A DNA stretch of 41,793 nucleotides from positions 1 through 41,793 of IMG/VR virus record IMGVR_UViG_3300005563_000014. The stretch is one strand, 5' to 3'. This stretch comes from a virus. Shown here piece after piece: positions 1 to 41,793 of this stretch. Within the stretch, counting starts at the first letter, position 1; each line of letters begins with the position of its first letter. A program made the translations under genes and the position numbers. Under the pieces are notes generated by a model. That model was not told where the DNA came from, did not search any database, and saw only the letters and a list, made by a program, of their open reading frames with translations.

Positions 1-110
1 CCTGAAAACGGAATACGGCAACAACGAGGGCCGCATTGACGCCTACATAGTTTCGACTGGCGAGTTCTTCTGGGGATCGCCACCGCAGAGCATCGCCAGC
101 CAGCGTGAGG
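1..110. repeat. Terminal direct repeat, left copy
   Basis: The first 110 bases are identical to 41684-41793. Such an exact end overlap is what an assembler leaves on a circular or circularly permuted genome; a true short packaging repeat is also possible. A single reading frame crosses the junction intact, which supports physical continuity of the ends. Confidence 0.95.
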
Positions 111-313
111 AGCTGGTCGAACCGATTGACACTGATGACGCCGCAGCCGCGCTCACACAACTGGACGAACTTCGTGCTGCGCTTCGACGGTTCATGGAGG
201 AAGGCGGCTGCTTCATATGTGGCGGCGACTGTGGGGGCGCAAACCCTCCGATAGTAAGCTGCCCGATGCAGCAAGCTCGCAAAGCCCTCGGAGGCACCAA
301 TGCGCCTGAGTGA
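1..313 (+). CDS. Junction-spanning small protein, C-terminal part
   Basis: This is the 3' part of a gene that begins at 41466 and crosses the contig ends; in-frame codons start at base 2 and end at TGA 311-313. The joined protein is 176 residues. Its N-terminus (MTDTPERELIE) and a central segment (TIEALLSRVDKLEE, coiled-coil-like) are shared with the protein at 864-1130. The part here is acidic and Ala-rich and ends with a cysteine cluster (CFICGGDCGG then SC) that may bind zinc. The function is not recognised. The next small gene starts inside its last codons, suggesting coupling. Confidence 0.8.
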   Translation, partial: LKTEYGNNEGRIDAYIVSTGEFFWGSPPQSIASQREELVEPIDTDDAAAALTQLDELRAALRRFMEEGGCFICGGDCGGANPPIVSCPMQQARKALGGTNAPE

Positions 314-404
314 GTTCGCCTTGATCTCCGCCGCGTATCTGCTGTGCTTTTGGATGGCCTGCGCGTGGTTCGATGATCATGGATGGAGGTTCTGGAAATG
401 GTGA
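300..404 (+). CDS. 34-residue putative membrane micropeptide
   Basis: This short ORF begins with ATG five bases after a perfect GGAGG ribosome-binding site and overlaps the end of the preceding gene by 14 bases. The product is MRLSEFALISAAYLLCFW... with one hydrophobic segment (about residues 6-23) and a Trp-rich tail, so a single-pass membrane peptide is likely. It overlaps the next gene by 7 bases, fitting the coupled operon. The role is unknown; a small holin or host-membrane effector are only guesses. Confidence 0.6.
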   Translation: MRLSEFALISAAYLLCFWMACAWFDDHGWRFWKW

Positions 405-715
405 CCAATAAATCAGCACTAGAGGAACTGGCGTCCCACTATCGCACGAGGGACGAAAGCGGCTCTCCGACCGACGCGGGAACTGTGGCGTGGAACTGGA
501 TAAGCGAACTGGCTCAGCTTGAGCGCAAGAACGATGCGGCGCTGCTAGTCATTCAATGCACACCCGTACAAGGCGGCGGCAAGGTAACGCGCCTCTATCG
601 AAGCACAACCCTACTCGCAGTGGCCACCACGTTCCGCGACGATATGAACTTCACCGTCTTTGTCGGGTGGATGTGTCCCGCACTCAGGGCACTAGCAAAG
701 GAGAAGGGGGAATGA
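398..715 (+). CDS. Cassette gene A1, hypothetical protein
   Basis: The 105-residue product starts at ATG 398, eight bases after GGAGG; an ATG at 383 lies before the ribosome-binding site and is rejected. It starts VTNKSALEELAS and ends ALRALAKEKGE. The gene at 40901-41092 has near-identical ends but a different, shorter middle. The middle here includes a run resembling a beta-strand-rich domain (VARLYRST-like region, about residues 55-90) that I cannot assign. The end overlaps the next gene as ATGA. The function is not recognised. Confidence 0.7.
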   Translation: MVTNKSALEELASHYRTRDESGSPTDAGTVAWNWISELAQLERKNDAALLVIQCTPVQGGGKVTRLYRSTTLLAVATTFRDDMNFTVFVGWMCPALRALAKEKGE

Positions 716-716
716 G
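678..716 (+). repeat. Cassette anchor repeat 1, copy A
   Basis: These 39 bases are identical to 41055-41093. They encode the shared C-terminus (ALRALAKEKGE) of the first cassette gene plus the ribosome-binding site and start of the second cassette gene. Confidence 0.9.
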
Positions 717-867
717 AAACCGCTACCCCGGAACGTGCTACCGATGCGGCGAACACGTCAAAGCCGGAGACGGGCATTTCGAGCGCTATAAGGGTGGGTG
801 GCGCACTCAGCACGCAAGCTGCGCGATCTCGGCTCGGCAGAAGAAAGCGTTGGAGCAACCCCAATGA
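712..867 (+). CDS. Small zinc-finger-like protein (cassette gene A2)
   Basis: The 51-residue product contains CYRCGEHVKAGDGHF and then HASC, a plausible CxxC...HxxC zinc site. It begins with ATG overlapping the previous stop (ATGA), with an AAGGAG/GGGGG ribosome-binding stretch upstream that is shared exactly with the copy at 41055-41093. It ends by overlapping the next gene's ATG. In the second cassette the gene in this position (41089-41469) is unrelated. The function is unknown; small zinc-ribbon proteins in phages are often nucleic-acid or protein adaptors. Confidence 0.7.
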   Translation: MRNRYPGTCYRCGEHVKAGDGHFERYKGGWRTQHASCAISARQKKALEQPQ

Positions 868-896
868 CCGACACACCCGAACGCGAGCTGATCGAG
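864..896 (+). repeat. Cassette anchor repeat 2, copy A
   Basis: These 33 bases are identical to 41466-41498 and encode the shared start MTDTPERELIE of the third cassette gene. Confidence 0.9.
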
Positions 897-1130
897 AGGC
901 TCCGAAATCTTCGCGTTATTCTGAAATCTGGCGACTACACCGGCGGCGACCTCATGCGCGCTTGGTGCGCGATGATTGACGCAGCCGACACCATCGAAGC
1001 GTTACTATCAAGGGTAGATAAGCTGGAAGAACGGGTGGGGGACGCGCTGGAAGTGCTGCATGATAGCTCGAAGCCGACACCGGATCGCGTTCGAGATGCC
1101 AAGCTCGCCCTCAACAGGACCGCACGCTAG
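864..1130 (+). CDS. Cassette gene A3, hypothetical protein
   Basis: The 88-residue product starts MTDTPERELIERL at an ATG overlapping the previous stop. The first 33 bases are identical to the start of the junction gene at 41466, and bases 990-1030 are identical to 41592-41632, encoding TIEALLSRVDKLEE. Between these anchors the two genes differ. The second half is predicted helical (coiled-coil-like heptads around residues 42-65). No family is recognised. A longer upstream start at 798 would overlap the zinc-finger gene and is not favoured. Confidence 0.75.
   Translation: MTDTPERELIERLRNLRVILKSGDYTGGDLMRAWCAMIDAADTIEALLSRVDKLEERVGDALEVLHDSSKPTPDRVRDAKLALNRTAR
990..1030 (+). repeat. Cassette anchor repeat 3, copy A
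   Basis: These 41 bases are identical to 41592-41632 and encode the shared TIEALLSRVDKLEE segment of the third cassette gene. Confidence 0.9.
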
Positions 1131-1195
1131 GTGCGCCGCGCCAGCGTCTTTGAGAGCCTTCTCGCCAACTGCCTTCTCCCTTGGGACGAGCAGCA

Positions 1196-1603
1196 GTGAA
1201 CGCGCTCGAATCTCTCTTGCGCGAGCACATTCGCGGTTCCCGTGAGGCCGTGGCCGAGGCGGTGCGCCGGATCGACGCGCTGGAGGATCTGACAGAGAAG
1301 CTCGCGAAGAGGCCCCCGGCGCCGATGGACCAGGTTCGGGCAAACGGGTGGTCTGACGAAGAGGACGAGATTATCCGGCAATACTACCCTGGCGGTGGCC
1401 CGGCTGCCTGCATTCCGTTTCTTCGCCACCGGACGGCGCTTGCTATCCGCACTCACGCGCGAAGGCTCGGCGTTGTCAGCAATCCGAACATGCAGCGATT
1501 CTGGTGCGATCAGTGCCAGTCGAAGGTGAACCGTAACCAGGTCGCCGCCTGTCAGTCGAAATTCTGCCAGGGCAAGAAGCTGGTCGCCGCGGGCGACGCA
1601 TGA
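1196..1603 (+). CDS. HTH (Myb/SANT-like) plus zinc-finger protein
   Basis: The product of about 135 residues starts at GTG 1196 (a TTG at 1181 in the same frame is the alternative). A central segment WSDEEDEIIRQYYPGGG followed by a second helix pair (ALAIRTHARRLGV) looks like the Myb/SANT or GcrA-type DNA-binding domains common in phages. The tail has CDQCQSK...CQSKFC, a likely zinc site. It ends as ATGA overlapping the helicase gene. It may be a regulator or a replication accessory factor. DNA binding is inferred; the target is unknown. Confidence 0.7.
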   Translation: MNALESLLREHIRGSREAVAEAVRRIDALEDLTEKLAKRPPAPMDQVRANGWSDEEDEIIRQYYPGGGPAACIPFLRHRTALAIRTHARRLGVVSNPNMQRFWCDQCQSKVNRNQVAACQSKFCQGKKLVAAGDA

Positions 1604-2931
1604 TCGACGCGCCGCTTCTCGACCTTCCCTACCAGGACGACGGCGCGGCGTTCCTTGCCGGCAGGGTCCGCGCCGGGCTGTTCGACGAGCCGGGGCTCGG
1701 CAAGACCGCGCAGGCGATCAAGGCGCTCGATAGATTGGGGCTGGAGCGCGGTTTGATCGTCGCCCCAGCGTCGGTCTGCGACGTGTGGATCAATGAGACC
1801 CGGAAGTTCTCAGCGGCGCCCAGGCGACTCCTGAGGGGCCGGAGCAGCGATGATTTGAACCTATGGCTTCGCCATCGCACCGACGTTCTTATTTGCAGCT
1901 ACGAGATGGCAACCAAATGGCGCCGCGAACTTGAACGCGATTTCCGCGAATTCACGATTTGGGACGAGTCTCATTATCTGAAGTCGAACGCCGCCCGGCG
2001 CACCCGCGCCGCCTTCGGCCACCAGTGCGATGGCAAGTTCGGCTACGGCAAGTGGGGCGCTTATGCCTGGCTCCTCACCGGAACGCCGATGAGCAACGCC
2101 CCGCTCGATATCTGGACGTGGCTGCGTTTCGTCCAGGGGACGTTCCTCACCTACCGCCAGTTCATCGCTCGCTACTTCATCGAAATCCCCGGCGCGTTCG
2201 CGTCCAGCTACAAGTCGAGGCCCGAGTGCGTTCCCGAGCTTAGAGACATCATCAGGCGCTATAGCCTGCGCCGCACTTTGAAGGACGTTGGGCTTCAGCT
2301 TCCCGAGATGTGGGTGACGACGCAGGAAGTCGACGGAGACACCGCCGCGGTGCGCTCCATGCTTGCTGAGCACGAAGGGCTCGACGCCGCGGTTCGCCAG
2401 GCCGTCGAGAAGGGCGGGCTGTCGTTCCTCGATGCCGGGCACATCGCGACCTTGCGGCGGCTGGTCGGGGAAGCCAAGGCCCCGGTGTTCGGACGCCAGC
2501 TCGTCGAGGAACTTGGCGGCGGGCTCGACAAGGTGGTGGTATTCTGCGCCCACAAGGCGCCGATCCACATACTCTCTAAGGCTCTCGGCGACATCGGCCA
2601 CGTCATTATCGACGGCGACACTCCGCAGGGCCGCAGGACAGAGCACGTCCAGCGGTTCCAGGAAGACCCCGAGTGCCGCGTCTTCATCGGCAACCTGGTG
2701 GCGGCCGGAACCGGGATCACGCTTACCGCCGCATCGCAGCTCGTAATGCTTGAAAGCGACTGGACGCCGGCCGTCAACGCCCAGGCTCTCAAGCGCGTTC
2801 ACCGCATCGGGCAGGGGCGGCAGGTGCATGTCCGTTTCATCAGCCTCGCGAAGTCGATCGACGCTGAAATCGCGGCGGCCGTGGCGCGGAAAACCCAGCA
2901 AATTGTAGAGGTGCAGGGCAGCGATATTTAA
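1600..2931 (+). CDS. SNF2-family DEAD/H helicase
   Basis: The 443-residue ATPase has all the expected superfamily 2 motifs: Walker A DEPGLGKTAQAI with Lys35, motif II DESH at 122-125, motif III LLTGTP at about 159-163, and motif VI HRIGQGRQ at about 401-408. The compact SNF2 form is typical of phage replication modules and couples ATP hydrolysis to translocation on duplex DNA, probably for replication or recombination. It starts in an ATGA overlap with the upstream gene and is followed by a 92-base gap holding a candidate promoter and the conserved 14-bp motif. Confidence 0.93.
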   Translation: MIDAPLLDLPYQDDGAAFLAGRVRAGLFDEPGLGKTAQAIKALDRLGLERGLIVAPASVCDVWINETRKFSAAPRRLLRGRSSDDLNLWLRHRTDVLICSYEMATKWRRELERDFREFTIWDESHYLKSNAARRTRAAFGHQCDGKFGYGKWGAYAWLLTGTPMSNAPLDIWTWLRFVQGTFLTYRQFIARYFIEIPGAFASSYKSRPECVPELRDIIRRYSLRRTLKDVGLQLPEMWVTTQEVDGDTAAVRSMLAEHEGLDAAVRQAVEKGGLSFLDAGHIATLRRLVGEAKAPVFGRQLVEELGGGLDKVVVFCAHKAPIHILSKALGDIGHVIIDGDTPQGRRTEHVQRFQEDPECRVFIGNLVAAGTGITLTAASQLVMLESDWTPAVNAQALKRVHRIGQGRQVHVRFISLAKSIDAEIAAAVARKTQQIVEVQGSDI

Positions 2932-2935
2932 TCGC

Positions 2936-2963
2936 TTGCAAAGACGTATAACAGGCGTATCAA
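2936..2963 (+). promoter_or_regulatory. Candidate promoter for the replication genes
   Basis: A TTGCAA box and a TATCAA box are separated by 16 bases just after the helicase stop and point toward the gene at 3024. The match to a sigma70-type promoter is moderate; this is inference from sequence only. Confidence 0.3.
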
Positions 2964-2973
2964 AGGAACTGAG

Positions 2974-2987
2974 TGATTCGTGCGGTA
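2974..2987 (+). promoter_or_regulatory. Conserved 14-bp intergenic motif, site 1
   Basis: TGATTCGTGCGGTA matches the consensus TGWNWMRYGCGGTA seen at six intergenic sites. It lies 36 bases before the ATG of the gene at 3024. It may be an operator or a phage promoter element. Confidence 0.55.
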
Positions 2988-3023
2988 TGCTGAGTCGCTC
3001 TACCCCAAGGAGGCAAAAAGCAG

Positions 3024-3452
3024 ATGAAATTCACGCTTACGATCGAGGGCGATTCGCTTTTAGAACTCGCCGACCTTCTGACGCAGCGCACGGCGGCCCC
3101 TGCGGTCGACAAGGGGAGCCCGGATAAGGAGCCGGAGCCCGAGGAGGTTGCCGAGGGGCCCGCCCCAAAGTCGACGCGCCGCCGCAAAGGCGCTGCGAAA
3201 GAGGACACCCCAAGTACGAGTGTGAGCCCGGAGTCTTCCGATGGCTCGACTGCGACGACCAGTGCATCCCCTTCTGACGAGAAGATCACGCTCGACGATT
3301 TGCGGGCTGCTGCCGAGCCTTTGATGGCTAACGGCAAGGGCCGCGAGATTCAGGAGATGCTTCTCTCCAAGTTCAACGTGCGCGCCTTCGGCCCGCTCCC
3401 CGAGGAGCAGTACCCGGCCGCGCTCGCAGAGCTTCAAGACCTTGGCGGCTAG
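3024..3452 (+). CDS. Hypothetical phage protein with disordered middle
   Basis: The 142-residue protein starts after a strong AAGGAGG site. It has a short N-terminal beta-like segment (MKFTLTIEGDSLLELADLL), a long low-complexity linker rich in Pro, Ser, Lys and Glu (about 25-85), and a C-terminal helical domain (LDDLRAAAEPLMANGKG...QEMLLSKF). This architecture recurs in phage replication operons next to PolA and DUF2815 genes, but the function is not established. A role as replication accessory or DNA-binding partner is inference from position. Confidence 0.75.
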   Translation: MKFTLTIEGDSLLELADLLTQRTAAPAVDKGSPDKEPEPEEVAEGPAPKSTRRRKGAAKEDTPSTSVSPESSDGSTATTSASPSDEKITLDDLRAAAEPLMANGKGREIQEMLLSKFNVRAFGPLPEEQYPAALAELQDLGG

Positions 3453-3457
3453 AGTCC

Positions 3458-3608
3458 GTGAATAACCCCCCCCCGGCCCGTCATCGAGAGGTGCATCGAG
3501 GCTTTGATCGAGCTTCTCGATTCTATCGACGACGCTCCGGAGCTGGAACCCGAGGCCGTCGAATCTGACGGAGACGATGAAGACTACAGCGAGGCTTGCT
3601 GGTTATGA
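3458..3608 (+). pseudogene. Small acidic gene with frame broken at a C9 run
   Basis: From GTG 3458 the frame reads MNNPPP and then enters an unlikely Arg-rich frame. Removing one C from the nine-C run at 3466-3474 gives a continuous small acidic protein: MNNPP, RPVIERCIEALIELLDSIDD, then an Asp/Glu-rich tail ending EACWL. Its stop overlaps the next ATG as ATGA, the usual coupling in this operon, which supports that frame. It is either a sequencing or homopolymer variant, a phase-variable gene, or a +1 frameshift site. The ribosome-binding site is weak. Confidence 0.55.
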
Positions 3609-4861
3609 CGAACGCTCACTCACCCTATGGCGGGAGCCAGGTTTACCGCTATGCGGTCTGCCCTGGCTCTGTCGCTCTTATCGCCAAGGCACCGCCGCAA
3701 AAGAGCAGTGTGTACGCTGAAGGCGGAACCTTCGCCCACAAGCTTGCGGAAGTGTGCCTTCTCGGCGGCCACGAAACGGCCGACCACATGGAGGGGAAGA
3801 CCCTCAAGCTCGATCACATCGAGAGCGAGAAGACGGTCGACCGCGAGATGATCGAGGCGGTGAACGTCTATCTCGACGTGGTATGGTCGGAGCACTCCGG
3901 CGACGAAGCCGCCGAGCTCGAGGTCGAGCAGCGGTTCGTTCTCGAAGTCGAGGCGGCTGGGGGCGAGGCGTTCGGGACCAACGACGCGCTCGTGTACCAG
4001 CCGGGCAAGCGCAAGCTGACGATCTTCGACTACAAGCACGGCGCCGGGGTGGCGGTTGCGCCCGAGAACAACCACCAGCTCAAGTTCTATGCGATCGGCG
4101 CGCTACAGTCTCATCCCGAATGGCAACCGCGTGAAGTCGAGCTGGTGATCGTCCAGCCCCGCGCTTTCAATGCGGGCGAGGAAGAGGGCGTAAAGCGGTG
4201 GTCGATGCCGCTCGTCGACATCATCGAGTATCCTTACGAGCTCAACCTGCTGATCGAGGCGACCAAGCGGGAGAACGCCCCGCTGGTTCCCGGAGAGCAT
4301 TGCCGGTTCTGCCCCGCATCGACCATCTGCCACGCTCGCGAGCAGAAGCTGGTCGAGGAATCGGGGTTCAGCGGCATTTCGCTCCCCGAACTTGCCGAGC
4401 AGCTCCCCGTAATCGCGCCTCCCGACTACGAAAATATGGCGCGCGTCATTGCCGCCTACGAGCAGCTCGGGTCGTGGATCGGAGACCTTCGGACCGCGCT
4501 CGACGAGCATCTGCTGAGCGGTGGCAAGGTGCCGGGCTGGAAGGTCGTCGAGAAGGTTTCCCGCCGCAAGTGGATGGCCGCCGATGAAGAGGTCGCAGGC
4601 TGGCTGGAGCTGATTTACGGCGTTCCGCCCGAAGAGAGCCGTCCGCCCAAGCTGGTCACGATCAGCGACGCGAAGAAGCTCTTAAAAGACTACGCCGGCC
4701 GCGAGCATTACGCCGACGCCGAGCGGGCTCTCACCACCAGGTTCACAATCAAGGAATCCAGCGGGCTCACCACGGCCCCGGAAAGCGACAAGCGCCCCGC
4801 CGTCGAGCCTGTCGCCGCGGAGTTCGGCTCCGTGAAACTTGGCGCGCTAGAAGGAGCATAA
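3605..4861 (+). CDS. DUF2800 Cas4/RecB-like Fe-S nuclease
   Basis: The 418-residue protein (ATG 3605, coupled to the previous stop) has PD-(D/E)XK nuclease signatures: GTND with Asp127, FDYK with Asp142 and Lys144, and Gln158. Cys19 together with Cys233, Cys236 and Cys242 (CRFCPASTIC) fits the 4Fe-4S cluster of Cas4/AddB-type nucleases. DUF2800 proteins sit beside DUF2815 and family A polymerase genes in many phages, as here. A role in end processing or recombination during replication is likely but inferred. A helical C-terminal region of about 170 residues follows the cluster. Confidence 0.88.
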   Translation: MTNAHSPYGGSQVYRYAVCPGSVALIAKAPPQKSSVYAEGGTFAHKLAEVCLLGGHETADHMEGKTLKLDHIESEKTVDREMIEAVNVYLDVVWSEHSGDEAAELEVEQRFVLEVEAAGGEAFGTNDALVYQPGKRKLTIFDYKHGAGVAVAPENNHQLKFYAIGALQSHPEWQPREVELVIVQPRAFNAGEEEGVKRWSMPLVDIIEYPYELNLLIEATKRENAPLVPGEHCRFCPASTICHAREQKLVEESGFSGISLPELAEQLPVIAPPDYENMARVIAAYEQLGSWIGDLRTALDEHLLSGGKVPGWKVVEKVSRRKWMAADEEVAGWLELIYGVPPEESRPPKLVTISDAKKLLKDYAGREHYADAERALTTRFTIKESSGLTTAPESDKRPAVEPVAAEFGSVKLGALEGA

Positions 4862-4865
4862 GACT

Positions 4866-5486
4866 ATGACACTGATGAACGACACGCGCATGAGTGACGC
4901 CTGGATCGAGCGGGCGGTGAAGGACAACCCGATTGTCCTTCTCGAAAGCGGCAACTATCGCACCTGCCCGGTGCGGCTGAGCTTTCCGAACCTCTTCCAG
5001 AAGTCGCGGCCGATCCCGCCGAACCCGGAGGGCAAGTTCGGCGCCAACCTGATCTTCCCGACTAACGCCGACCTCTCGGTTTTGAAGTCGGCGGCGGCGC
5101 AGTGCGCCAAGGATAAGTGGGGCTCTACCCCGCCCAAGCTGCGCTCGCCGTTCAAGGACCAGGACGAGATGCTGAAGTACGCGGGGTACACCGAAGGCGG
5201 TGTCTACCTCGCCTGCAACTCGACGCAAAAGCCCGCGATCGTCGACCTGAAGCAGCAGATTATCACCGACGAAACGAAGGTCTATCCGGGTGTGTGGGCC
5301 ATCTGCACGATCCGGCCTTTTACCTACGACCAGCAGGTGAACAAGGGCGTGGCTTTCGGCCTTCAGTCAGTGATGATAATCGCTGACGACAATAGCCTGG
5401 GTGGCGGCAGCGAGGACGTTTCGAAGGCGTTCGCCAACGTCAAGATCGACGCCGGAGATGTCGACGCCGACGCGCTGTTCGGCTGA
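4866..5486 (+). CDS. DUF2815 single-strand DNA-binding-like protein
   Basis: The 206-residue protein starts after AGAAGGAG. The signature stretch is RLSFPNLFQKSRPIPPNPEG followed by KFGANLIFP. The acidic C-terminus (DVDADALFG) resembles the acidic tip ending in Phe that single-strand binding proteins use to recruit partners. DUF2815 is known as a phage family of ssDNA-binding/recombination context next to DUF2800, which lies four bases upstream. Binding activity is inferred from family context and the tail. Confidence 0.85.
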   Translation: MTLMNDTRMSDAWIERAVKDNPIVLLESGNYRTCPVRLSFPNLFQKSRPIPPNPEGKFGANLIFPTNADLSVLKSAAAQCAKDKWGSTPPKLRSPFKDQDEMLKYAGYTEGGVYLACNSTQKPAIVDLKQQIITDETKVYPGVWAICTIRPFTYDQQVNKGVAFGLQSVMIIADDNSLGGGSEDVSKAFANVKIDAGDVDADALFG

Positions 5487-5492
5487 AGCGCA

Positions 5493-5705
5493 GTGCCCCT
5501 CACTGTCGAAAACGAGCCGGAGACGGCGCGCGTCCGCCGTCTCGTCATAACCTGTGACCGTTGCGGTGCGGAGACTGACAACCTCCGCATCGCAGAGGCC
5601 GGCGGTAGCCTTACCGAAATGGGGTGGTTCCGCCGCTTCAACGAAGAGACGCGCGCCAACGAGTACTTCTGTCCCGAGCACCACCCCCATGAGCAGGAGA
5701 GCTAA
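5493..5705 (+). CDS. Small zinc-binding protein
   Basis: The 70-residue protein starts at GTG 5493 with a weak ribosome-binding site. CDRCGAE near residue 21 and CPEHH near residue 60 make a probable zinc knuckle. It lies between DUF2815 and further small replication-operon genes. No specific function is recognised. Confidence 0.7.
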   Translation: MPLTVENEPETARVRRLVITCDRCGAETDNLRIAEAGGSLTEMGWFRRFNEETRANEYFCPEHHPHEQES

Positions 5706-5707
5706 GT

Positions 5708-5938
5708 ATGACCCCGGATAAAGAGAAAAGGTCTATAACTGACACTAGAGAGCTGCGCGCTTTTCTGGTCGATCAGATGCAGGACGTTGCTACCGGAAAG
5801 GTGAACCTTGAGCGCGCGAAAGCGACGGCAAACCTTAGCCAGCAAATATACAACACTCTCAACCTCGAAGTAAAAATGGCCTTGGCGCGGGGGAAGCTTA
5901 ACGGGAAAACTCCGGATGCTGTCAGCTTTACAGCCTGA
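5708..5938 (+). CDS. Hypothetical helical protein
   Basis: The 76-residue product follows an AGGAG site. It is predicted mostly helical (ELRAFLVDQMQDVATGKV..., then ANLSQQIYNTLNLEVKMAL). This pattern, a short helical protein with a 'K-N-x-x-R-A-x-A-x-A-N-L-S-x-Q-I' core, occurs in phage replication/early regions, where it is usually annotated hypothetical. It overlaps the next gene by 23 bases. Local base composition is more AT-rich than the flanks. Confidence 0.7.
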   Translation: MTPDKEKRSITDTRELRAFLVDQMQDVATGKVNLERAKATANLSQQIYNTLNLEVKMALARGKLNGKTPDAVSFTA

Positions 5939-6476
5939 TCTCCTCCCGCAGCGCAGCTACGCGCAAGCTTTGGGTGATGCCGAGCGGTGGGCTGCTAAGT
6001 TCGCAGAGCCGGGGGACCCGCCGGTAATGCTGGCTTGCACCTACGCTCGTGTGCCGCTTGCTTTGGACGTTTTCTATCGAGATTTCGGACCCAATCCGAG
6101 CCGCCCGGTTATAATGCCGGGGTCCCGGTATGGTCGTACGCACAGTCGTATAATTTTCAGTTGGCAGCGCCCCTCTGATTTGGACGAAGCGCGGAAAGTG
6201 TTTGCGCGGTACGTACGTTTCACAAAGCTCACCGCTCTTAGCGCGGAGGAATTTAGATCGTCGACCTGGCGGGCAGTGGCGAAACTGCGCACTAGGTACC
6301 ATTTTAGAGCGGATATACTAGAGGAGTGGACGCCGCTCTTTAGGTTCGGGCAACTTGTTATCGGCGGTAGGAAGACTGACGACCTGACCGCAGGCCAAGT
6401 CGACCATATACGCGCTCTTCGGAAGATAGATTTGAAAGCCAGTAAGTTGGCGCGCCGGTTGGTGCGGCATGGCTGA
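5916..6476 (+). CDS. Hypothetical protein upstream of DNA polymerase
   Basis: The 186-residue protein overlaps the preceding gene by 23 bases and the polymerase gene by 8. It is basic and Arg-rich toward the end (RKIDLKASKLARRLVRHG). No motif is recognised. Codon use is noticeably more AT-rich (for example ATA, TTA, CGT) than the genes around it, which suggests a different recent origin. Position suggests a replication-linked role but nothing more can be said. Confidence 0.7.
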   Translation: MLSALQPDLLPQRSYAQALGDAERWAAKFAEPGDPPVMLACTYARVPLALDVFYRDFGPNPSRPVIMPGSRYGRTHSRIIFSWQRPSDLDEARKVFARYVRFTKLTALSAEEFRSSTWRAVAKLRTRYHFRADILEEWTPLFRFGQLVIGGRKTDDLTAGQVDHIRALRKIDLKASKLARRLVRHG

Positions 6477-8448
6477 TGTGGCCCACCTCGATATTGAAAC
6501 GCGGAGCCCCGTCGACCTCAAGACGGCGGGCCTCTACCGTTACTTCGAGGACGACCGTACCGAGGTTCTGGTGGTGCGCTGGCGGATCGGCGACCAGGTT
6601 GGCGATGCTCACAACCTAGCCCCCTTAGTTAAGCATATCACGACCGGCGGTATGGTGGCGGGTCACAACATCGCTTTCGACCGCACAGGCTGGAACACCC
6701 TGAAGGGCGTACCGGCCATCCCGATCGAGCAAACCGACTGCACGATGGCCCGGTGCGCCGCGTTGTCGCTGCCGCAGACGCTGGAGAAGGCCGGCAAGGC
6801 CATCGGGGTTTCGATCCAGAAGGACGACGAAGGCCGGCGGCTGATGCTGCGCATGTGCAAGCCGAAGCCCGACGGCAGCTACCGCGAAAGCCCCGAAATG
6901 CTTGAGCGGCTGTCGCAGTATTGCGCGACCGACGTGGAAGCCGAGTGCTCGATCGACGGGGCGGTGCCGAAGCTGACATCGCTCCAGTGGCGCACCTGGT
7001 TGCTCGACCAGACGATCAATGCCCGCGGCGTCAAGATCGACGTTCGGTTCGCGGAGCGGGCGCTGGCGCTGGCTGAGCGGCTGACGGCTCATGCCGACAA
7101 GGAGATGAAGCGGCTGACGGGCGGGGCGGTCACACGCACTACCCAGGTCGCTCGCATTGTCGAGTGGCTCAAGGGCCGGGGAATTCCCTGCGCTTCGCTT
7201 GGCAAGGGCGTGATCGACGACGTGGTTGTGACCGCCGAAGTGTACAGCGACGAGACCGCGCTCGAAGTGGTCGAGCTTCGCCGTGCGTCGGCCAAGTCGT
7301 CGGTTGCGAAGTACAAGGCGATGCTCGCCGCCGTATGCAAGGATGATCGCGTTCGCGGCACCCTGCGCTACCACGGGGCGAGCACCGGCCGCTGGTCGGG
7401 GCAACTGATCCAGCCGCAGAACTTCCCTCGGGTGAGTGATGAAGCCGTGCGTCACGTCGAGGTACTGCACAACATGCTCTCGGTCGAACGCTTCCGCGTC
7501 GAGGAAGTGTTCGAGCGGGCGCGGCTGTTCTTCGAGAACCCGCTCGACACTCTTTCCAAAGCGCTTCGCTCCACCATCATCGCCGACAAAGGTAAGCGGC
7601 TGGTCGGCGGTGACTTCTCCAACATCGAAGGCCGGGTGAACGCCTGGCTGGCGGGCGAGTACTGGAAGGTGAAAGCCTTTGCCGACTTCGATCGGGGCGA
7701 GGGCACCGACCTTTACGTGCTCGCCTACGCCAAGGCGTTCGAAATCCCGGTGGAGAACGTCACCAAGGAACTGCGCCAGCGGGGCAAGGTGATGGAACTC
7801 TCGATGGGCTACCAGGGCGGCAAGCGGGCGTTTCAGAAGATGGCCGCCAACTACGGCCTCTCCGTGACCGACGCAGTGGCCGAAGACCTGAAATTCGCGT
7901 GGCGCGAAGCGCACCCGGCAATTCGTTCGTCATGGTACGAGCTGCAAGACGCCGCGATCGAGGCGGTTCGCTACTCCGGTCACACGGTAAAGTGTTTAAA
8001 CGACCGCATACAGTACAAGGTGGACCGCAACATTCTGTGGTGCCGCCTGCCTTCGGGCCGCTGCCTCGCCTACGTCCAGCCGCGAATCACCAACCAGGTG
8101 TTCATCAATGAGGACGGCGAGGAGGAGCAGACCGACCGGCCGCAGGTGGCGTTCATGGGTGTCGACAGCACCACGAAGCAATGGAAGGTGCAGCGCCTCT
8201 ACGGCGGGCTCCAGTGCGAGAACGTGGTGCAGGCCATCGCCTGCGACCTGTTGGTGGATGGCATGTTCCGTCTGGAGGACGCGGGCTACCCGATCGTGCT
8301 GACGGTCCACGACGAAGTACTGTCCGAAGTTCCTCAAGGCTTTGGCAGCGTGGAAGAATTCGAGAAACTGATGGCGCCGGAAGTGGAGTGGGCTGCGGGG
8401 CTCCCCATCGCGGTCGGTGCGTGGGAGGGCGAGCGCTATGCGAAGTAA
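6469..8448 (+). CDS. Family A DNA polymerase
   Basis: The 659-residue polymerase has an N-terminal 3'-5' exonuclease domain (HLDIETRS, Asp8/Glu10; later CATDVEAE) and a PolI-type polymerase domain: motif A VGGDFSNIEGR with Asp382 and Glu387, motif B RQRGKVMELSMGYQGG, and motif C VHDEV with Asp615. It replicates the phage genome with the helicase and primase genes around it. It lacks an N-terminal 5' nuclease domain, as usual for phage PolA. The start overlaps the previous gene's last codons. Confidence 0.95.
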   Translation: MADVAHLDIETRSPVDLKTAGLYRYFEDDRTEVLVVRWRIGDQVGDAHNLAPLVKHITTGGMVAGHNIAFDRTGWNTLKGVPAIPIEQTDCTMARCAALSLPQTLEKAGKAIGVSIQKDDEGRRLMLRMCKPKPDGSYRESPEMLERLSQYCATDVEAECSIDGAVPKLTSLQWRTWLLDQTINARGVKIDVRFAERALALAERLTAHADKEMKRLTGGAVTRTTQVARIVEWLKGRGIPCASLGKGVIDDVVVTAEVYSDETALEVVELRRASAKSSVAKYKAMLAAVCKDDRVRGTLRYHGASTGRWSGQLIQPQNFPRVSDEAVRHVEVLHNMLSVERFRVEEVFERARLFFENPLDTLSKALRSTIIADKGKRLVGGDFSNIEGRVNAWLAGEYWKVKAFADFDRGEGTDLYVLAYAKAFEIPVENVTKELRQRGKVMELSMGYQGGKRAFQKMAANYGLSVTDAVAEDLKFAWREAHPAIRSSWYELQDAAIEAVRYSGHTVKCLNDRIQYKVDRNILWCRLPSGRCLAYVQPRITNQVFINEDGEEEQTDRPQVAFMGVDSTTKQWKVQRLYGGLQCENVVQAIACDLLVDGMFRLEDAGYPIVLTVHDEVLSEVPQGFGSVEEFEKLMAPEVEWAAGLPIAVGAWEGERYAK

Positions 8449-8671
8449 GACATCTCTTCAAACACAGAAGATCGAGGGGGTGTTTCTTCTCAAGGAGATC
8501 GTCACCGTGAAGGAGCTTTACGAAGCTCTATACGGCGATCCCGGCAAGCTGACCAACCGCCAGCTCTCGCAGAAGGTAGGCCCTGCGCTCTCGCGCTACA
8601 GCATCCGCACCCGAAACGACGTTCGACCGACAGGGAAACCCTACCACTACACCCTTGTTTACGCTGACTGA
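8438..8671 (+). CDS. Small protein between polymerase and primase
   Basis: The 77-residue protein starts at ATG 8438 inside the end of the polymerase gene (an upstream start at 8417 is less likely). It contains VTVKELYEALYGDPGKLTNRQ-like helices with RQLSQKVGPALSRYSIRTRN, resembling a small winged-helix or HTH fold. Phage primase operons often carry such small DNA-binding proteins. Assignment is tentative. Confidence 0.65.
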   Translation: MRSKTSLQTQKIEGVFLLKEIVTVKELYEALYGDPGKLTNRQLSQKVGPALSRYSIRTRNDVRPTGKPYHYTLVYAD

Positions 8672-8677
8672 GCCGCC

Positions 8678-10534
8678 ATGCCCGAGCGCCGCATGGTGGA
8701 CTACGCCCTGGAGTGGGCCGGGAGGGGCTTCGCTGTCTTCCCGCTGCGCGAAGGCGGAAAGGTGCCCGCGCTCAAGGGCAACTGGAAAGAGTTCGCCACC
8801 ACCGACCCGGATCGGATCCGGTGCCTGTGGGGCAAGAGGGAATATAACGTCGGCGTTATATCCACTGGCCTCATTATCGTCGACATCGACAACAAGCAGG
8901 GCAAGACCGGCTCTGCCGATTGGGAACTTCTAAGCTACCCCGACGACACGCTGACGGTGGAGACGCCATCGGGCGGTCTGCACCTCTACTACAGAAGCGA
9001 CAACGCCGCGGGGCAGGCAGCGCTCACCAGGTCGATCGACATACGCGCTGGCGGCCTCGGCTACGCACTGGCTCCGGGCTCCGTCGTCGACGGCAAGACC
9101 TATCGGATCGCCAAGGACGTGCCGTTGCTCGACGCCCCCGAGGAACTGACGAAGCACTGCCAGCAGCGCCGCCGGAAGGACCACAGGGAAGCCATCGGAG
9201 AGCTTGACACCGAAGAGGCGCTACAGCTCGCCGCCGCTTACCTGGAGGCCCGCAAGCCTGCCGTGGAGGGCGAAGCTGGCGACCTGTGGACTTACGTTAC
9301 TGCCGCCAGCGTTATCGACTTCGGAATCTCAGCCGACATGTGCCTCGACCTCATGCTTGAGTGGAACGACCGCTGCTCGCCGCCGTGGGAGTTGGAGGAG
9401 CTACAGAAGAAGGTCGACAGTGCGTGGCGCAACCGCCTGACGCCAGCGGGATCGGCGTCGCTGGAAGCCGAATTCGGCGGCGTGGTGCTGCCCGAGGAAC
9501 CGGCGAAACCGAAGCCCAAGTTCCTGTGGTTAGGGGATAAGACGCTCGACCTTTCGCAGCAATGGTTGATGTTCAACCGCTTCCCCAGGATCGGCACCGC
9601 GGCGCTGGTCGGACCCTCGAACAGCGGAAAGACTTTCCTCGCGCTCGACCTCGGCGCCTGCCTTGGGGCTGGCAGGGAGTGGCTCGGGGCGAAGTGCGAC
9701 GAGACGGTTGGGACGGTGGTTCTCACCGCCGAAGGGATCGGCGGCTTGCCCGCGCGAATGGCCGGGTACGATGAGCCGGGGCCAGTGGTCGCGACCACAA
9801 TCAAGCTGATGAAGGACAATTACAAGGAAGTCACCGAGACACTTGAAGAGGCGAGGCGGTTGCTTCGGGCCAAGGGCGCCAGGCTCGGCGTGATCGTGCT
9901 CGACACGCTTACCGCGTCGGGCCTCCTCGAAAACGAGAACGACAACAGCGAGATTGGCCGGGCGCTCAATTACCTCGAACAGATGGCCGTGGCGTTCCAG
10001 TGCCTGGTCTTGGTTACGCACCACCCTCCGAAGGTCGGCCACGGAATGCGCGGGGGCTATGCGCTTCATGCCGGGTTCGATGTGGTCGTTGAGATTTTCC
10101 AGCAGGGCAGGGAGCGCTTCGTCGAATGCACCAAGAGCCGCGACGCGCCGACCGGAGCATGGGGGAGCTTCGTCCTTGAGCCGGTGACGGTCCTGCCCGA
10201 CTTCACCGGCAGGGGCCGCGATGTCACCACGCAGCGTGTCATTTATGGCACAGAGCGCCGGGAAAAAGCCGTTCCGGCCAAGCAGCCGTCGGACAGCCGG
10301 ATAGAGCTGTTCCTGAGTGCTTTCCAAGACGTTCGCCACGATCTTAAACTAAAAGATAAGACTTCGTTCGTCCCTCTTCCGGAGTTGGAGCGACGTTACA
10401 AAGAACTCGTAAGTACGAGAAAAGGCAACTCCGAGCAGTCTTGGCGTGAGGTGTTCAGATGGGCCAAAGAAAACGGCAGGATAAGTATTAGCGAAAGTGG
10501 CTCAGATACTTTGGTTATAGAAGCTAATGCGTAG
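8678..10534 (+). CDS. Primase-polymerase fused to RecA-type helicase
   Basis: The 618-residue protein has an N-terminal bifunctional primase/polymerase domain: VDID with Asp69 and Asp71, SGGLHLYY with His102, and GYALAPGS. A middle helical segment follows, then a RepA/RecA-like ATPase with Walker A VGPSNSGKT (Lys318), Walker B VIVLDT and a following THHPPK. It would make primers and unwind DNA for the adjacent polymerase. The last about 70 residues, encoded by AT-richer DNA from about 10330, look like an appended winged-helix or accessory tail. Confidence 0.92.
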   Translation: MPERRMVDYALEWAGRGFAVFPLREGGKVPALKGNWKEFATTDPDRIRCLWGKREYNVGVISTGLIIVDIDNKQGKTGSADWELLSYPDDTLTVETPSGGLHLYYRSDNAAGQAALTRSIDIRAGGLGYALAPGSVVDGKTYRIAKDVPLLDAPEELTKHCQQRRRKDHREAIGELDTEEALQLAAAYLEARKPAVEGEAGDLWTYVTAASVIDFGISADMCLDLMLEWNDRCSPPWELEELQKKVDSAWRNRLTPAGSASLEAEFGGVVLPEEPAKPKPKFLWLGDKTLDLSQQWLMFNRFPRIGTAALVGPSNSGKTFLALDLGACLGAGREWLGAKCDETVGTVVLTAEGIGGLPARMAGYDEPGPVVATTIKLMKDNYKEVTETLEEARRLLRAKGARLGVIVLDTLTASGLLENENDNSEIGRALNYLEQMAVAFQCLVLVTHHPPKVGHGMRGGYALHAGFDVVVEIFQQGRERFVECTKSRDAPTGAWGSFVLEPVTVLPDFTGRGRDVTTQRVIYGTERREKAVPAKQPSDSRIELFLSAFQDVRHDLKLKDKTSFVPLPELERRYKELVSTRKGNSEQSWREVFRWAKENGRISISESGSDTLVIEANA

Positions 10535-10551
10535 CCAGGAGTGCCCTGTAA

Positions 10552-10965
10552 ATGGCAAATGAATCGCGTATCGTGGACATGTGCAGACGTATAACTAGAC
10601 AGTTAGACCTCGGAAAAGGTATGTTCTTCGACCCCGATTCGCTGGCGCTGCTGGCGGAGACCGGGGCTTACGAGCTTATACAACAGAGGGCGGCCGAACA
10701 CCTCAAGCGTAAATGCCAAGAGCGAAAAGACCTAAGCCACTCTACCAGAGGGGAAAGTATCGGCTCGACCCGCCAAGGGACGGCCGGGAAGCCCTTATCA
10801 TCACCTGGTATGACCCCGAGCGAAAGCGGGAAAGAAGCATTAGCGCGGGTACGGCGGACCCTGAAAACGCCGCCAAAGTCGTCGACAAAATGTTCGACGA
10901 GTCGCAAGGTCGTTCCTTTTGCCCGACCTGTGGGCAGCCGATCCAAGGGGTCCGCAGCCCGCTAG
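10552..10965 (+). CDS. Pre-integrase small gene with out-of-frame tail
   Basis: The ORF is 137 codons, but only the first about 55 (MANESRIVDMCRRITRQLDL ... AAEHLKRK) look like a natural protein; the rest is low-complexity Ser/Lys sequence read out of frame from the integrase gene, a 253-base overlap. In another frame the DNA at 10709 reads TAAATG, i.e. a stop followed at once by the integrase start, so the ancestral gene may have ended there and later lost frame. It may be an excisionase-like or regulatory protein; unproven. Confidence 0.5.
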   Translation: MANESRIVDMCRRITRQLDLGKGMFFDPDSLALLAETGAYELIQQRAAEHLKRKCQERKDLSHSTRGESIGSTRQGTAGKPLSSPGMTPSESGKEALARVRRTLKTPPKSSTKCSTSRKVVPFARPVGSRSKGSAAR

Positions 10966-11921
10966 TCCTCGACGCCATAGACCGCTACGCGCGCTCCAAG
11001 GAGCTGCTGCCGGGCGCTGACGCTATCCGCCACCGCCTGCGCCACGTCACCGAGTACATCGAGGAGACGGGGCAGGAGGAGGTTCGTTGCAACCAGGTTG
11101 ACCGCGAGTGGGTCGATAAGCTCCGGCGGTGGCTGGCGGCAAAGCCGGTTCGCGCAGGCGACACCGAGCGCGAGCGGGCGCTATCGACGATCGAGAACAG
11201 TGTCCTTCAGCTCGCCGCGGCGATCAACTACGCCGACGACCACGGGGCTCGCTTCCGGCCGATCCCTGCGAAGGAAGTCAACCGGACGCCGCTGTATCGG
11301 GCCAACGTCGACACGCTGGCGAAGATGTTCGCCTACGCGCTCGAAGGCGAGAAGCGGAAGAACCTCCTGAACTTCCTGCGGCTGTCGGTGCTGACGCTCG
11401 GGCGGCCCGATGCCGTTCTGGAAGCGACGACCGACCCCGCCAAGGACCAGTGGCACCCCGGCGCTAACATATTCAATCTCAACCCAAAGAACCGCCGGCA
11501 GACGAAGAAGTACCGGGCGGTGGTGCCGATCGCTCGGCAGGGCGTCGACTGGCTCAACTCGCTGCCCAAGGGGCCGGTCATCGCCGTCAACTCGATTCGC
11601 AAGGCGTGGGACACGATGGCGGCCGACATCGGTCTCCCCGGTGATCGCGAGTCGGGGGCGAAGTTGATCCGGCGCTCGATGGCCGATTTGCTTCGCAGCC
11701 GTATGCGCTCGACCGACTGGCCGGAGGTCGAAGCGTTCCTCGGGCACCGGAAATTCGATTCGGTTTCAGAGCTTTATGCACCCCTAAGACCAGATTATCT
11801 CGTGAACGCTCGCGCAAGTATCGAGCAAATAATCGACGAGATCGAAGCGCAGGTGCCTGATGCCTTTTACCGCGCGGATACCGCGCGGAGCCCCGAGCGC
11901 AGCGGCCGAAAAGCGGCCTAA
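10713..11921 (+). CDS. int: Tyrosine recombinase integrase
   Basis: The 402-residue protein has an N-terminal arm/core-binding half and a C-terminal catalytic half. Active-site candidates are Arg231 (LGRPDAV), Arg320/Arg321 in LIRRSMADLL, where the usual HxxR box reads R-RxxxxL, His345 (FLGHRKF) and nucleophile Tyr355 (ELYAPL). The His-to-Arg change in box II occurs in other proteobacterial phage integrases. The gene ends 15 bases before the tRNA-like attP core and its 3' end contains two arm-type repeats, so attP overlaps the gene end. Confidence 0.93.
   Translation: MPRAKRPKPLYQRGKYRLDPPRDGREALIITWYDPERKRERSISAGTADPENAAKVVDKMFDESQGRSFCPTCGQPIQGVRSPLVLDAIDRYARSKELLPGADAIRHRLRHVTEYIEETGQEEVRCNQVDREWVDKLRRWLAAKPVRAGDTERERALSTIENSVLQLAAAINYADDHGARFRPIPAKEVNRTPLYRANVDTLAKMFAYALEGEKRKNLLNFLRLSVLTLGRPDAVLEATTDPAKDQWHPGANIFNLNPKNRRQTKKYRAVVPIARQGVDWLNSLPKGPVIAVNSIRKAWDTMAADIGLPGDRESGAKLIRRSMADLLRSRMRSTDWPEVEAFLGHRKFDSVSELYAPLRPDYLVNARASIEQIIDEIEAQVPDAFYRADTARSPERSGRKAA
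11868..11889 (+). repeat. Tandem arm-type repeats of attP (left arm)
   Basis: Two head-to-tail copies of TACCGCGCGGA (11868-11878 and 11879-11889) lie inside the integrase 3' end. A third copy is at 12089-12099, on the other side of the core. This spacing and orientation is typical of integrase arm-type binding sites. Confidence 0.55.
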
Positions 11922-11936
11922 CCCTTTGAAAATAAA

Positions 11937-11984
11937 TGGTGGGCGTGGCAAGGATTGAACTTGCGACCCCTGCGATGTCAACAC
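11937..11984 (-). other. attP: attP core: 3' end of tRNA-Val(GAC)
   Basis: Read on the minus strand, these bases form the 3' half of a tRNA: anticodon loop TTGACAT with anticodon GAC, 3' anticodon strand CGCAG, variable loop, a perfect T arm (GCAAG TTCAATC CTTGC), the acceptor strand CACGCCC and ACCA. The 5' half is absent, so this is not a functional tRNA but the segment that restores a host tRNA gene after integration. The neighbouring integrase supports attP. The exact identity end at the anticodon loop needs the host sequence. Confidence 0.85.
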
Positions 11985-12002
11985 TGCGCACCTCACAGTG
12001 TT
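11980..12002. repeat. Inverted repeat at the attP core edge
   Basis: AACACTG (11980-11986) and CAGTGTT (11996-12002) form a perfect 7-bp inverted repeat with a 9-base spacer. It overlaps the anticodon-loop end of the tRNA remnant, where tyrosine integrases usually bind two inverted core sites and exchange strands. Confidence 0.5.
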
Positions 12003-12024
12003 CTCTCTAAATTAGAGGTTTTGA

Positions 12025-12099
12025 CCGCGCTCCTTGGCAGGTTTTCGAGGGGGTTTATGTGGGTTCACATGGACCTTTGCCGCGCTCCTACCGCGCGGA
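12025..12099. repeat. attP right-arm repeats
   Basis: CCGCGCTCCT occurs at 12025-12034 and 12080-12089, and TACCGCGCGGA at 12089-12099. The last two overlap to form a GCGCTCC/GGAGCGC inverted repeat that could also terminate the convergent transcripts. Bases 11922-12126 contain no gene. Confidence 0.45.
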
Positions 12100-12126
12100 G
12101 CGCATAGTCTTTTGAAGTATAACACC

Positions 12127-12627
12127 CTACGCGAACAGCTCGTCTATAGTTGGCTCTTGGGGGATTTCCGGCTCCGGCCGGGGTGCGGTCTTGCCTTTCA
12201 CTCGCTCCAGTAGCTGCGCCACTTTGTCTTCGTCTTTCTTGCGAAGCGCGCCGTCGTTGACGCGCACCCCGGCCGAGAGCACCGACGCCATCACCTCTTT
12301 TTTGAGGCTCATCAGCTTGAGCGTGTCGGCCGTGGTCGCGTCCTCGGGCAGCGTCATGTCCATCACGGCGCGGGCGAAGGCCAGGCTCGATCGAAGCAGC
12401 CCCTCGAAGTCCGGGGTGTCGCTTAGAAAAGCAAGCCCTTCGCGAAACCCAGGGAGTGAAGTGTCGGGAGCTGCTTCTTCAACCGCTGGCCGATGTCCGG
12501 TCTCCAGAACGGGCTGTTTGGAACTTCGAGGCTTTCGAGGGCTCGGTACGCTCTGCTTCGCGAGTCTCTCACGTTCGAGCCGACGCCGCTCCCTACGAGT
12601 AAGTAATCGCCCGCTGTCGTCAGGCAT
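12127..12627 (-). CDS. Hypothetical protein, last gene of late operon
   Basis: The 166-residue ORF overlaps the ATP-grasp gene by 205 bases. Its N-terminus is very basic (TRRERRRLERERLAK) and Pro-rich; residues 69-150 are helical and look like a genuine domain (TPDFEGLLRSSLAFARAVMDM...). The overlap is long, and a start further in (GTG-ATG near residue 87) is possible. No family is recognised. Confidence 0.55.
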   Translation of the reverse strand: MPDDSGRLLTRRERRRLERERLAKQSVPSPRKPRSSKQPVLETGHRPAVEEAAPDTSLPGFREGLAFLSDTPDFEGLLRSSLAFARAVMDMTLPEDATTADTLKLMSLKKEVMASVLSAGVRVNDGALRKKDEDKVAQLLERVKGKTAPRPEPEIPQEPTIDELFA

Positions 12628-13760
12628 GGCAACGTCACCACCTTTCCGTTCACGTCGGTTGGCGCCTCGCCCTGCTGCACCTCGCAGGGGTGCAGGTTAT
12701 GGCGGTAGCGGTTGGAGTTGTTGAGCTTATAGATCGGAATCCCATGCACGTCTTTGCGCGTGAACTTGGAGAACGGGAAGTCAGGGATCGCCATCACCAC
12801 GCCGCAAGCGGTCTCGTCCATCCGAAACGGGTCGGTCGGATTGCCTTCGGCGAGATCGAACAGCCAGTTGGCCGGGTCCTCGCCCTCCTTCAGCATCGCC
12901 ATCTGAATGTTGAACGTCGGCCAGCCCGGCCGCATGGTGAACTCCAGCGGCCACGGCGTCCCGTCTTCGCCGATGATGCAGTTAACGTCGACGTACCCCA
13001 CGTAGTCGAGATCGTGGAGCTTCTGCTCCACCGGCTTGAGCACCAGGTCCGCCAGCTTCGACTTGCGGGTGGCGCGGATGATCGTTCCCATCTCGCCGGT
13101 CGCAGGGCCGGTGTCGCCGGCCATCAGCTTCTTGAACTCCCAATTCTCGTGCCAGCCGGGGATGAACCCCCCAGGGCCAAACCAGCCGCCCACGGCCATC
13201 TCGACGCCGTTTACACGCTCCTGGAGAATGAAGGCGTCCTTGTGGCGGTGGTTCTTTTTCCACCGCTCCAGCATGTACACCATGTCGGCCGGAGACTTCG
13301 CGACGTAGGACAGCGACTTGTCCTCTTCGTCGCCGCAGGGCTTCGAAACGAACGCCCGGCCCTCGCGCTTCACGTAGGTGATGGCCGAGTCGTAGTCGTC
13401 GAACATTTTGAACGGCGGCACCTTAATGCCCACCGATTTCAGCACCTTCTGGCCTACGTCGCGCTTGGTCTCCCATTCGGCGGCCTCGACGCTCGGACCG
13501 ACGATCGGAACCCCCTCCGCGCGCCAGCGCTCCATGTCGTGCAGGTAGCGGGTGTTGTCGGCGAGCACGATGAGGTCGGCCCACCGAGCCCACGGTGCAA
13601 AGTCGTCGACCAGCCGGTTCTTGCCGACCAGCAGCCCCTTGCCGATGCCTTCGGTCATTCGGGTCTGGCGGATGAACCAGCGCACGTCATGGCCCGCGTC
13701 CTGGCACCGGAGCGCAAAGTCGGTCATCAGCCCGGCATTGTCGACAAGCAGCAGTCTCAT
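12423..13760 (-). CDS. PurD-like ATP-grasp ligase
   Basis: The 445-residue protein resembles phosphoribosylamine-glycine ligase: a Rossmann-like start (RLLLVDNAG), the lid/ATP region KRDVGQKVLKSVGIKVPPF and FVSKPCG, the signature GDTGPATGEMG at 215-225, and a metal-site stretch PLEFTMRPGWP (Glu273, Arg277). The rest of purine synthesis is absent, and it lies in the virion operon, so it may ligate a small molecule or peptide rather than make GAR. A GGGAG site sits 10 bases before the ATG. Substrate is unknown. Confidence 0.85.
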   Translation of the reverse strand: MRLLLVDNAGLMTDFALRCQDAGHDVRWFIRQTRMTEGIGKGLLVGKNRLVDDFAPWARWADLIVLADNTRYLHDMERWRAEGVPIVGPSVEAAEWETKRDVGQKVLKSVGIKVPPFKMFDDYDSAITYVKREGRAFVSKPCGDEEDKSLSYVAKSPADMVYMLERWKKNHRHKDAFILQERVNGVEMAVGGWFGPGGFIPGWHENWEFKKLMAGDTGPATGEMGTIIRATRKSKLADLVLKPVEQKLHDLDYVGYVDVNCIIGEDGTPWPLEFTMRPGWPTFNIQMAMLKEGEDPANWLFDLAEGNPTDPFRMDETACGVVMAIPDFPFSKFTRKDVHGIPIYKLNNSNRYRHNLHPCEVQQGEAPTDVNGKVVTLPCLTTAGDYLLVGSGVGSNVRDSRSRAYRALESLEVPNSPFWRPDIGQRLKKQLPTLHSLGFAKGLLF

Positions 13761-13778
13761 CTGTTATACACTCCCGCC

Positions 13779-13913
13779 ATGAAGGTTCGAGAGCTAGCCT
13801 GGTCGGTCTTTGCGTACGGCTCCGTGGCGCTCATGGGGCTGTTCTTCGTGTGGTGGTTTCTGTGGGGGTCGGTCCCGGTGCAGGAATTCTGCTGGCGCAC
13901 GTTCATTTGCTAG
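13779..13913 (+). CDS. Possible 44-residue membrane peptide, antisense
   Basis: This + strand ORF fills the 142-base gap between two minus-strand genes. Its product starts MKVRELAWSVFAY and has a strong hydrophobic segment (ALMGLFFVWWFLW). No ribosome-binding site is evident on the + strand, and the surrounding operon is transcribed the other way, so it could be chance. The hydrophobicity and exact fit to the gap are the only support. Confidence 0.3.
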   Translation: MKVRELAWSVFAYGSVALMGLFFVWWFLWGSVPVQEFCWRTFIC

Positions 13914-16900
13914 CAGCCTTCTTCCGCGCGTCAGCGCGGCGCTTCGCAAGATATTCCTTGTTCCAGTAGTGGTCTTGAAGCTGCTGGTAGCGTTCGGGGT
14001 TGGCAAGCTTGGTCCCGACCGGCTGCAACCCCGCGATCCTCGCCAGCGCGCCGACGTGGCTGTTCGGGTCGCCGTTCGTTTCGGCGGGGATCGGCAGCGC
14101 CTCTTCGCCGAGATAGTCGCCGATTTGGCTCATGCGGTTGTCGTTGGCGTCGACCGGATTGGCGCTTAGCGGGCGGTAGATGTGGTTGCGGTTCCAGTCT
14201 TCGTTCGTGCCTAGCTCCTCGGTCATTTTCGCTGCGGGGCCGCCGACGTTGCCCGCTTCCTGCTGCGGGTCCGTGAGCCAGCCGTACAGCTCGCGGAATA
14301 CCGAGGGCATCATCACCCGCTCGGGCGAACCGTCCTTGTTGGCGCCGCCAGTGCGGGCTTCGAGAAGGTCTTGAATGCTCTGCGGGTTCTGACCGGTGTA
14401 GAGCTTCTGGATCAGTGCGTTGCCGAGCATGAAGGAGCCCATCATCCCCATCGCCTGCGCGGGCGCGTGGGAGAGCCCCTTGCCCGCGCGTAGGTCGCGA
14501 AATGAATCGGGAATTCCGCGCAGCGTCTGGTCGAGCAGGCGGGCGTTGCCTATCTGCCAAGAGGGGGAGAGCAGCACGATCCGCGAGATGTCGGAGACGG
14601 TGTTATTCCAGAACAGGTTATCGCGGGCGATAAGACCCATGCGCCCTTCGAGGTTCGACATCACCTTGCGGGCTTCCTCGGCCTGCTCCGCGTGGCTCCA
14701 TTCCGGGTGCGCCTTGAGCGACTCTGCCATTTCGCGCTCGAAGGCGCCCATTTTGATCGCCGGGACGTAGTGCTTGAACACCATGTCGGTTTCGCTGTCC
14801 ATCGCCCGGCCGAAGACCCGCGCCAGCCCTTTCACCGTTCCCGCCGCGCGCTGCTTCAGCGTGCCCCTCAGCGCGTCGTCGAACTGGCGCTTGAAGTCGG
14901 TTCGGAAGGTTCCTTGCCGCGCCGATTCCAGATGGCTCGGGAGTTCCGACGCATGGTAGGGCGCCATGCCACCATCGTGGACCCGGCCGCCGGCTTCCAC
15001 ATAGAGCTTGTCGACCCGGTTCATCGCCTCATCACCGGAGAGAAGACGACCTTTCATCTTGAGCCCTTCGCGGAACGTTAGGGCCGGGGCGAACGGCATG
15101 TGCGCGAGGGACGCTACCGCCTCCTTCGGCGCGCCTCGGGTGAGCGCGCGGAGCCCGTTGCCGAAGTCGCTGCCCGCCGCTTTGCCCGCAATCAGCGACG
15201 GATGGAAGAAGCTGAGCAGCTTTACCGACGCGACGACGGCCGACGCTTTCTGAATTCCGCGGGCAACGGGGCCGGTAAGTCCCGGTTTCAGCCTTCGGTT
15301 ATAGAGCTTCGCCGCCGGGTCTTTGGCGACAAGGATAAGCCGGTGCGGCTTGCCCCCCTTGTCGGTGAACAGGCGGTCGGTGTCGATCCCGTCGAGCTTC
15401 GTGTAGCCTTCAGGAACAGCTCGCTCCGCGACCCATTTCGCGAGCCCGCTTTTTCGCATCTGAGTCATCATGTCGAGTGCGGCGAGGTGGCTGTTGATGT
15501 GGTGCGAATAGATGCTCATTACGTGCAGCGGGTTTTCGTTCTGCGGAGTGAGCCCCGCCTCCAGCCCCTGCGCCAGCGTCTCGAACTTGCGCCCCCGGAG
15601 ACTGGCCCGCGAGCCCTGCTTACCGGCCCCGGCTCCGGCCTTCTTCACCGATTGCCACAGGTGCCTGTAATAGTTGTCGACGAAGTTCGGGATGCTCTTG
15701 CCCGCGGCCTTATACACCTTCGCGATGCGCGCCTTGTGGCTCTCCCCCACGTCTTTGATCGTGTCGAGCGCCGGGTGGTACTCTTTCGGCAGGCCCTTGC
15801 GCTTCCCGGTGTCGGCGGCGAGCGCAATTTTGCGCTGTTCCGATTCCGGCAGGTTGCCGACCACGGGCATGTGCTCGTTGAGCTTCGCGGTCGTGCGCTT
15901 GGCTTCGAGGTCGTACTTCGACAGCGTGTGCTTCGCCATGTCCTTGAACTGCTTCGCAGTGGCGGCGTCTTCCGCCCGCTTCGCCTTCCACGCCACCCGT
16001 TCCTCCGGCGACAACTTCGCCAGCCGGGCCGCGTCCACACCGCGAACCCCGAGCTTGCCGAGCATCCGGCCGCCGGGAATGACGGCGGCGGCAGTGGCAA
16101 TCGGGTGCTCGCGAATCTGCTTCTTGAATTGAGACCAGGGATTGTCGACCCACGGCTTGCCCTGCGCGACGAGCTCCTTCGCGTGGGGACCCTGCGCGAG
16201 CGGCTTGCCTTCGGCCTTCTCACTGATAGCGTCTAAAGCCGCCATGCCGACACCCGCCACCGGCTCTAAGGTGTTCTTCAGGGTGTCGGCCGGATGGCGA
16301 ACCACGTTGTAGGCCGCCCTGCCCGCGCTCTCCGCCGACGCGATCGGGTGGCGTACGGTATCCCAGGCAGTGTGCAGCGCATTGCCCGCTCCGGTTTCGA
16401 GCGAAGAGATGAGCCCAGGGTCGGAATTCGGCCGTGGGGCTGGATTTCCGGGCCGCTGAGCGCGATTCGGGGCCGGGGTGGTGTCTTGGGGCCTTGGAGC
16501 CTGAGAACGCTTCTGCGGGGCTTGTGGCGAGCTTTCCCCGTACCGCTCCCAGGGCTTCGGAACGTCTAGCTGCTGTGATTGGGCGGTCGCTTCGATATGA
16601 ATGTGGGGGCCGGTCGAGTGAGCGGAGCCCGCGCCTTCGAGGATTACCTTGTACCCCTTGGGGCCGAATTCCTTTTGCAGACGAGCCTCGGCGGCTTGAA
16701 GGCTCTCGCCCTTGCGTGGCGCGAAGTCGCGAGCGTTGTCGGTCATGTGGGCGCTGTCCTGCACTCCGCCGACCTGGTAGTTTCGCCAAGGCGTTCGGCT
16801 TCGACCTGTCACCTCAAGGTTGGGGTCGTCTCGCAGCGCCGCGGCCTCGATACCGGCCCCGAACTCCCCCTGCCGGAGAGGGGCCGCTCGCGGAGCGGCG

Positions 16901-16959
16901 TACCTGGCCCACGGCTTTGAGGAGGGAGTGGGGCCGTAGCTCTCCCACGGACCCGCCAC
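13903..16959 (-). CDS. Large internal virion protein with M15-like peptidase
   Basis: The 1018-residue protein starts with short PW-x-x-Y motifs and a peptidase-M15-like domain: SAHMTDNARDF with His71 and Asp78, then SAHSTGPHIHIE with His119/His121 as the second metal box. The long remainder is helical and Ala/Lys-rich. By position and architecture it is the counterpart of T7 gp16-type ejection proteins, carrying a wall-cutting domain at the N-terminus. The end at 13903 overlaps nothing downstream; upstream it abuts the next gene's stop. Confidence 0.75.
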   Translation of the reverse strand: MAGPWESYGPTPSSKPWARYAAPRAAPLRQGEFGAGIEAAALRDDPNLEVTGRSRTPWRNYQVGGVQDSAHMTDNARDFAPRKGESLQAAEARLQKEFGPKGYKVILEGAGSAHSTGPHIHIEATAQSQQLDVPKPWERYGESSPQAPQKRSQAPRPQDTTPAPNRAQRPGNPAPRPNSDPGLISSLETGAGNALHTAWDTVRHPIASAESAGRAAYNVVRHPADTLKNTLEPVAGVGMAALDAISEKAEGKPLAQGPHAKELVAQGKPWVDNPWSQFKKQIREHPIATAAAVIPGGRMLGKLGVRGVDAARLAKLSPEERVAWKAKRAEDAATAKQFKDMAKHTLSKYDLEAKRTTAKLNEHMPVVGNLPESEQRKIALAADTGKRKGLPKEYHPALDTIKDVGESHKARIAKVYKAAGKSIPNFVDNYYRHLWQSVKKAGAGAGKQGSRASLRGRKFETLAQGLEAGLTPQNENPLHVMSIYSHHINSHLAALDMMTQMRKSGLAKWVAERAVPEGYTKLDGIDTDRLFTDKGGKPHRLILVAKDPAAKLYNRRLKPGLTGPVARGIQKASAVVASVKLLSFFHPSLIAGKAAGSDFGNGLRALTRGAPKEAVASLAHMPFAPALTFREGLKMKGRLLSGDEAMNRVDKLYVEAGGRVHDGGMAPYHASELPSHLESARQGTFRTDFKRQFDDALRGTLKQRAAGTVKGLARVFGRAMDSETDMVFKHYVPAIKMGAFEREMAESLKAHPEWSHAEQAEEARKVMSNLEGRMGLIARDNLFWNNTVSDISRIVLLSPSWQIGNARLLDQTLRGIPDSFRDLRAGKGLSHAPAQAMGMMGSFMLGNALIQKLYTGQNPQSIQDLLEARTGGANKDGSPERVMMPSVFRELYGWLTDPQQEAGNVGGPAAKMTEELGTNEDWNRNHIYRPLSANPVDANDNRMSQIGDYLGEEALPIPAETNGDPNSHVGALARIAGLQPVGTKLANPERYQQLQDHYWNKEYLAKRRADARKKAASK

Positions 16960-18041
16960 TAGAGCTTCGTCCAGCTACTCGGTTTTGAGGGGTCTCCACC
17001 CTTGTACCTGTAGCCGCCTTCCACCGTCCCCGGTTTCAGCCCGCCGCCGCGGTTGCCGCCCTTCGCAGGAGCCGAAGAGCCGCCGCCGGTTCCGTCGTCG
17101 CCATAGGCCGCCTGGAGCGTCGCGATCGTCTGGTTGACATCGGCTCCGGGGTTGACGGCCAGCACCTTCGCCAGCCCCGACGATACGGTAGCGCCGTGCT
17201 TGCCCTTGAGCGCTGCGATTGCCCGGTCGTCGAGCCCCCGCTCGCGAAGCTGCGCCACGGACATGCGGGAGGACGCGCCGATGTTCGCCACGTCGATTCT
17301 CGCGGCCGTCGACGCCTGCCGGTCCTGGTGCTGGTAGTCGACGCTCTCCTGGTAGGCGTCCTCGCGGTCCGACCAGATGCCTTCCACCGCCTTGTCGTGG
17401 CGCTCGCGCTCTGCCTCCACCTGCTGCGCCGTGAGGCCCTTCTGGAGCAGATATTTCATGTGGTAGTCGTTCTCGGATTGCAGCTTTGACATCTTGAACT
17501 GCAAGTCGGCTTGCTGCTTCAGCATCCCGACCTGAGCGCCCATGTACGCCTTCGTGGTCGGCGTGATCCCCTTCACTTCGTCGATCTGCATGTCGAGCGC
17601 GTCGGCCAGGGTCTTGGGGTCGGCCTTCGGGTTCGCGCGCTTGAGGTTCTGCACCATGTTGGTGAGGATGCTTTGCCCCTCTTTCCACGGGTCCGTGACG
17701 TTCGGGTTCGCCGCCATTCCCGTGGGGTCGTTTGCGCCCCCTGTGCCCTGCGGTTGGCCCGGAGGAGGCTGAGGCGGTCCCGCCTGTGGTTGGGGGGCGG
17801 GCCCAGCCATCGGCGGCCGTGCGGGCATTGGTGGCGTCGAAGGCTTCCCGATAGCGGCCAGTGCCGCCGCGGGGGGAGGCGCGGGCTGCGGGCCGCCGGG
17901 GGCGCCGCCACCGCCCTGAGCCGCGAGGGCGTTGAAGTTCGCGGTCTTCGCTTCGTTGAGCTTTTTGAGTGCGAGAAGCTTTCCGATCTCGTCGGGAAGC
18001 CCTGCGGCGCCTTCCGCCAGCCCGCCAAAGAAGTTCGGCAT
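16959..18041 (-). CDS. Internal virion protein, Pro-rich and coiled-coil
   Basis: The 360-residue protein has a short hydrophobic N-terminus, a Pro/Gly/Ala-rich linker (about 45-105), and a long helical coiled-coil region (about 150-260) with many Gln and Arg, ending in a Gly-rich tail. It overlaps both neighbours by a base or so (TGATG/ATGA style). Position between the M15 protein and the Ala-rich protein suggests it is a second ejected core protein, as in T7 gp15-like sets. Homology is not visible by eye. Confidence 0.65.
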   Translation of the reverse strand: MPNFFGGLAEGAAGLPDEIGKLLALKKLNEAKTANFNALAAQGGGGAPGGPQPAPPPAAALAAIGKPSTPPMPARPPMAGPAPQPQAGPPQPPPGQPQGTGGANDPTGMAANPNVTDPWKEGQSILTNMVQNLKRANPKADPKTLADALDMQIDEVKGITPTTKAYMGAQVGMLKQQADLQFKMSKLQSENDYHMKYLLQKGLTAQQVEAERERHDKAVEGIWSDREDAYQESVDYQHQDRQASTAARIDVANIGASSRMSVAQLRERGLDDRAIAALKGKHGATVSSGLAKVLAVNPGADVNQTIATLQAAYGDDGTGGGSSAPAKGGNRGGGLKPGTVEGGYRYKGGDPSKPSSWTKL

Positions 18042-19318
18042 TATTGGAACCCCGGAATGAAGTGAGCGCCAACTTGCAGGCCGATCCCCATCAACTGCCC
18101 GAGCTGGCCCATGAAGCTGTTCTGATTGTTAATCTGCGCCGCGCGCTGATCGAGGCCGGTCGCGCCCTGGCCGATCTGCATGTAGTTGCCGTAGGCATTC
18201 ACGTCGTTTGACAGCGGGGCGCTGGTCGCGGAGTTGCCGCTGGCCCAATTATTGAGCGCGGCTTCCTGGTCGCCGTAAATCTGGTTGTAGGCAGAGTAGG
18301 GCATGGCCGCCGCCTCTGCCTGCGTCTCAAAGCCGCTGTGCGAGAGGTCGGAGCCCGCAATCGCCATGTTCCCGGCATTGTCTGCGAGCTGCCCCGCACT
18401 GGTGAGCGCCCCGATGGCGCTGTTGTCCACCCCGGTCGCCATCGGGTAGAGAGACGCGATGTCGCGGTTGATGCCCGCGGCCTGCCCCTTCATCCCCGCC
18501 GCCGCCCCGAGCGTGTCGGCGCTCATGCCGGTAAGCTGGCCCGAACTCATCAGCGCGTTGATGGCGTTCATGTCGAGGCCGCCGGCCCCCGAGTAGAGAC
18601 CCTGGAGAGCAGAAAGCGCCTGCACTCCCTTGCCGAACCGCGCGGAGTCGTAATTGCGCTTGTACGCCGCCATCGCGTCGCCGGTTGCCCCGGCTGCGAA
18701 CGGCGACCCCGACAGCCCGCTTTCGGCGTTCTGGACGTTCTGCGAGTCCTGCGTCTGCTTGAGGCCGTAGTTGTACTCGCTCATGTTGGGGTCCATCCCC
18801 ATTTCCATGAGGTACGGAGCGTAGGACCGCAGGCTGTTGGCGTCGGCCGCCATCGGATTGGCGTAGCCCGCCGTCTGCTGCGCAAGCGCCTGTAGCCCCG
18901 GAGCATAGCCCGCCACGGTGTCGGCCCAATTCGATACGGCGTTGGCGTCCTGCCCCATCGGCGCGGCCTGCGCCCGGATCGCGTTGGCGTCGGCCGTCAT
19001 TTGCGGAACGAAGCCGCGCGCCGTGTTGGCGTCGGCGTAGCCCTGCGCCGCCTGCCCTGTCAGTGCCGCGCCTTGTGCGAGGTCGCTGGCGCCAACCCCC
19101 GCGGCGCTATTCGCGGCGGTGTTGATGCCCGCCAGCATAGAAGAGTCGTAGGGGTTGTTGACGACAGCGTTATAGGCGTTGTTGTAGCCGGTGTTGATCG
19201 ACGACGCGGCGGCCTGATTCTGCTGCGTCAGCGAATTCAGCGTCGAATTGTACGCGGTGTCGGACTGCCCCTGGTATTGGGGCGTGTATGCCTGTGGTGC
19301 CTGTTGTCCCCCGCCCAT
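18041..19318 (-). CDS. Ala/Asn-rich internal virion protein
   Basis: The 425-residue protein is extremely rich in Ala, Gly, Asn, Gln and Ser, with repeating ADANA/AGQA-like heptads, and has almost no Cys. The C-terminus (MGIGLQVGAHFIPGFQ) is hydrophobic. Such composition is typical of ejection proteins of the gp14/P22 gp7 kind that form a channel in the envelope. It is the first of three consecutive ejection-type genes on this strand. Confidence 0.65.
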   Translation of the reverse strand: MGGGQQAPQAYTPQYQGQSDTAYNSTLNSLTQQNQAAASSINTGYNNAYNAVVNNPYDSSMLAGINTAANSAAGVGASDLAQGAALTGQAAQGYADANTARGFVPQMTADANAIRAQAAPMGQDANAVSNWADTVAGYAPGLQALAQQTAGYANPMAADANSLRSYAPYLMEMGMDPNMSEYNYGLKQTQDSQNVQNAESGLSGSPFAAGATGDAMAAYKRNYDSARFGKGVQALSALQGLYSGAGGLDMNAINALMSSGQLTGMSADTLGAAAGMKGQAAGINRDIASLYPMATGVDNSAIGALTSAGQLADNAGNMAIAGSDLSHSGFETQAEAAAMPYSAYNQIYGDQEAALNNWASGNSATSAPLSNDVNAYGNYMQIGQGATGLDQRAAQINNQNSFMGQLGQLMGIGLQVGAHFIPGFQ

Positions 19319-19322
19319 CGTG

Positions 19323-19778
19323 CTAACCCGCCAGTTTAGTGTAATAAATTTCGCTCGGGCGGTATCCGTCCTTGCGGAGAAGATCGTTGAGCGCGGAATC
19401 GTTGGGCGCGAGGTAGACGAACTTCTTGACGCCTTGGAGCTTGAGCCGCTTCTCGCTCTCGACGATCAGCTTGACCCCCGCATTGCCCCTGCGGCTTTCG
19501 GGCCGAACATAGATGGCGCTATTGAAGGCGTACTTGGTCGTCTTGAAATGCAGGTGGTTCGACACCTCGAAGATCGCGTACCCGGCAAGGTCGCCATCAT
19601 CGCGAAGCGCGAACGATTTGAGAATTCCGCACGTCTCCAGCGTCCTCCCCTGGTTCCAGTCGGGGTCGAACGGCACGGCTTCGCGGTCGATCGAGCACTC
19701 GGACCAGTGGGCGAACATCAGGGCTTCGAGACCGTCCTCGATCATCCGGTCGAGGGTCTCGGGCTCAACCCGCAACAT
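19323..19778 (-). CDS. GNAT-like acetyltransferase
   Basis: The 151-residue protein is taken from ATG 19778, 14 bases inside the upstream gene; a longer start at 19871 would read a shadow of that gene. The core shows a GNAT pattern: LAGYAIFEV, SAIYVRPESRRGNAG (acetyl-CoA loop RRGNAG at 96-101), then LAPNDSALNDLLRKDGYRPSE. It probably acetylates a small molecule or protein. With the adjacent oxygenase-like gene it forms a two-gene modifying pair in the late operon. Confidence 0.7.
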   Translation of the reverse strand: MLRVEPETLDRMIEDGLEALMFAHWSECSIDREAVPFDPDWNQGRTLETCGILKSFALRDDGDLAGYAIFEVSNHLHFKTTKYAFNSAIYVRPESRRGNAGVKLIVESEKRLKLQGVKKFVYLAPNDSALNDLLRKDGYRPSEIYYTKLAG

Positions 19779-20271
19779 CGAGCGCCATCTCAAGCACGAT
19801 CTCGTGAGCGGTGGAGGGGCCGTTGAAGTTGGAAGCCGACACCGCGCCCTTGTGGTCGGCCACGGTCGCAATCCACGGCGCCGGAGCCCACGTCTCTTCG
19901 TCGGAGTAGAGGCGGAAAGCCGGGGCGGGGTTGAGGAGAACGTGAACGCGCATGAACCCGGCAGGGTCTATGCTGTCGTCCCTGAACCAGCCGCTGTAAG
20001 CTCCGGGCTCGAAGGCCCGGACATATGCGAACACGATTTCCGCCGGCTGCGGGAGCGCGCGGATCCGCTGGCCTACTTTGTGGAGCAGGCTCTGCGCTGA
20101 CTTCCAGCCTTTGAAGACCCCGCTCTCTTCGCGATCATTGATCAGTTCCAGCACCCTAACCTTGTGGTCGTGAGGCGCGGGGCTCTCGATCAGGTGCTGC
20201 TTCTGCTTGGCGATGTACGAAGTGTAGAGGCCCGAGAGGTCGTAGTACCCGATGCCGGCGAAACGCGGCAT
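19765..20271 (-). CDS. 2OG-Fe(II) oxygenase-like protein (tentative)
   Basis: The 168-residue protein resembles aspartyl/asparaginyl beta-hydroxylase-type cupins: MRVHVLLNP with His110, then ETWAPAPWIATVADH (His140) and a HEIVLE tail (His156). In that family two histidines and an acidic or Arg residue hold iron and 2-oxoglutarate. The match is to the pattern rather than to clear identity, so function is tentative. It is followed on this strand by the GNAT gene and preceded by a 49-residue protein. Confidence 0.45.
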   Translation of the reverse strand: MPRFAGIGYYDLSGLYTSYIAKQKQHLIESPAPHDHKVRVLELINDREESGVFKGWKSAQSLLHKVGQRIRALPQPAEIVFAYVRAFEPGAYSGWFRDDSIDPAGFMRVHVLLNPAPAFRLYSDEETWAPAPWIATVADHKGAVSASNFNGPSTAHEIVLEMALDVAG

Positions 20272-20421
20272 TTAGGCCGTGCGACCGCCGATCGAGTGCG
20301 ACTTCGCAACCGAGCTGCGAACAGCGTCCTTGCTCATCGATTCCGCCTTCACCTTCTCGTGAGGGCAGTAGGGGCTCTTGCTCGTCAAGCCCTTGAGAAT
20401 GTCACCACCGGAATTCTTCAT
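20272..20421 (-). CDS. 49-residue small protein
   Basis: Read on the minus strand, GGAGG lies six bases before ATG 20421, and the ORF runs 49 codons to TAA adjacent to the oxygenase-like gene's start. The product begins MKNSGGDILKGLTSKSPYCPH and is basic and Ser-rich. The strong ribosome-binding site and tight spacing support a real gene. Function is unknown. It is the first gene after a hairpin and conserved motif, so it may open a separately transcribed unit. Confidence 0.75.
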   Translation of the reverse strand: MKNSGGDILKGLTSKSPYCPHEKVKAESMSKDAVRSSVAKSHSIGGRTA

Positions 20422-20447
20422 GGTTCGCCTCCGTTTTGGGATCAATG

Positions 20448-20461
20448 TGTGAAGCGCGGTA
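20448..20461 (+). promoter_or_regulatory. Conserved 14-bp motif, site 2
   Basis: TGTGAAGCGCGGTA, identical to site 3 (29139-29152) over 17 bases (ATGTGTGAAGCGCGGTA). It lies 27 bases upstream of ATG 20421 and about 15 bases past the hairpin that follows the tailspike gene. Confidence 0.6.
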
Positions 20462-20475
20462 GTGGTACTAGATTT

Positions 20476-20507
20476 AGCCGCCGTAATCCATAGGGGGCTG
20501 TGCGGCT
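20476..20507 (-). terminator. Possible terminator hairpin after tailspike
   Basis: AGCCGC (20476-20481) and GCGGCT (20502-20507) form a 6-bp stem at the end of the tailspike gene. No U-tract follows, so termination is tentative. Confidence 0.35.
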
Positions 20508-21814
20508 TATATGCTTACGTTGTTCGCGATCTTGGCGCCCGGCGCCGAAGACGCCGCATTGCTGATGTTGGTGCCGTTACTGCGAAGCGTGTTCAGCGCG
20601 AGGATGTAGTTGTCGAAAGCCGCGTCGGCGATAACGATGCCGTTCGACGTGTTGCCGTTGAGACCGCCGCCGAGGCCGATTACCGCCCCGATGATCGCAA
20701 GCCCTGGAAACGCGCTATTAAAGTAGAGCCCGTTTTGATTCTGAGCGAACAGACCACCGCTGATTCGTACATCGGAAAGCCCTAGCGCGCTGCCTGTCGT
20801 CAGGCCCGCGCCAGCATTCAGCACAGCATGGCAGCTCTCGAAGTGCATTCCGCTGGTAGCGCCTTGAACAGTGATACCGTCAGAGGACGACGAGCTGAAC
20901 CACGAATTCGCGAAGCGGCACCGATTGACGCTCCCCGTTCCCGTGGGGCCGATATTCAACGCCTTGGTGTTGGTGTCGAAAAAGCAGTTGTTGACGTACA
21001 AGCTGAAGACCGAGCCGCTGTCGGCTCCATCTGAAGTGGAGCTATATGGGTCGATCAAAAGGCCAGCGCCCTGCTGAATTACGGACGTGTTCGTAATCAT
21101 CAGGGCGGAGCTGTTGCGCACCCGGATGCCCGCCACCGAGATATTTGCCGGCGTCTGCGCGCCCATGAGAACATCGTCGATTACCTGGCTGCAATCGCCG
21201 CCCTCCGCGCGGATTCGGATCGCGCCGGTGGCCCCGTTCTGGAACCGGCCGTGGCGGATACGCGACACGCTGCCGCGCATAAGGACGCCGTTATAGTCGC
21301 CGTCCATGTAGAAGTCGTCGATGAAGCTCTCGGTGCCCTGGAGCTGAACGTAGCACCCGGCCGTCTGCGCAACCTCGGCGGTGAACCGCATACCGCGCAC
21401 CCCCGAGCCGTAGCCGTTCGCGTTGAAGAGAAAGCCGCTCGTAGGGGAGGCCAGCGTCGAAACTACGTTGGTGGCGTTACGGCCTGCGCCCTCGACGATA
21501 GCACCATCCGCGAGAACGCCCCCACCACGATACCTGTACTTGCCGGCGGGAAAGACGATGCGGCCGGAAGCTACCGCCGAACATGCCGCGTTGATCGCAG
21601 CGGTGTCGTCGGTCACGCCGTCGCCTTTCGCGCCGAAATCCTTGACGGAGATAAAGTCGCGAAGCTTGTCCTGGACGGTTCGGGGCTTAGCACCCACCCC
21701 GGCAGCGATGAACCCTATGAGAGCAGATCCGCCTGAAGCCGCAAAGTTTTGCGTGGTCGGGGCGGGAACCGCCGCCAACCCTTGAGGGGTTAGAGCAACG
21801 AGAGACTCAGCCAT
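20507..21814 (-). CDS. Tailspike with pectate-lyase-type beta helix
   Basis: The 435-residue protein is taken from ATG 21814 (MAESLVALTPQG); an upstream start at 21850 is possible. Residues about 61-71 hold the Pectate_lyase_3 signature GAKGDGVTDDT, followed by many short beta turns rich in Asn, Gly, Ser and Thr, as in right-handed beta helices. Such proteins bind and often cut host surface polysaccharide. A stretch around residues 1-40 probably anchors it to the tail. It overlaps the endolysin gene's end by 8 bases. Confidence 0.85.
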   Translation of the reverse strand: MAESLVALTPQGLAAVPAPTTQNFAASGGSALIGFIAAGVGAKPRTVQDKLRDFISVKDFGAKGDGVTDDTAAINAACSAVASGRIVFPAGKYRYRGGGVLADGAIVEGAGRNATNVVSTLASPTSGFLFNANGYGSGVRGMRFTAEVAQTAGCYVQLQGTESFIDDFYMDGDYNGVLMRGSVSRIRHGRFQNGATGAIRIRAEGGDCSQVIDDVLMGAQTPANISVAGIRVRNSSALMITNTSVIQQGAGLLIDPYSSTSDGADSGSVFSLYVNNCFFDTNTKALNIGPTGTGSVNRCRFANSWFSSSSSDGITVQGATSGMHFESCHAVLNAGAGLTTGSALGLSDVRISGGLFAQNQNGLYFNSAFPGLAIIGAVIGLGGGLNGNTSNGIVIADAAFDNYILALNTLRSNGTNISNAASSAPGAKIANNVSI

Positions 21815-22337
21815 TCCCCCCGGCCATCTGCTTTGCGGTAGCGCGAACAAACTCGACGCGGTTGCGCCACCCGTCGCCGAAGACGCTATAGTTCTGGAGG
21901 CTCTGAAGGTAGCTAAGGCGGTCGTTGCACAGCGCGTCGATAAGGTCGGATACGGGCTTTGCCGCCACCGCCGCCAGCGTCTTCGGCCCTACGTGCGCGT
22001 CCTGGACTACACCGACGACGCGCTGAAGGTGCAGCAGCGCGCGAATGACATTGCTGTTCACCCCGAAGTCGAAAACGCAGAAGTCGACCCCTGCGGGAAG
22101 CTGGTTGCAATAGGCGGGGAGCCAAAACTCGCTGAAATAAATAGCCGACACTTCCTCCTGCGCTATGTCTCTCACGCTTTGCGTAAGCAGGCCGTGCGAC
22201 CGCCGCCACTTGTCATAAGTGACTTGAGTGATCCCGTGGTTGGTCGCGCCCCCCGGATCGCGCGGGTTGTCGACATAGCCGCCCTCATCGCGAGCGCTCT
22301 CCAGCGCGGCCAGCGATGCCTCGAAGTTGCTGTTCAT
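21807..22337 (-). CDS. GH108-family endolysin
   Basis: The 176-residue lysozyme-like protein has the GH108 start ESARDEGGYVDNPRDPGG (catalytic Glu18 candidate, EGGY) followed by TNHGIT, and a C-terminal half typical of PG_binding_3 (VFDFGVNSN...GVVQDAHVGPKT). It cleaves peptidoglycan to lyse the host. It has no obvious signal peptide, so it depends on a holin. It sits next to a TM/coiled-coil protein and a 61-residue protein in an ATGA-coupled series. Confidence 0.92.
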   Translation of the reverse strand: MNSNFEASLAALESARDEGGYVDNPRDPGGATNHGITQVTYDKWRRSHGLLTQSVRDIAQEEVSAIYFSEFWLPAYCNQLPAGVDFCVFDFGVNSNVIRALLHLQRVVGVVQDAHVGPKTLAAVAAKPVSDLIDALCNDRLSYLQSLQNYSVFGDGWRNRVEFVRATAKQMAGGNG

Positions 22338-22519
22338 TTCACGGACCTCAGTTTGCGAACGAGCGCACTTTCTGCGGGCGAGAGCCTAGACGATACCTCG
22401 CTGTCGAAGGCTTGGTGCATGAACGCCGCTGCGCCTGCGATCTTGGTGCAGGTGATGCTGAGCTCCTGCGCGGCGTTGCGAACCTCCTGCAACGCGGTGA
22501 AGTGCGCGTCGGTAATCAT
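22334..22519 (-). CDS. 61-residue lysis-cluster protein
   Basis: The product is a soluble-looking helix-rich protein (ITDAHFTALQEVRNAAQEL...) starting in overlap with the TM gene and ending in an ATGA overlap with the endolysin gene. No family is recognised. Its place between two lysis genes suggests a lysis or regulatory role, but this is inference. Confidence 0.65.
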   Translation of the reverse strand: MITDAHFTALQEVRNAAQELSITCTKIAGAAAFMHQAFDSEVSSRLSPAESALVRKLRSVK

Positions 22520-22788
22520 TCGGACCTCCGGTTCTGGATGGCTGCGATGAGTGCTTGCTGAGTGGCGTTGAGCGCCTGGACACTGCCGGCGAGGTCTTTG
22601 TCGGTCTCCAGCCGCCGGCTATCGTAGGCGAGGCGGCGCTCGTCTTCGAGCCGCTTCTCCGCGAGATGGGCCTCAAGCTGCTTCTCGTGCTGGCGGTCGC
22701 ACCGGACGGTCCACCAGATGAGGAACGCGACCACGACCCCAAGGCCGCCAAAGTCCGACAGAGATTTGATGAGAGACGCAACATCCAT
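22516..22788 (-). CDS. Holin/i-spanin-like TM coiled-coil protein
   Basis: The 90-residue protein has one N-terminal TM segment (LGVVVAFLIWWTV, about 15-29) followed by a charged helical coiled coil (RCDRQHEKQLEAHLAEKRLEDERR...). This layout fits an inner-membrane spanin subunit or a BhlA-type holin. Location beside the endolysin supports a lysis role; which of the two cannot be decided from sequence. Confidence 0.65.
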   Translation of the reverse strand: MDVASLIKSLSDFGGLGVVVAFLIWWTVRCDRQHEKQLEAHLAEKRLEDERRLAYDSRRLETDKDLAGSVQALNATQQALIAAIQNRRSE

Positions 22789-22797
22789 CGCCTACCC

Positions 22798-23181
22798 CTA
22801 CGAAGTCCGGGTTGCCGTTATTGTGATTTGGGCGGTCGCGATGATCGCTCCGCTCAGATTGCGGATTTGAATCTGAGTGACATTGGTGAGCGTTCCGACC
22901 GAGCTTTCGGTAAGAGACCACGATGGGCTGCCCGAGAGATTAACCCAGGAGCCATAAGTCCCGCCTCCGAGAGTGCCGCTTATCAGCGTGGCCTTGGCCT
23001 GATAGTTGGACGCCGGCCCCTGGAGCAGCCACGTCCAGTTGGCGTTCCCGCTGGCGACACCGGCCCCACTGCTGTTGAGCACATAGACCGCTCCCTGCGC
23101 CCCCGCACCGGACGCGAGCGCCGTCAGGTTGAAGATGTTTACACGCCCTGGAGAGGCGAACATGGCTTTAGCAGGGCGCAT
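22798..23181 (-). CDS. Putative tail/fibre accessory beta protein
   Basis: The 127-residue protein is rich in Ser, Thr, Gly and Asn with alternating hydrophobic residues, a pattern of beta-sandwich virion proteins (YQAKATLISGTLGGGTYGSW, later ATAQITITATRTS). It overlaps the fibre gene by one base. It may be a tail-fibre partner or chaperone. No family is recognised. Confidence 0.55.
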   Translation of the reverse strand: MRPAKAMFASPGRVNIFNLTALASGAGAQGAVYVLNSSGAGVASGNANWTWLLQGPASNYQAKATLISGTLGGGTYGSWVNLSGSPSWSLTESSVGTLTNVTQIQIRNLSGAIIATAQITITATRTS

Positions 23182-24389
23182 TATTCTTGCGCCGTACTGA
23201 GGACTTCAACGCGGCCTAGCGCCGCATTGTACACGCAACCGAGCACCAGCACCTTGCCCGCAACGGTAGTGGTCGGGAGAGTGAACCCGATACCTGTGTA
23301 CTGAGTGCCGTAAGCGATCGTCTGCGGGGTGCCGTTGTCCTTCACCCGGATAAGCCATCCCCACTCGTCCACCGCGGTCCCGCTTGGGTTCGCGAGCGTA
23401 AGCGCGGCGGCCTGAGCGGTGATGTTCACGGCGTCGTTCGAGAATGTTGGAGTGACCGTCGAAGCGGAGGCGACTGTTTGAACGTTGGGGGCCTTCGCCG
23501 CCTGCACGAAAGCGGTGGTCGCGATTTTGGTGGTGCTGTCCCCATAGGCCGGAGTGGTCGACGTTCCGCCCCCACTCAACGTCGCAGCGCCGGAAAGGCT
23601 GAGTGTGGTTCCGCTGAAGCCTGCGTTTCCGGTGATCAGCCCCGAGGCCGTCAGCGCAGCGAGAGTCGCCGCTCCGGTAACGGACAATGCGCCCCCGGCG
23701 CTTAGAGAGCCGGTGGACGACAAGCTGGCTATGGCGGACAGGTTTCCGCTATCGTCGAGGTGCAATATGGTCGCGCTGTAAGCGCTGTTGACGACCTCCA
23801 ACGCGCCCGAAAAGGCGCGTAGGTATTTGTTCGGGGTCGTCGCGCCGTTTCCTGTGAGCTGGATATTCGCGCCAGCCGGGTTCGAGGTATCCGCGAGCTT
23901 CAGTACAACCGAGTCCGTCCCGCTGCCGTTCAAAGTCAGCGCCGGAGTCGACCCGCCCGGTGCGGTAACGGTTGCTCCCCCACTCAACGTCGCAGCGCCG
24001 GAAAGGCTGAGCGTGGTTCCGCTGAAGCCAGCGTTTCCAGTGATTAGCCCCGAGGCCGTCAGCGCAGCGAGAGTCGCCGCTCCGGTAACGCTGAGCGTCG
24101 AAGATAGGCTGAGGGTCGTGCCGGTGAGGCCCCCTGTCAGCGCACCCCCCGCCAGCGGCAAGTACGCCCCCAACTGAGACAGGTTCACCACGTCGTTAGG
24201 CAGCGTTCCGTTGGCGAGGTTGTGGATTTGTGTCGCATTGGCGTTCATGCCCGACGTACCGCCCTGGTCGAGCAGCGCGCGGTTGAGCGCGGAGAGCAGA
24301 TAGTTGAAGTCCGCCATCACCGGAACGGCGTCGGCCGTGGTGCCGTTGGAGAGCGGGTTCGGAAGCGCGAGGCCGTTATTTATCGCCAT
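23181..24389 (-). CDS. Tail fibre with internal repeats
   Basis: The 402-residue protein has an N-terminal segment resembling podovirus fibres (LPNPLSNGTTADAVPVMADF) and repeated modules of TLSLSGAATLSGG and ALTASGLITGNAGF. The DNA carries two 114-base imperfect copies 408 bases apart. Such repeats form trimeric beta-rich shafts. The C-terminal part (about 270-402) is likely the tip or assembly domain. It probably mediates host recognition. Confidence 0.8.
   Translation of the reverse strand: MAINNGLALPNPLSNGTTADAVPVMADFNYLLSALNRALLDQGGTSGMNANATQIHNLANGTLPNDVVNLSQLGAYLPLAGGALTGGLTGTTLSLSSTLSVTGAATLAALTASGLITGNAGFSGTTLSLSGAATLSGGATVTAPGGSTPALTLNGSGTDSVVLKLADTSNPAGANIQLTGNGATTPNKYLRAFSGALEVVNSAYSATILHLDDSGNLSAIASLSSTGSLSAGGALSVTGAATLAALTASGLITGNAGFSGTTLSLSGAATLSGGGTSTTPAYGDSTTKIATTAFVQAAKAPNVQTVASASTVTPTFSNDAVNITAQAAALTLANPSGTAVDEWGWLIRVKDNGTPQTIAYGTQYTGIGFTLPTTTVAGKVLVLGCVYNAALGRVEVLSTAQE
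23569..23682 (+). repeat. Tail fibre internal repeat, copy 1
   Basis: A 114-base imperfect direct repeat of 23977-24090, differing at only a few positions. It encodes a shaft module read on the minus strand. Confidence 0.85.
23977..24090 (+). repeat. Tail fibre internal repeat, copy 2
   Basis: The second copy of the 114-base repeat, 408 bases (136 codons) from the first. Confidence 0.85.
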
Positions 24390-24396
24390 ATCTGTC

Positions 24397-27345
24397 TCAC
24401 ACGTCGTTCATGTTGACGGGTTGCCCCACGATGTAGAGGTTGCCGATCGCTTGCCCCGAAGAGGCCTGGAAGGTCGCGGTCACGCGGCCCTGCCGGAAAA
24501 CAAGCGGGTTCGGGAATTGAAGGAAGTACTCTCGGAGCGGAGACGTGGGCGCACCCCACGTCGCACCGGAACCCCACAGAAAAGAATCCCACAGCGACGC
24601 CTTCGCAGCCTGGCCGGTGAAAGAGCAGGCCCCTAAAATGTTGCCGCGGTCGTCGTCGACCTGGACGCTCACCGAATCAGCGTTCGCGAGCGCCATTACC
24701 AGGGTGCCCTGCATAACCTTGTTCCACCGTGCGGATTGGTTATCGGGCAGGAGGACCGTCCGGTATTCGCATTGCAGGCGGCTTCCGTTTTCGGTATAGG
24801 CGGAGTTGTAGTTCGGGATCGCGTCGCTCTGCCAAATCTGGCCGGGAACATTGAACGGAGCGACCAGGAACGAACCGCCCGCGGGGTAGCCCGCGGCGGC
24901 CCTGCAAGGCAGCGTGTGGGGGCCTGTCCACGTCTGAGTGGCAACGTCGAACCAGTACTCGCTCATCGGGTCGCCCGATTGTGAGGCGTCCTGCACCGTC
25001 GCCCGGTAAATGCCCTCCGAGTAGGCTGCGACGATCCGCGATGGATAGAGCGCGTTCAGAAACGGAACCGCCACGCCCCGGCCGTCGGTATTGATGGGAT
25101 CGGAGACAGTGCCCGCAAGCCCGATCAGCCGCAGCCCGTCGATGGCCATATAGAGAAGCCCGCTGGACGTACCGGCGATCGAGCGCGGCGCCAGCGTCCC
25201 GACAGAGCCGTTTACGGCGTTGATCGAAAGGTTGCCCGAGGCCGCATCGCCCGTCACCTGGTAGAGAGTTCCCGCGCCCTTAAAAACGGTCATGGCTTGC
25301 TGGACGCCGCCGACGAACTGCGACGCCAGCGGCACCCCCGAAAGCGCCGTGATATCGGTTCCGTCGCCCACCAGCACCGCTTGCGACGCGAAGCTCACCT
25401 GAAGGGGCATGAGCGGGTCGGAGTAAACGAGATACGGCCCCTCGCTCACGTAGGCCCGGCTGTTGAACCCGTAGCAGCACTTCGGGACCGAGGTGAGCTG
25501 GTTGGTGTTGAAGTTGCCGGCGCTCCATCGCGGCGCGGTGGGAGTGCCCCCTGTAATCGCTACCGAAGCGTTCGCGGCGCTCGCTGTGGCGTTCGCGCTG
25601 ACAATGATCGAGCCGCCGCCCGAGAAGTTGACGGCGACGCCGGTGGAGGTTCCCGTCGCAGCCTGCGACATGGTTACGCTAGCGCCCGAGACCGACACCA
25701 CGTAGGTTCCTGATGGCACTCCCGGAGCCGTGACCGTCATTCCCGGCAGCACCCCGGCCGTCGACGCGAGCCCGTCGAGCGTGGTGCTGGTGTGCGTGTT
25801 GCCGGTGGTGTCGAGGCTGAACGTGCCGTCGATGCAGGATACGACATAAGTTCCCGCGGGGAAATCCGCGTGAGTGACAAGCTGCCCCGGCTGCACCCCC
25901 TGCAAGATCGGGGAGCTGTTGCCTACCGTCGTGTACAGTGAGGATATGATGTTCGAGCCGCTGGTAATCTGGCCGATTACCGTCTGGCTGTAGCCGCTGG
26001 TGTCGATCCACCCGAAATAAGGCGAAGGCGACGCGCCCCCCGGAAACCCCGGATGAGTGCATAGGATGCAGACGTTGGTGACCGCCCGCATGACGGGAGG
26101 GGTCCAGTCTCCGGTTGAGCCCGGTGAGGTAGGAAGCAGAGCGCTCGTCACCCCGGAGATAGGGACGAACAGGTTGGTCGATAGGTCGAAGCAGAACGGC
26201 TCGTCTTTGCCCATGTACTGCGCCGACGAGACCATGCCGTACACGCGCGAACCGACCACGGTGTACTCAGATATGATCCCGTTGGGGTTCGATACTCCGC
26301 TCGCCAGTTGGCAATGCTTGACGGTCGGGCGATTAAGCGTCGTGGGGTAGGTCGCCAGTGTGAACACACCCCCGGCCACAGTCACGGGGATGATCTGCGT
26401 CGAGTTGTCATCGAAGGTGTACGTCGCGGTGTAACTGCCGTTGGCGCAGCTCATGCTCATCGTCGGAGAGCCGACGCTGGCGGCGGCGCTCGTCGTCAGG
26501 ATCATCGGGCCGCCGTCCGAGAAGTTTCCGGCCAGAAGCTGAGCCTGCCAAACCAGTAGCGATGAGGCAGCCCCGGCGGACCCGTTCGCCAAGGAGACGC
26601 TTATCGACCCTCCCGAAGTAACCGTGAAGGTGAAAGAGAACCTTTGCCACGAAGTCGTCGCGGTGAAGTCGCTGCTGTAAAGGTCGACCCCCGGAGAGAT
26701 CTCGCCTTTCAGGCGGAAAGTCTGGTTCGCCCCGGTGTTGCTCTTAACCCAGCAAGAAAGCGTGTAGGTCGTCGCAGACGCGGTGAATAACTGATAAATC
26801 TGCCCCGCGCCCGCTGTGAAAGATATTGCGTCCGCAGTGGTCGTTCCGTCGGGCGCAACGGCAGAATCGGCCGGCCCCTTGGCCCCGGTCCCGAACGCGA
26901 CCCATGCCGCATTATCGAACTGCTGCGAGTAGAGAAGCCCGTTGGTGGCGCCTTCGTAGGCTTCGTACCCCGTGCCGTTCGAAACCACCGGCGCGACATT
27001 CGCCGCGAAAGTGTCGATCATCGCGGTGCCGGAAGTTCCGTTTGCGTAGGAAACCGACCCGGTGCGGGCGTAGCTATAGCCGGGGAGGGCAGTCAGCGCG
27101 TAGCTTATTCCCGACGCAGTGTAAGTTTGCGCTGAAAAATTGAGATCGACACTCACCGCCAGGCCGTTCGCGAAGTCGATTACTTTGACGCCTGCCGGCC
27201 GGGGCACGAACACTCCGTTCGTATGGTACGCTTCGACCAGGTTCTGAAGAGACACCATTGCGCCGGGGAAGGCGTTGGTGCCGTCCTGCGCGTCGCTTAC
27301 CCCCCTCGGACGGATGGTGTAGGCCTGCTTGTTACGGAGGCCCAC
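24397..27345 (-). CDS. Large tail protein with CBM-like insertion
   Basis: The start is taken as GTG 27345, giving about 982 residues, because a longer start at 27387 would run into the adaptor gene. Its first residues (GLRNKQAYTIRPRGVSDAQ) and position next to the tail adaptor fit a T7 gp12/nozzle-type protein. Residues about 135-290 look like a carbohydrate-binding sandwich (LLYSQQFDNAAWVAFG, TYTLSCWVKSNTGAN, SWQRFSFTFTV). The rest is beta-rich with SxGS/TVTAPG-like segments. Role is nozzle or hub; ligand unknown. Confidence 0.65.
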   Translation of the reverse strand: MGLRNKQAYTIRPRGVSDAQDGTNAFPGAMVSLQNLVEAYHTNGVFVPRPAGVKVIDFANGLAVSVDLNFSAQTYTASGISYALTALPGYSYARTGSVSYANGTSGTAMIDTFAANVAPVVSNGTGYEAYEGATNGLLYSQQFDNAAWVAFGTGAKGPADSAVAPDGTTTADAISFTAGAGQIYQLFTASATTYTLSCWVKSNTGANQTFRLKGEISPGVDLYSSDFTATTSWQRFSFTFTVTSGGSISVSLANGSAGAASSLLVWQAQLLAGNFSDGGPMILTTSAAASVGSPTMSMSCANGSYTATYTFDDNSTQIIPVTVAGGVFTLATYPTTLNRPTVKHCQLASGVSNPNGIISEYTVVGSRVYGMVSSAQYMGKDEPFCFDLSTNLFVPISGVTSALLPTSPGSTGDWTPPVMRAVTNVCILCTHPGFPGGASPSPYFGWIDTSGYSQTVIGQITSGSNIISSLYTTVGNSSPILQGVQPGQLVTHADFPAGTYVVSCIDGTFSLDTTGNTHTSTTLDGLASTAGVLPGMTVTAPGVPSGTYVVSVSGASVTMSQAATGTSTGVAVNFSGGGSIIVSANATASAANASVAITGGTPTAPRWSAGNFNTNQLTSVPKCCYGFNSRAYVSEGPYLVYSDPLMPLQVSFASQAVLVGDGTDITALSGVPLASQFVGGVQQAMTVFKGAGTLYQVTGDAASGNLSINAVNGSVGTLAPRSIAGTSSGLLYMAIDGLRLIGLAGTVSDPINTDGRGVAVPFLNALYPSRIVAAYSEGIYRATVQDASQSGDPMSEYWFDVATQTWTGPHTLPCRAAAGYPAGGSFLVAPFNVPGQIWQSDAIPNYNSAYTENGSRLQCEYRTVLLPDNQSARWNKVMQGTLVMALANADSVSVQVDDDRGNILGACSFTGQAAKASLWDSFLWGSGATWGAPTSPLREYFLQFPNPLVFRQGRVTATFQASSGQAIGNLYIVGQPVNMNDV

Positions 27346-27347
27346 GG

Positions 27348-28046
27348 CTAGAACCCGATGGTCTTGGTGTTCTTCAGCGAGCCCCAACGCGACCGGAAGA
27401 ACCGCTTGTCGAGCGTCACCCTCGCCGCGCGCGTCTCCTTGTCGTCCTTGAGGTCGAGATAGCGGCGCAGGATGCCCTCCGCGCCAGCGGGACCGTCGCC
27501 CAGGAACCGCTCGGTGCGGTCGTCATCGGCAATCCGCATAAGTTCGCCCGTCAGGCGGGTGAGAAGGTAGTTCTGGTTTGGGAACCACGGCACGACCGAA
27601 GAGGTCTCCGGCGTCGCGATGTCGGGCATTTGCGAGAAGTAGCGGACGGTGAGGGGCAGCGATCCGTTTGCCGGCGGCCACACGTACATGACCGGAGGCG
27701 ACTGCGACATATCGGTGGCGTAGGTCGTCGGGTAGGCGTTGAACCCGGCCTGCTGCGGGTAGCCGTCGTACTCCGCGAGGTCGACGTTCGTGAGCGGGTA
27801 GGGCACCCCGTCGAACGTGTAGAACACGTCGTCGCGCAGCGCCCTGAGATAGTCGCTCGGGAGCGCGTAAGGCCCCGACGATGCCCCGAGCGCGATCGTC
27901 GTTGTCTTCTTGGCTACGTCGAGGTCGTAATCCTGGCACAAGTCCGACAGGATTGCGTTGAGGAGCTGCCCGGCTTGCGAGGTGAAGCCGGGCACACCTG
28001 CGGCCTGCGTTGCAAGCGAAACGAGTTGTTGCGCCTGCAACGGCAC
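27348..28046 (-). CDS. Head-tail adaptor / tail tubular A-like protein
   Basis: The 232-residue protein starts at GTG 28046. It contains YALPSDYLRALRDD and the C-terminal TRLTGELMRIADDDRTERFLGD, a pattern of podovirus gp11/gp4-type tail adaptors that bind the portal and the nozzle. It lies between the large tail protein and a coiled-coil protein, in the expected place. Identification rests on pattern and position. Confidence 0.7.
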   Translation of the reverse strand: MPLQAQQLVSLATQAAGVPGFTSQAGQLLNAILSDLCQDYDLDVAKKTTTIALGASSGPYALPSDYLRALRDDVFYTFDGVPYPLTNVDLAEYDGYPQQAGFNAYPTTYATDMSQSPPVMYVWPPANGSLPLTVRYFSQMPDIATPETSSVVPWFPNQNYLLTRLTGELMRIADDDRTERFLGDGPAGAEGILRRYLDLKDDKETRAARVTLDKRFFRSRWGSLKNTKTIGF

Positions 28047-28049
28047 GGC

Positions 28050-28610
28050 TTAGCTGCCGCCGCCAGCGATAAGGGCCTCACACTCGTCCACCTGCTTTTG
28101 CAGGCGCTCGATCTCGTCATTGTAGCGACCGATCGAAGTGGCGATGTTCTGCCGCGCCGCCTCGCGCTCGGCAGTGGCCTTCGCGCCCTGCTCCTGAAGC
28201 TGCTCGATTTCCTTCTTGATCGCCTCGGAGCGCTGCTTCTCGTGGCCGACAGGCCCGGAGCGGCCTTTGCCGTAGGCGGCCTTCGCGATCTCCTCCCGCT
28301 TTTCGGCGAGGTCGCGAACGCGGTCGGCAATCGCCGCCTTGTTCTCCTCGAACTGGCTTTCGAGCCGAAGCAAGTCGTCCTGAAGGTTCTCCAACCCCCG
28401 CTCGGTCTTGGCGAGGTCGGCGGTTAGGTCTTTCAGGCGGTACTTGGCCTTCTGCCGGTCGACCACGGCCATCGCCTTGTCGAGTTTGACGTGGATCGAA
28501 GACAGCGGCTCCTCGCTGTCGACGAAGCACTGGACGGTGAGCTGCTTCTCGTCTCCAAGGTTGGCGAGGATCGAATAGCCGAGCGCGGGTGCCGGGATCT
28601 CCTCCGCCAT
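28050..28610 (-). CDS. Coiled-coil structural/accessory protein
   Basis: The 186-residue protein has a short beta N-terminus (GYSILANLGDEKQLTVQCFVD) and a long coiled coil with Glu, Arg and Lys heptads (about 55-180). It overlaps the upstream gene's stop (TAATG). Its fold suggests a structural, scaffold or chaperone role in head or tail assembly. The family is not recognised. Confidence 0.6.
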   Translation of the reverse strand: MAEEIPAPALGYSILANLGDEKQLTVQCFVDSEEPLSSIHVKLDKAMAVVDRQKAKYRLKDLTADLAKTERGLENLQDDLLRLESQFEENKAAIADRVRDLAEKREEIAKAAYGKGRSGPVGHEKQRSEAIKKEIEQLQEQGAKATAEREAARQNIATSIGRYNDEIERLQKQVDECEALIAGGGS

Positions 28611-29068
28611 TACGCAGCCTCCTTCGCGCCGCCGCTAAGGGTCGGCTCCGCTTTCTTGCGGTAGAAGGTGTTGAGGTCTTTTCCGTCGAGCGCGTTCTGG
28701 TGCAGGTGCCCCTTGAACATGATCTCACGCATCGAATCATAGACGTGGCGCGGCACCGTGTATGTGTAGCCGTGGTAGTACTCCACGCCGTTGATGCGGA
28801 GCTTGTCGGAGAATTCGGCAAGGTCGATCGTAACCTTAACCTCTTCGTCGAGGTCGACCTTGCCGGTGCGCTTGCCTTCCGCGCGGCGCATACGGTCCAT
28901 CTCTTCGGCGATGATGCGCTCACGCTCCGATTCCTTGAGCGCCTTGTCGACGCGCTCACGCGCAATCCGCTTGGCCTCTTCGATTTCCTTCTTCGTCAGG
29001 ATCGGGCGCGGGCCGCTCTCGACCTCCTCGCCATCTCCGAACAGAGCTTCGGTGTTTGGGTCTTCCAT
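28610..29068 (-). CDS. Acidic hypothetical virion-operon protein
   Basis: The 152-residue protein has an acidic start (MEDPNTEALFGDGEEVES), a charged helical segment (about 25-70) and a beta-like half with VEYYHGYTYTVPRHVYDSM. It is the first gene after the capsid gene, following a leader with a hairpin and the conserved motif. No family is recognised. Confidence 0.6.
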   Translation of the reverse strand: MEDPNTEALFGDGEEVESGPRPILTKKEIEEAKRIARERVDKALKESERERIIAEEMDRMRRAEGKRTGKVDLDEEVKVTIDLAEFSDKLRINGVEYYHGYTYTVPRHVYDSMREIMFKGHLHQNALDGKDLNTFYRKKAEPTLSGGAKEAA

Positions 29069-29138
29069 TGGGGGTTCTCGTTTATTGTCACGGGGGCGGA
29101 ATTACCCCCGAACCCAACATGGCATATTAGGGGCTATG

Positions 29139-29152
29139 TGTGAAGCGCGGTA
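29139..29152 (+). promoter_or_regulatory. Conserved 14-bp motif, site 3
   Basis: TGTGAAGCGCGGTA lies in the 132-base gap between the capsid gene and the gene at 28610-29068, just past the hairpin at 29157-29182 when read on the minus strand. Confidence 0.6.
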
Positions 29153-29156
29153 AGCT

Positions 29157-29182
29157 GGCGGGACCGATCACTCAGCCCCGCC
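29157..29182 (-). terminator. Possible terminator hairpin after capsid gene
   Basis: GGCGGG (29157-29162) and CCCGCC (29177-29182) form a 6-bp GC stem directly downstream of the capsid stop on the minus strand. No U-run follows, so strength is uncertain. Confidence 0.45.
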
Positions 29183-29200
29183 AACCCCCAAGGAACCGCC

Positions 29201-30547
29201 TTAGCCGAAGGCGTAGGCGGTGCTCGTTGACTCAATGCGGGTCGCGAAGTTCACATTGAGAATGATGGTCGAGTACATGAGCTTCCAGCTCAGCACTCGA
29301 ATCTGGTTCATCGGGTCGCTCTTGTCGGCGTCCTTCAGCAGCGCGAATTTCGCGTTGTCGAGCTTCACCTGGCCGTAGGCGCCGCGTCCGAACACATAGG
29401 TCGGATAGGCGGTGATGCCGGTGGCAGGAGCAGCCGGAGGCGTCTGAGCCACGCCGGTCCCGGTGATGGTGACGGTCTGGCCGCCGGCAAGCTGCACGGC
29501 CTGCCCCGACAGCGGGCCATAGGTCGGACCCAGGGCGCAAAGGCCAAGGTTCGCCGGGCTTGAAGTCGTCCCGATGTACACGCTGAAGGTATACCCCGGA
29601 AGCGACGGCAAAGTGACGGTGACGGAACCGTTCGGGCCGGTGACGGCGATTCCCGTCGACACCTGGTAAACCCGGCTCTCGTACTGGTTCTGCGTGTCGG
29701 ACGCAGTAACCTGCACGAAATAGGTGCCGGTCGCGAGACTCCCGGTGGTCGCCGCGGTGCCGCCAAGGGTGGCAACGCCGGTCCAGCTCGGGACCATGTT
29801 GCTCTCCTGGAAGCGGGTGCCGCGCCACTCACCCACGTCGAAGTTGTACAGCCGGTTGATGTCGCTGTACTGCCACGCCGTCTTAACGTCGGACGAGTTC
29901 GCGAAGTCCGCAATGATGAACGGATGCGCGATCGCGACGTAGTGCGGCATGATGCGCGGGTTACTGGAGGCATTGGCGCCGCCACGATCCGCGTCCTGCT
30001 CGGTGTCGGTCTGCTCGTCGCCAAGAAACCGAGGCGCCCCGAGGTTCACCATGAGAGCGACGGTACGGTTAATGGTTGCGGTATCGAGAATGTCGCCAGC
30101 CTGAAGCGCTGCGCGCGAGCCACGGCTGTTGACGTAGTTCACCTGCGTCAGCCCTTGAAGCGAGTTGAAGGTGTTGCGCTCCAGCGTCTCCGACATCTGG
30201 AGGGCCATCAGCTCGTTCGCCTTGTCGACGAGCGGGTGCTTGATGGTCATTTCGGCAACATCGGTGATTTTCACCAGGTCGCCCCATTGCTGGCAGGTGG
30301 CGCTCACCTGCGTCAGCGTCAGGCTCTCGCCTTGCGTTGGCGGAACGCCTTCGCTGATTGCCTGGAATGGCAGAGGAAGACGGTTGAAGCGCGTCGCCGT
30401 GTAGGTGACGCCGCGGCCCTTATCGAGCGTCAGCGGGTCGCCGAAGCGGTACGCGCAGAGGCGTCGCCGGGCCAAGGGCAGAACCTTGTCGGCGATATAG
30501 TTTTCAATGTCCGAAGTGAAGCTCGAGTAAGTGTTCGTCCCGGCCAT
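29201..30547 (-). CDS. Major capsid protein, N4-gp56 family with insert
   Basis: The 448-residue protein fits the N4-gp56 capsid family: IEGNY-like start, RFNRLPLPFQAISEG, KITDVAEMTIKHPLVDKA and QMSETLERNTFN, and the late TYVFGRGAYGQVKLDN. About residues 253-378 are an extra beta-sandwich-like domain (FVQVTASDTQNQYESRVY, TVTLPSLPGYTFSVYIGTTSS) not expected in the plain fold. It is preceded by AAAGGGA. It forms the icosahedral shell with the scaffold encoded upstream. Confidence 0.9.
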   Translation of the reverse strand: MAGTNTYSSFTSDIENYIADKVLPLARRRLCAYRFGDPLTLDKGRGVTYTATRFNRLPLPFQAISEGVPPTQGESLTLTQVSATCQQWGDLVKITDVAEMTIKHPLVDKANELMALQMSETLERNTFNSLQGLTQVNYVNSRGSRAALQAGDILDTATINRTVALMVNLGAPRFLGDEQTDTEQDADRGGANASSNPRIMPHYVAIAHPFIIADFANSSDVKTAWQYSDINRLYNFDVGEWRGTRFQESNMVPSWTGVATLGGTAATTGSLATGTYFVQVTASDTQNQYESRVYQVSTGIAVTGPNGSVTVTLPSLPGYTFSVYIGTTSSPANLGLCALGPTYGPLSGQAVQLAGGQTVTITGTGVAQTPPAAPATGITAYPTYVFGRGAYGQVKLDNAKFALLKDADKSDPMNQIRVLSWKLMYSTIILNVNFATRIESTSTAYAFG

Positions 30548-30589
30548 GTCGGTCCCTTTCCCTTGCGGGCGGGACCAAACGGCCCGCCG

Positions 30590-31327
30590 CTAAAACGTGA
30601 AGTTTTCCAACCTCTTGTCTCGTGCGGCTTTGTCGTCGTTCGTCCGTCCCCGTGCTGGAGCGTCTGAGGCTCCCCCCGTGGGCCGGGCGCGTTCTCGATC
30701 GAGGTTTGCCGCAGCTCTCTTCACCGCGCGCTCCCTTGCTTTCGGGGCCTTCTCAAGAACCTGCTGGCCGATGAGATAGGCGGCAAGAGTGCCACGCGGC
30801 ACGTCAGTTCCAGAGGCTCGCAGCTTCTTGAGTTCGGCTTCCACCTGGTCCTTCACCTTGGCGAGCGCCGGGTTGGCGGCACAGGCTGCGGCGAATTCCG
30901 ATCGGTCGGTGCTGTCTGCGACTTGCTGCCGCAGCGATAGCAGCTCCCGACTGGTCCGTTCCTCGGATTGGCGAGCTTGGTATGCGAGGCGCTCGTCGGG
31001 GTCCATGTTCGCTAGGCGCTCACGTTCCCGCCGTTCCGCCTCTGCCCGTGAAGTGCCGTTGAGAACTTCGTTAAGCCGCCGTTCGGCCGCTTCCGCCCGC
31101 TCCCTGGCTTCTTGCGCTACGCGCTCGAATTCACGGGTCCGCCGGTCCAGCTCCTCGATGCGGCGCTGCGCTCTTGAGGGCTGTCGAGAAGGGGGTTCTT
31201 CGGCGTCTGGATCGTTTGACTGGTCCTCTTCGCCGTCCTGGCCCTCTTGGGACTGATCATCTTGATCTTCAGGTTCGTCGAAGTCTTGAATGTCGTCGAA
31301 GTCTTCGCCTTCGTCTTCCGGGTCCAT
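30590..31327 (-). CDS. Scaffolding protein
   Basis: The 245-residue protein begins with a very acidic stretch (MDPEDEGEDFDDIQDF...) and continues with long charged helices (about 55-150) and a basic C-terminus (RERAVKRAAANLDRERARP). Composition and position between portal and capsid match phage scaffolds. AGGA lies upstream of the ATG, and the leader carries the parS-like site and the conserved motif. Confidence 0.85.
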   Translation of the reverse strand: MDPEDEGEDFDDIQDFDEPEDQDDQSQEGQDGEEDQSNDPDAEEPPSRQPSRAQRRIEELDRRTREFERVAQEARERAEAAERRLNEVLNGTSRAEAERRERERLANMDPDERLAYQARQSEERTSRELLSLRQQVADSTDRSEFAAACAANPALAKVKDQVEAELKKLRASGTDVPRGTLAAYLIGQQVLEKAPKARERAVKRAAANLDRERARPTGGASDAPARGRTNDDKAARDKRLENFTF

Positions 31328-31403
31328 ATTCGTTTCCTAGCCGATAACGTCGGCAAGACGATCGAGGGTGAGGTCACGGCCACCAGTCGGTGAGCGTCCA
31401 TAG

Positions 31404-31419
31404 TGTTTCACGTGGAACA
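31404..31419. promoter_or_regulatory. parS: parS-like centromere site
   Basis: TGTTTCACGTGGAACA; its reverse complement TGTTCCACGTGAAACA is the conserved chromosomal parS consensus (TGTTNCACGTGAAACA) bound by ParB/Spo0J. It is a near-perfect palindrome 77 bases upstream of the scaffold ATG. A chance 16-bp match in 41.7 kb is very unlikely. No ParB gene is visible in the window, so host ParB would be the binder. Confidence 0.75.
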
Positions 31420-31422
31420 CTG

Positions 31423-31436
31423 TGTCAAGTGCGGTA
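31423..31436 (+). promoter_or_regulatory. Conserved 14-bp motif, site 4
   Basis: TGTCAAGTGCGGTA directly abuts the parS-like site. On the minus strand, TTGACA (31423-31428 reversed) could act as a -35 box with a weak CACTAT -10 box. Confidence 0.6.
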
Positions 31437-31458
31437 ATTTCGTGCTATATGATTCGGT

Positions 31459-31494
31459 AATCGTCGGACCACGGGCCGTAAACATTCGACGATT
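31459..31494 (-). terminator. Inverted repeat hairpin upstream of motif site 4
   Basis: AATCGTCG (31459-31466) and CGACGATT (31487-31494) are perfect 8-bp arms around 20 bases. Read on the minus strand it precedes the motif, matching the hairpin-then-motif pattern at sites 2 and 3. Confidence 0.4.
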
Positions 31495-31657
31495 GTAGGT
31501 GCTTGGTAACAAGTATCCAGGCGGGCGACCGTCACAGGGGGCTGATCCGATCCCGCTTCTGCATCGGTTGGGACGACTGAGCTAGGAGCAAGTTGGTAGC
31601 TGCTGGCAGACACCAGCGGCGGGTGGGCTCCCTACCGAAAGGGGCTGCCGCCCACCT

Positions 31658-33778
31658 TTACTCTTTCCTTGGCATAGCGCTCGGGTCTCCGGCGCTTGCC
31701 ATCTGGTCGGGGTGAATCTGCCCCGGCGCACCCGGCTGCGACTGCGGTGGCCGGGGCTGGCCGCCCATCTGCGGACCCCCACCCGGCGCCTGCCCCTGCT
31801 GCGGCATGGACGCCCGCATCTGCTGCTCGGCCTTCGCCTGCGCGGCTTTCTGGTGGAGCATGATGTGCTTGCGGACGGTTCCGTGGGGGTCGCCGCCCTG
31901 CATCGCGGCCATGTGGACCTGGAGGTGCTGCGCGTCGTTGTCGGAAGGGTGAATCGGGGTGTCGAACCCGTGCTCCATCATTTCGTTTTCAATGTGGGGG
32001 TCGACCGAGATTAAATCCTCGGGGCTGAACACCTCCGGCGCCAGCACCGGACCAAACAGGTTCTCGACCATCTGGCTTATCACCGGGGCGAGGTTCATCT
32101 TGTAGCCGGGGTACGCCTGCGGCGGAATACCGCGCAGCACGTTCACCCCGGCAATCTGCTGCTGGAGCTTGGCCGCCGTCTTCGCCGCCTCTACCCCGTA
32201 CCACCGGAATTCCACCTTGCGGTCGATCTCCTGCGGCTCCAGCTCCTGCATAATCATCTTCTGCCCGACCGGGCCAAAGGACCGGATCAGCATCGAATCC
32301 TTTCGAAACTGGTGGTCTAGTTCGAGGATCAGTGTCAGCATAGGGGTTAGGACACCCTGCTCCAGAACCGCCACCGCGTCAGCAGTGGTGAGCAAGTCCA
32401 CCTGCTGCTCCTGCGCGATCTCGGCCTGATTCATTTTCCGGTTCTTGCCGGTGGTGCCGGGGATCATCGACGGGTTGACGCCGAGCGTCTGGAATATCTG
32501 CGAGCGGTACTCCATCACCCGCTCGGCCGCGTCCTTCCACATCTCCGGGAATTTCGCGAACTGCGTCGATTGCGGGTCGGTTTCCCAAATCGCAGCCGGG
32601 GCGAGCACCATGCTCCCGACCTTCGGGTTCTTCACCGGGTCGGTCATAATGATCGGAAGCAGCGAGAAGTGCCCGCTGTCCGCGCCTTCGTTCACGGTGT
32701 CGTTGGCGAGAATGTGGAAGTCGAGCACCGCCGCCACCGGGGCCTTGCCCTTGAACACGCCGCTCGTCTTGTCGATCGCGCAGGAAATGAACGGCACCTT
32801 GTCGCACCAGTACGGATTGCGCTTGATCGAGAGGAAAATCTTCTCGCCGGCATAGAGGATGCGGCACACACGCCGATCTTTTCCGACCTTGAGCTTGCAC
32901 CAGATTTCGTAAACGACAGCGACCTTTGCGCCGCGTTTGATCTTCACCCCGGCGGCCTCGCCCTGGGCCTTGGCGGTGTCTCCGCGGCCGGTCTTCTCCA
33001 GCGAACTCATCGTATCGAGAATCGCTTCGGCGGCGCTTTCGTCGATCTCCTTGTTGGCGACGCGGCGCTCGACTTCCCCCTTGGTCCAGCGGCGGATGAT
33101 CGCCACTCCGCCACCGATCTCCAGCGCCTGCTCAATCGTCTGTGCAGTGGCGGGAAAAATCGTAACGTCAGAGTCGGACAGCACTTCGATCACGGGGCCG
33201 CTATCGACGACCTCGCTTTCCTCCTCCATGTCCTCGATAGGCTCGGCCGGAAGCTCGTTGCCCTCTTCATCCTCCACCGGGCGCTTGACCCGGCGGGTGA
33301 CGTGGCGGGTGCGTTCCTCCCAACTGATGTACAGGTTGTACTGCCCTTCGAGGTCGCCGTTGATGAGCAGCGGATCGACCACGTTGTTCTTGAGCTTGAG
33401 CTGGTGAATGTAATGCTCAAGCAGGCTGATCGTCGCGTAGGGGGTGTCGCCCGAGCCGAACGCCTCGATGTGCTTCTGGTTCTCAGGGAAGAGCTGGTTC
33501 GAGAACCGCGTCTGCCGGGCCAGCACCGCATCGCGGACGAACGGTGTGCAAATCTCGCTGGTGCCGTGGTAGAATTGACGGTCGGACAGCGTGACGTTGA
33601 AAGCGTCCCAGTGGTCGAGCGCCGATTCGTTCCGGTCGCTCTGCCCCTCGAACGCCTTGGCGGCGGTCTCGCACACTTTGAGCGCCTGCTCGACGATCTT
33701 CTTTCGGCCCGACAGCTCGGCGTCCCGATCCGGCTTCTTGCGCTCCGGCTGCTCTTGCCCTTCGGTCTCTTCGTCCAT
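31658..33778 (-). CDS. Portal protein
   Basis: The 706-residue protein has portal features: long helical stem region, an EGGSLLP-like GADSGHFSLLPIIMTDP segment, VNPSMIPGTTGKNRKMNQAEIAQEQQ in the C-half, and a Gln/Pro-rich tail. It lies between the large terminase and scaffold genes, as in most tailed phages. It forms the dodecameric DNA channel at one capsid vertex. N-terminus MDEETEGQEQPERKK is acidic and disordered. Confidence 0.88.
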   Translation of the reverse strand: MDEETEGQEQPERKKPDRDAELSGRKKIVEQALKVCETAAKAFEGQSDRNESALDHWDAFNVTLSDRQFYHGTSEICTPFVRDAVLARQTRFSNQLFPENQKHIEAFGSGDTPYATISLLEHYIHQLKLKNNVVDPLLINGDLEGQYNLYISWEERTRHVTRRVKRPVEDEEGNELPAEPIEDMEEESEVVDSGPVIEVLSDSDVTIFPATAQTIEQALEIGGGVAIIRRWTKGEVERRVANKEIDESAAEAILDTMSSLEKTGRGDTAKAQGEAAGVKIKRGAKVAVVYEIWCKLKVGKDRRVCRILYAGEKIFLSIKRNPYWCDKVPFISCAIDKTSGVFKGKAPVAAVLDFHILANDTVNEGADSGHFSLLPIIMTDPVKNPKVGSMVLAPAAIWETDPQSTQFAKFPEMWKDAAERVMEYRSQIFQTLGVNPSMIPGTTGKNRKMNQAEIAQEQQVDLLTTADAVAVLEQGVLTPMLTLILELDHQFRKDSMLIRSFGPVGQKMIMQELEPQEIDRKVEFRWYGVEAAKTAAKLQQQIAGVNVLRGIPPQAYPGYKMNLAPVISQMVENLFGPVLAPEVFSPEDLISVDPHIENEMMEHGFDTPIHPSDNDAQHLQVHMAAMQGGDPHGTVRKHIMLHQKAAQAKAEQQMRASMPQQGQAPGGGPQMGGQPRPPQSQPGAPGQIHPDQMASAGDPSAMPRKE

Positions 33779-33785
33779 CGCTCTC

Positions 33786-35753
33786 TTACCTTCTTGCCGA
33801 TATGTATCGGCGCCCCGTGTCCGTCATTCCGTAGGAAAGATCCTCGCGGTCTTCCATCGCGCCCGTGCCCGTCAGCGCGACGAAGCTCTCCAGCGCTTCG
33901 ACTATGGCCCGGTACGGCCCCGGCTCGGCGGTTGCTTCGAGCACCCCGCGCGTGTTCACGTACCGGCAGTAGCCGCTGGAAAGCCCGTTCAGCGTCCATG
34001 TGGCCGAGCTGGAGATGCGCACGGCAGGAAAGCCCTTGCGGTTTCTCTCCAGAAGATCGGAAAGGAGAGGCTGCCCCTGCGCCGGCAGGCCGCCGCGCTG
34101 CGAATTCATCGGAACCCTGCGCGCTGCCTGCACCAGTCCGACGTTCGAAAACTTATCGAAGTGGCTCGGGGGGAACACCGCCGTCACTTGCTGGCCCGCT
34201 TCCAGCCGGGCCTCGGTGGCGATGCGCGAGAAGGTATCGACTTCGTTTCCTTCATAGAACCAGTCCGCGAGCACATAGAGCACTCCGTCGCTCCACTGGA
34301 TAAGCACCGCGCCGACGCCGTTCTGAGTCGTCTGAACCGCCAGCCACGGCTTCGCCCCCTGCACCCTCCGAAGGCCCTCGAAGATATGCTCCTTGTGGAA
34401 GTTCTCGTGGATCGGCTGTCCGGGCTTCAGCTTCAGCGCGTAGGCAAGGGCGTTGGGAGTGTCGATGCGGCCGGTGGGGAAACCGAGAAGCTGGTCACGA
34501 AGGTCGGGAAGCTCCTTGGCGAACAGCACCTGCTTGGCCTTGAAATAAGGCTGCAACCCGCCGATGAAGTCGAGCTTGCCCTTCGGCGCCCGCATCGAGC
34601 GGAACGGGATCGAGATCCCGCGCTTCACCTGCTCCGACCGGATCGGCTGGAGCAGGAATTCGTTCAGGCCGTCTTCCTCGACCCCGATCCACACCGGGGG
34701 CAAATCGCCGGCCGCGCATTCGAATATCGCGTCCACGATCGCGTCGGGCAGGAGCTGCTTTCCCCAAGCGTCCCACACCACGAGCTTGTGCCCGGCCCAA
34801 CTCCACGCTGCGAACCCCGTCGTCGCCGACTTGGCGTTCGTGGTTCGCGCCGGGTCGAACATCGCATAGACCGCCTGCCAGGTGCGAACAGTCGGGTGAA
34901 CAACGATGTCCTCGGGGCGGAAGGTCCGCGACTTGTTGCCGCGGGCCATGCACAGGTACTCGCGCTCGAAATCGTCATACAGCCCCTGCTTTACGAACGT
35001 GTCGCGAAGCTCGTCGATCTTTTCGAGGGGGAACCGATCGGCCCACGTCGACCGCCTTTGCCCTTCCCCGTCGAGATGCTCGATCGGGAAGACCTTGCTC
35101 TCCCACCCCGGCGCTTCGAGGAGGCGAACCGCCAGCGCGTCATTGTCGAGGGGCGTGGCCGCCACGCGAACGAAGGCGTTGACATCGCAGGCGGGCAGGA
35201 GCTCAGCGAAGAACCATTGCCGGGTGCGAGCGCGGCGGTCCTTGTCCGACACGCTCTCCATCGTCTCCACGTCGTCGCAGAACACTGCGTCGGGGCGAAT
35301 ATCCTCGAACTTGATCCCGCGCAGCGCCTGCCCCCGGCCGAGCGCCTTGATCCTCACCCCGTTCGAAAGCACGATTTCGCCGTCGGCCCAGGTCGGACCT
35401 TTCAAGTCTCCAAACAGCGTCATCAGGTGCTCGTTGGTCTCAATCTCGCGCTTGATCGCGTGGACGCGCTCGCACGACCGCTCGAACGTTTCCCCGATCA
35501 CCAGCGCGTTCTTGAACTCGCGGAAGCCCGCCCGGATCGTGATCGCTTCTTCCGCGATGGTCGACTTGGCCCCGCCCCGGAACACCATGTCGATCGACTT
35601 CGGCACCTCGGGGTTGTGCCAGTCGAGGATCATCTGGCGGTGGAAGTCCTGGGTGATGTTCGTGTGGCGGTGCGGGAACAGAACCTCATGCGCCAGCACC
35701 CGGTCCCGGTATAGCCGGTCGAATAGCTCCTGGTGGGCGTCGAAGTGAAGCAC
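33786..35753 (-). CDS. terL: Large terminase subunit
   Basis: The 655-residue protein has the ATPase and nuclease halves of TerL. Walker A is RGGAKST (59-65, Lys63), Walker B is DAVFCDD (Asp160-Asp161), and ATPase motif III lies near VAATPLDND. The nuclease part contains MFDPART (first acidic residue), GVEEDG and LDFIGG. It packages DNA into the head. It starts at GTG 35753. No small terminase is clearly recognised upstream; the 45- and 44-residue proteins are candidates. Confidence 0.93.
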   Translation of the reverse strand: MLHFDAHQELFDRLYRDRVLAHEVLFPHRHTNITQDFHRQMILDWHNPEVPKSIDMVFRGGAKSTIAEEAITIRAGFREFKNALVIGETFERSCERVHAIKREIETNEHLMTLFGDLKGPTWADGEIVLSNGVRIKALGRGQALRGIKFEDIRPDAVFCDDVETMESVSDKDRRARTRQWFFAELLPACDVNAFVRVAATPLDNDALAVRLLEAPGWESKVFPIEHLDGEGQRRSTWADRFPLEKIDELRDTFVKQGLYDDFEREYLCMARGNKSRTFRPEDIVVHPTVRTWQAVYAMFDPARTTNAKSATTGFAAWSWAGHKLVVWDAWGKQLLPDAIVDAIFECAAGDLPPVWIGVEEDGLNEFLLQPIRSEQVKRGISIPFRSMRAPKGKLDFIGGLQPYFKAKQVLFAKELPDLRDQLLGFPTGRIDTPNALAYALKLKPGQPIHENFHKEHIFEGLRRVQGAKPWLAVQTTQNGVGAVLIQWSDGVLYVLADWFYEGNEVDTFSRIATEARLEAGQQVTAVFPPSHFDKFSNVGLVQAARRVPMNSQRGGLPAQGQPLLSDLLERNRKGFPAVRISSSATWTLNGLSSGYCRYVNTRGVLEATAEPGPYRAIVEALESFVALTGTGAMEDREDLSYGMTDTGRRYISARR

Positions 35754-35754
35754 T

Positions 35755-35967
35755 TCAGTTGAGCCTTGCCGGCCGCTGTTCTCCGCTCAGCCGAACGTCC
35801 GCGGCCATTTCCGCCAGCACCGCAGCCCCGGTGTCGAGCGAGAAGTTGGCCGACACCAGCTCATAAACGTGGGCGTCTTTCTCGATGATGAGAGCGAAGC
35901 CATGAACGCCGGGCAAGGTCTGCACGAACGCGCGTATTTTCTCGCATACCTCGGCGGGGAGGCTCAT
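35755..35967 (-). CDS. Small hypothetical protein before terL
   Basis: The 70-residue protein has a beta/alpha-like pattern (VHGFALIIEKDAHVYELVSANF). It overlaps the next gene upstream by ATGA and abuts terL within a base. No family is recognised; a small terminase or assembly role is possible by position only. Confidence 0.65.
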   Translation of the reverse strand: MSLPAEVCEKIRAFVQTLPGVHGFALIIEKDAHVYELVSANFSLDTGAAVLAEMAADVRLSGEQRPARLN

Positions 35968-36101
35968 TGCGTGGGCTTCGGCGGAAGGCCGAACAGCGAC
36001 CTCGCGTAGTTCTCGTCACGCTTGCAGCGGTCGAGCTTCGCCTTCAGCTCGGACGCCTTCGCGCCGCCAAAATTGTACCCCTGCGAAAGACCGTTCTTCA
36101 C
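35964..36101 (-). CDS. 45-residue small protein
   Basis: Read on the minus strand from GTG 36101 to TGA 35964, this ORF overlaps both neighbours by ATGA/GTGA junctions. The product begins MKNGLSQGYNFGGAKASELK and is basic (KAKLDRCKRDENYARSLFG). Coupling on both sides supports it as a real gene. It may bind DNA or RNA; a small terminase subunit cannot be shown. Confidence 0.65.
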   Translation of the reverse strand: MKNGLSQGYNFGGAKASELKAKLDRCKRDENYARSLFGLPPKPTQ

Positions 36102-36232
36102 TTCTTCCGCCTGAACTCTTTTGCGGCCTTCACAGGCATCGGCTTCCTGCCTTCGGCCTTGAGCTTCGCCCGGCCCTTGGGGTCGGCGCTCATCGCCGCG
36201 TACCGGCGCTGCTTCTCGCTTTTTGCCGGCAT
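36098..36232 (-). CDS. DUF3008-like small protein
   Basis: The 44-residue protein starts MPAKSEKQRRYAAMSADPKG and is Lys/Arg-rich. The opening MPAKSxxQRR pattern is characteristic of a small phage/bacterial family (DUF3008-like) of unknown function. AGAGGA lies upstream of its ATG, and TGATG overlap couples it to the KTSC gene. Confidence 0.7.
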   Translation of the reverse strand: MPAKSEKQRRYAAMSADPKGRAKLKAEGRKPMPVKAAKEFRRKK

Positions 36233-36444
36233 CAGGTTTCCTCTCCGTCGAAGCGGTCCCGGATCAGCGCATTGAAAGCGCGGCCGACGGAGGCCGAAGT
36301 CACCAGTTCCGTGTAGGTGCCTCGGGGAACGTCTTCGTAACGGTACGTGCGCCCGTCAGTGAACGTGATTTGAAGCTCATGCGTATCGTGGTCGTACACC
36401 GTCTCGTCGATGTGCGAGGAGCGATGGCGCATGACTTCAGCCAT
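36232..36444 (-). CDS. KTSC-domain protein
   Basis: The 70-residue protein has the KTSC layout: SSHIDETVYDHDTHELQITF, GRTYRYEDVPRGTY, and SVGRAFNALIRDRF. KTSC domains are found in RNA-related and phage proteins; the role here is unknown. ATG 36444 overlaps the upstream stop as TGATG; a GTG three bases earlier is an alternative. Confidence 0.8.
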   Translation of the reverse strand: MAEVMRHRSSHIDETVYDHDTHELQITFTDGRTYRYEDVPRGTYTELVTSASVGRAFNALIRDRFDGEET

Positions 36445-36770
36445 CACGCACCGTCAGCAGGTTCTGCTTCGGGGAGAGGATCGGAGTGAACCTCGGTGAG
36501 CTGCTCGGGTTCGGCAGGCGCGGAGGTTGCAGCCTCCTCGCCTGCCGGTTCCGAGGCTTCCCCCTCAGAAGGCTGCTCGACCACCGCCGCGGCCAAATCC
36601 TGAAGCGCCTTCACCTCGGCCTGCGACGGCTCCCGGCCGCTCAGCAGCAGGTGCGAAATACCGGCGTTGAACGAGCCGAGCACACCGGCGTCGACCTTCC
36701 GGCCTTCTCGTGCCCCCACCTCGATCGAGGTGAGGACCGAATTGACGATCGCAAGAGTGGTGAAGCTCAT
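36444..36770 (-). CDS. Hypothetical protein with acidic tail
   Basis: The start is taken as ATG 36770 (MSFTTLAIVNSVLTSIEVG); the longer frame from 36827 reads into the next gene. The first 60 residues are helical and the rest is an acidic Pro/Glu/Ala linker-like tail. No family is recognised. It overlaps both neighbours by a few bases. Confidence 0.6.
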   Translation of the reverse strand: MSFTTLAIVNSVLTSIEVGAREGRKVDAGVLGSFNAGISHLLLSGREPSQAEVKALQDLAAAVVEQPSEGEASEPAGEEAATSAPAEPEQLTEVHSDPLPEAEPADGA

Positions 36771-36979
36771 TGTCCGTCCTTCAGTTGGGCCATGTAGCCG
36801 TCGATGGTCGCGTTGAGGTTCGACCACTCGGCGTCGGTCGGGCCGCGGTTGTCGGCCTGCATGGCGTGGAGGCTGGAGAGACCGTTGTTGATGATCGCGA
36901 CGACATCGCCGCCAACCTGAACGGCGGTCGGGATCAGCGTCAGAAGCTTTTCGATGAAAGCGAAGACCTCGGGGTTCAT
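36767..36979 (-). CDS. Small hypothetical protein
   Basis: The 70-residue protein starts MNPEVFAFIEKLLTLIPTAV and overlaps the next gene by 4 bases (ATGA). A longer ORF to 37480 reads shadow sequence and is rejected. The hydrophobic N-terminal helix may be membrane-associated. Its function is unknown. Confidence 0.65.
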   Translation of the reverse strand: MNPEVFAFIEKLLTLIPTAVQVGGDVVAIINNGLSSLHAMQADNRGPTDAEWSNLNATIDGYMAQLKDGQ

Positions 36980-37344
36980 TTCGCGAACGCTCCTACGAGA
37001 GTGACGAAAGCCGAGACATCGCTCTCGGCCTGCAACGCCGCGGCGGTAAGGGCCTCGCTGTTGCTTCCGGCGCGAACCGCAGCCTGTGCGGTGCTCAAGC
37101 TCGCCCGCGCTGCGCGCGCGGCGGCGGTTATTTTCGCCACCGACGAAGGGCTGGCGCATGGGAACGCCTGCGTAGACGAGCAAGCCGGAAGGTTCTCGTA
37201 GGCCACCGCCACGGGCAGCGCCGCGGCGAAATCGCTCTCGGCATTGTACACGCCGCGCTGCGCCGCCACGGACGGCGAGCCGGTGAGGGTGGCGCACCCG
37301 GAGAGGCACAAGGCCGCCCCGGCGCACAGGATCAAAGCTCTCAT
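36976..37344 (-). CDS. Lipoprotein, candidate outer spanin
   Basis: The 122-residue protein has a signal peptide and lipobox (MRALILCAGAALCLSGC, Cys17) and an Ala-rich helical body. It is predicted to be acylated and anchored in the outer membrane. In a lysis-associated setting it could be an o-spanin partner or a superinfection-exclusion lipoprotein. It ends and starts in overlaps with neighbours. The holin-like gene precedes it. Confidence 0.7.
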   Translation of the reverse strand: MRALILCAGAALCLSGCATLTGSPSVAAQRGVYNAESDFAAALPVAVAYENLPACSSTQAFPCASPSSVAKITAAARAARASLSTAQAAVRAGSNSEALTAAALQAESDVSAFVTLVGAFAK

Positions 37345-37820
37345 TGCGTAACTCCTTGGGGTTGTTCGGAAAGTCCCACAGAGGCCATCTGCGCCGCCAC
37401 GTTGGCGACCAGCGGGGTGGGTTCCGGCTCCTGCGCCGGAGGAGAGGACGGGGCAGGAACCGGAGCGGGTTGGGGCGCAAGCTCGGGGTGGGCGCTCACA
37501 AGCTCGGCATTGGCAAGCGCGAGAACCGTCTGCGCCAGGTGCGCGATCAACAGGGGGTTCGAGCCTTTCTGGCGAAAAGCCACGAGGTCGGAGGCCAGCG
37601 TCTCAAGCTCGGAAGCCGGGGCGGCGGCGCAAATCTGGGACAGCAGGGACGACTTCTCGATGAACGACCAGGCCAGCGTCCCGACGAACACGGCGGCGGC
37701 AGTTCCTATAGCGACCACCGGGGTCGTTCCGAGGCCGTTGGCGGCGACCGCCCCGGCTCCGGCGGTCAGCAGGTGGCGAACGACAGAGGCCGTTTCGGCA
37801 AGGAATTCGTCCTTGGTCAA
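37341..37820 (-). CDS. Holin-like membrane protein
   Basis: The start is TTG 37820, six bases after GGAGG; an ORF from 37916 would run through the conserved motif. The 159-residue product has two close hydrophobic stretches (LLTAGAGAVAANGLGTTPVV and AIGTAAAVFVGTLAWSF, about 16-55) and a Pro-rich tail. It resembles two-TM phage holins. Coupled next to the lipoprotein gene, far from the endolysin, so it may be a holin or another membrane effector. Confidence 0.6.
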   Translation of the reverse strand: MTKDEFLAETASVVRHLLTAGAGAVAANGLGTTPVVAIGTAAAVFVGTLAWSFIEKSSLLSQICAAAPASELETLASDLVAFRQKGSNPLLIAHLAQTVLALANAELVSAHPELAPQPAPVPAPSSPPAQEPEPTPLVANVAAQMASVGLSEQPQGVTQ

Positions 37821-37908
37821 TCCACCCCTCCCAGGTTCAACGGCTGCGGAACCGTGTCGCTTGCTCCGCAGCCGTCCGACTACACCGCGGCAAGGCGGTA
37901 GGGCAATG

Positions 37909-37922
37909 TGTCTCACGCGGTA
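37909..37922 (+). promoter_or_regulatory. Conserved 14-bp motif, site 5
   Basis: TGTCTCACGCGGTA, upstream of the holin-like gene on the minus strand. A TTGACA box lies a few bases further upstream on that strand. Confidence 0.55.
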
Positions 37923-38116
37923 ATGCCGGTTGTCAATAGGCGGTTAGTCTATGAAGCTAAGTGGTTGGCGCATAACGAAAATTTCAAAATTGGCGCACTT
38001 TTAGGCTAGGTGGCTTAAATTTCGATCGGCAGCCCCCAGGCCCCCAGGCCCCAAGGTTGGGAGGCTCGCCCGCCTCGCGCGGGGATATTGACTCGCGCGT
38101 ACGCGCGCGCGTCTCT

Positions 38117-38158
38117 GTTATACCTTATGGGCCAATCGGGGCTCCTGATAGGTATAAC
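38117..38158. repeat. GTTATACC inverted repeat
   Basis: GTTATACC (38117-38124) and GGTATAAC (38151-38158) are perfect 8-bp arms separated by 26 bases. Similar TATAAC/GTTATA sites occur at 2947, 12118 and 13764. Confidence 0.6.
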
Positions 38159-38424
38159 AACCTTTCAGGCTCTGGGGTGTATGGGCCGGGAGCGCCTCTC
38201 ACCCTCATAGCCGACGCAGCGAAGCGGCGCTCGGGCCGCTCAGGACGCACGGCGCTCAGGACGTACAGCGCTTGGGGTACGGGCCGCTCGCACCCCGCAG
38301 CCGGGAAGCCCCTACCGCCTCTCCTCCTCGACCCCTCCTCCCTCTTGGGGAGGAGCGCGCCCCCGCGTCGCATTATGCGCGCTCACACGCCCCCACACGC
38401 GCCCAATGTGCCCACACCTACGAG

Positions 38425-38467
38425 CGCGGGTACGCGGTGGCCTAGGGCCACATCGCGTACACCCGCG
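38425..38467. repeat. Long GC hairpin in the divergent region
   Basis: CGCGGGT-ACGCG-GTGGCC pairs with GGCCAC-CGCGT-ACCCGCG, 18 bp in all with two 2-base bulges and a 3-base loop. It could be a cruciform, origin or packaging structure. Confidence 0.55.
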
Positions 38468-38537
38468 CGGGCGTAAAGGCGTTTTACCCGATAGCGCCGA
38501 AAAAATGGCGGAAAAGCGTTGTTTTACAGTAGGCGGG

Positions 38538-38567
38538 TTGACTGATTAGCGATTTTGGGCGCATTAA
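38538..38567 (+). promoter_or_regulatory. Candidate promoter for small + genes
   Basis: TTGACT and CATTAA are 18 bases apart, just upstream of the conserved motif and the gene at 38621. Confidence 0.4.
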
Positions 38568-38575
38568 GGGCAAAG

Positions 38576-38589
38576 TGATTCGCGCGGTA
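38576..38589 (+). promoter_or_regulatory. Conserved 14-bp motif, site 6
   Basis: TGATTCGCGCGGTA, 31 bases before ATG 38621 and just after the candidate promoter. Confidence 0.6.
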
Positions 38590-38620
38590 ACGTTTATCGC
38601 GCTAGGTAGAGGAGAGACCG

Positions 38621-38815
38621 ATGCGACAGACAATCTACGCGGAAGTGAATGACCTGGCGGGGAGGGCCAACCCCTATCCGACGGGCATCACTCGCCAAAA
38701 CGCCACGCGCTTTACCATGCATGCGCCGGGTTTCCGCCCGATGGCCTTTCGGACCCTGGAAGCCGCGAAAGCGAAGCTTGAGCGCCATCCCGGCTTCATC
38801 GGGTGGCTCGGCTGA
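38621..38815 (+). CDS. Small hypothetical protein
   Basis: The 64-residue protein has a GAGGAGAG ribosome-binding site. It contains NPYPTGITRQNATRFTMHAPG and a short helical end. No family is recognised. It begins a run of small + strand genes separated by GC hairpins. Confidence 0.65.
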   Translation: MRQTIYAEVNDLAGRANPYPTGITRQNATRFTMHAPGFRPMAFRTLEAAKAKLERHPGFIGWLG

Positions 38816-38839
38816 TGGCCCGCCCGCTTCCCCTTTCCC

Positions 38840-38855
38840 GGCCGGTGATCCGGCC
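38840..38855 (+). terminator. GC hairpin between small genes
   Basis: GGCCGG and CCGGCC form a 6-bp stem around TGAT, between the 64- and 108-residue genes. No U-tract follows. Confidence 0.35.
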
Positions 38856-38876
38856 CAAGCCAAAGGAGCTTTCCAA

Positions 38877-39203
38877 ATGACGACCCTGGAAATTCGCGGT
38901 TTCGTTGTCGGCCCGATCTGGTGGCCTGTCGGAACCGAATGCTTCAAGGAGCTGAGCTACAACGTGACCCATGAAGACGCTCGCATGAGCGGGCCCGGAA
39001 CCCTTCGCGACCATGTTCTCTGCGCGACCAATGACGGAGACTTCCAGAGCTGCGCCATTGCTTGCGGGGAGCTGATCGCCACCAGCTACCGCAAGGATCG
39101 CAAAGTCGTCCGCTCATGGCCGCTGGAGCGGTTTCCGAGTGTTTCGGACTGCCTGCACCCGGACCCGGATTGGTGCCCCCAATTCCCTGAAGATTTCGAC
39201 TGA
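38877..39203 (+). CDS. Hypothetical protein
   Basis: The 108-residue protein follows AAAGGAG. It contains GFVVGPIWWPVGTECFKELS and several Cys (LCATNDGDFQSCAIACGE). No family is recognised. The longer frame from 38649 is a shadow of the previous gene. Confidence 0.7.
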   Translation: MTTLEIRGFVVGPIWWPVGTECFKELSYNVTHEDARMSGPGTLRDHVLCATNDGDFQSCAIACGELIATSYRKDRKVVRSWPLERFPSVSDCLHPDPDWCPQFPEDFD

Positions 39204-39211
39204 CGCGACCT

Positions 39212-39238
39212 GGCCGGCGACCTGGAGGCTCGCCGGCC
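39212..39238 (+). terminator. GC hairpin after hypothetical gene
   Basis: GGCCGGCG (39212-39219) and CGCCGGCC (39231-39238) form a perfect 8-bp stem with an 11-base loop, with short GCGACCTGG direct repeats around it. It has no U-tract. Confidence 0.4.
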
Positions 39239-39268
39239 TAGCCGCTTCAGCAAGAGGAGAAAGCGAGA

Positions 39269-39535
39269 ATGACGACACTTTCCAAAATTATCGCCCGATG
39301 GGACTCGAACGAGGGCAAGCCATACAAGGGCTCGCTGATCGACTTCGAGGCTTACGAGGCAGACCCAACCAATATCGGTTGCATGTGCGCCCAGGGACAG
39401 GTGCTCCACCTGATCGGCGGATGGACTCCAAAGAAGCTGCAAAGCACTGAACAGCGCAAGGCCGATCTGGCGAAAAGGAACAGCGGCGCCAGGTTCGTCT
39501 ATTCATTCGGAGAGGCCGCAAAGCCGAGCTCCTAG
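39269..39535 (+). CDS. Small hypothetical protein, possibly frame-broken
   Basis: The 88-residue ORF has an AAGAGGAG site and starts MTTLSKIIARWDSNEGKPYK. It stops at 39535, but the -1 frame from about 39520 to 39651 has no start codon yet reads like natural protein (AELLEAVDNKTVDRWLAAQ, then EVDRLRIDPRHFRIETQ) and ends in an ATGA overlap with the next gene. A frameshift or sequencing error near 39515-39525 would join them into about 127 residues. Confidence 0.55.
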   Translation: MTTLSKIIARWDSNEGKPYKGSLIDFEAYEADPTNIGCMCAQGQVLHLIGGWTPKKLQSTEQRKADLAKRNSGARFVYSFGEAAKPSS

Positions 39536-39647
39536 AAGCTGTCGACAATAAGACGGTCGACCGCTGGCTCGCCGCTCAGGCGGAAGTCGACCGGCTCCGT
39601 ATCGACCCACGCCATTTCAGGATTGAGACTCAATCGGAGGCGGGACA

Positions 39648-39830
39648 ATGATCCGACTGTACGCTGAGACTTTCACCCTCCCGGCCGGGCAACCCGCCGT
39701 CCGCGTGGTCGTTGATGGCGATCATTCCGCCCCGTGGGAGTTTCTGCTCCGGCACCGCCCCCGCACTCCGCTTCAACGCCGGGCCTGTGAAACCAGGGCA
39801 ATCGACTACGTTCGAAGCAAACTGCCGTGA
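39648..39830 (+). CDS. Small hypothetical protein
   Basis: The 60-residue protein (MIRLYAETFTLPAGQPAVRV) overlaps the upstream frame end as ATGA and the next gene's GTG start. It is basic at the C-terminus. No family is recognised. Confidence 0.65.
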   Translation: MIRLYAETFTLPAGQPAVRVVVDGDHSAPWEFLLRHRPRTPLQRRACETRAIDYVRSKLP

Positions 39831-40072
39831 GTGATCCTCTCACGATCGAACGCGACACCTACGGCAAATGGCGGGTGCTCTACAAAGGCGAGATCGCCAG
39901 CAGCGCACCCGGAGCGATGTCCTGGTTCCGGCGCAAGCGGGATGCTCAGAGCTTCATAAATTGGCTGCGATTTGCGTTCGGCGAGCGCCTTAACGAGCCG
40001 GATTTTCGTATGTCCGAGCGTGAGCGGGAAGCGCTTTTTCGGGCGCTGGAAGAGAAGGGTGCGGGTACATGA
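39827..40072 (+). CDS. Small hypothetical basic protein
   Basis: The 81-residue protein starts at GTG 39827 overlapping the previous stop. It contains DTYGKWRVLYKGEIASS and WFRRKRDAQSFINWLRFAFG; possibly nucleic-acid binding, not shown. Confidence 0.6.
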   Translation: MSDPLTIERDTYGKWRVLYKGEIASSAPGAMSWFRRKRDAQSFINWLRFAFGERLNEPDFRMSEREREALFRALEEKGAGT

Positions 40073-40094
40073 TACCGCGCGTTAATTTGTGCTT

Positions 40095-40140
40095 GTGCGA
40101 ATCACTTCAAAAGCACAGTGTCGATTGAAGTGATTCGCAC
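40095..40140. repeat. 16-bp perfect inverted repeat before RuvC gene
   Basis: GTGCGAATCACTTCAA (40095-40110) and TTGAAGTGATTCGCAC (40125-40140) are perfect complements around a 14-base loop. The arm contains AGTGATTCGC, the same core as conserved motif sites 1 and 6. It ends 14 bases before the RuvC-like gene. Confidence 0.85.
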
Positions 40141-40154
40141 CCAAGGGAACACTG

Positions 40155-40616
40155 ATGAACGTCCTTTTCAGCATAGACCCCGGCAAGACCGGAGCGGTTG
40201 CGGTGTTCGCCGACAACATGCTCACCGACATGATCGACCCCGAGAACGGAAGCCTGACGCGCCCGTTCGCCGACCGGCTTCTCGACGCGATCGACTTCCG
40301 TCACCAGGTCCGCGTGGTGATCGAGAAAGTGAACGGCGCTCCCGGCCAGTCAGGCCCGGCCGCGTTCAATTTCGGCGACGGCTTCGGGCAACTGAAGGGC
40401 GTCTGCATCGGTCTCGGTTTCAATCCGGTTCTGGTTCCGCCAGCAACGTGGAAGGTCGCGATGGGCCTACGCGGGCTCGACAAGAGCGCCTCGATCGACG
40501 CGGCCGTGAAGCTGTGGGGAAACAAGTTCTTTTACCTGAAGAAGCACGACGGGAGAGCCGAAGCGGCTCTGCTCGGCCAGTACTGGATTCAGCAGTTGGG
40601 AAAGGCAGTGGCATGA
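40155..40616 (+). CDS. RuvC-like Holliday junction resolvase
   Basis: The 153-residue protein has RuvC/RNase H-like acidic residues: SIDPGKTG (Asp8), VVIEKVNG (Glu57), and HDGRAEAALLG (Asp132, Glu136). Such enzymes cut four-way junctions before packaging or during recombination. AAGGGA precedes the ATG. A 16-bp cruciform-capable repeat lies just upstream. Confidence 0.88.
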   Translation: MNVLFSIDPGKTGAVAVFADNMLTDMIDPENGSLTRPFADRLLDAIDFRHQVRVVIEKVNGAPGQSGPAAFNFGDGFGQLKGVCIGLGFNPVLVPPATWKVAMGLRGLDKSASIDAAVKLWGNKFFYLKKHDGRAEAALLGQYWIQQLGKAVA

Positions 40617-40741
40617 TCGGCCACCGCACCTACATCGACCCGCCGCGGACCTCGCGGGTGCGAATGACGCAGTGGATCGCTCCAAAGCGGCCGGGCCACC
40701 GCGCGTTCTTTTCCCCCACCCGTCCCCAACAAGGGAGGTAG
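40613..40741 (+). CDS. 42-residue basic peptide
   Basis: The ORF starts in an ATGA overlap with the resolvase stop and ends before the next gene. It is rich in Arg and Pro (PRTSRVRMTQWIAPKRPGHR). No family is recognised. Confidence 0.5.
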   Translation: MIGHRTYIDPPRTSRVRMTQWIAPKRPGHRAFFSPTRPQQGR

Positions 40742-40746
40742 GTGAA

Positions 40747-40911
40747 ATGCCACAAGTAATCACCGGGCGCCCAATCGAGGACTGGGTACAGGACTATCTT
40801 GATCGCCAGAAGCTAGACGGGCCCGATCCCATCGATGTTGTGGTGAGGCTGGTCACAAATGCGTTTCGTGAAGAACTAGCCAAGATAAAAGGTTCGTTAA
40901 ATGACCAATAA
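40747..40911 (+). CDS. Small hypothetical protein
   Basis: The 54-residue protein starts at ATG 40747 after GGGAGGT. It is helical and acidic (DWVQDYLDRQKLDGPDPIDV). It overlaps the following cassette gene by 11 bases. No family is recognised. Confidence 0.65.
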   Translation: MPQVITGRPIEDWVQDYLDRQKLDGPDPIDVVVRLVTNAFREELAKIKGSLNDQ

Positions 40912-41092
40912 ATCCGCACTGCTGGAACTGGCGTCCCGCGCAGCAGTGGCACAAGTGTGGCCACGGTCTGTTGCAGATAGCAACGCCGAGCATCTTTCGC
41001 CAAGGCAAATCGAGATGCTCTACGCCGCGTCTGCTTGGGCTTACGATGCCGCCGCCGCACTCAGGGCACTAGCAAAGGAGAAGGGGGAATGA
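40901..41092 (+). CDS. Cassette gene B1, hypothetical protein
   Basis: The 63-residue protein starts MTNKSALLELASRAA and ends ALRALAKEKGE. The ends match the 105-residue gene at 398, but the middle (HLSPRQIEMLYAASAWAYD) differs. It is the first gene of the second cassette and is ATGA-coupled to the next. Confidence 0.75.
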   Translation: MTNKSALLELASRAAVAQVWPRSVADSNAEHLSPRQIEMLYAASAWAYDAAAALRALAKEKGE

Positions 41093-41093
41093 G
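41055..41093 (+). repeat. Cassette anchor repeat 1, copy B
   Basis: Identical to 678-716 (39 bases). Confidence 0.9.
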
Positions 41094-41469
41094 TGAGACT
41101 GATAGCGACAAATTTCACGCGCACGACGGCATCTACGCCAGCCGTTCGTTTGGCGATTTTGTCGAGTTCCATCAGGGCGGCAAATATCTCTTCTCGTTCA
41201 ACGCGGTAGAGTGGGCGACAATCATAGCCTATGTGTCGGTCGGCGGTTATTCCGAAGACAAGTATCGTGCGGCCTTGGCGCTGCACCGCAATGACGAGCG
41301 ATATTGGTCAAAAGAGTTTTCCCGCCTTCGCGCGCTTTCAGGGAAAATGTTCTCTGCGTTGACCGCTATCCAAGCGTGGATACGATCACCGTCTAACAAT
41401 CCGCCGCGGTTCGACCTCATGGATGAGGCGATCGCGGAAGCGTCACGCACCGAGGGCGCTCTCCGATGA
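41089..41469 (+). CDS. Cassette gene B2, hypothetical protein
   Basis: The 126-residue protein (MSETDSDKFHAHDGIYASRS) shows no relation to the zinc-finger gene in the same position of cassette A. It has YLFSFNAVEWATIIAYVSVGG and a helical C-terminus (FDLMDEAIAEASRTE). No family is recognised. It overlaps the junction gene as ATGA. Confidence 0.7.
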   Translation: MSETDSDKFHAHDGIYASRSFGDFVEFHQGGKYLFSFNAVEWATIIAYVSVGGYSEDKYRAALALHRNDERYWSKEFSRLRALSGKMFSALTAIQAWIRSPSNNPPRFDLMDEAIAEASRTEGALR

Positions 41470-41498
41470 CCGACACACCCGAACGCGAGCTGATCGAG
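41466..41498 (+). repeat. Cassette anchor repeat 2, copy B
   Basis: Identical to 864-896 (33 bases). Confidence 0.9.
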
Positions 41499-41793
41499 GC
41501 GCTGCGAAGCCCAACGCAATGGTCGTGCATATTCGAGTACGATGGACAACCGCGCTATGGAACAACCGACGCACCAATACGCGCAGCCGATACCATCGAA
41601 GCGTTACTATCAAGGGTAGATAAGCTGGAAGAGGCGCTGCGGGAATGCCCGATTGGCCTGTTCTGGAGCGGCGAGGAACTTTGCCTGAAAACGGAATACG
41701 GCAACAACGAGGGCCGCATTGACGCCTACATAGTTTCGACTGGCGAGTTCTTCTGGGGATCGCCACCGCAGAGCATCGCCAGCCAGCGTGAGG
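41466..41793 (+). CDS. Junction-spanning small protein, N-terminal part
   Basis: This gene begins MTDTPERELIEALRSP and continues across the contig end to TGA 311-313; the joined reading frame is 176 codons. Shared anchors with the gene at 864-1130 are its first 33 bases and 41592-41632. Its middle (WSCIFEYDGQPRYGTTDAPI) is distinct. The function is not recognised. Confidence 0.8.
   Translation, partial: MTDTPERELIEALRSPTQWSCIFEYDGQPRYGTTDAPIRAADTIEALLSRVDKLEEALRECPIGLFWSGEELCLKTEYGNNEGRIDAYIVSTGEFFWGSPPQSIASQRE
41592..41632 (+). repeat. Cassette anchor repeat 3, copy B
   Basis: Identical to 990-1030 (41 bases). Confidence 0.9.
41684..41793. repeat. Terminal direct repeat, right copy
   Basis: Identical to 1-110. 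It marks closure of the genome and lies inside the junction-spanning gene. Confidence 0.95.

Follow-up and report, generated by a model that had tools for sequence, protein, structure and literature searches.

PurD-type ligases are small-molecule enzymes. The residues through which the PurD of Aquifex contacts ATP, Mg and glycine have been reported (PMC8880213), and a curation of archaeal purine genes judged that haloarchaeal PurD-like proteins with losses similar to those described here are not GAR synthetases (PMC3261824). We analysed a PurD-like gene in a virus record of 41,793 bases (hereafter the window, that is, the whole stretch of DNA under analysis), which is probably complete because it carries a direct terminal repeat of 110 bases. 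The original prediction had placed a PurD-like ATP-grasp enzyme at positions 12423-13760, and an open reading frame on the minus strand spans exactly these positions (Table 1). In the literature available to us, we found no account of a PurD-like protein from these phages.

The early genes of the window run rightward and comprise a helicase, a PD-(D/E)XK exonuclease, SSB, a family A DNA polymerase, a primase-helicase and a weakly integrase-like ORF. Leftward from the large terminase (33786-35753), the late operon comprises the major head protein, an SU10-type adaptor, tail proteins, the endolysin and tail spike, a GNAT protein, three large virion-type proteins and, as the final large gene before the two operons converge, the PurD-like gene. 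In line with the claim that the gene stands alone, the ORFs of the record that were searched include no further purine gene; nor did Pfam or PHROGs reveal amidoligase or glutamine amidotransferase partner genes among these ORFs. The gene had also been described as lying next to the ejection proteins, and a gp16-like gene is indeed directly upstream; the label 'ejection protein', however, derives from size, gene order and a weak M15-peptidase match and not from a curated family match. The match in question is a motif at residues ~50-120 of the gp16-like protein (HMTDNARDF ... HIHIE; Pfam Peptidase_M15_3, E = 0.0012, below the cut-off), which suggests a virion-borne peptidoglycan hydrolase. In most relatives, the gp13-16-like block opens with a GNAT-fold gene; in the window, the listed start of this ORF is probably too early and the true start internal, given that the alignment opens at MLRVEPETL. 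The small ORF at the 3' end of the PurD-like gene overlaps it by 205 bases in a different frame and might, at a guess, encode the small terminase subunit.

Table 1. Coordinates of the PurD-like gene and its neighbours in the window
Feature	Position	Strand	Basis or remark
PurD-like ATP-grasp ligase (putative), 445 aa	12423..13760	-	ORF; Pfam, NCBIfam and PDB matches; model
gp16-like large virion/ejection-type protein, 1018 aa	13903..16959	-	named by position and size; directly upstream of the PurD-like gene, in one operon
gp15-like protein, 360 aa	16959..18041	-	synteny only
gp14-like protein, 425 aa	18041..19318	-	synteny only
GNAT-fold protein heading the gp13-16-like block	19323..19871	-	Pfam Acetyltransf_1, E = 1.7e-7; PHROG acetyltransferase for two relatives; alignment
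Small conserved gene, 166 aa, overlapping the 3' end of the PurD-like gene	12127..12627	-	ORF and comparison

Searches of Pfam (GARS_A, E = 9.6e-10), NCBIfam (TIGR00877, purD, E = 1.6e-24) and PDB sequences agree and, at the level of sequence, identify the window protein as a true homologue of PurD rather than a chance match. Its TIGR00877 score of 86.6 bits is nevertheless below the curated cut-off of 288 bits. Both GARS_A and GARS_C were found in 41/41 family members, and GARS_N in 0/41. The AlphaFold2 model of the protein (pLDDT 94.1, pTM 0.92) places the PurD fold over its whole length: the best 15 Foldseek matches in the PDB are all PurD (TM up to 0.76/0.80), followed by PurK and then by biotin carboxylases. 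The original prediction had proposed a structural comparison with PurD and RimK-like ligases, and neither RimK nor Ddl is among the best PDB matches to the model. In BFVD there was no close viral structure (best TM 0.46/0.54).

We compared the residues of 29 phage and 33 cellular PurD-like sequences with those of 11 genuine PurDs. The core residues E97, K140, E187, K210 (as aligned), E273 and R277 are kept in all sequences of the three groups (29/29, 33/33 and 11/11), K148 is likewise part of the unchanged ATP/Mg core, and by alignment the conserved core residues correspond to the contacts of the Aquifex enzyme (PMC8880213). The features of the ATP-grasp superfamily, namely the ATP-binding lysines and an acidic Mg ligand, are thus present, with a confident model. 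The claim that the metal-site region is kept holds for one ligand of the Mg pair E286/N288 of PurD (N288, E286 and R290 are given in Salmonella numbering): the acid persists as E273, whereas N288 is replaced by T275 in 62/62 phage and cellular relatives, and there is a new acid, D258. Similarly, the protein does carry the predicted signature GDTGPATGEMG, which differs from that of PurD: GPATGE stands where PurD has GPNTGG, and the E is invariant in the phage family.

In both phage and cellular relatives, PurD residues K105 and E187 are replaced by R and Q (one M), G229 by E (two D) and Y271 by D (one N). At the glycine site, the aspartate D214 (also given as D212) is E, and E295 (also given as E292) is mostly T or L. 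The PS00184 motif R[LF]GDPEx fails, the window protein reading R-P-G-W-P-T, with its aspartate (D293) replaced throughout the phage family and mostly by W or Y among the relatives. The R-E-H of the phosphate-binding GGREH (PRA) loop is absent in the 62 relatives and present in nearly all of the 11 PurDs. New residues of the family are D258, N260, E223 and H357. With scattered exceptions, the 29 phage and the 33 cellular sequences have these replacements in common, whereas the 11 PurDs have none of them. As judged from the alignment, the substrate-binding residues of PurD are systematically replaced in the phage family; the active site and GAR pocket are not fully conserved in sequence, and the predicted substrate other than PurD's is accordingly borne out at this level.

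Two short motifs alone retrieved at least 499 stretches with relatives from IMG/VR. Where enough upstream DNA is present, the PurD-like gene is preceded by a large protein of roughly 500 to 1,800 aa, sometimes with one small gene in between, and this large protein by gp15-, gp14- and GNAT-like genes. Among the 69 scorable distinct contigs, the start of the PurD-like gene overlaps the previous gene by exactly 4 nt in 33, and the gap is at most 10 nt in 43, which suggests translational coupling with the preceding gene; in the window itself, 142 nt separate the gp16-like and PurD-like genes. In three loci (L022:9639-10004, L025:9648-10004 and L033:9624-9998), another small protein (118-124 aa), marked by a conserved HE(L/A)(I/V)EA motif, lies between gp16 and the PurD-like gene; the two that were tested had no family match except a weak primase hit. 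The PurD-like gene is under strong purifying constraint: in comparisons of close phages, substitutions are mostly silent (dN 0.07-0.10, dS 0.66-0.81, dN/dS 0.11-0.15). The PurD-like proteins of alignment A1 are 46-89% identical to the window protein, compared to 19-28% among the adjacent gp16-like proteins, which, in these alignments, is the picture of an enzyme under constraint next to virion proteins that evolve fast. Of 50,697 records of isolated phages, MW202796 (from a spring sample, no host given) contained the only good match. Remote matches whose contexts were inspected were rejected as host DNA, being bacterial purD, mostly beside purine genes. Phage-labelled records including MT836023, MT835525 and OQ572412 carry bacterial purD beside purine genes and resemble host DNA.

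Among 15 near-complete contigs selected solely by capsid identity (54-69%), 11 contain the PurD-like gene. Of the four that lack it, three have the whole block readable and keep the GNAT, gp14-, gp15- and gp16-like genes; the fourth starts inside gp16. All four have a small gene directly after gp16 (one read by hand), the C-terminal half of which is related to the 166-aa gene of the window (profile E = 3e-9, from a one-sequence comparison). Since that 166-aa gene follows the PurD-like gene, the ligase is, by this gene order, a dispensable accessory cassette that was either gained or lost at a single fixed site. The gp16 proteins of the four phages are all nearest to a single sub-group, so that the absence may be a single event. 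Five long contigs chosen by DNA-polymerase similarity contained no PurD-like gene, which indicates that the gene tracks the virion module and not the replication module.

A genome scan yielded two cellular-looking matches with 30% identity. In profile searches, the family occurred in 14/380 sampled genomes of the phylum of the first match (titled Ryanbacteria, CPR) and in 41/196 of that of the second (titled Micrarchaeota), with further copies on a Halarchaeum plasmid, in Sphingomonas (a split copy) and in Roseomonas, where the gene adjoins a type III polyketide synthase and an aminotransferase. About 30 CPR/DPANN contexts showed no conserved neighbour genes, the PurD-like gene being solitary. 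Genuine PurD above the cut-off was also present in 13/30 tested CPR/DPANN genomes, in several on the same contig as PurF, which makes the cellular PurD-like gene a paralog separate from PurD. Other genomes with a PurD-like gene, such as G401, gave no PurM or PurF match, although they may be incomplete. One CPR-phylum genome (L155, G137:C3) holds two tandem PurD-like copies as well as genuine PurD. In the tree, PurD, phage PurD-like and cellular PurD-like proteins form separate groups (SH-aLRT 100, 99 and 92), the cellular sister clade comprising Patescibacteria, Micrarchaeota, a haloarchaeon (the Halarchaeum plasmid protein WP_123078225.1 groups inside it) and Alphaproteobacteria with the same residue changes as the phage family. 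This topology is consistent with a single origin of the phage branch.

We favour, with somewhat better than even confidence, the reading that the product is an active ATP-grasp carboxylate-amine ligase of PurD ancestry that is not a GAR synthetase and acts late, more likely on a small metabolite than on a virion protein. Sequence and model show the homology and fold, the kept catalytic core, the lost PurD substrate residues, the operon position and the separate cellular paralog clade; the activity, substrate class and timing are inferred. ATP would phosphorylate a carboxylate held by the retained arginine R277; the acid is perhaps an amino acid, because acidic residues, E208 and possibly also D258, are still found at the place where the amine of glycine sits in PurD. 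In the next step, the acyl-phosphate would react with an amine that is not phosphoribosylamine and that the remodelled N-terminal domain would bind. The sequence makes it unlikely that the acid/amine pair is PurD's, but glycine itself could still be the acid, because R277 is retained and D214 has changed no further than to E. Synthesis of the ligase would fall late in infection, alongside the ejection-type proteins and often from start and stop codons whose overlap suggests translational coupling, and the ligase would act in the infected cell. A small metabolite is a more likely substrate than a virion protein because PurD-type ligases are small-molecule enzymes, because solitary cellular genes have the same active site, and because related phages do without the gene. 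As a wider proposal, to which we give slightly less than an even chance, the unnamed family of PurD-related ligases in a large group of environmental phages, CPR, DPANN, haloarchaea and some Alphaproteobacteria would perform one undescribed amide-forming reaction, with a phage branch of single origin that comes into use as infection ends, beside the DNA-ejection machinery.

A virion protein was one of the two substrates originally suggested. The ligase might act as an amidoligase on a virion or ejection protein, e.g., by adding an amino acid to the adjacent gp16-like protein; we consider this unlikely. A purely metabolic enzyme would not usually be encoded in the late operon, and this position could point to a virion target, as could the fixed position directly behind ejection-type genes across diverse phages, the frequent 4-nt overlaps, the GNAT gene at the head of the same block, and the protein-modifying ATP-grasp enzymes proposed in other phages (PMC7824862). 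Conversely, the four capsid-related phages without the gene keep the GNAT/gp14/gp15/gp16-like block where it is readable, the poorly conserved gp16-like protein offers no obvious conserved target, and the cellular relatives have no conserved neighbours, so that a virion substrate is so far not supported.

As a special case of the small-molecule reading, the enzyme might serve counter-defence or superinfection exclusion by modifying a host signal or an envelope precursor at a late stage of infection. Accessory presence or absence at a fixed site would fit, and a cell-wall or superinfection role has been suggested for the amidoligase and GATase of phage phiEco32, as cited in PMC10580990. The PurD-like protein had no match in PADLOC, a library that covers defences rather than counter-defences, and on balance we regard this special case as rather improbable. 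The known routes by which phages modify bases draw on a variety of ligases and transferases, and a role in making a hypermodified base or nucleotide, the other substrate originally suggested, can be imagined on those grounds; it is so far not supported and appears very improbable, as tests of ORFs in the terminally repeated 41.8-kb record turned up no thymidylate-synthase-like, hydroxymethylase or base-kinase gene. A role as a true GAR synthetase that raises purine synthesis in the host, as its full-length homology and its kept ATP core and glycine-binding R277 might imply, is scarcely credible given the missing GARS_N domain, PRA loop, PS00184 aspartate and Mg ligand N288, the score far under the cut-off, the coexistence with true PurD in cells, and the exclusion of haloarchaeal PurD-like proteins with such losses by published curation (PMC3261824).

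The family occurs in phage contigs numbering in the hundreds and in some bacteria and archaea with tiny genomes and no detected purine-synthesis genes, and homology makes the protein easily mistaken for PurD, from which the residue differences listed above provide a simple means to tell it. If our preferred reading, a ligase other than GAR synthetase, is true, the gene should not be counted among the purine auxiliary metabolic genes, and there is a widespread amide-forming reaction still to be discovered.

Among known systems, the phage protein resembles PurD/GAR synthetase (TIGR00877; PDB 2YW2, 2XCL, 1GSO) in its whole-length fold, GARS_A and GARS_C, the ATP-binding lysines and acids, the Mg ligand E286 and the substrate arginine R290, and differs in lacking a GARS_N match, the GGREH loop, E295 and a purine operon, and in the changes N288 to T, D293 to W/Y, D214 to E, G229 to E and Y271 to D. 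The haloarchaeal 'extra' PurD-like proteins Hlac_1553 and rrnAC0307 reportedly share the divergent N-terminal P-loop and the loss of the Mg site and PS00184 aspartate (PMC3261824); like WP_123078225.1, they are cellular and stand outside any virion operon. Compared by published description, Hlac_1553 and rrnAC0307 are a lead only as family members. The ATP-grasp/amidoligase/GATase clusters of the LUZ24-like phage UFV-P2 and of Pa11virus TC6 also contain phage ATP-grasp ligases without an assigned substrate. The UFV-P2 protein, however, has 291 aa, and its gene lies with those for an amidoligase and a glutamine amidotransferase among early genes on the positive strand, whereas the phage PurD-like ligase is a stand-alone late gene of PurD architecture. 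D258 lies on the strand before the E-x-T strand, which we take, as a lead only, to be where Ddl and RimK place an acid; unlike RimK/Ddl-type ligases, the phage protein has its best PDB matches in the order PurD, then PurK and biotin carboxylase.

Follow-up and report, generated by a model that had tools for sequence, protein, structure and literature searches.

A chromosomal-type parS site within a predicted scaffold-capsid promoter of a tailed phage genome lacking a ParB_N domain

Introduction

What might a tailed phage do with a chromosomal-type centromere site placed between its portal gene and the genes of its shell, and, if the host ParB protein binds there, does it mark, move, silence or time the phage genome? 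The phage partition systems of P1, N15 and mycobacteriophages come with ParA/ParB genes and centromeres of their own. To our knowledge, the sole phage for which a use of host ParB has been described is phi29, in sporulating Bacillus; its parS sites were reportedly described by Meijer et al. in 2005. The site considered here is a 16-mer, TGTTTCACGTGGAACA, recognized by reading the sequence and by pattern scanning in a stretch of 41,793 nt, the whole of which is hereafter called the window. An exact host chromosome-sorting tag inside what is probably the switch of the shell genes suggests that the phage may borrow the sorting protein of its host for the carriage or the timing of its genome.

Results

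Identity of the site and its genomic setting

The complement of the 16-mer, TGTTCCACGTGAAACA, fits the chromosomal parS consensus TGTTNCACGTGAAACA, as quoted in excerpts of PMC7022226, at every position, in agreement with the exact match that a first-pass annotation had reported for that strand; the presence of a chromosomal-type parS in a phage genome is thus confirmed. The same annotation had proposed a genome-wide scan with one mismatch, and even at three mismatches 31404-31419 remains the sole matching place in the window (reported on both strands); dinucleotide shuffles of the window give a mean of 0.13 matches at this threshold. Markov models (orders 1-5) put the expected number of exact sites at 8e-7 to 2.5e-5 for the window, whose only CACGTG, a hexamer expected there 6-12 times, is the one within parS.

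The window was treated as a complete genome because of an exact terminal direct repeat of 110 bp (Table 1). Beyond this repeat, several stretches of 36-63 bp (89-100% identity) recur between 400-1042 and 40902-41644, which suggests duplicated small genes at the genome ends. Tailed-phage genes were assigned by PHROGs (helicase, DNA polymerase, primase-helicase, capsid protein and terminase), and Pfam adds a PD-(D/E)XK nuclease and a phage ssDNA-binding protein. The parS site sits between the portal gene, which has no match in PHROG or Pfam, and a gene in the scaffold position, for which a family match was sought and none found; both are on the minus strand. An integrase-like match of the gene at 10713-11921 fell below the cut-off, received no support from PHROGs or the PDB and was discarded. 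A tail-fibre-like gene contains a 134-bp direct repeat (91%) at 23549-24090. A six-frame search of the window for ParB_N (PF02195), confined to this domain family, found no match, and with no such ParB gene in cis both a ParB of the phage's own and a self-contained phage ParABS were rejected. The earlier description of the locus as a host-type site in a phage without ParB is supported by the chance figures, by the lack of ParB_N in an apparently complete genome and by two relatives, described below, that carry the site in the corresponding position.

Table 1. Coordinates of the features discussed, in window positions; promoter elements are predicted
Feature	Position	Strand	Remarks
Terminal direct repeat, left copy	1..110		100% identical to 41684-41793
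Sister promoter box CTACCGCGCTTCACA	20448..20462	-	3 mismatches; without parS
Sister promoter box TTACCGCGCTTCACA	29139..29153	-	Past the capsid gene; 2 mismatches; spacer without parS
Major capsid protein gene	29201..30547	-	phrog_1357, E 2.3e-30
Scaffold-position gene, 245 aa	30590..31327	-	Named by position only; first gene downstream of the parS promoter
Leader inverted repeat GCCGACGTTATCGGC (also as GCCGACGNTATCGGC)	31340..31354	-	Directly before the scaffold ribosome-binding site
-10-like element CACTAT	31400..31405	-	17 nt from the -35; CATTAT in L003 and L082
20-bp inverted repeat AGTGTTTCACGTGGAACACT	31402..31421		1 mismatched pair; parS inside; read from the sequence
parS-type 16-bp site TGTTTCACGTGGAACA	31404..31419		14-bp core GTTYCACGTGRAAC intact
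-35 element TTGACA of the predicted scaffold promoter	31423..31428	-	Kept in 6/6 leader records
Phage promoter box TTACCGCACTTGACA	31423..31437	-	Includes the -35; conserved motif of the first-pass annotation
Portal gene	31658..33778	-	Upstream neighbour of parS; one isolate phage portal, 20.9% identity, E 2e-9
Terminase large subunit gene	33786..35753	-	phrog_38, E 6.5e-44
Terminal direct repeat, right copy	41684..41793		Suggests a complete genome

The predicted scaffold-capsid promoter

On the minus strand the elements follow one another as TTACCGCAC TTGACA CA GTGTTCCACGTGAAA CACTAT, the first two bases of CACTAT being the last two of parS, so that a predicted promoter TTGACA-N17-CACTAT, its 17-nt spacer filled by parS, precedes the scaffold and capsid genes. 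This geometry (-35, parS spacer, -10) fits a host-protein site overlapping a phage promoter, the promoter being a predicted one that is outside the list returned by a generic promoter scan; its omission is attributed to the weak -10, which matches three of the six consensus bases in the window and four of six in the relatives L003 and L082. Regulation of the scaffold/capsid unit, one of the roles suggested at first pass, gains weight from the fact that parS fills the predicted spacer. The 14-bp motif that was then described as conserved and directly abutting parS does exist as a conserved box, probably a phage promoter box, but the abutment does not hold, as three bases separate the two.

Similar boxes (TACCGCRCTTSACA) occur at 29139-29153 and 20448-20462, in gaps between late genes and on the same strand as the scaffold box; the former and its counterparts in two relatives (L002 and L070) have CATGTT/CATTGT-type -10s at an equal distance. 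Of these three boxes in the window, parS accompanies the scaffold copy only. The inverted repeat further down the scaffold leader is near-invariant across the six records that share this leader (window, L002, L003, L082, L255 and L259) and, with no covariation to test, GCCGACGNTATCGGC is a possible RNA hairpin.

Relatives with the same leader

A search of IMG/VR with the leader pattern returned five records, L255, L256 (= L003), L257 (= L002), L258 (= L082) and L259, making six with the window, and the box (from its second base) and the -35 are kept in all of them. The parS site is present in three of the six leaders: it is exact in the window and in L003 (16/16), and in L082 it matches at 15/16 with an edge mismatch and an intact core. 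The search at the same place in related phages that had been proposed from the window thus recovered the site twice, so that the absence of conservation named in advance as a refutation was not observed. The 17-nt spacing between -35 and -10 is constant among the three carriers, which have diverged to 75-81% portal nucleotide identity.

The leaders of L002, L255 and L259 lack parS and retain the box and the -35; L255 and L259 are near-identical to each other, and their spacer, GCTCTAGCGTGACTTATT, has one extra base and looks like a decayed or a precursor parS. Since such close relatives keep the promoter elements without it, the leader parS is dispensable. Portal nucleotide identity to the window is 79.4% for L002 and 76.3 and 81.3% for the two carriers other than the window, and scaffold amino acid identity is 61.4% for L002 and 70.8 and 85.2% for the carriers; on these figures, a single gain in an ancestor of the three carriers and losses elsewhere are both possible.

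parS elsewhere in the phage family

A capsid scan (80 loci) and a portal scan (25 loci, 24 of them new) gave 104 related loci, and for 88 of them the whole record, 1.74 Mb in total, was searched with the pattern. For the 16 that remain, which include L048-L054 (with near-equal capsid scores) and L101 (from the contig that also carries L013), the scan covered partial stretches of the records and found nothing within two mismatches of parS in them. Exact parS occurs in three of the 88 records (L003, L028 and L099), the best site has one mismatch in four (L023, L072, L079 and L082), and 11 records in all have a match at up to two mismatches; the reversed pattern, used as a control, has none in 88 at that threshold. 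Three exact records compare with 0.001-0.002 expected (P 2e-10 to 1e-9), and if L003, whose site shares descent with that of the window, is set aside, two exact records still give P values of 5e-7 to 2e-6. Presence above chance and conservation were therefore both found, although 77 of the 88 relative records have no match at up to two mismatches.

The exact parS of L028 and that of L023, which has one edge mismatch, lie at the matching place within the portal gene, in frame, and encode VSRET; the two sites share 15 of 16 nucleotides at a protein identity of 58.8%. A constraint on the peptide was considered and rejected, since VSRET occurs in only these two of the 52 aligned portal rows (46 distinct), and it is the DNA word rather than the peptide that seems to be kept. 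In L099, the exact parS adjoins a candidate ATG of a small gene. The family thus carries parS in three different places, namely the scaffold leader, the interior of the portal gene and the side of a small gene, and the exact sites in the portal and small-gene relatives represent another variant of the consensus than that of the window.

Several weaker matches were given no weight: those of L004 and L084 (2-3 mismatches, in the scaffold-position gene), L079 (one mismatch, in an ORF), L080/L081 (three and two mismatches, in a long ORF), L072 (one and two mismatches, with the CACGTG core broken, in ORFs) and the two-mismatch matches in the L041 and L069 records.

Among the 64 palindromic hexamers, CACGTG is the most avoided in the family (loci L002-L105 and the window), with 48 copies seen and 196 expected, and seven of these 48 copies, that of the window included, have at least 7 of the 10 parS flank bases. 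GGATCC, CTCGAG and AGATCT are the next most under-represented in the same set, and restriction avoidance is the likely cause of such hexamer under-representation.

Bacterial genomes and possible hosts

A first scan of genome contigs with the capsid protein found no relatives; a profile scan of the genome collection gave 15 loci, including some on Paraburkholderia and Glaciimonas contigs (90-486 kb, prophage-like by their length) and in several bins. None of the loci of these 15 relatives has a site within one mismatch of parS, and one has a site with two mismatches. Matches were found in one of the 399 genomes of the order of the Paraburkholderia genome (G089 itself) and in one of the 61 of the order of the Kiloniellaceae bin (G097 itself). 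The 11 bacterial genomes with capsid relatives contain 0-2 exact parS each per 3-9 Mb, eight of them having one or two, and the reversed control is found in none of the 11; this rarity looks as expected of centromere sites.

parS across other viruses

The exact parS pattern is found in at least 120 stretches of IMG/VR, compared with 10 for a permuted palindrome with the CACGTG core and two for the reversed pattern. Of 147 sites listed, 54 are not inside an ORF, bases outside ORFs making up 8% and some of the contigs being possible cellular contamination. Among 80 contigs listed, 41 are of at least 15 kb, and 38 of these 41 have no ParB_N at E 0.01. Promoter-like hexamers surround one of 141 sampled IMG/VR sites, versus six in a shifted control; they are thus not enriched, and a location of parS in promoters as a general rule is not supported.

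In a set of 50,697 isolate-phage records, TGTTTCACGTGAAACA is present in 286, TGTTTCACGTGGAACA in 147 and TGTTCCACGTGGAACA in 58, these counts per word being overlapping and redundant (87 Listeria records for TGTTTCACGTGAAACA, for example), and two scrambled control words are present in none. The TGTTCCACGTGGAACA set includes 10 Klebsiella records, with two named-gene examples in a baseplate gene; as far as we know, the Klebsiella group is without a chromosomal ParABS, so that ParB may have nothing to do with a few isolate matches of this kind. Among the annotated records listed, those of Microbacterium have their sites within genes, as do those of Listeria, except WIL-1.

A non-random set of 14 isolate records was examined, chosen for host variety and in many cases because the site was outside genes; the matched parS is outside annotated genes in 13 of the 14, the exception being in gene 10 of phi29, and ParB_N was found in none of the 14. 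In Butyrivibrio phage Bo-Finn, the depositors predicted a promoter that overlaps the parS site between the portal and the protease/capsid genes, a parallel to the window. Other placements were also recorded. Two unrelated tailed phages, phiPsa374 (L270) and Vibrio phage phi 3 (L277), carry parS in annotated terminal repeats, and longer intergenic inverted repeats centred on parS are present in Gordonia phage Woes (L274), at positions 3001 and 3422. Several microviruses have one parS each, and the 5.9-kb inovirus-type genome of bajarodino virus 6 (PQ006149.1, L282) has 12 exact places, that is, six sites, as the palindrome is counted on both strands.

Discussion

Possible functions of the site

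The reading favored here, with a probability of roughly 0.6, is that the site functions as a parS for the host's chromosomal ParB, which in this clade probably also occludes the capsid promoter. Its two parts are not equally secure: from the sequence comparisons, recruitment of host ParB is very likely, and much surer than promoter gating, whereas repression of the predicted scaffold-capsid promoter by ParB is a close call that falls slightly short of even odds. A benefit in partition or dormancy, which is compatible with promoter repression, is a tentative proposal and somewhat less probable again. In such a scheme, host ParB-CTP would load at the phage parS after infection; while ParB is in excess over phage genomes, its presence between -35 and -10 would bar RNA polymerase from the capsid operon, and the ParB-parS complex would let the phage genome ride the host ParA/SMC machinery. 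Replication of the phage DNA, with one parS per genome, would then dilute a fixed pool of ParB until the promoter opens, which would make ParB a copy-number timer or a deferment switch. Repression followed by release with copy number is suggested by precedents in excerpts of four papers: in Pseudomonas aeruginosa, promoters at parS3/parS4 are under repression by ParB (PMC5521831), ParB could reduce expression from a test promoter once parS had been inserted upstream of it (PMC7022226), multicopy parS on plasmids can kill Caulobacter by misdirecting segregation (PMC5815017), and host CtrA acts at phage promoters in phages of Alphaproteobacteria, for which lytic deferment has been proposed (PMC9437464).

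The promoter may, however, be incidental to the site. If parS served only for carriage by host ParB/ParA/SMC, for tethering or for retention in slow or dormant cells, its position would be immaterial, as is suggested by the three different places it occupies in the family, by the many isolate phages that have it outside annotated genes, terminal repeats included, and by phi29, which has exact sites and, according to excerpts of PMC9437464, uses host Spo0J for spore entrapment. The sites of L028, L023 and L099, which are outside this promoter, and the lack of hexamer enrichment (one versus six) also disfavor promoter control as a general function. An explanation by carriage alone leaves unaccounted for the placement of parS between -35 and -10 with a 17-nt spacing kept in three diverged relatives, and the similar overlap in Bo-Finn before the protease/capsid genes; it is considered unlikely, without being negligible. 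Improbable, by comparison, is a role as a decoy, in which the multiplying phage parS would pull ParB off the host origin and disturb segregation and SMC loading to the benefit of the phage. The lethality that extra plasmid-borne parS can have for Caulobacter is consistent with it, and one site per genome, at the copy numbers reached in a burst, could be a match for the ParB pool; nevertheless, a decoy would favor several sites where the window has one, and segregation defects arising late would bring little gain to a fast lytic phage.

Two further explanations dispense with ParB. A palindrome in a promoter spacer is the classic layout of an operator, and a small protein of the window (1181-1603) weakly matches the transcription-regulator family phrog_323 (E 0.0025), so that the protein binding there might be some repressor, of phage or host, distinct from ParB, the likeness to parS being coincidental; this is very improbable, given that exact parS, in another consensus variant, also occurs in the portal gene and beside an unrelated gene of relatives, that the sister promoters are without the palindrome and that the parS word is very rare in the 11 bacterial genomes. 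Chance occurrence of the 16-mer, with which the 77 relative records lacking parS would agree, is rejected as practically negligible in view of the low expectation (about 1e-5 sites in the window), the conservation of the site in the matching position of two relatives, its recurrence in the family (P 2e-10 to 2e-6, depending on whether L003 is counted), the clean controls, and the presence of parS around a CACGTG that is otherwise the palindromic hexamer most avoided by these phages.

If the favored reading of a working parS for host ParB is true, ParABS would be a host machine exploited by many phages, with hundreds of isolate records carrying the site and ParB_N in none of the 14 checked. The fullest version of this idea is doubtful: that a bare host parS enlisting ParB is a common and largely unrecognized strategy across many bacterial hosts and that here, in the core of the capsid promoter, the ratio of ParB to genomes times assembly, the virus using a centromere protein as a copy-number sensor.

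Comparison with known systems

In contrast to the ParABS of P1, N15 and the mycobacteriophages, in which partition machinery likewise acts on phage DNA, the window has no ParB_N match and a site of chromosomal type. Engineered parS has been used as a label (excerpts of PMC13190303 and PMC12427128), and no parS on ParB-less phages is reported in the accessible portions of PMC10197239 and PMC12704722; the open-access literature, as represented by such excerpts, gives no pointer to parS in ParB-less phages, phi29 being the sole natural case named (PMC9437464). The P. aeruginosa parS3/parS4 sites are adjacent to chromosomal promoters near oriC, whereas in the window parS would lie in the core of a phage promoter. 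The CtrA-type phages have sites for a host cell-cycle DNA-binding protein in their promoter regions, with binding and regulation demonstrated; the window would extend this arrangement to another protein, on the evidence of its sequence.

The closest likeness is to phi29, since parS-type sites are evidently not foreign to phages when phi29 carries exact copies. Both are tailed phages with an exact host-type parS and without ParB_N, a match of the window's site to its own host being assumed, and in phi29 the host ParB (Spo0J) is implicated in directing the phage genome. Nevertheless, the stretch of phi29 read contains four exact copies of TGTTTCACGTGGAACA, none of them near the annotated late-control region, and the host of phi29 forms spores, whereas the window has a single copy, within the spacer of its predicted scaffold-capsid promoter, and its relatives are found in proteobacterial genomes and assorted bins. 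What would be new with respect to phi29 is, therefore, a single site inside a predicted capsid promoter, in a lineage with relatives in proteobacterial genomes and bins.
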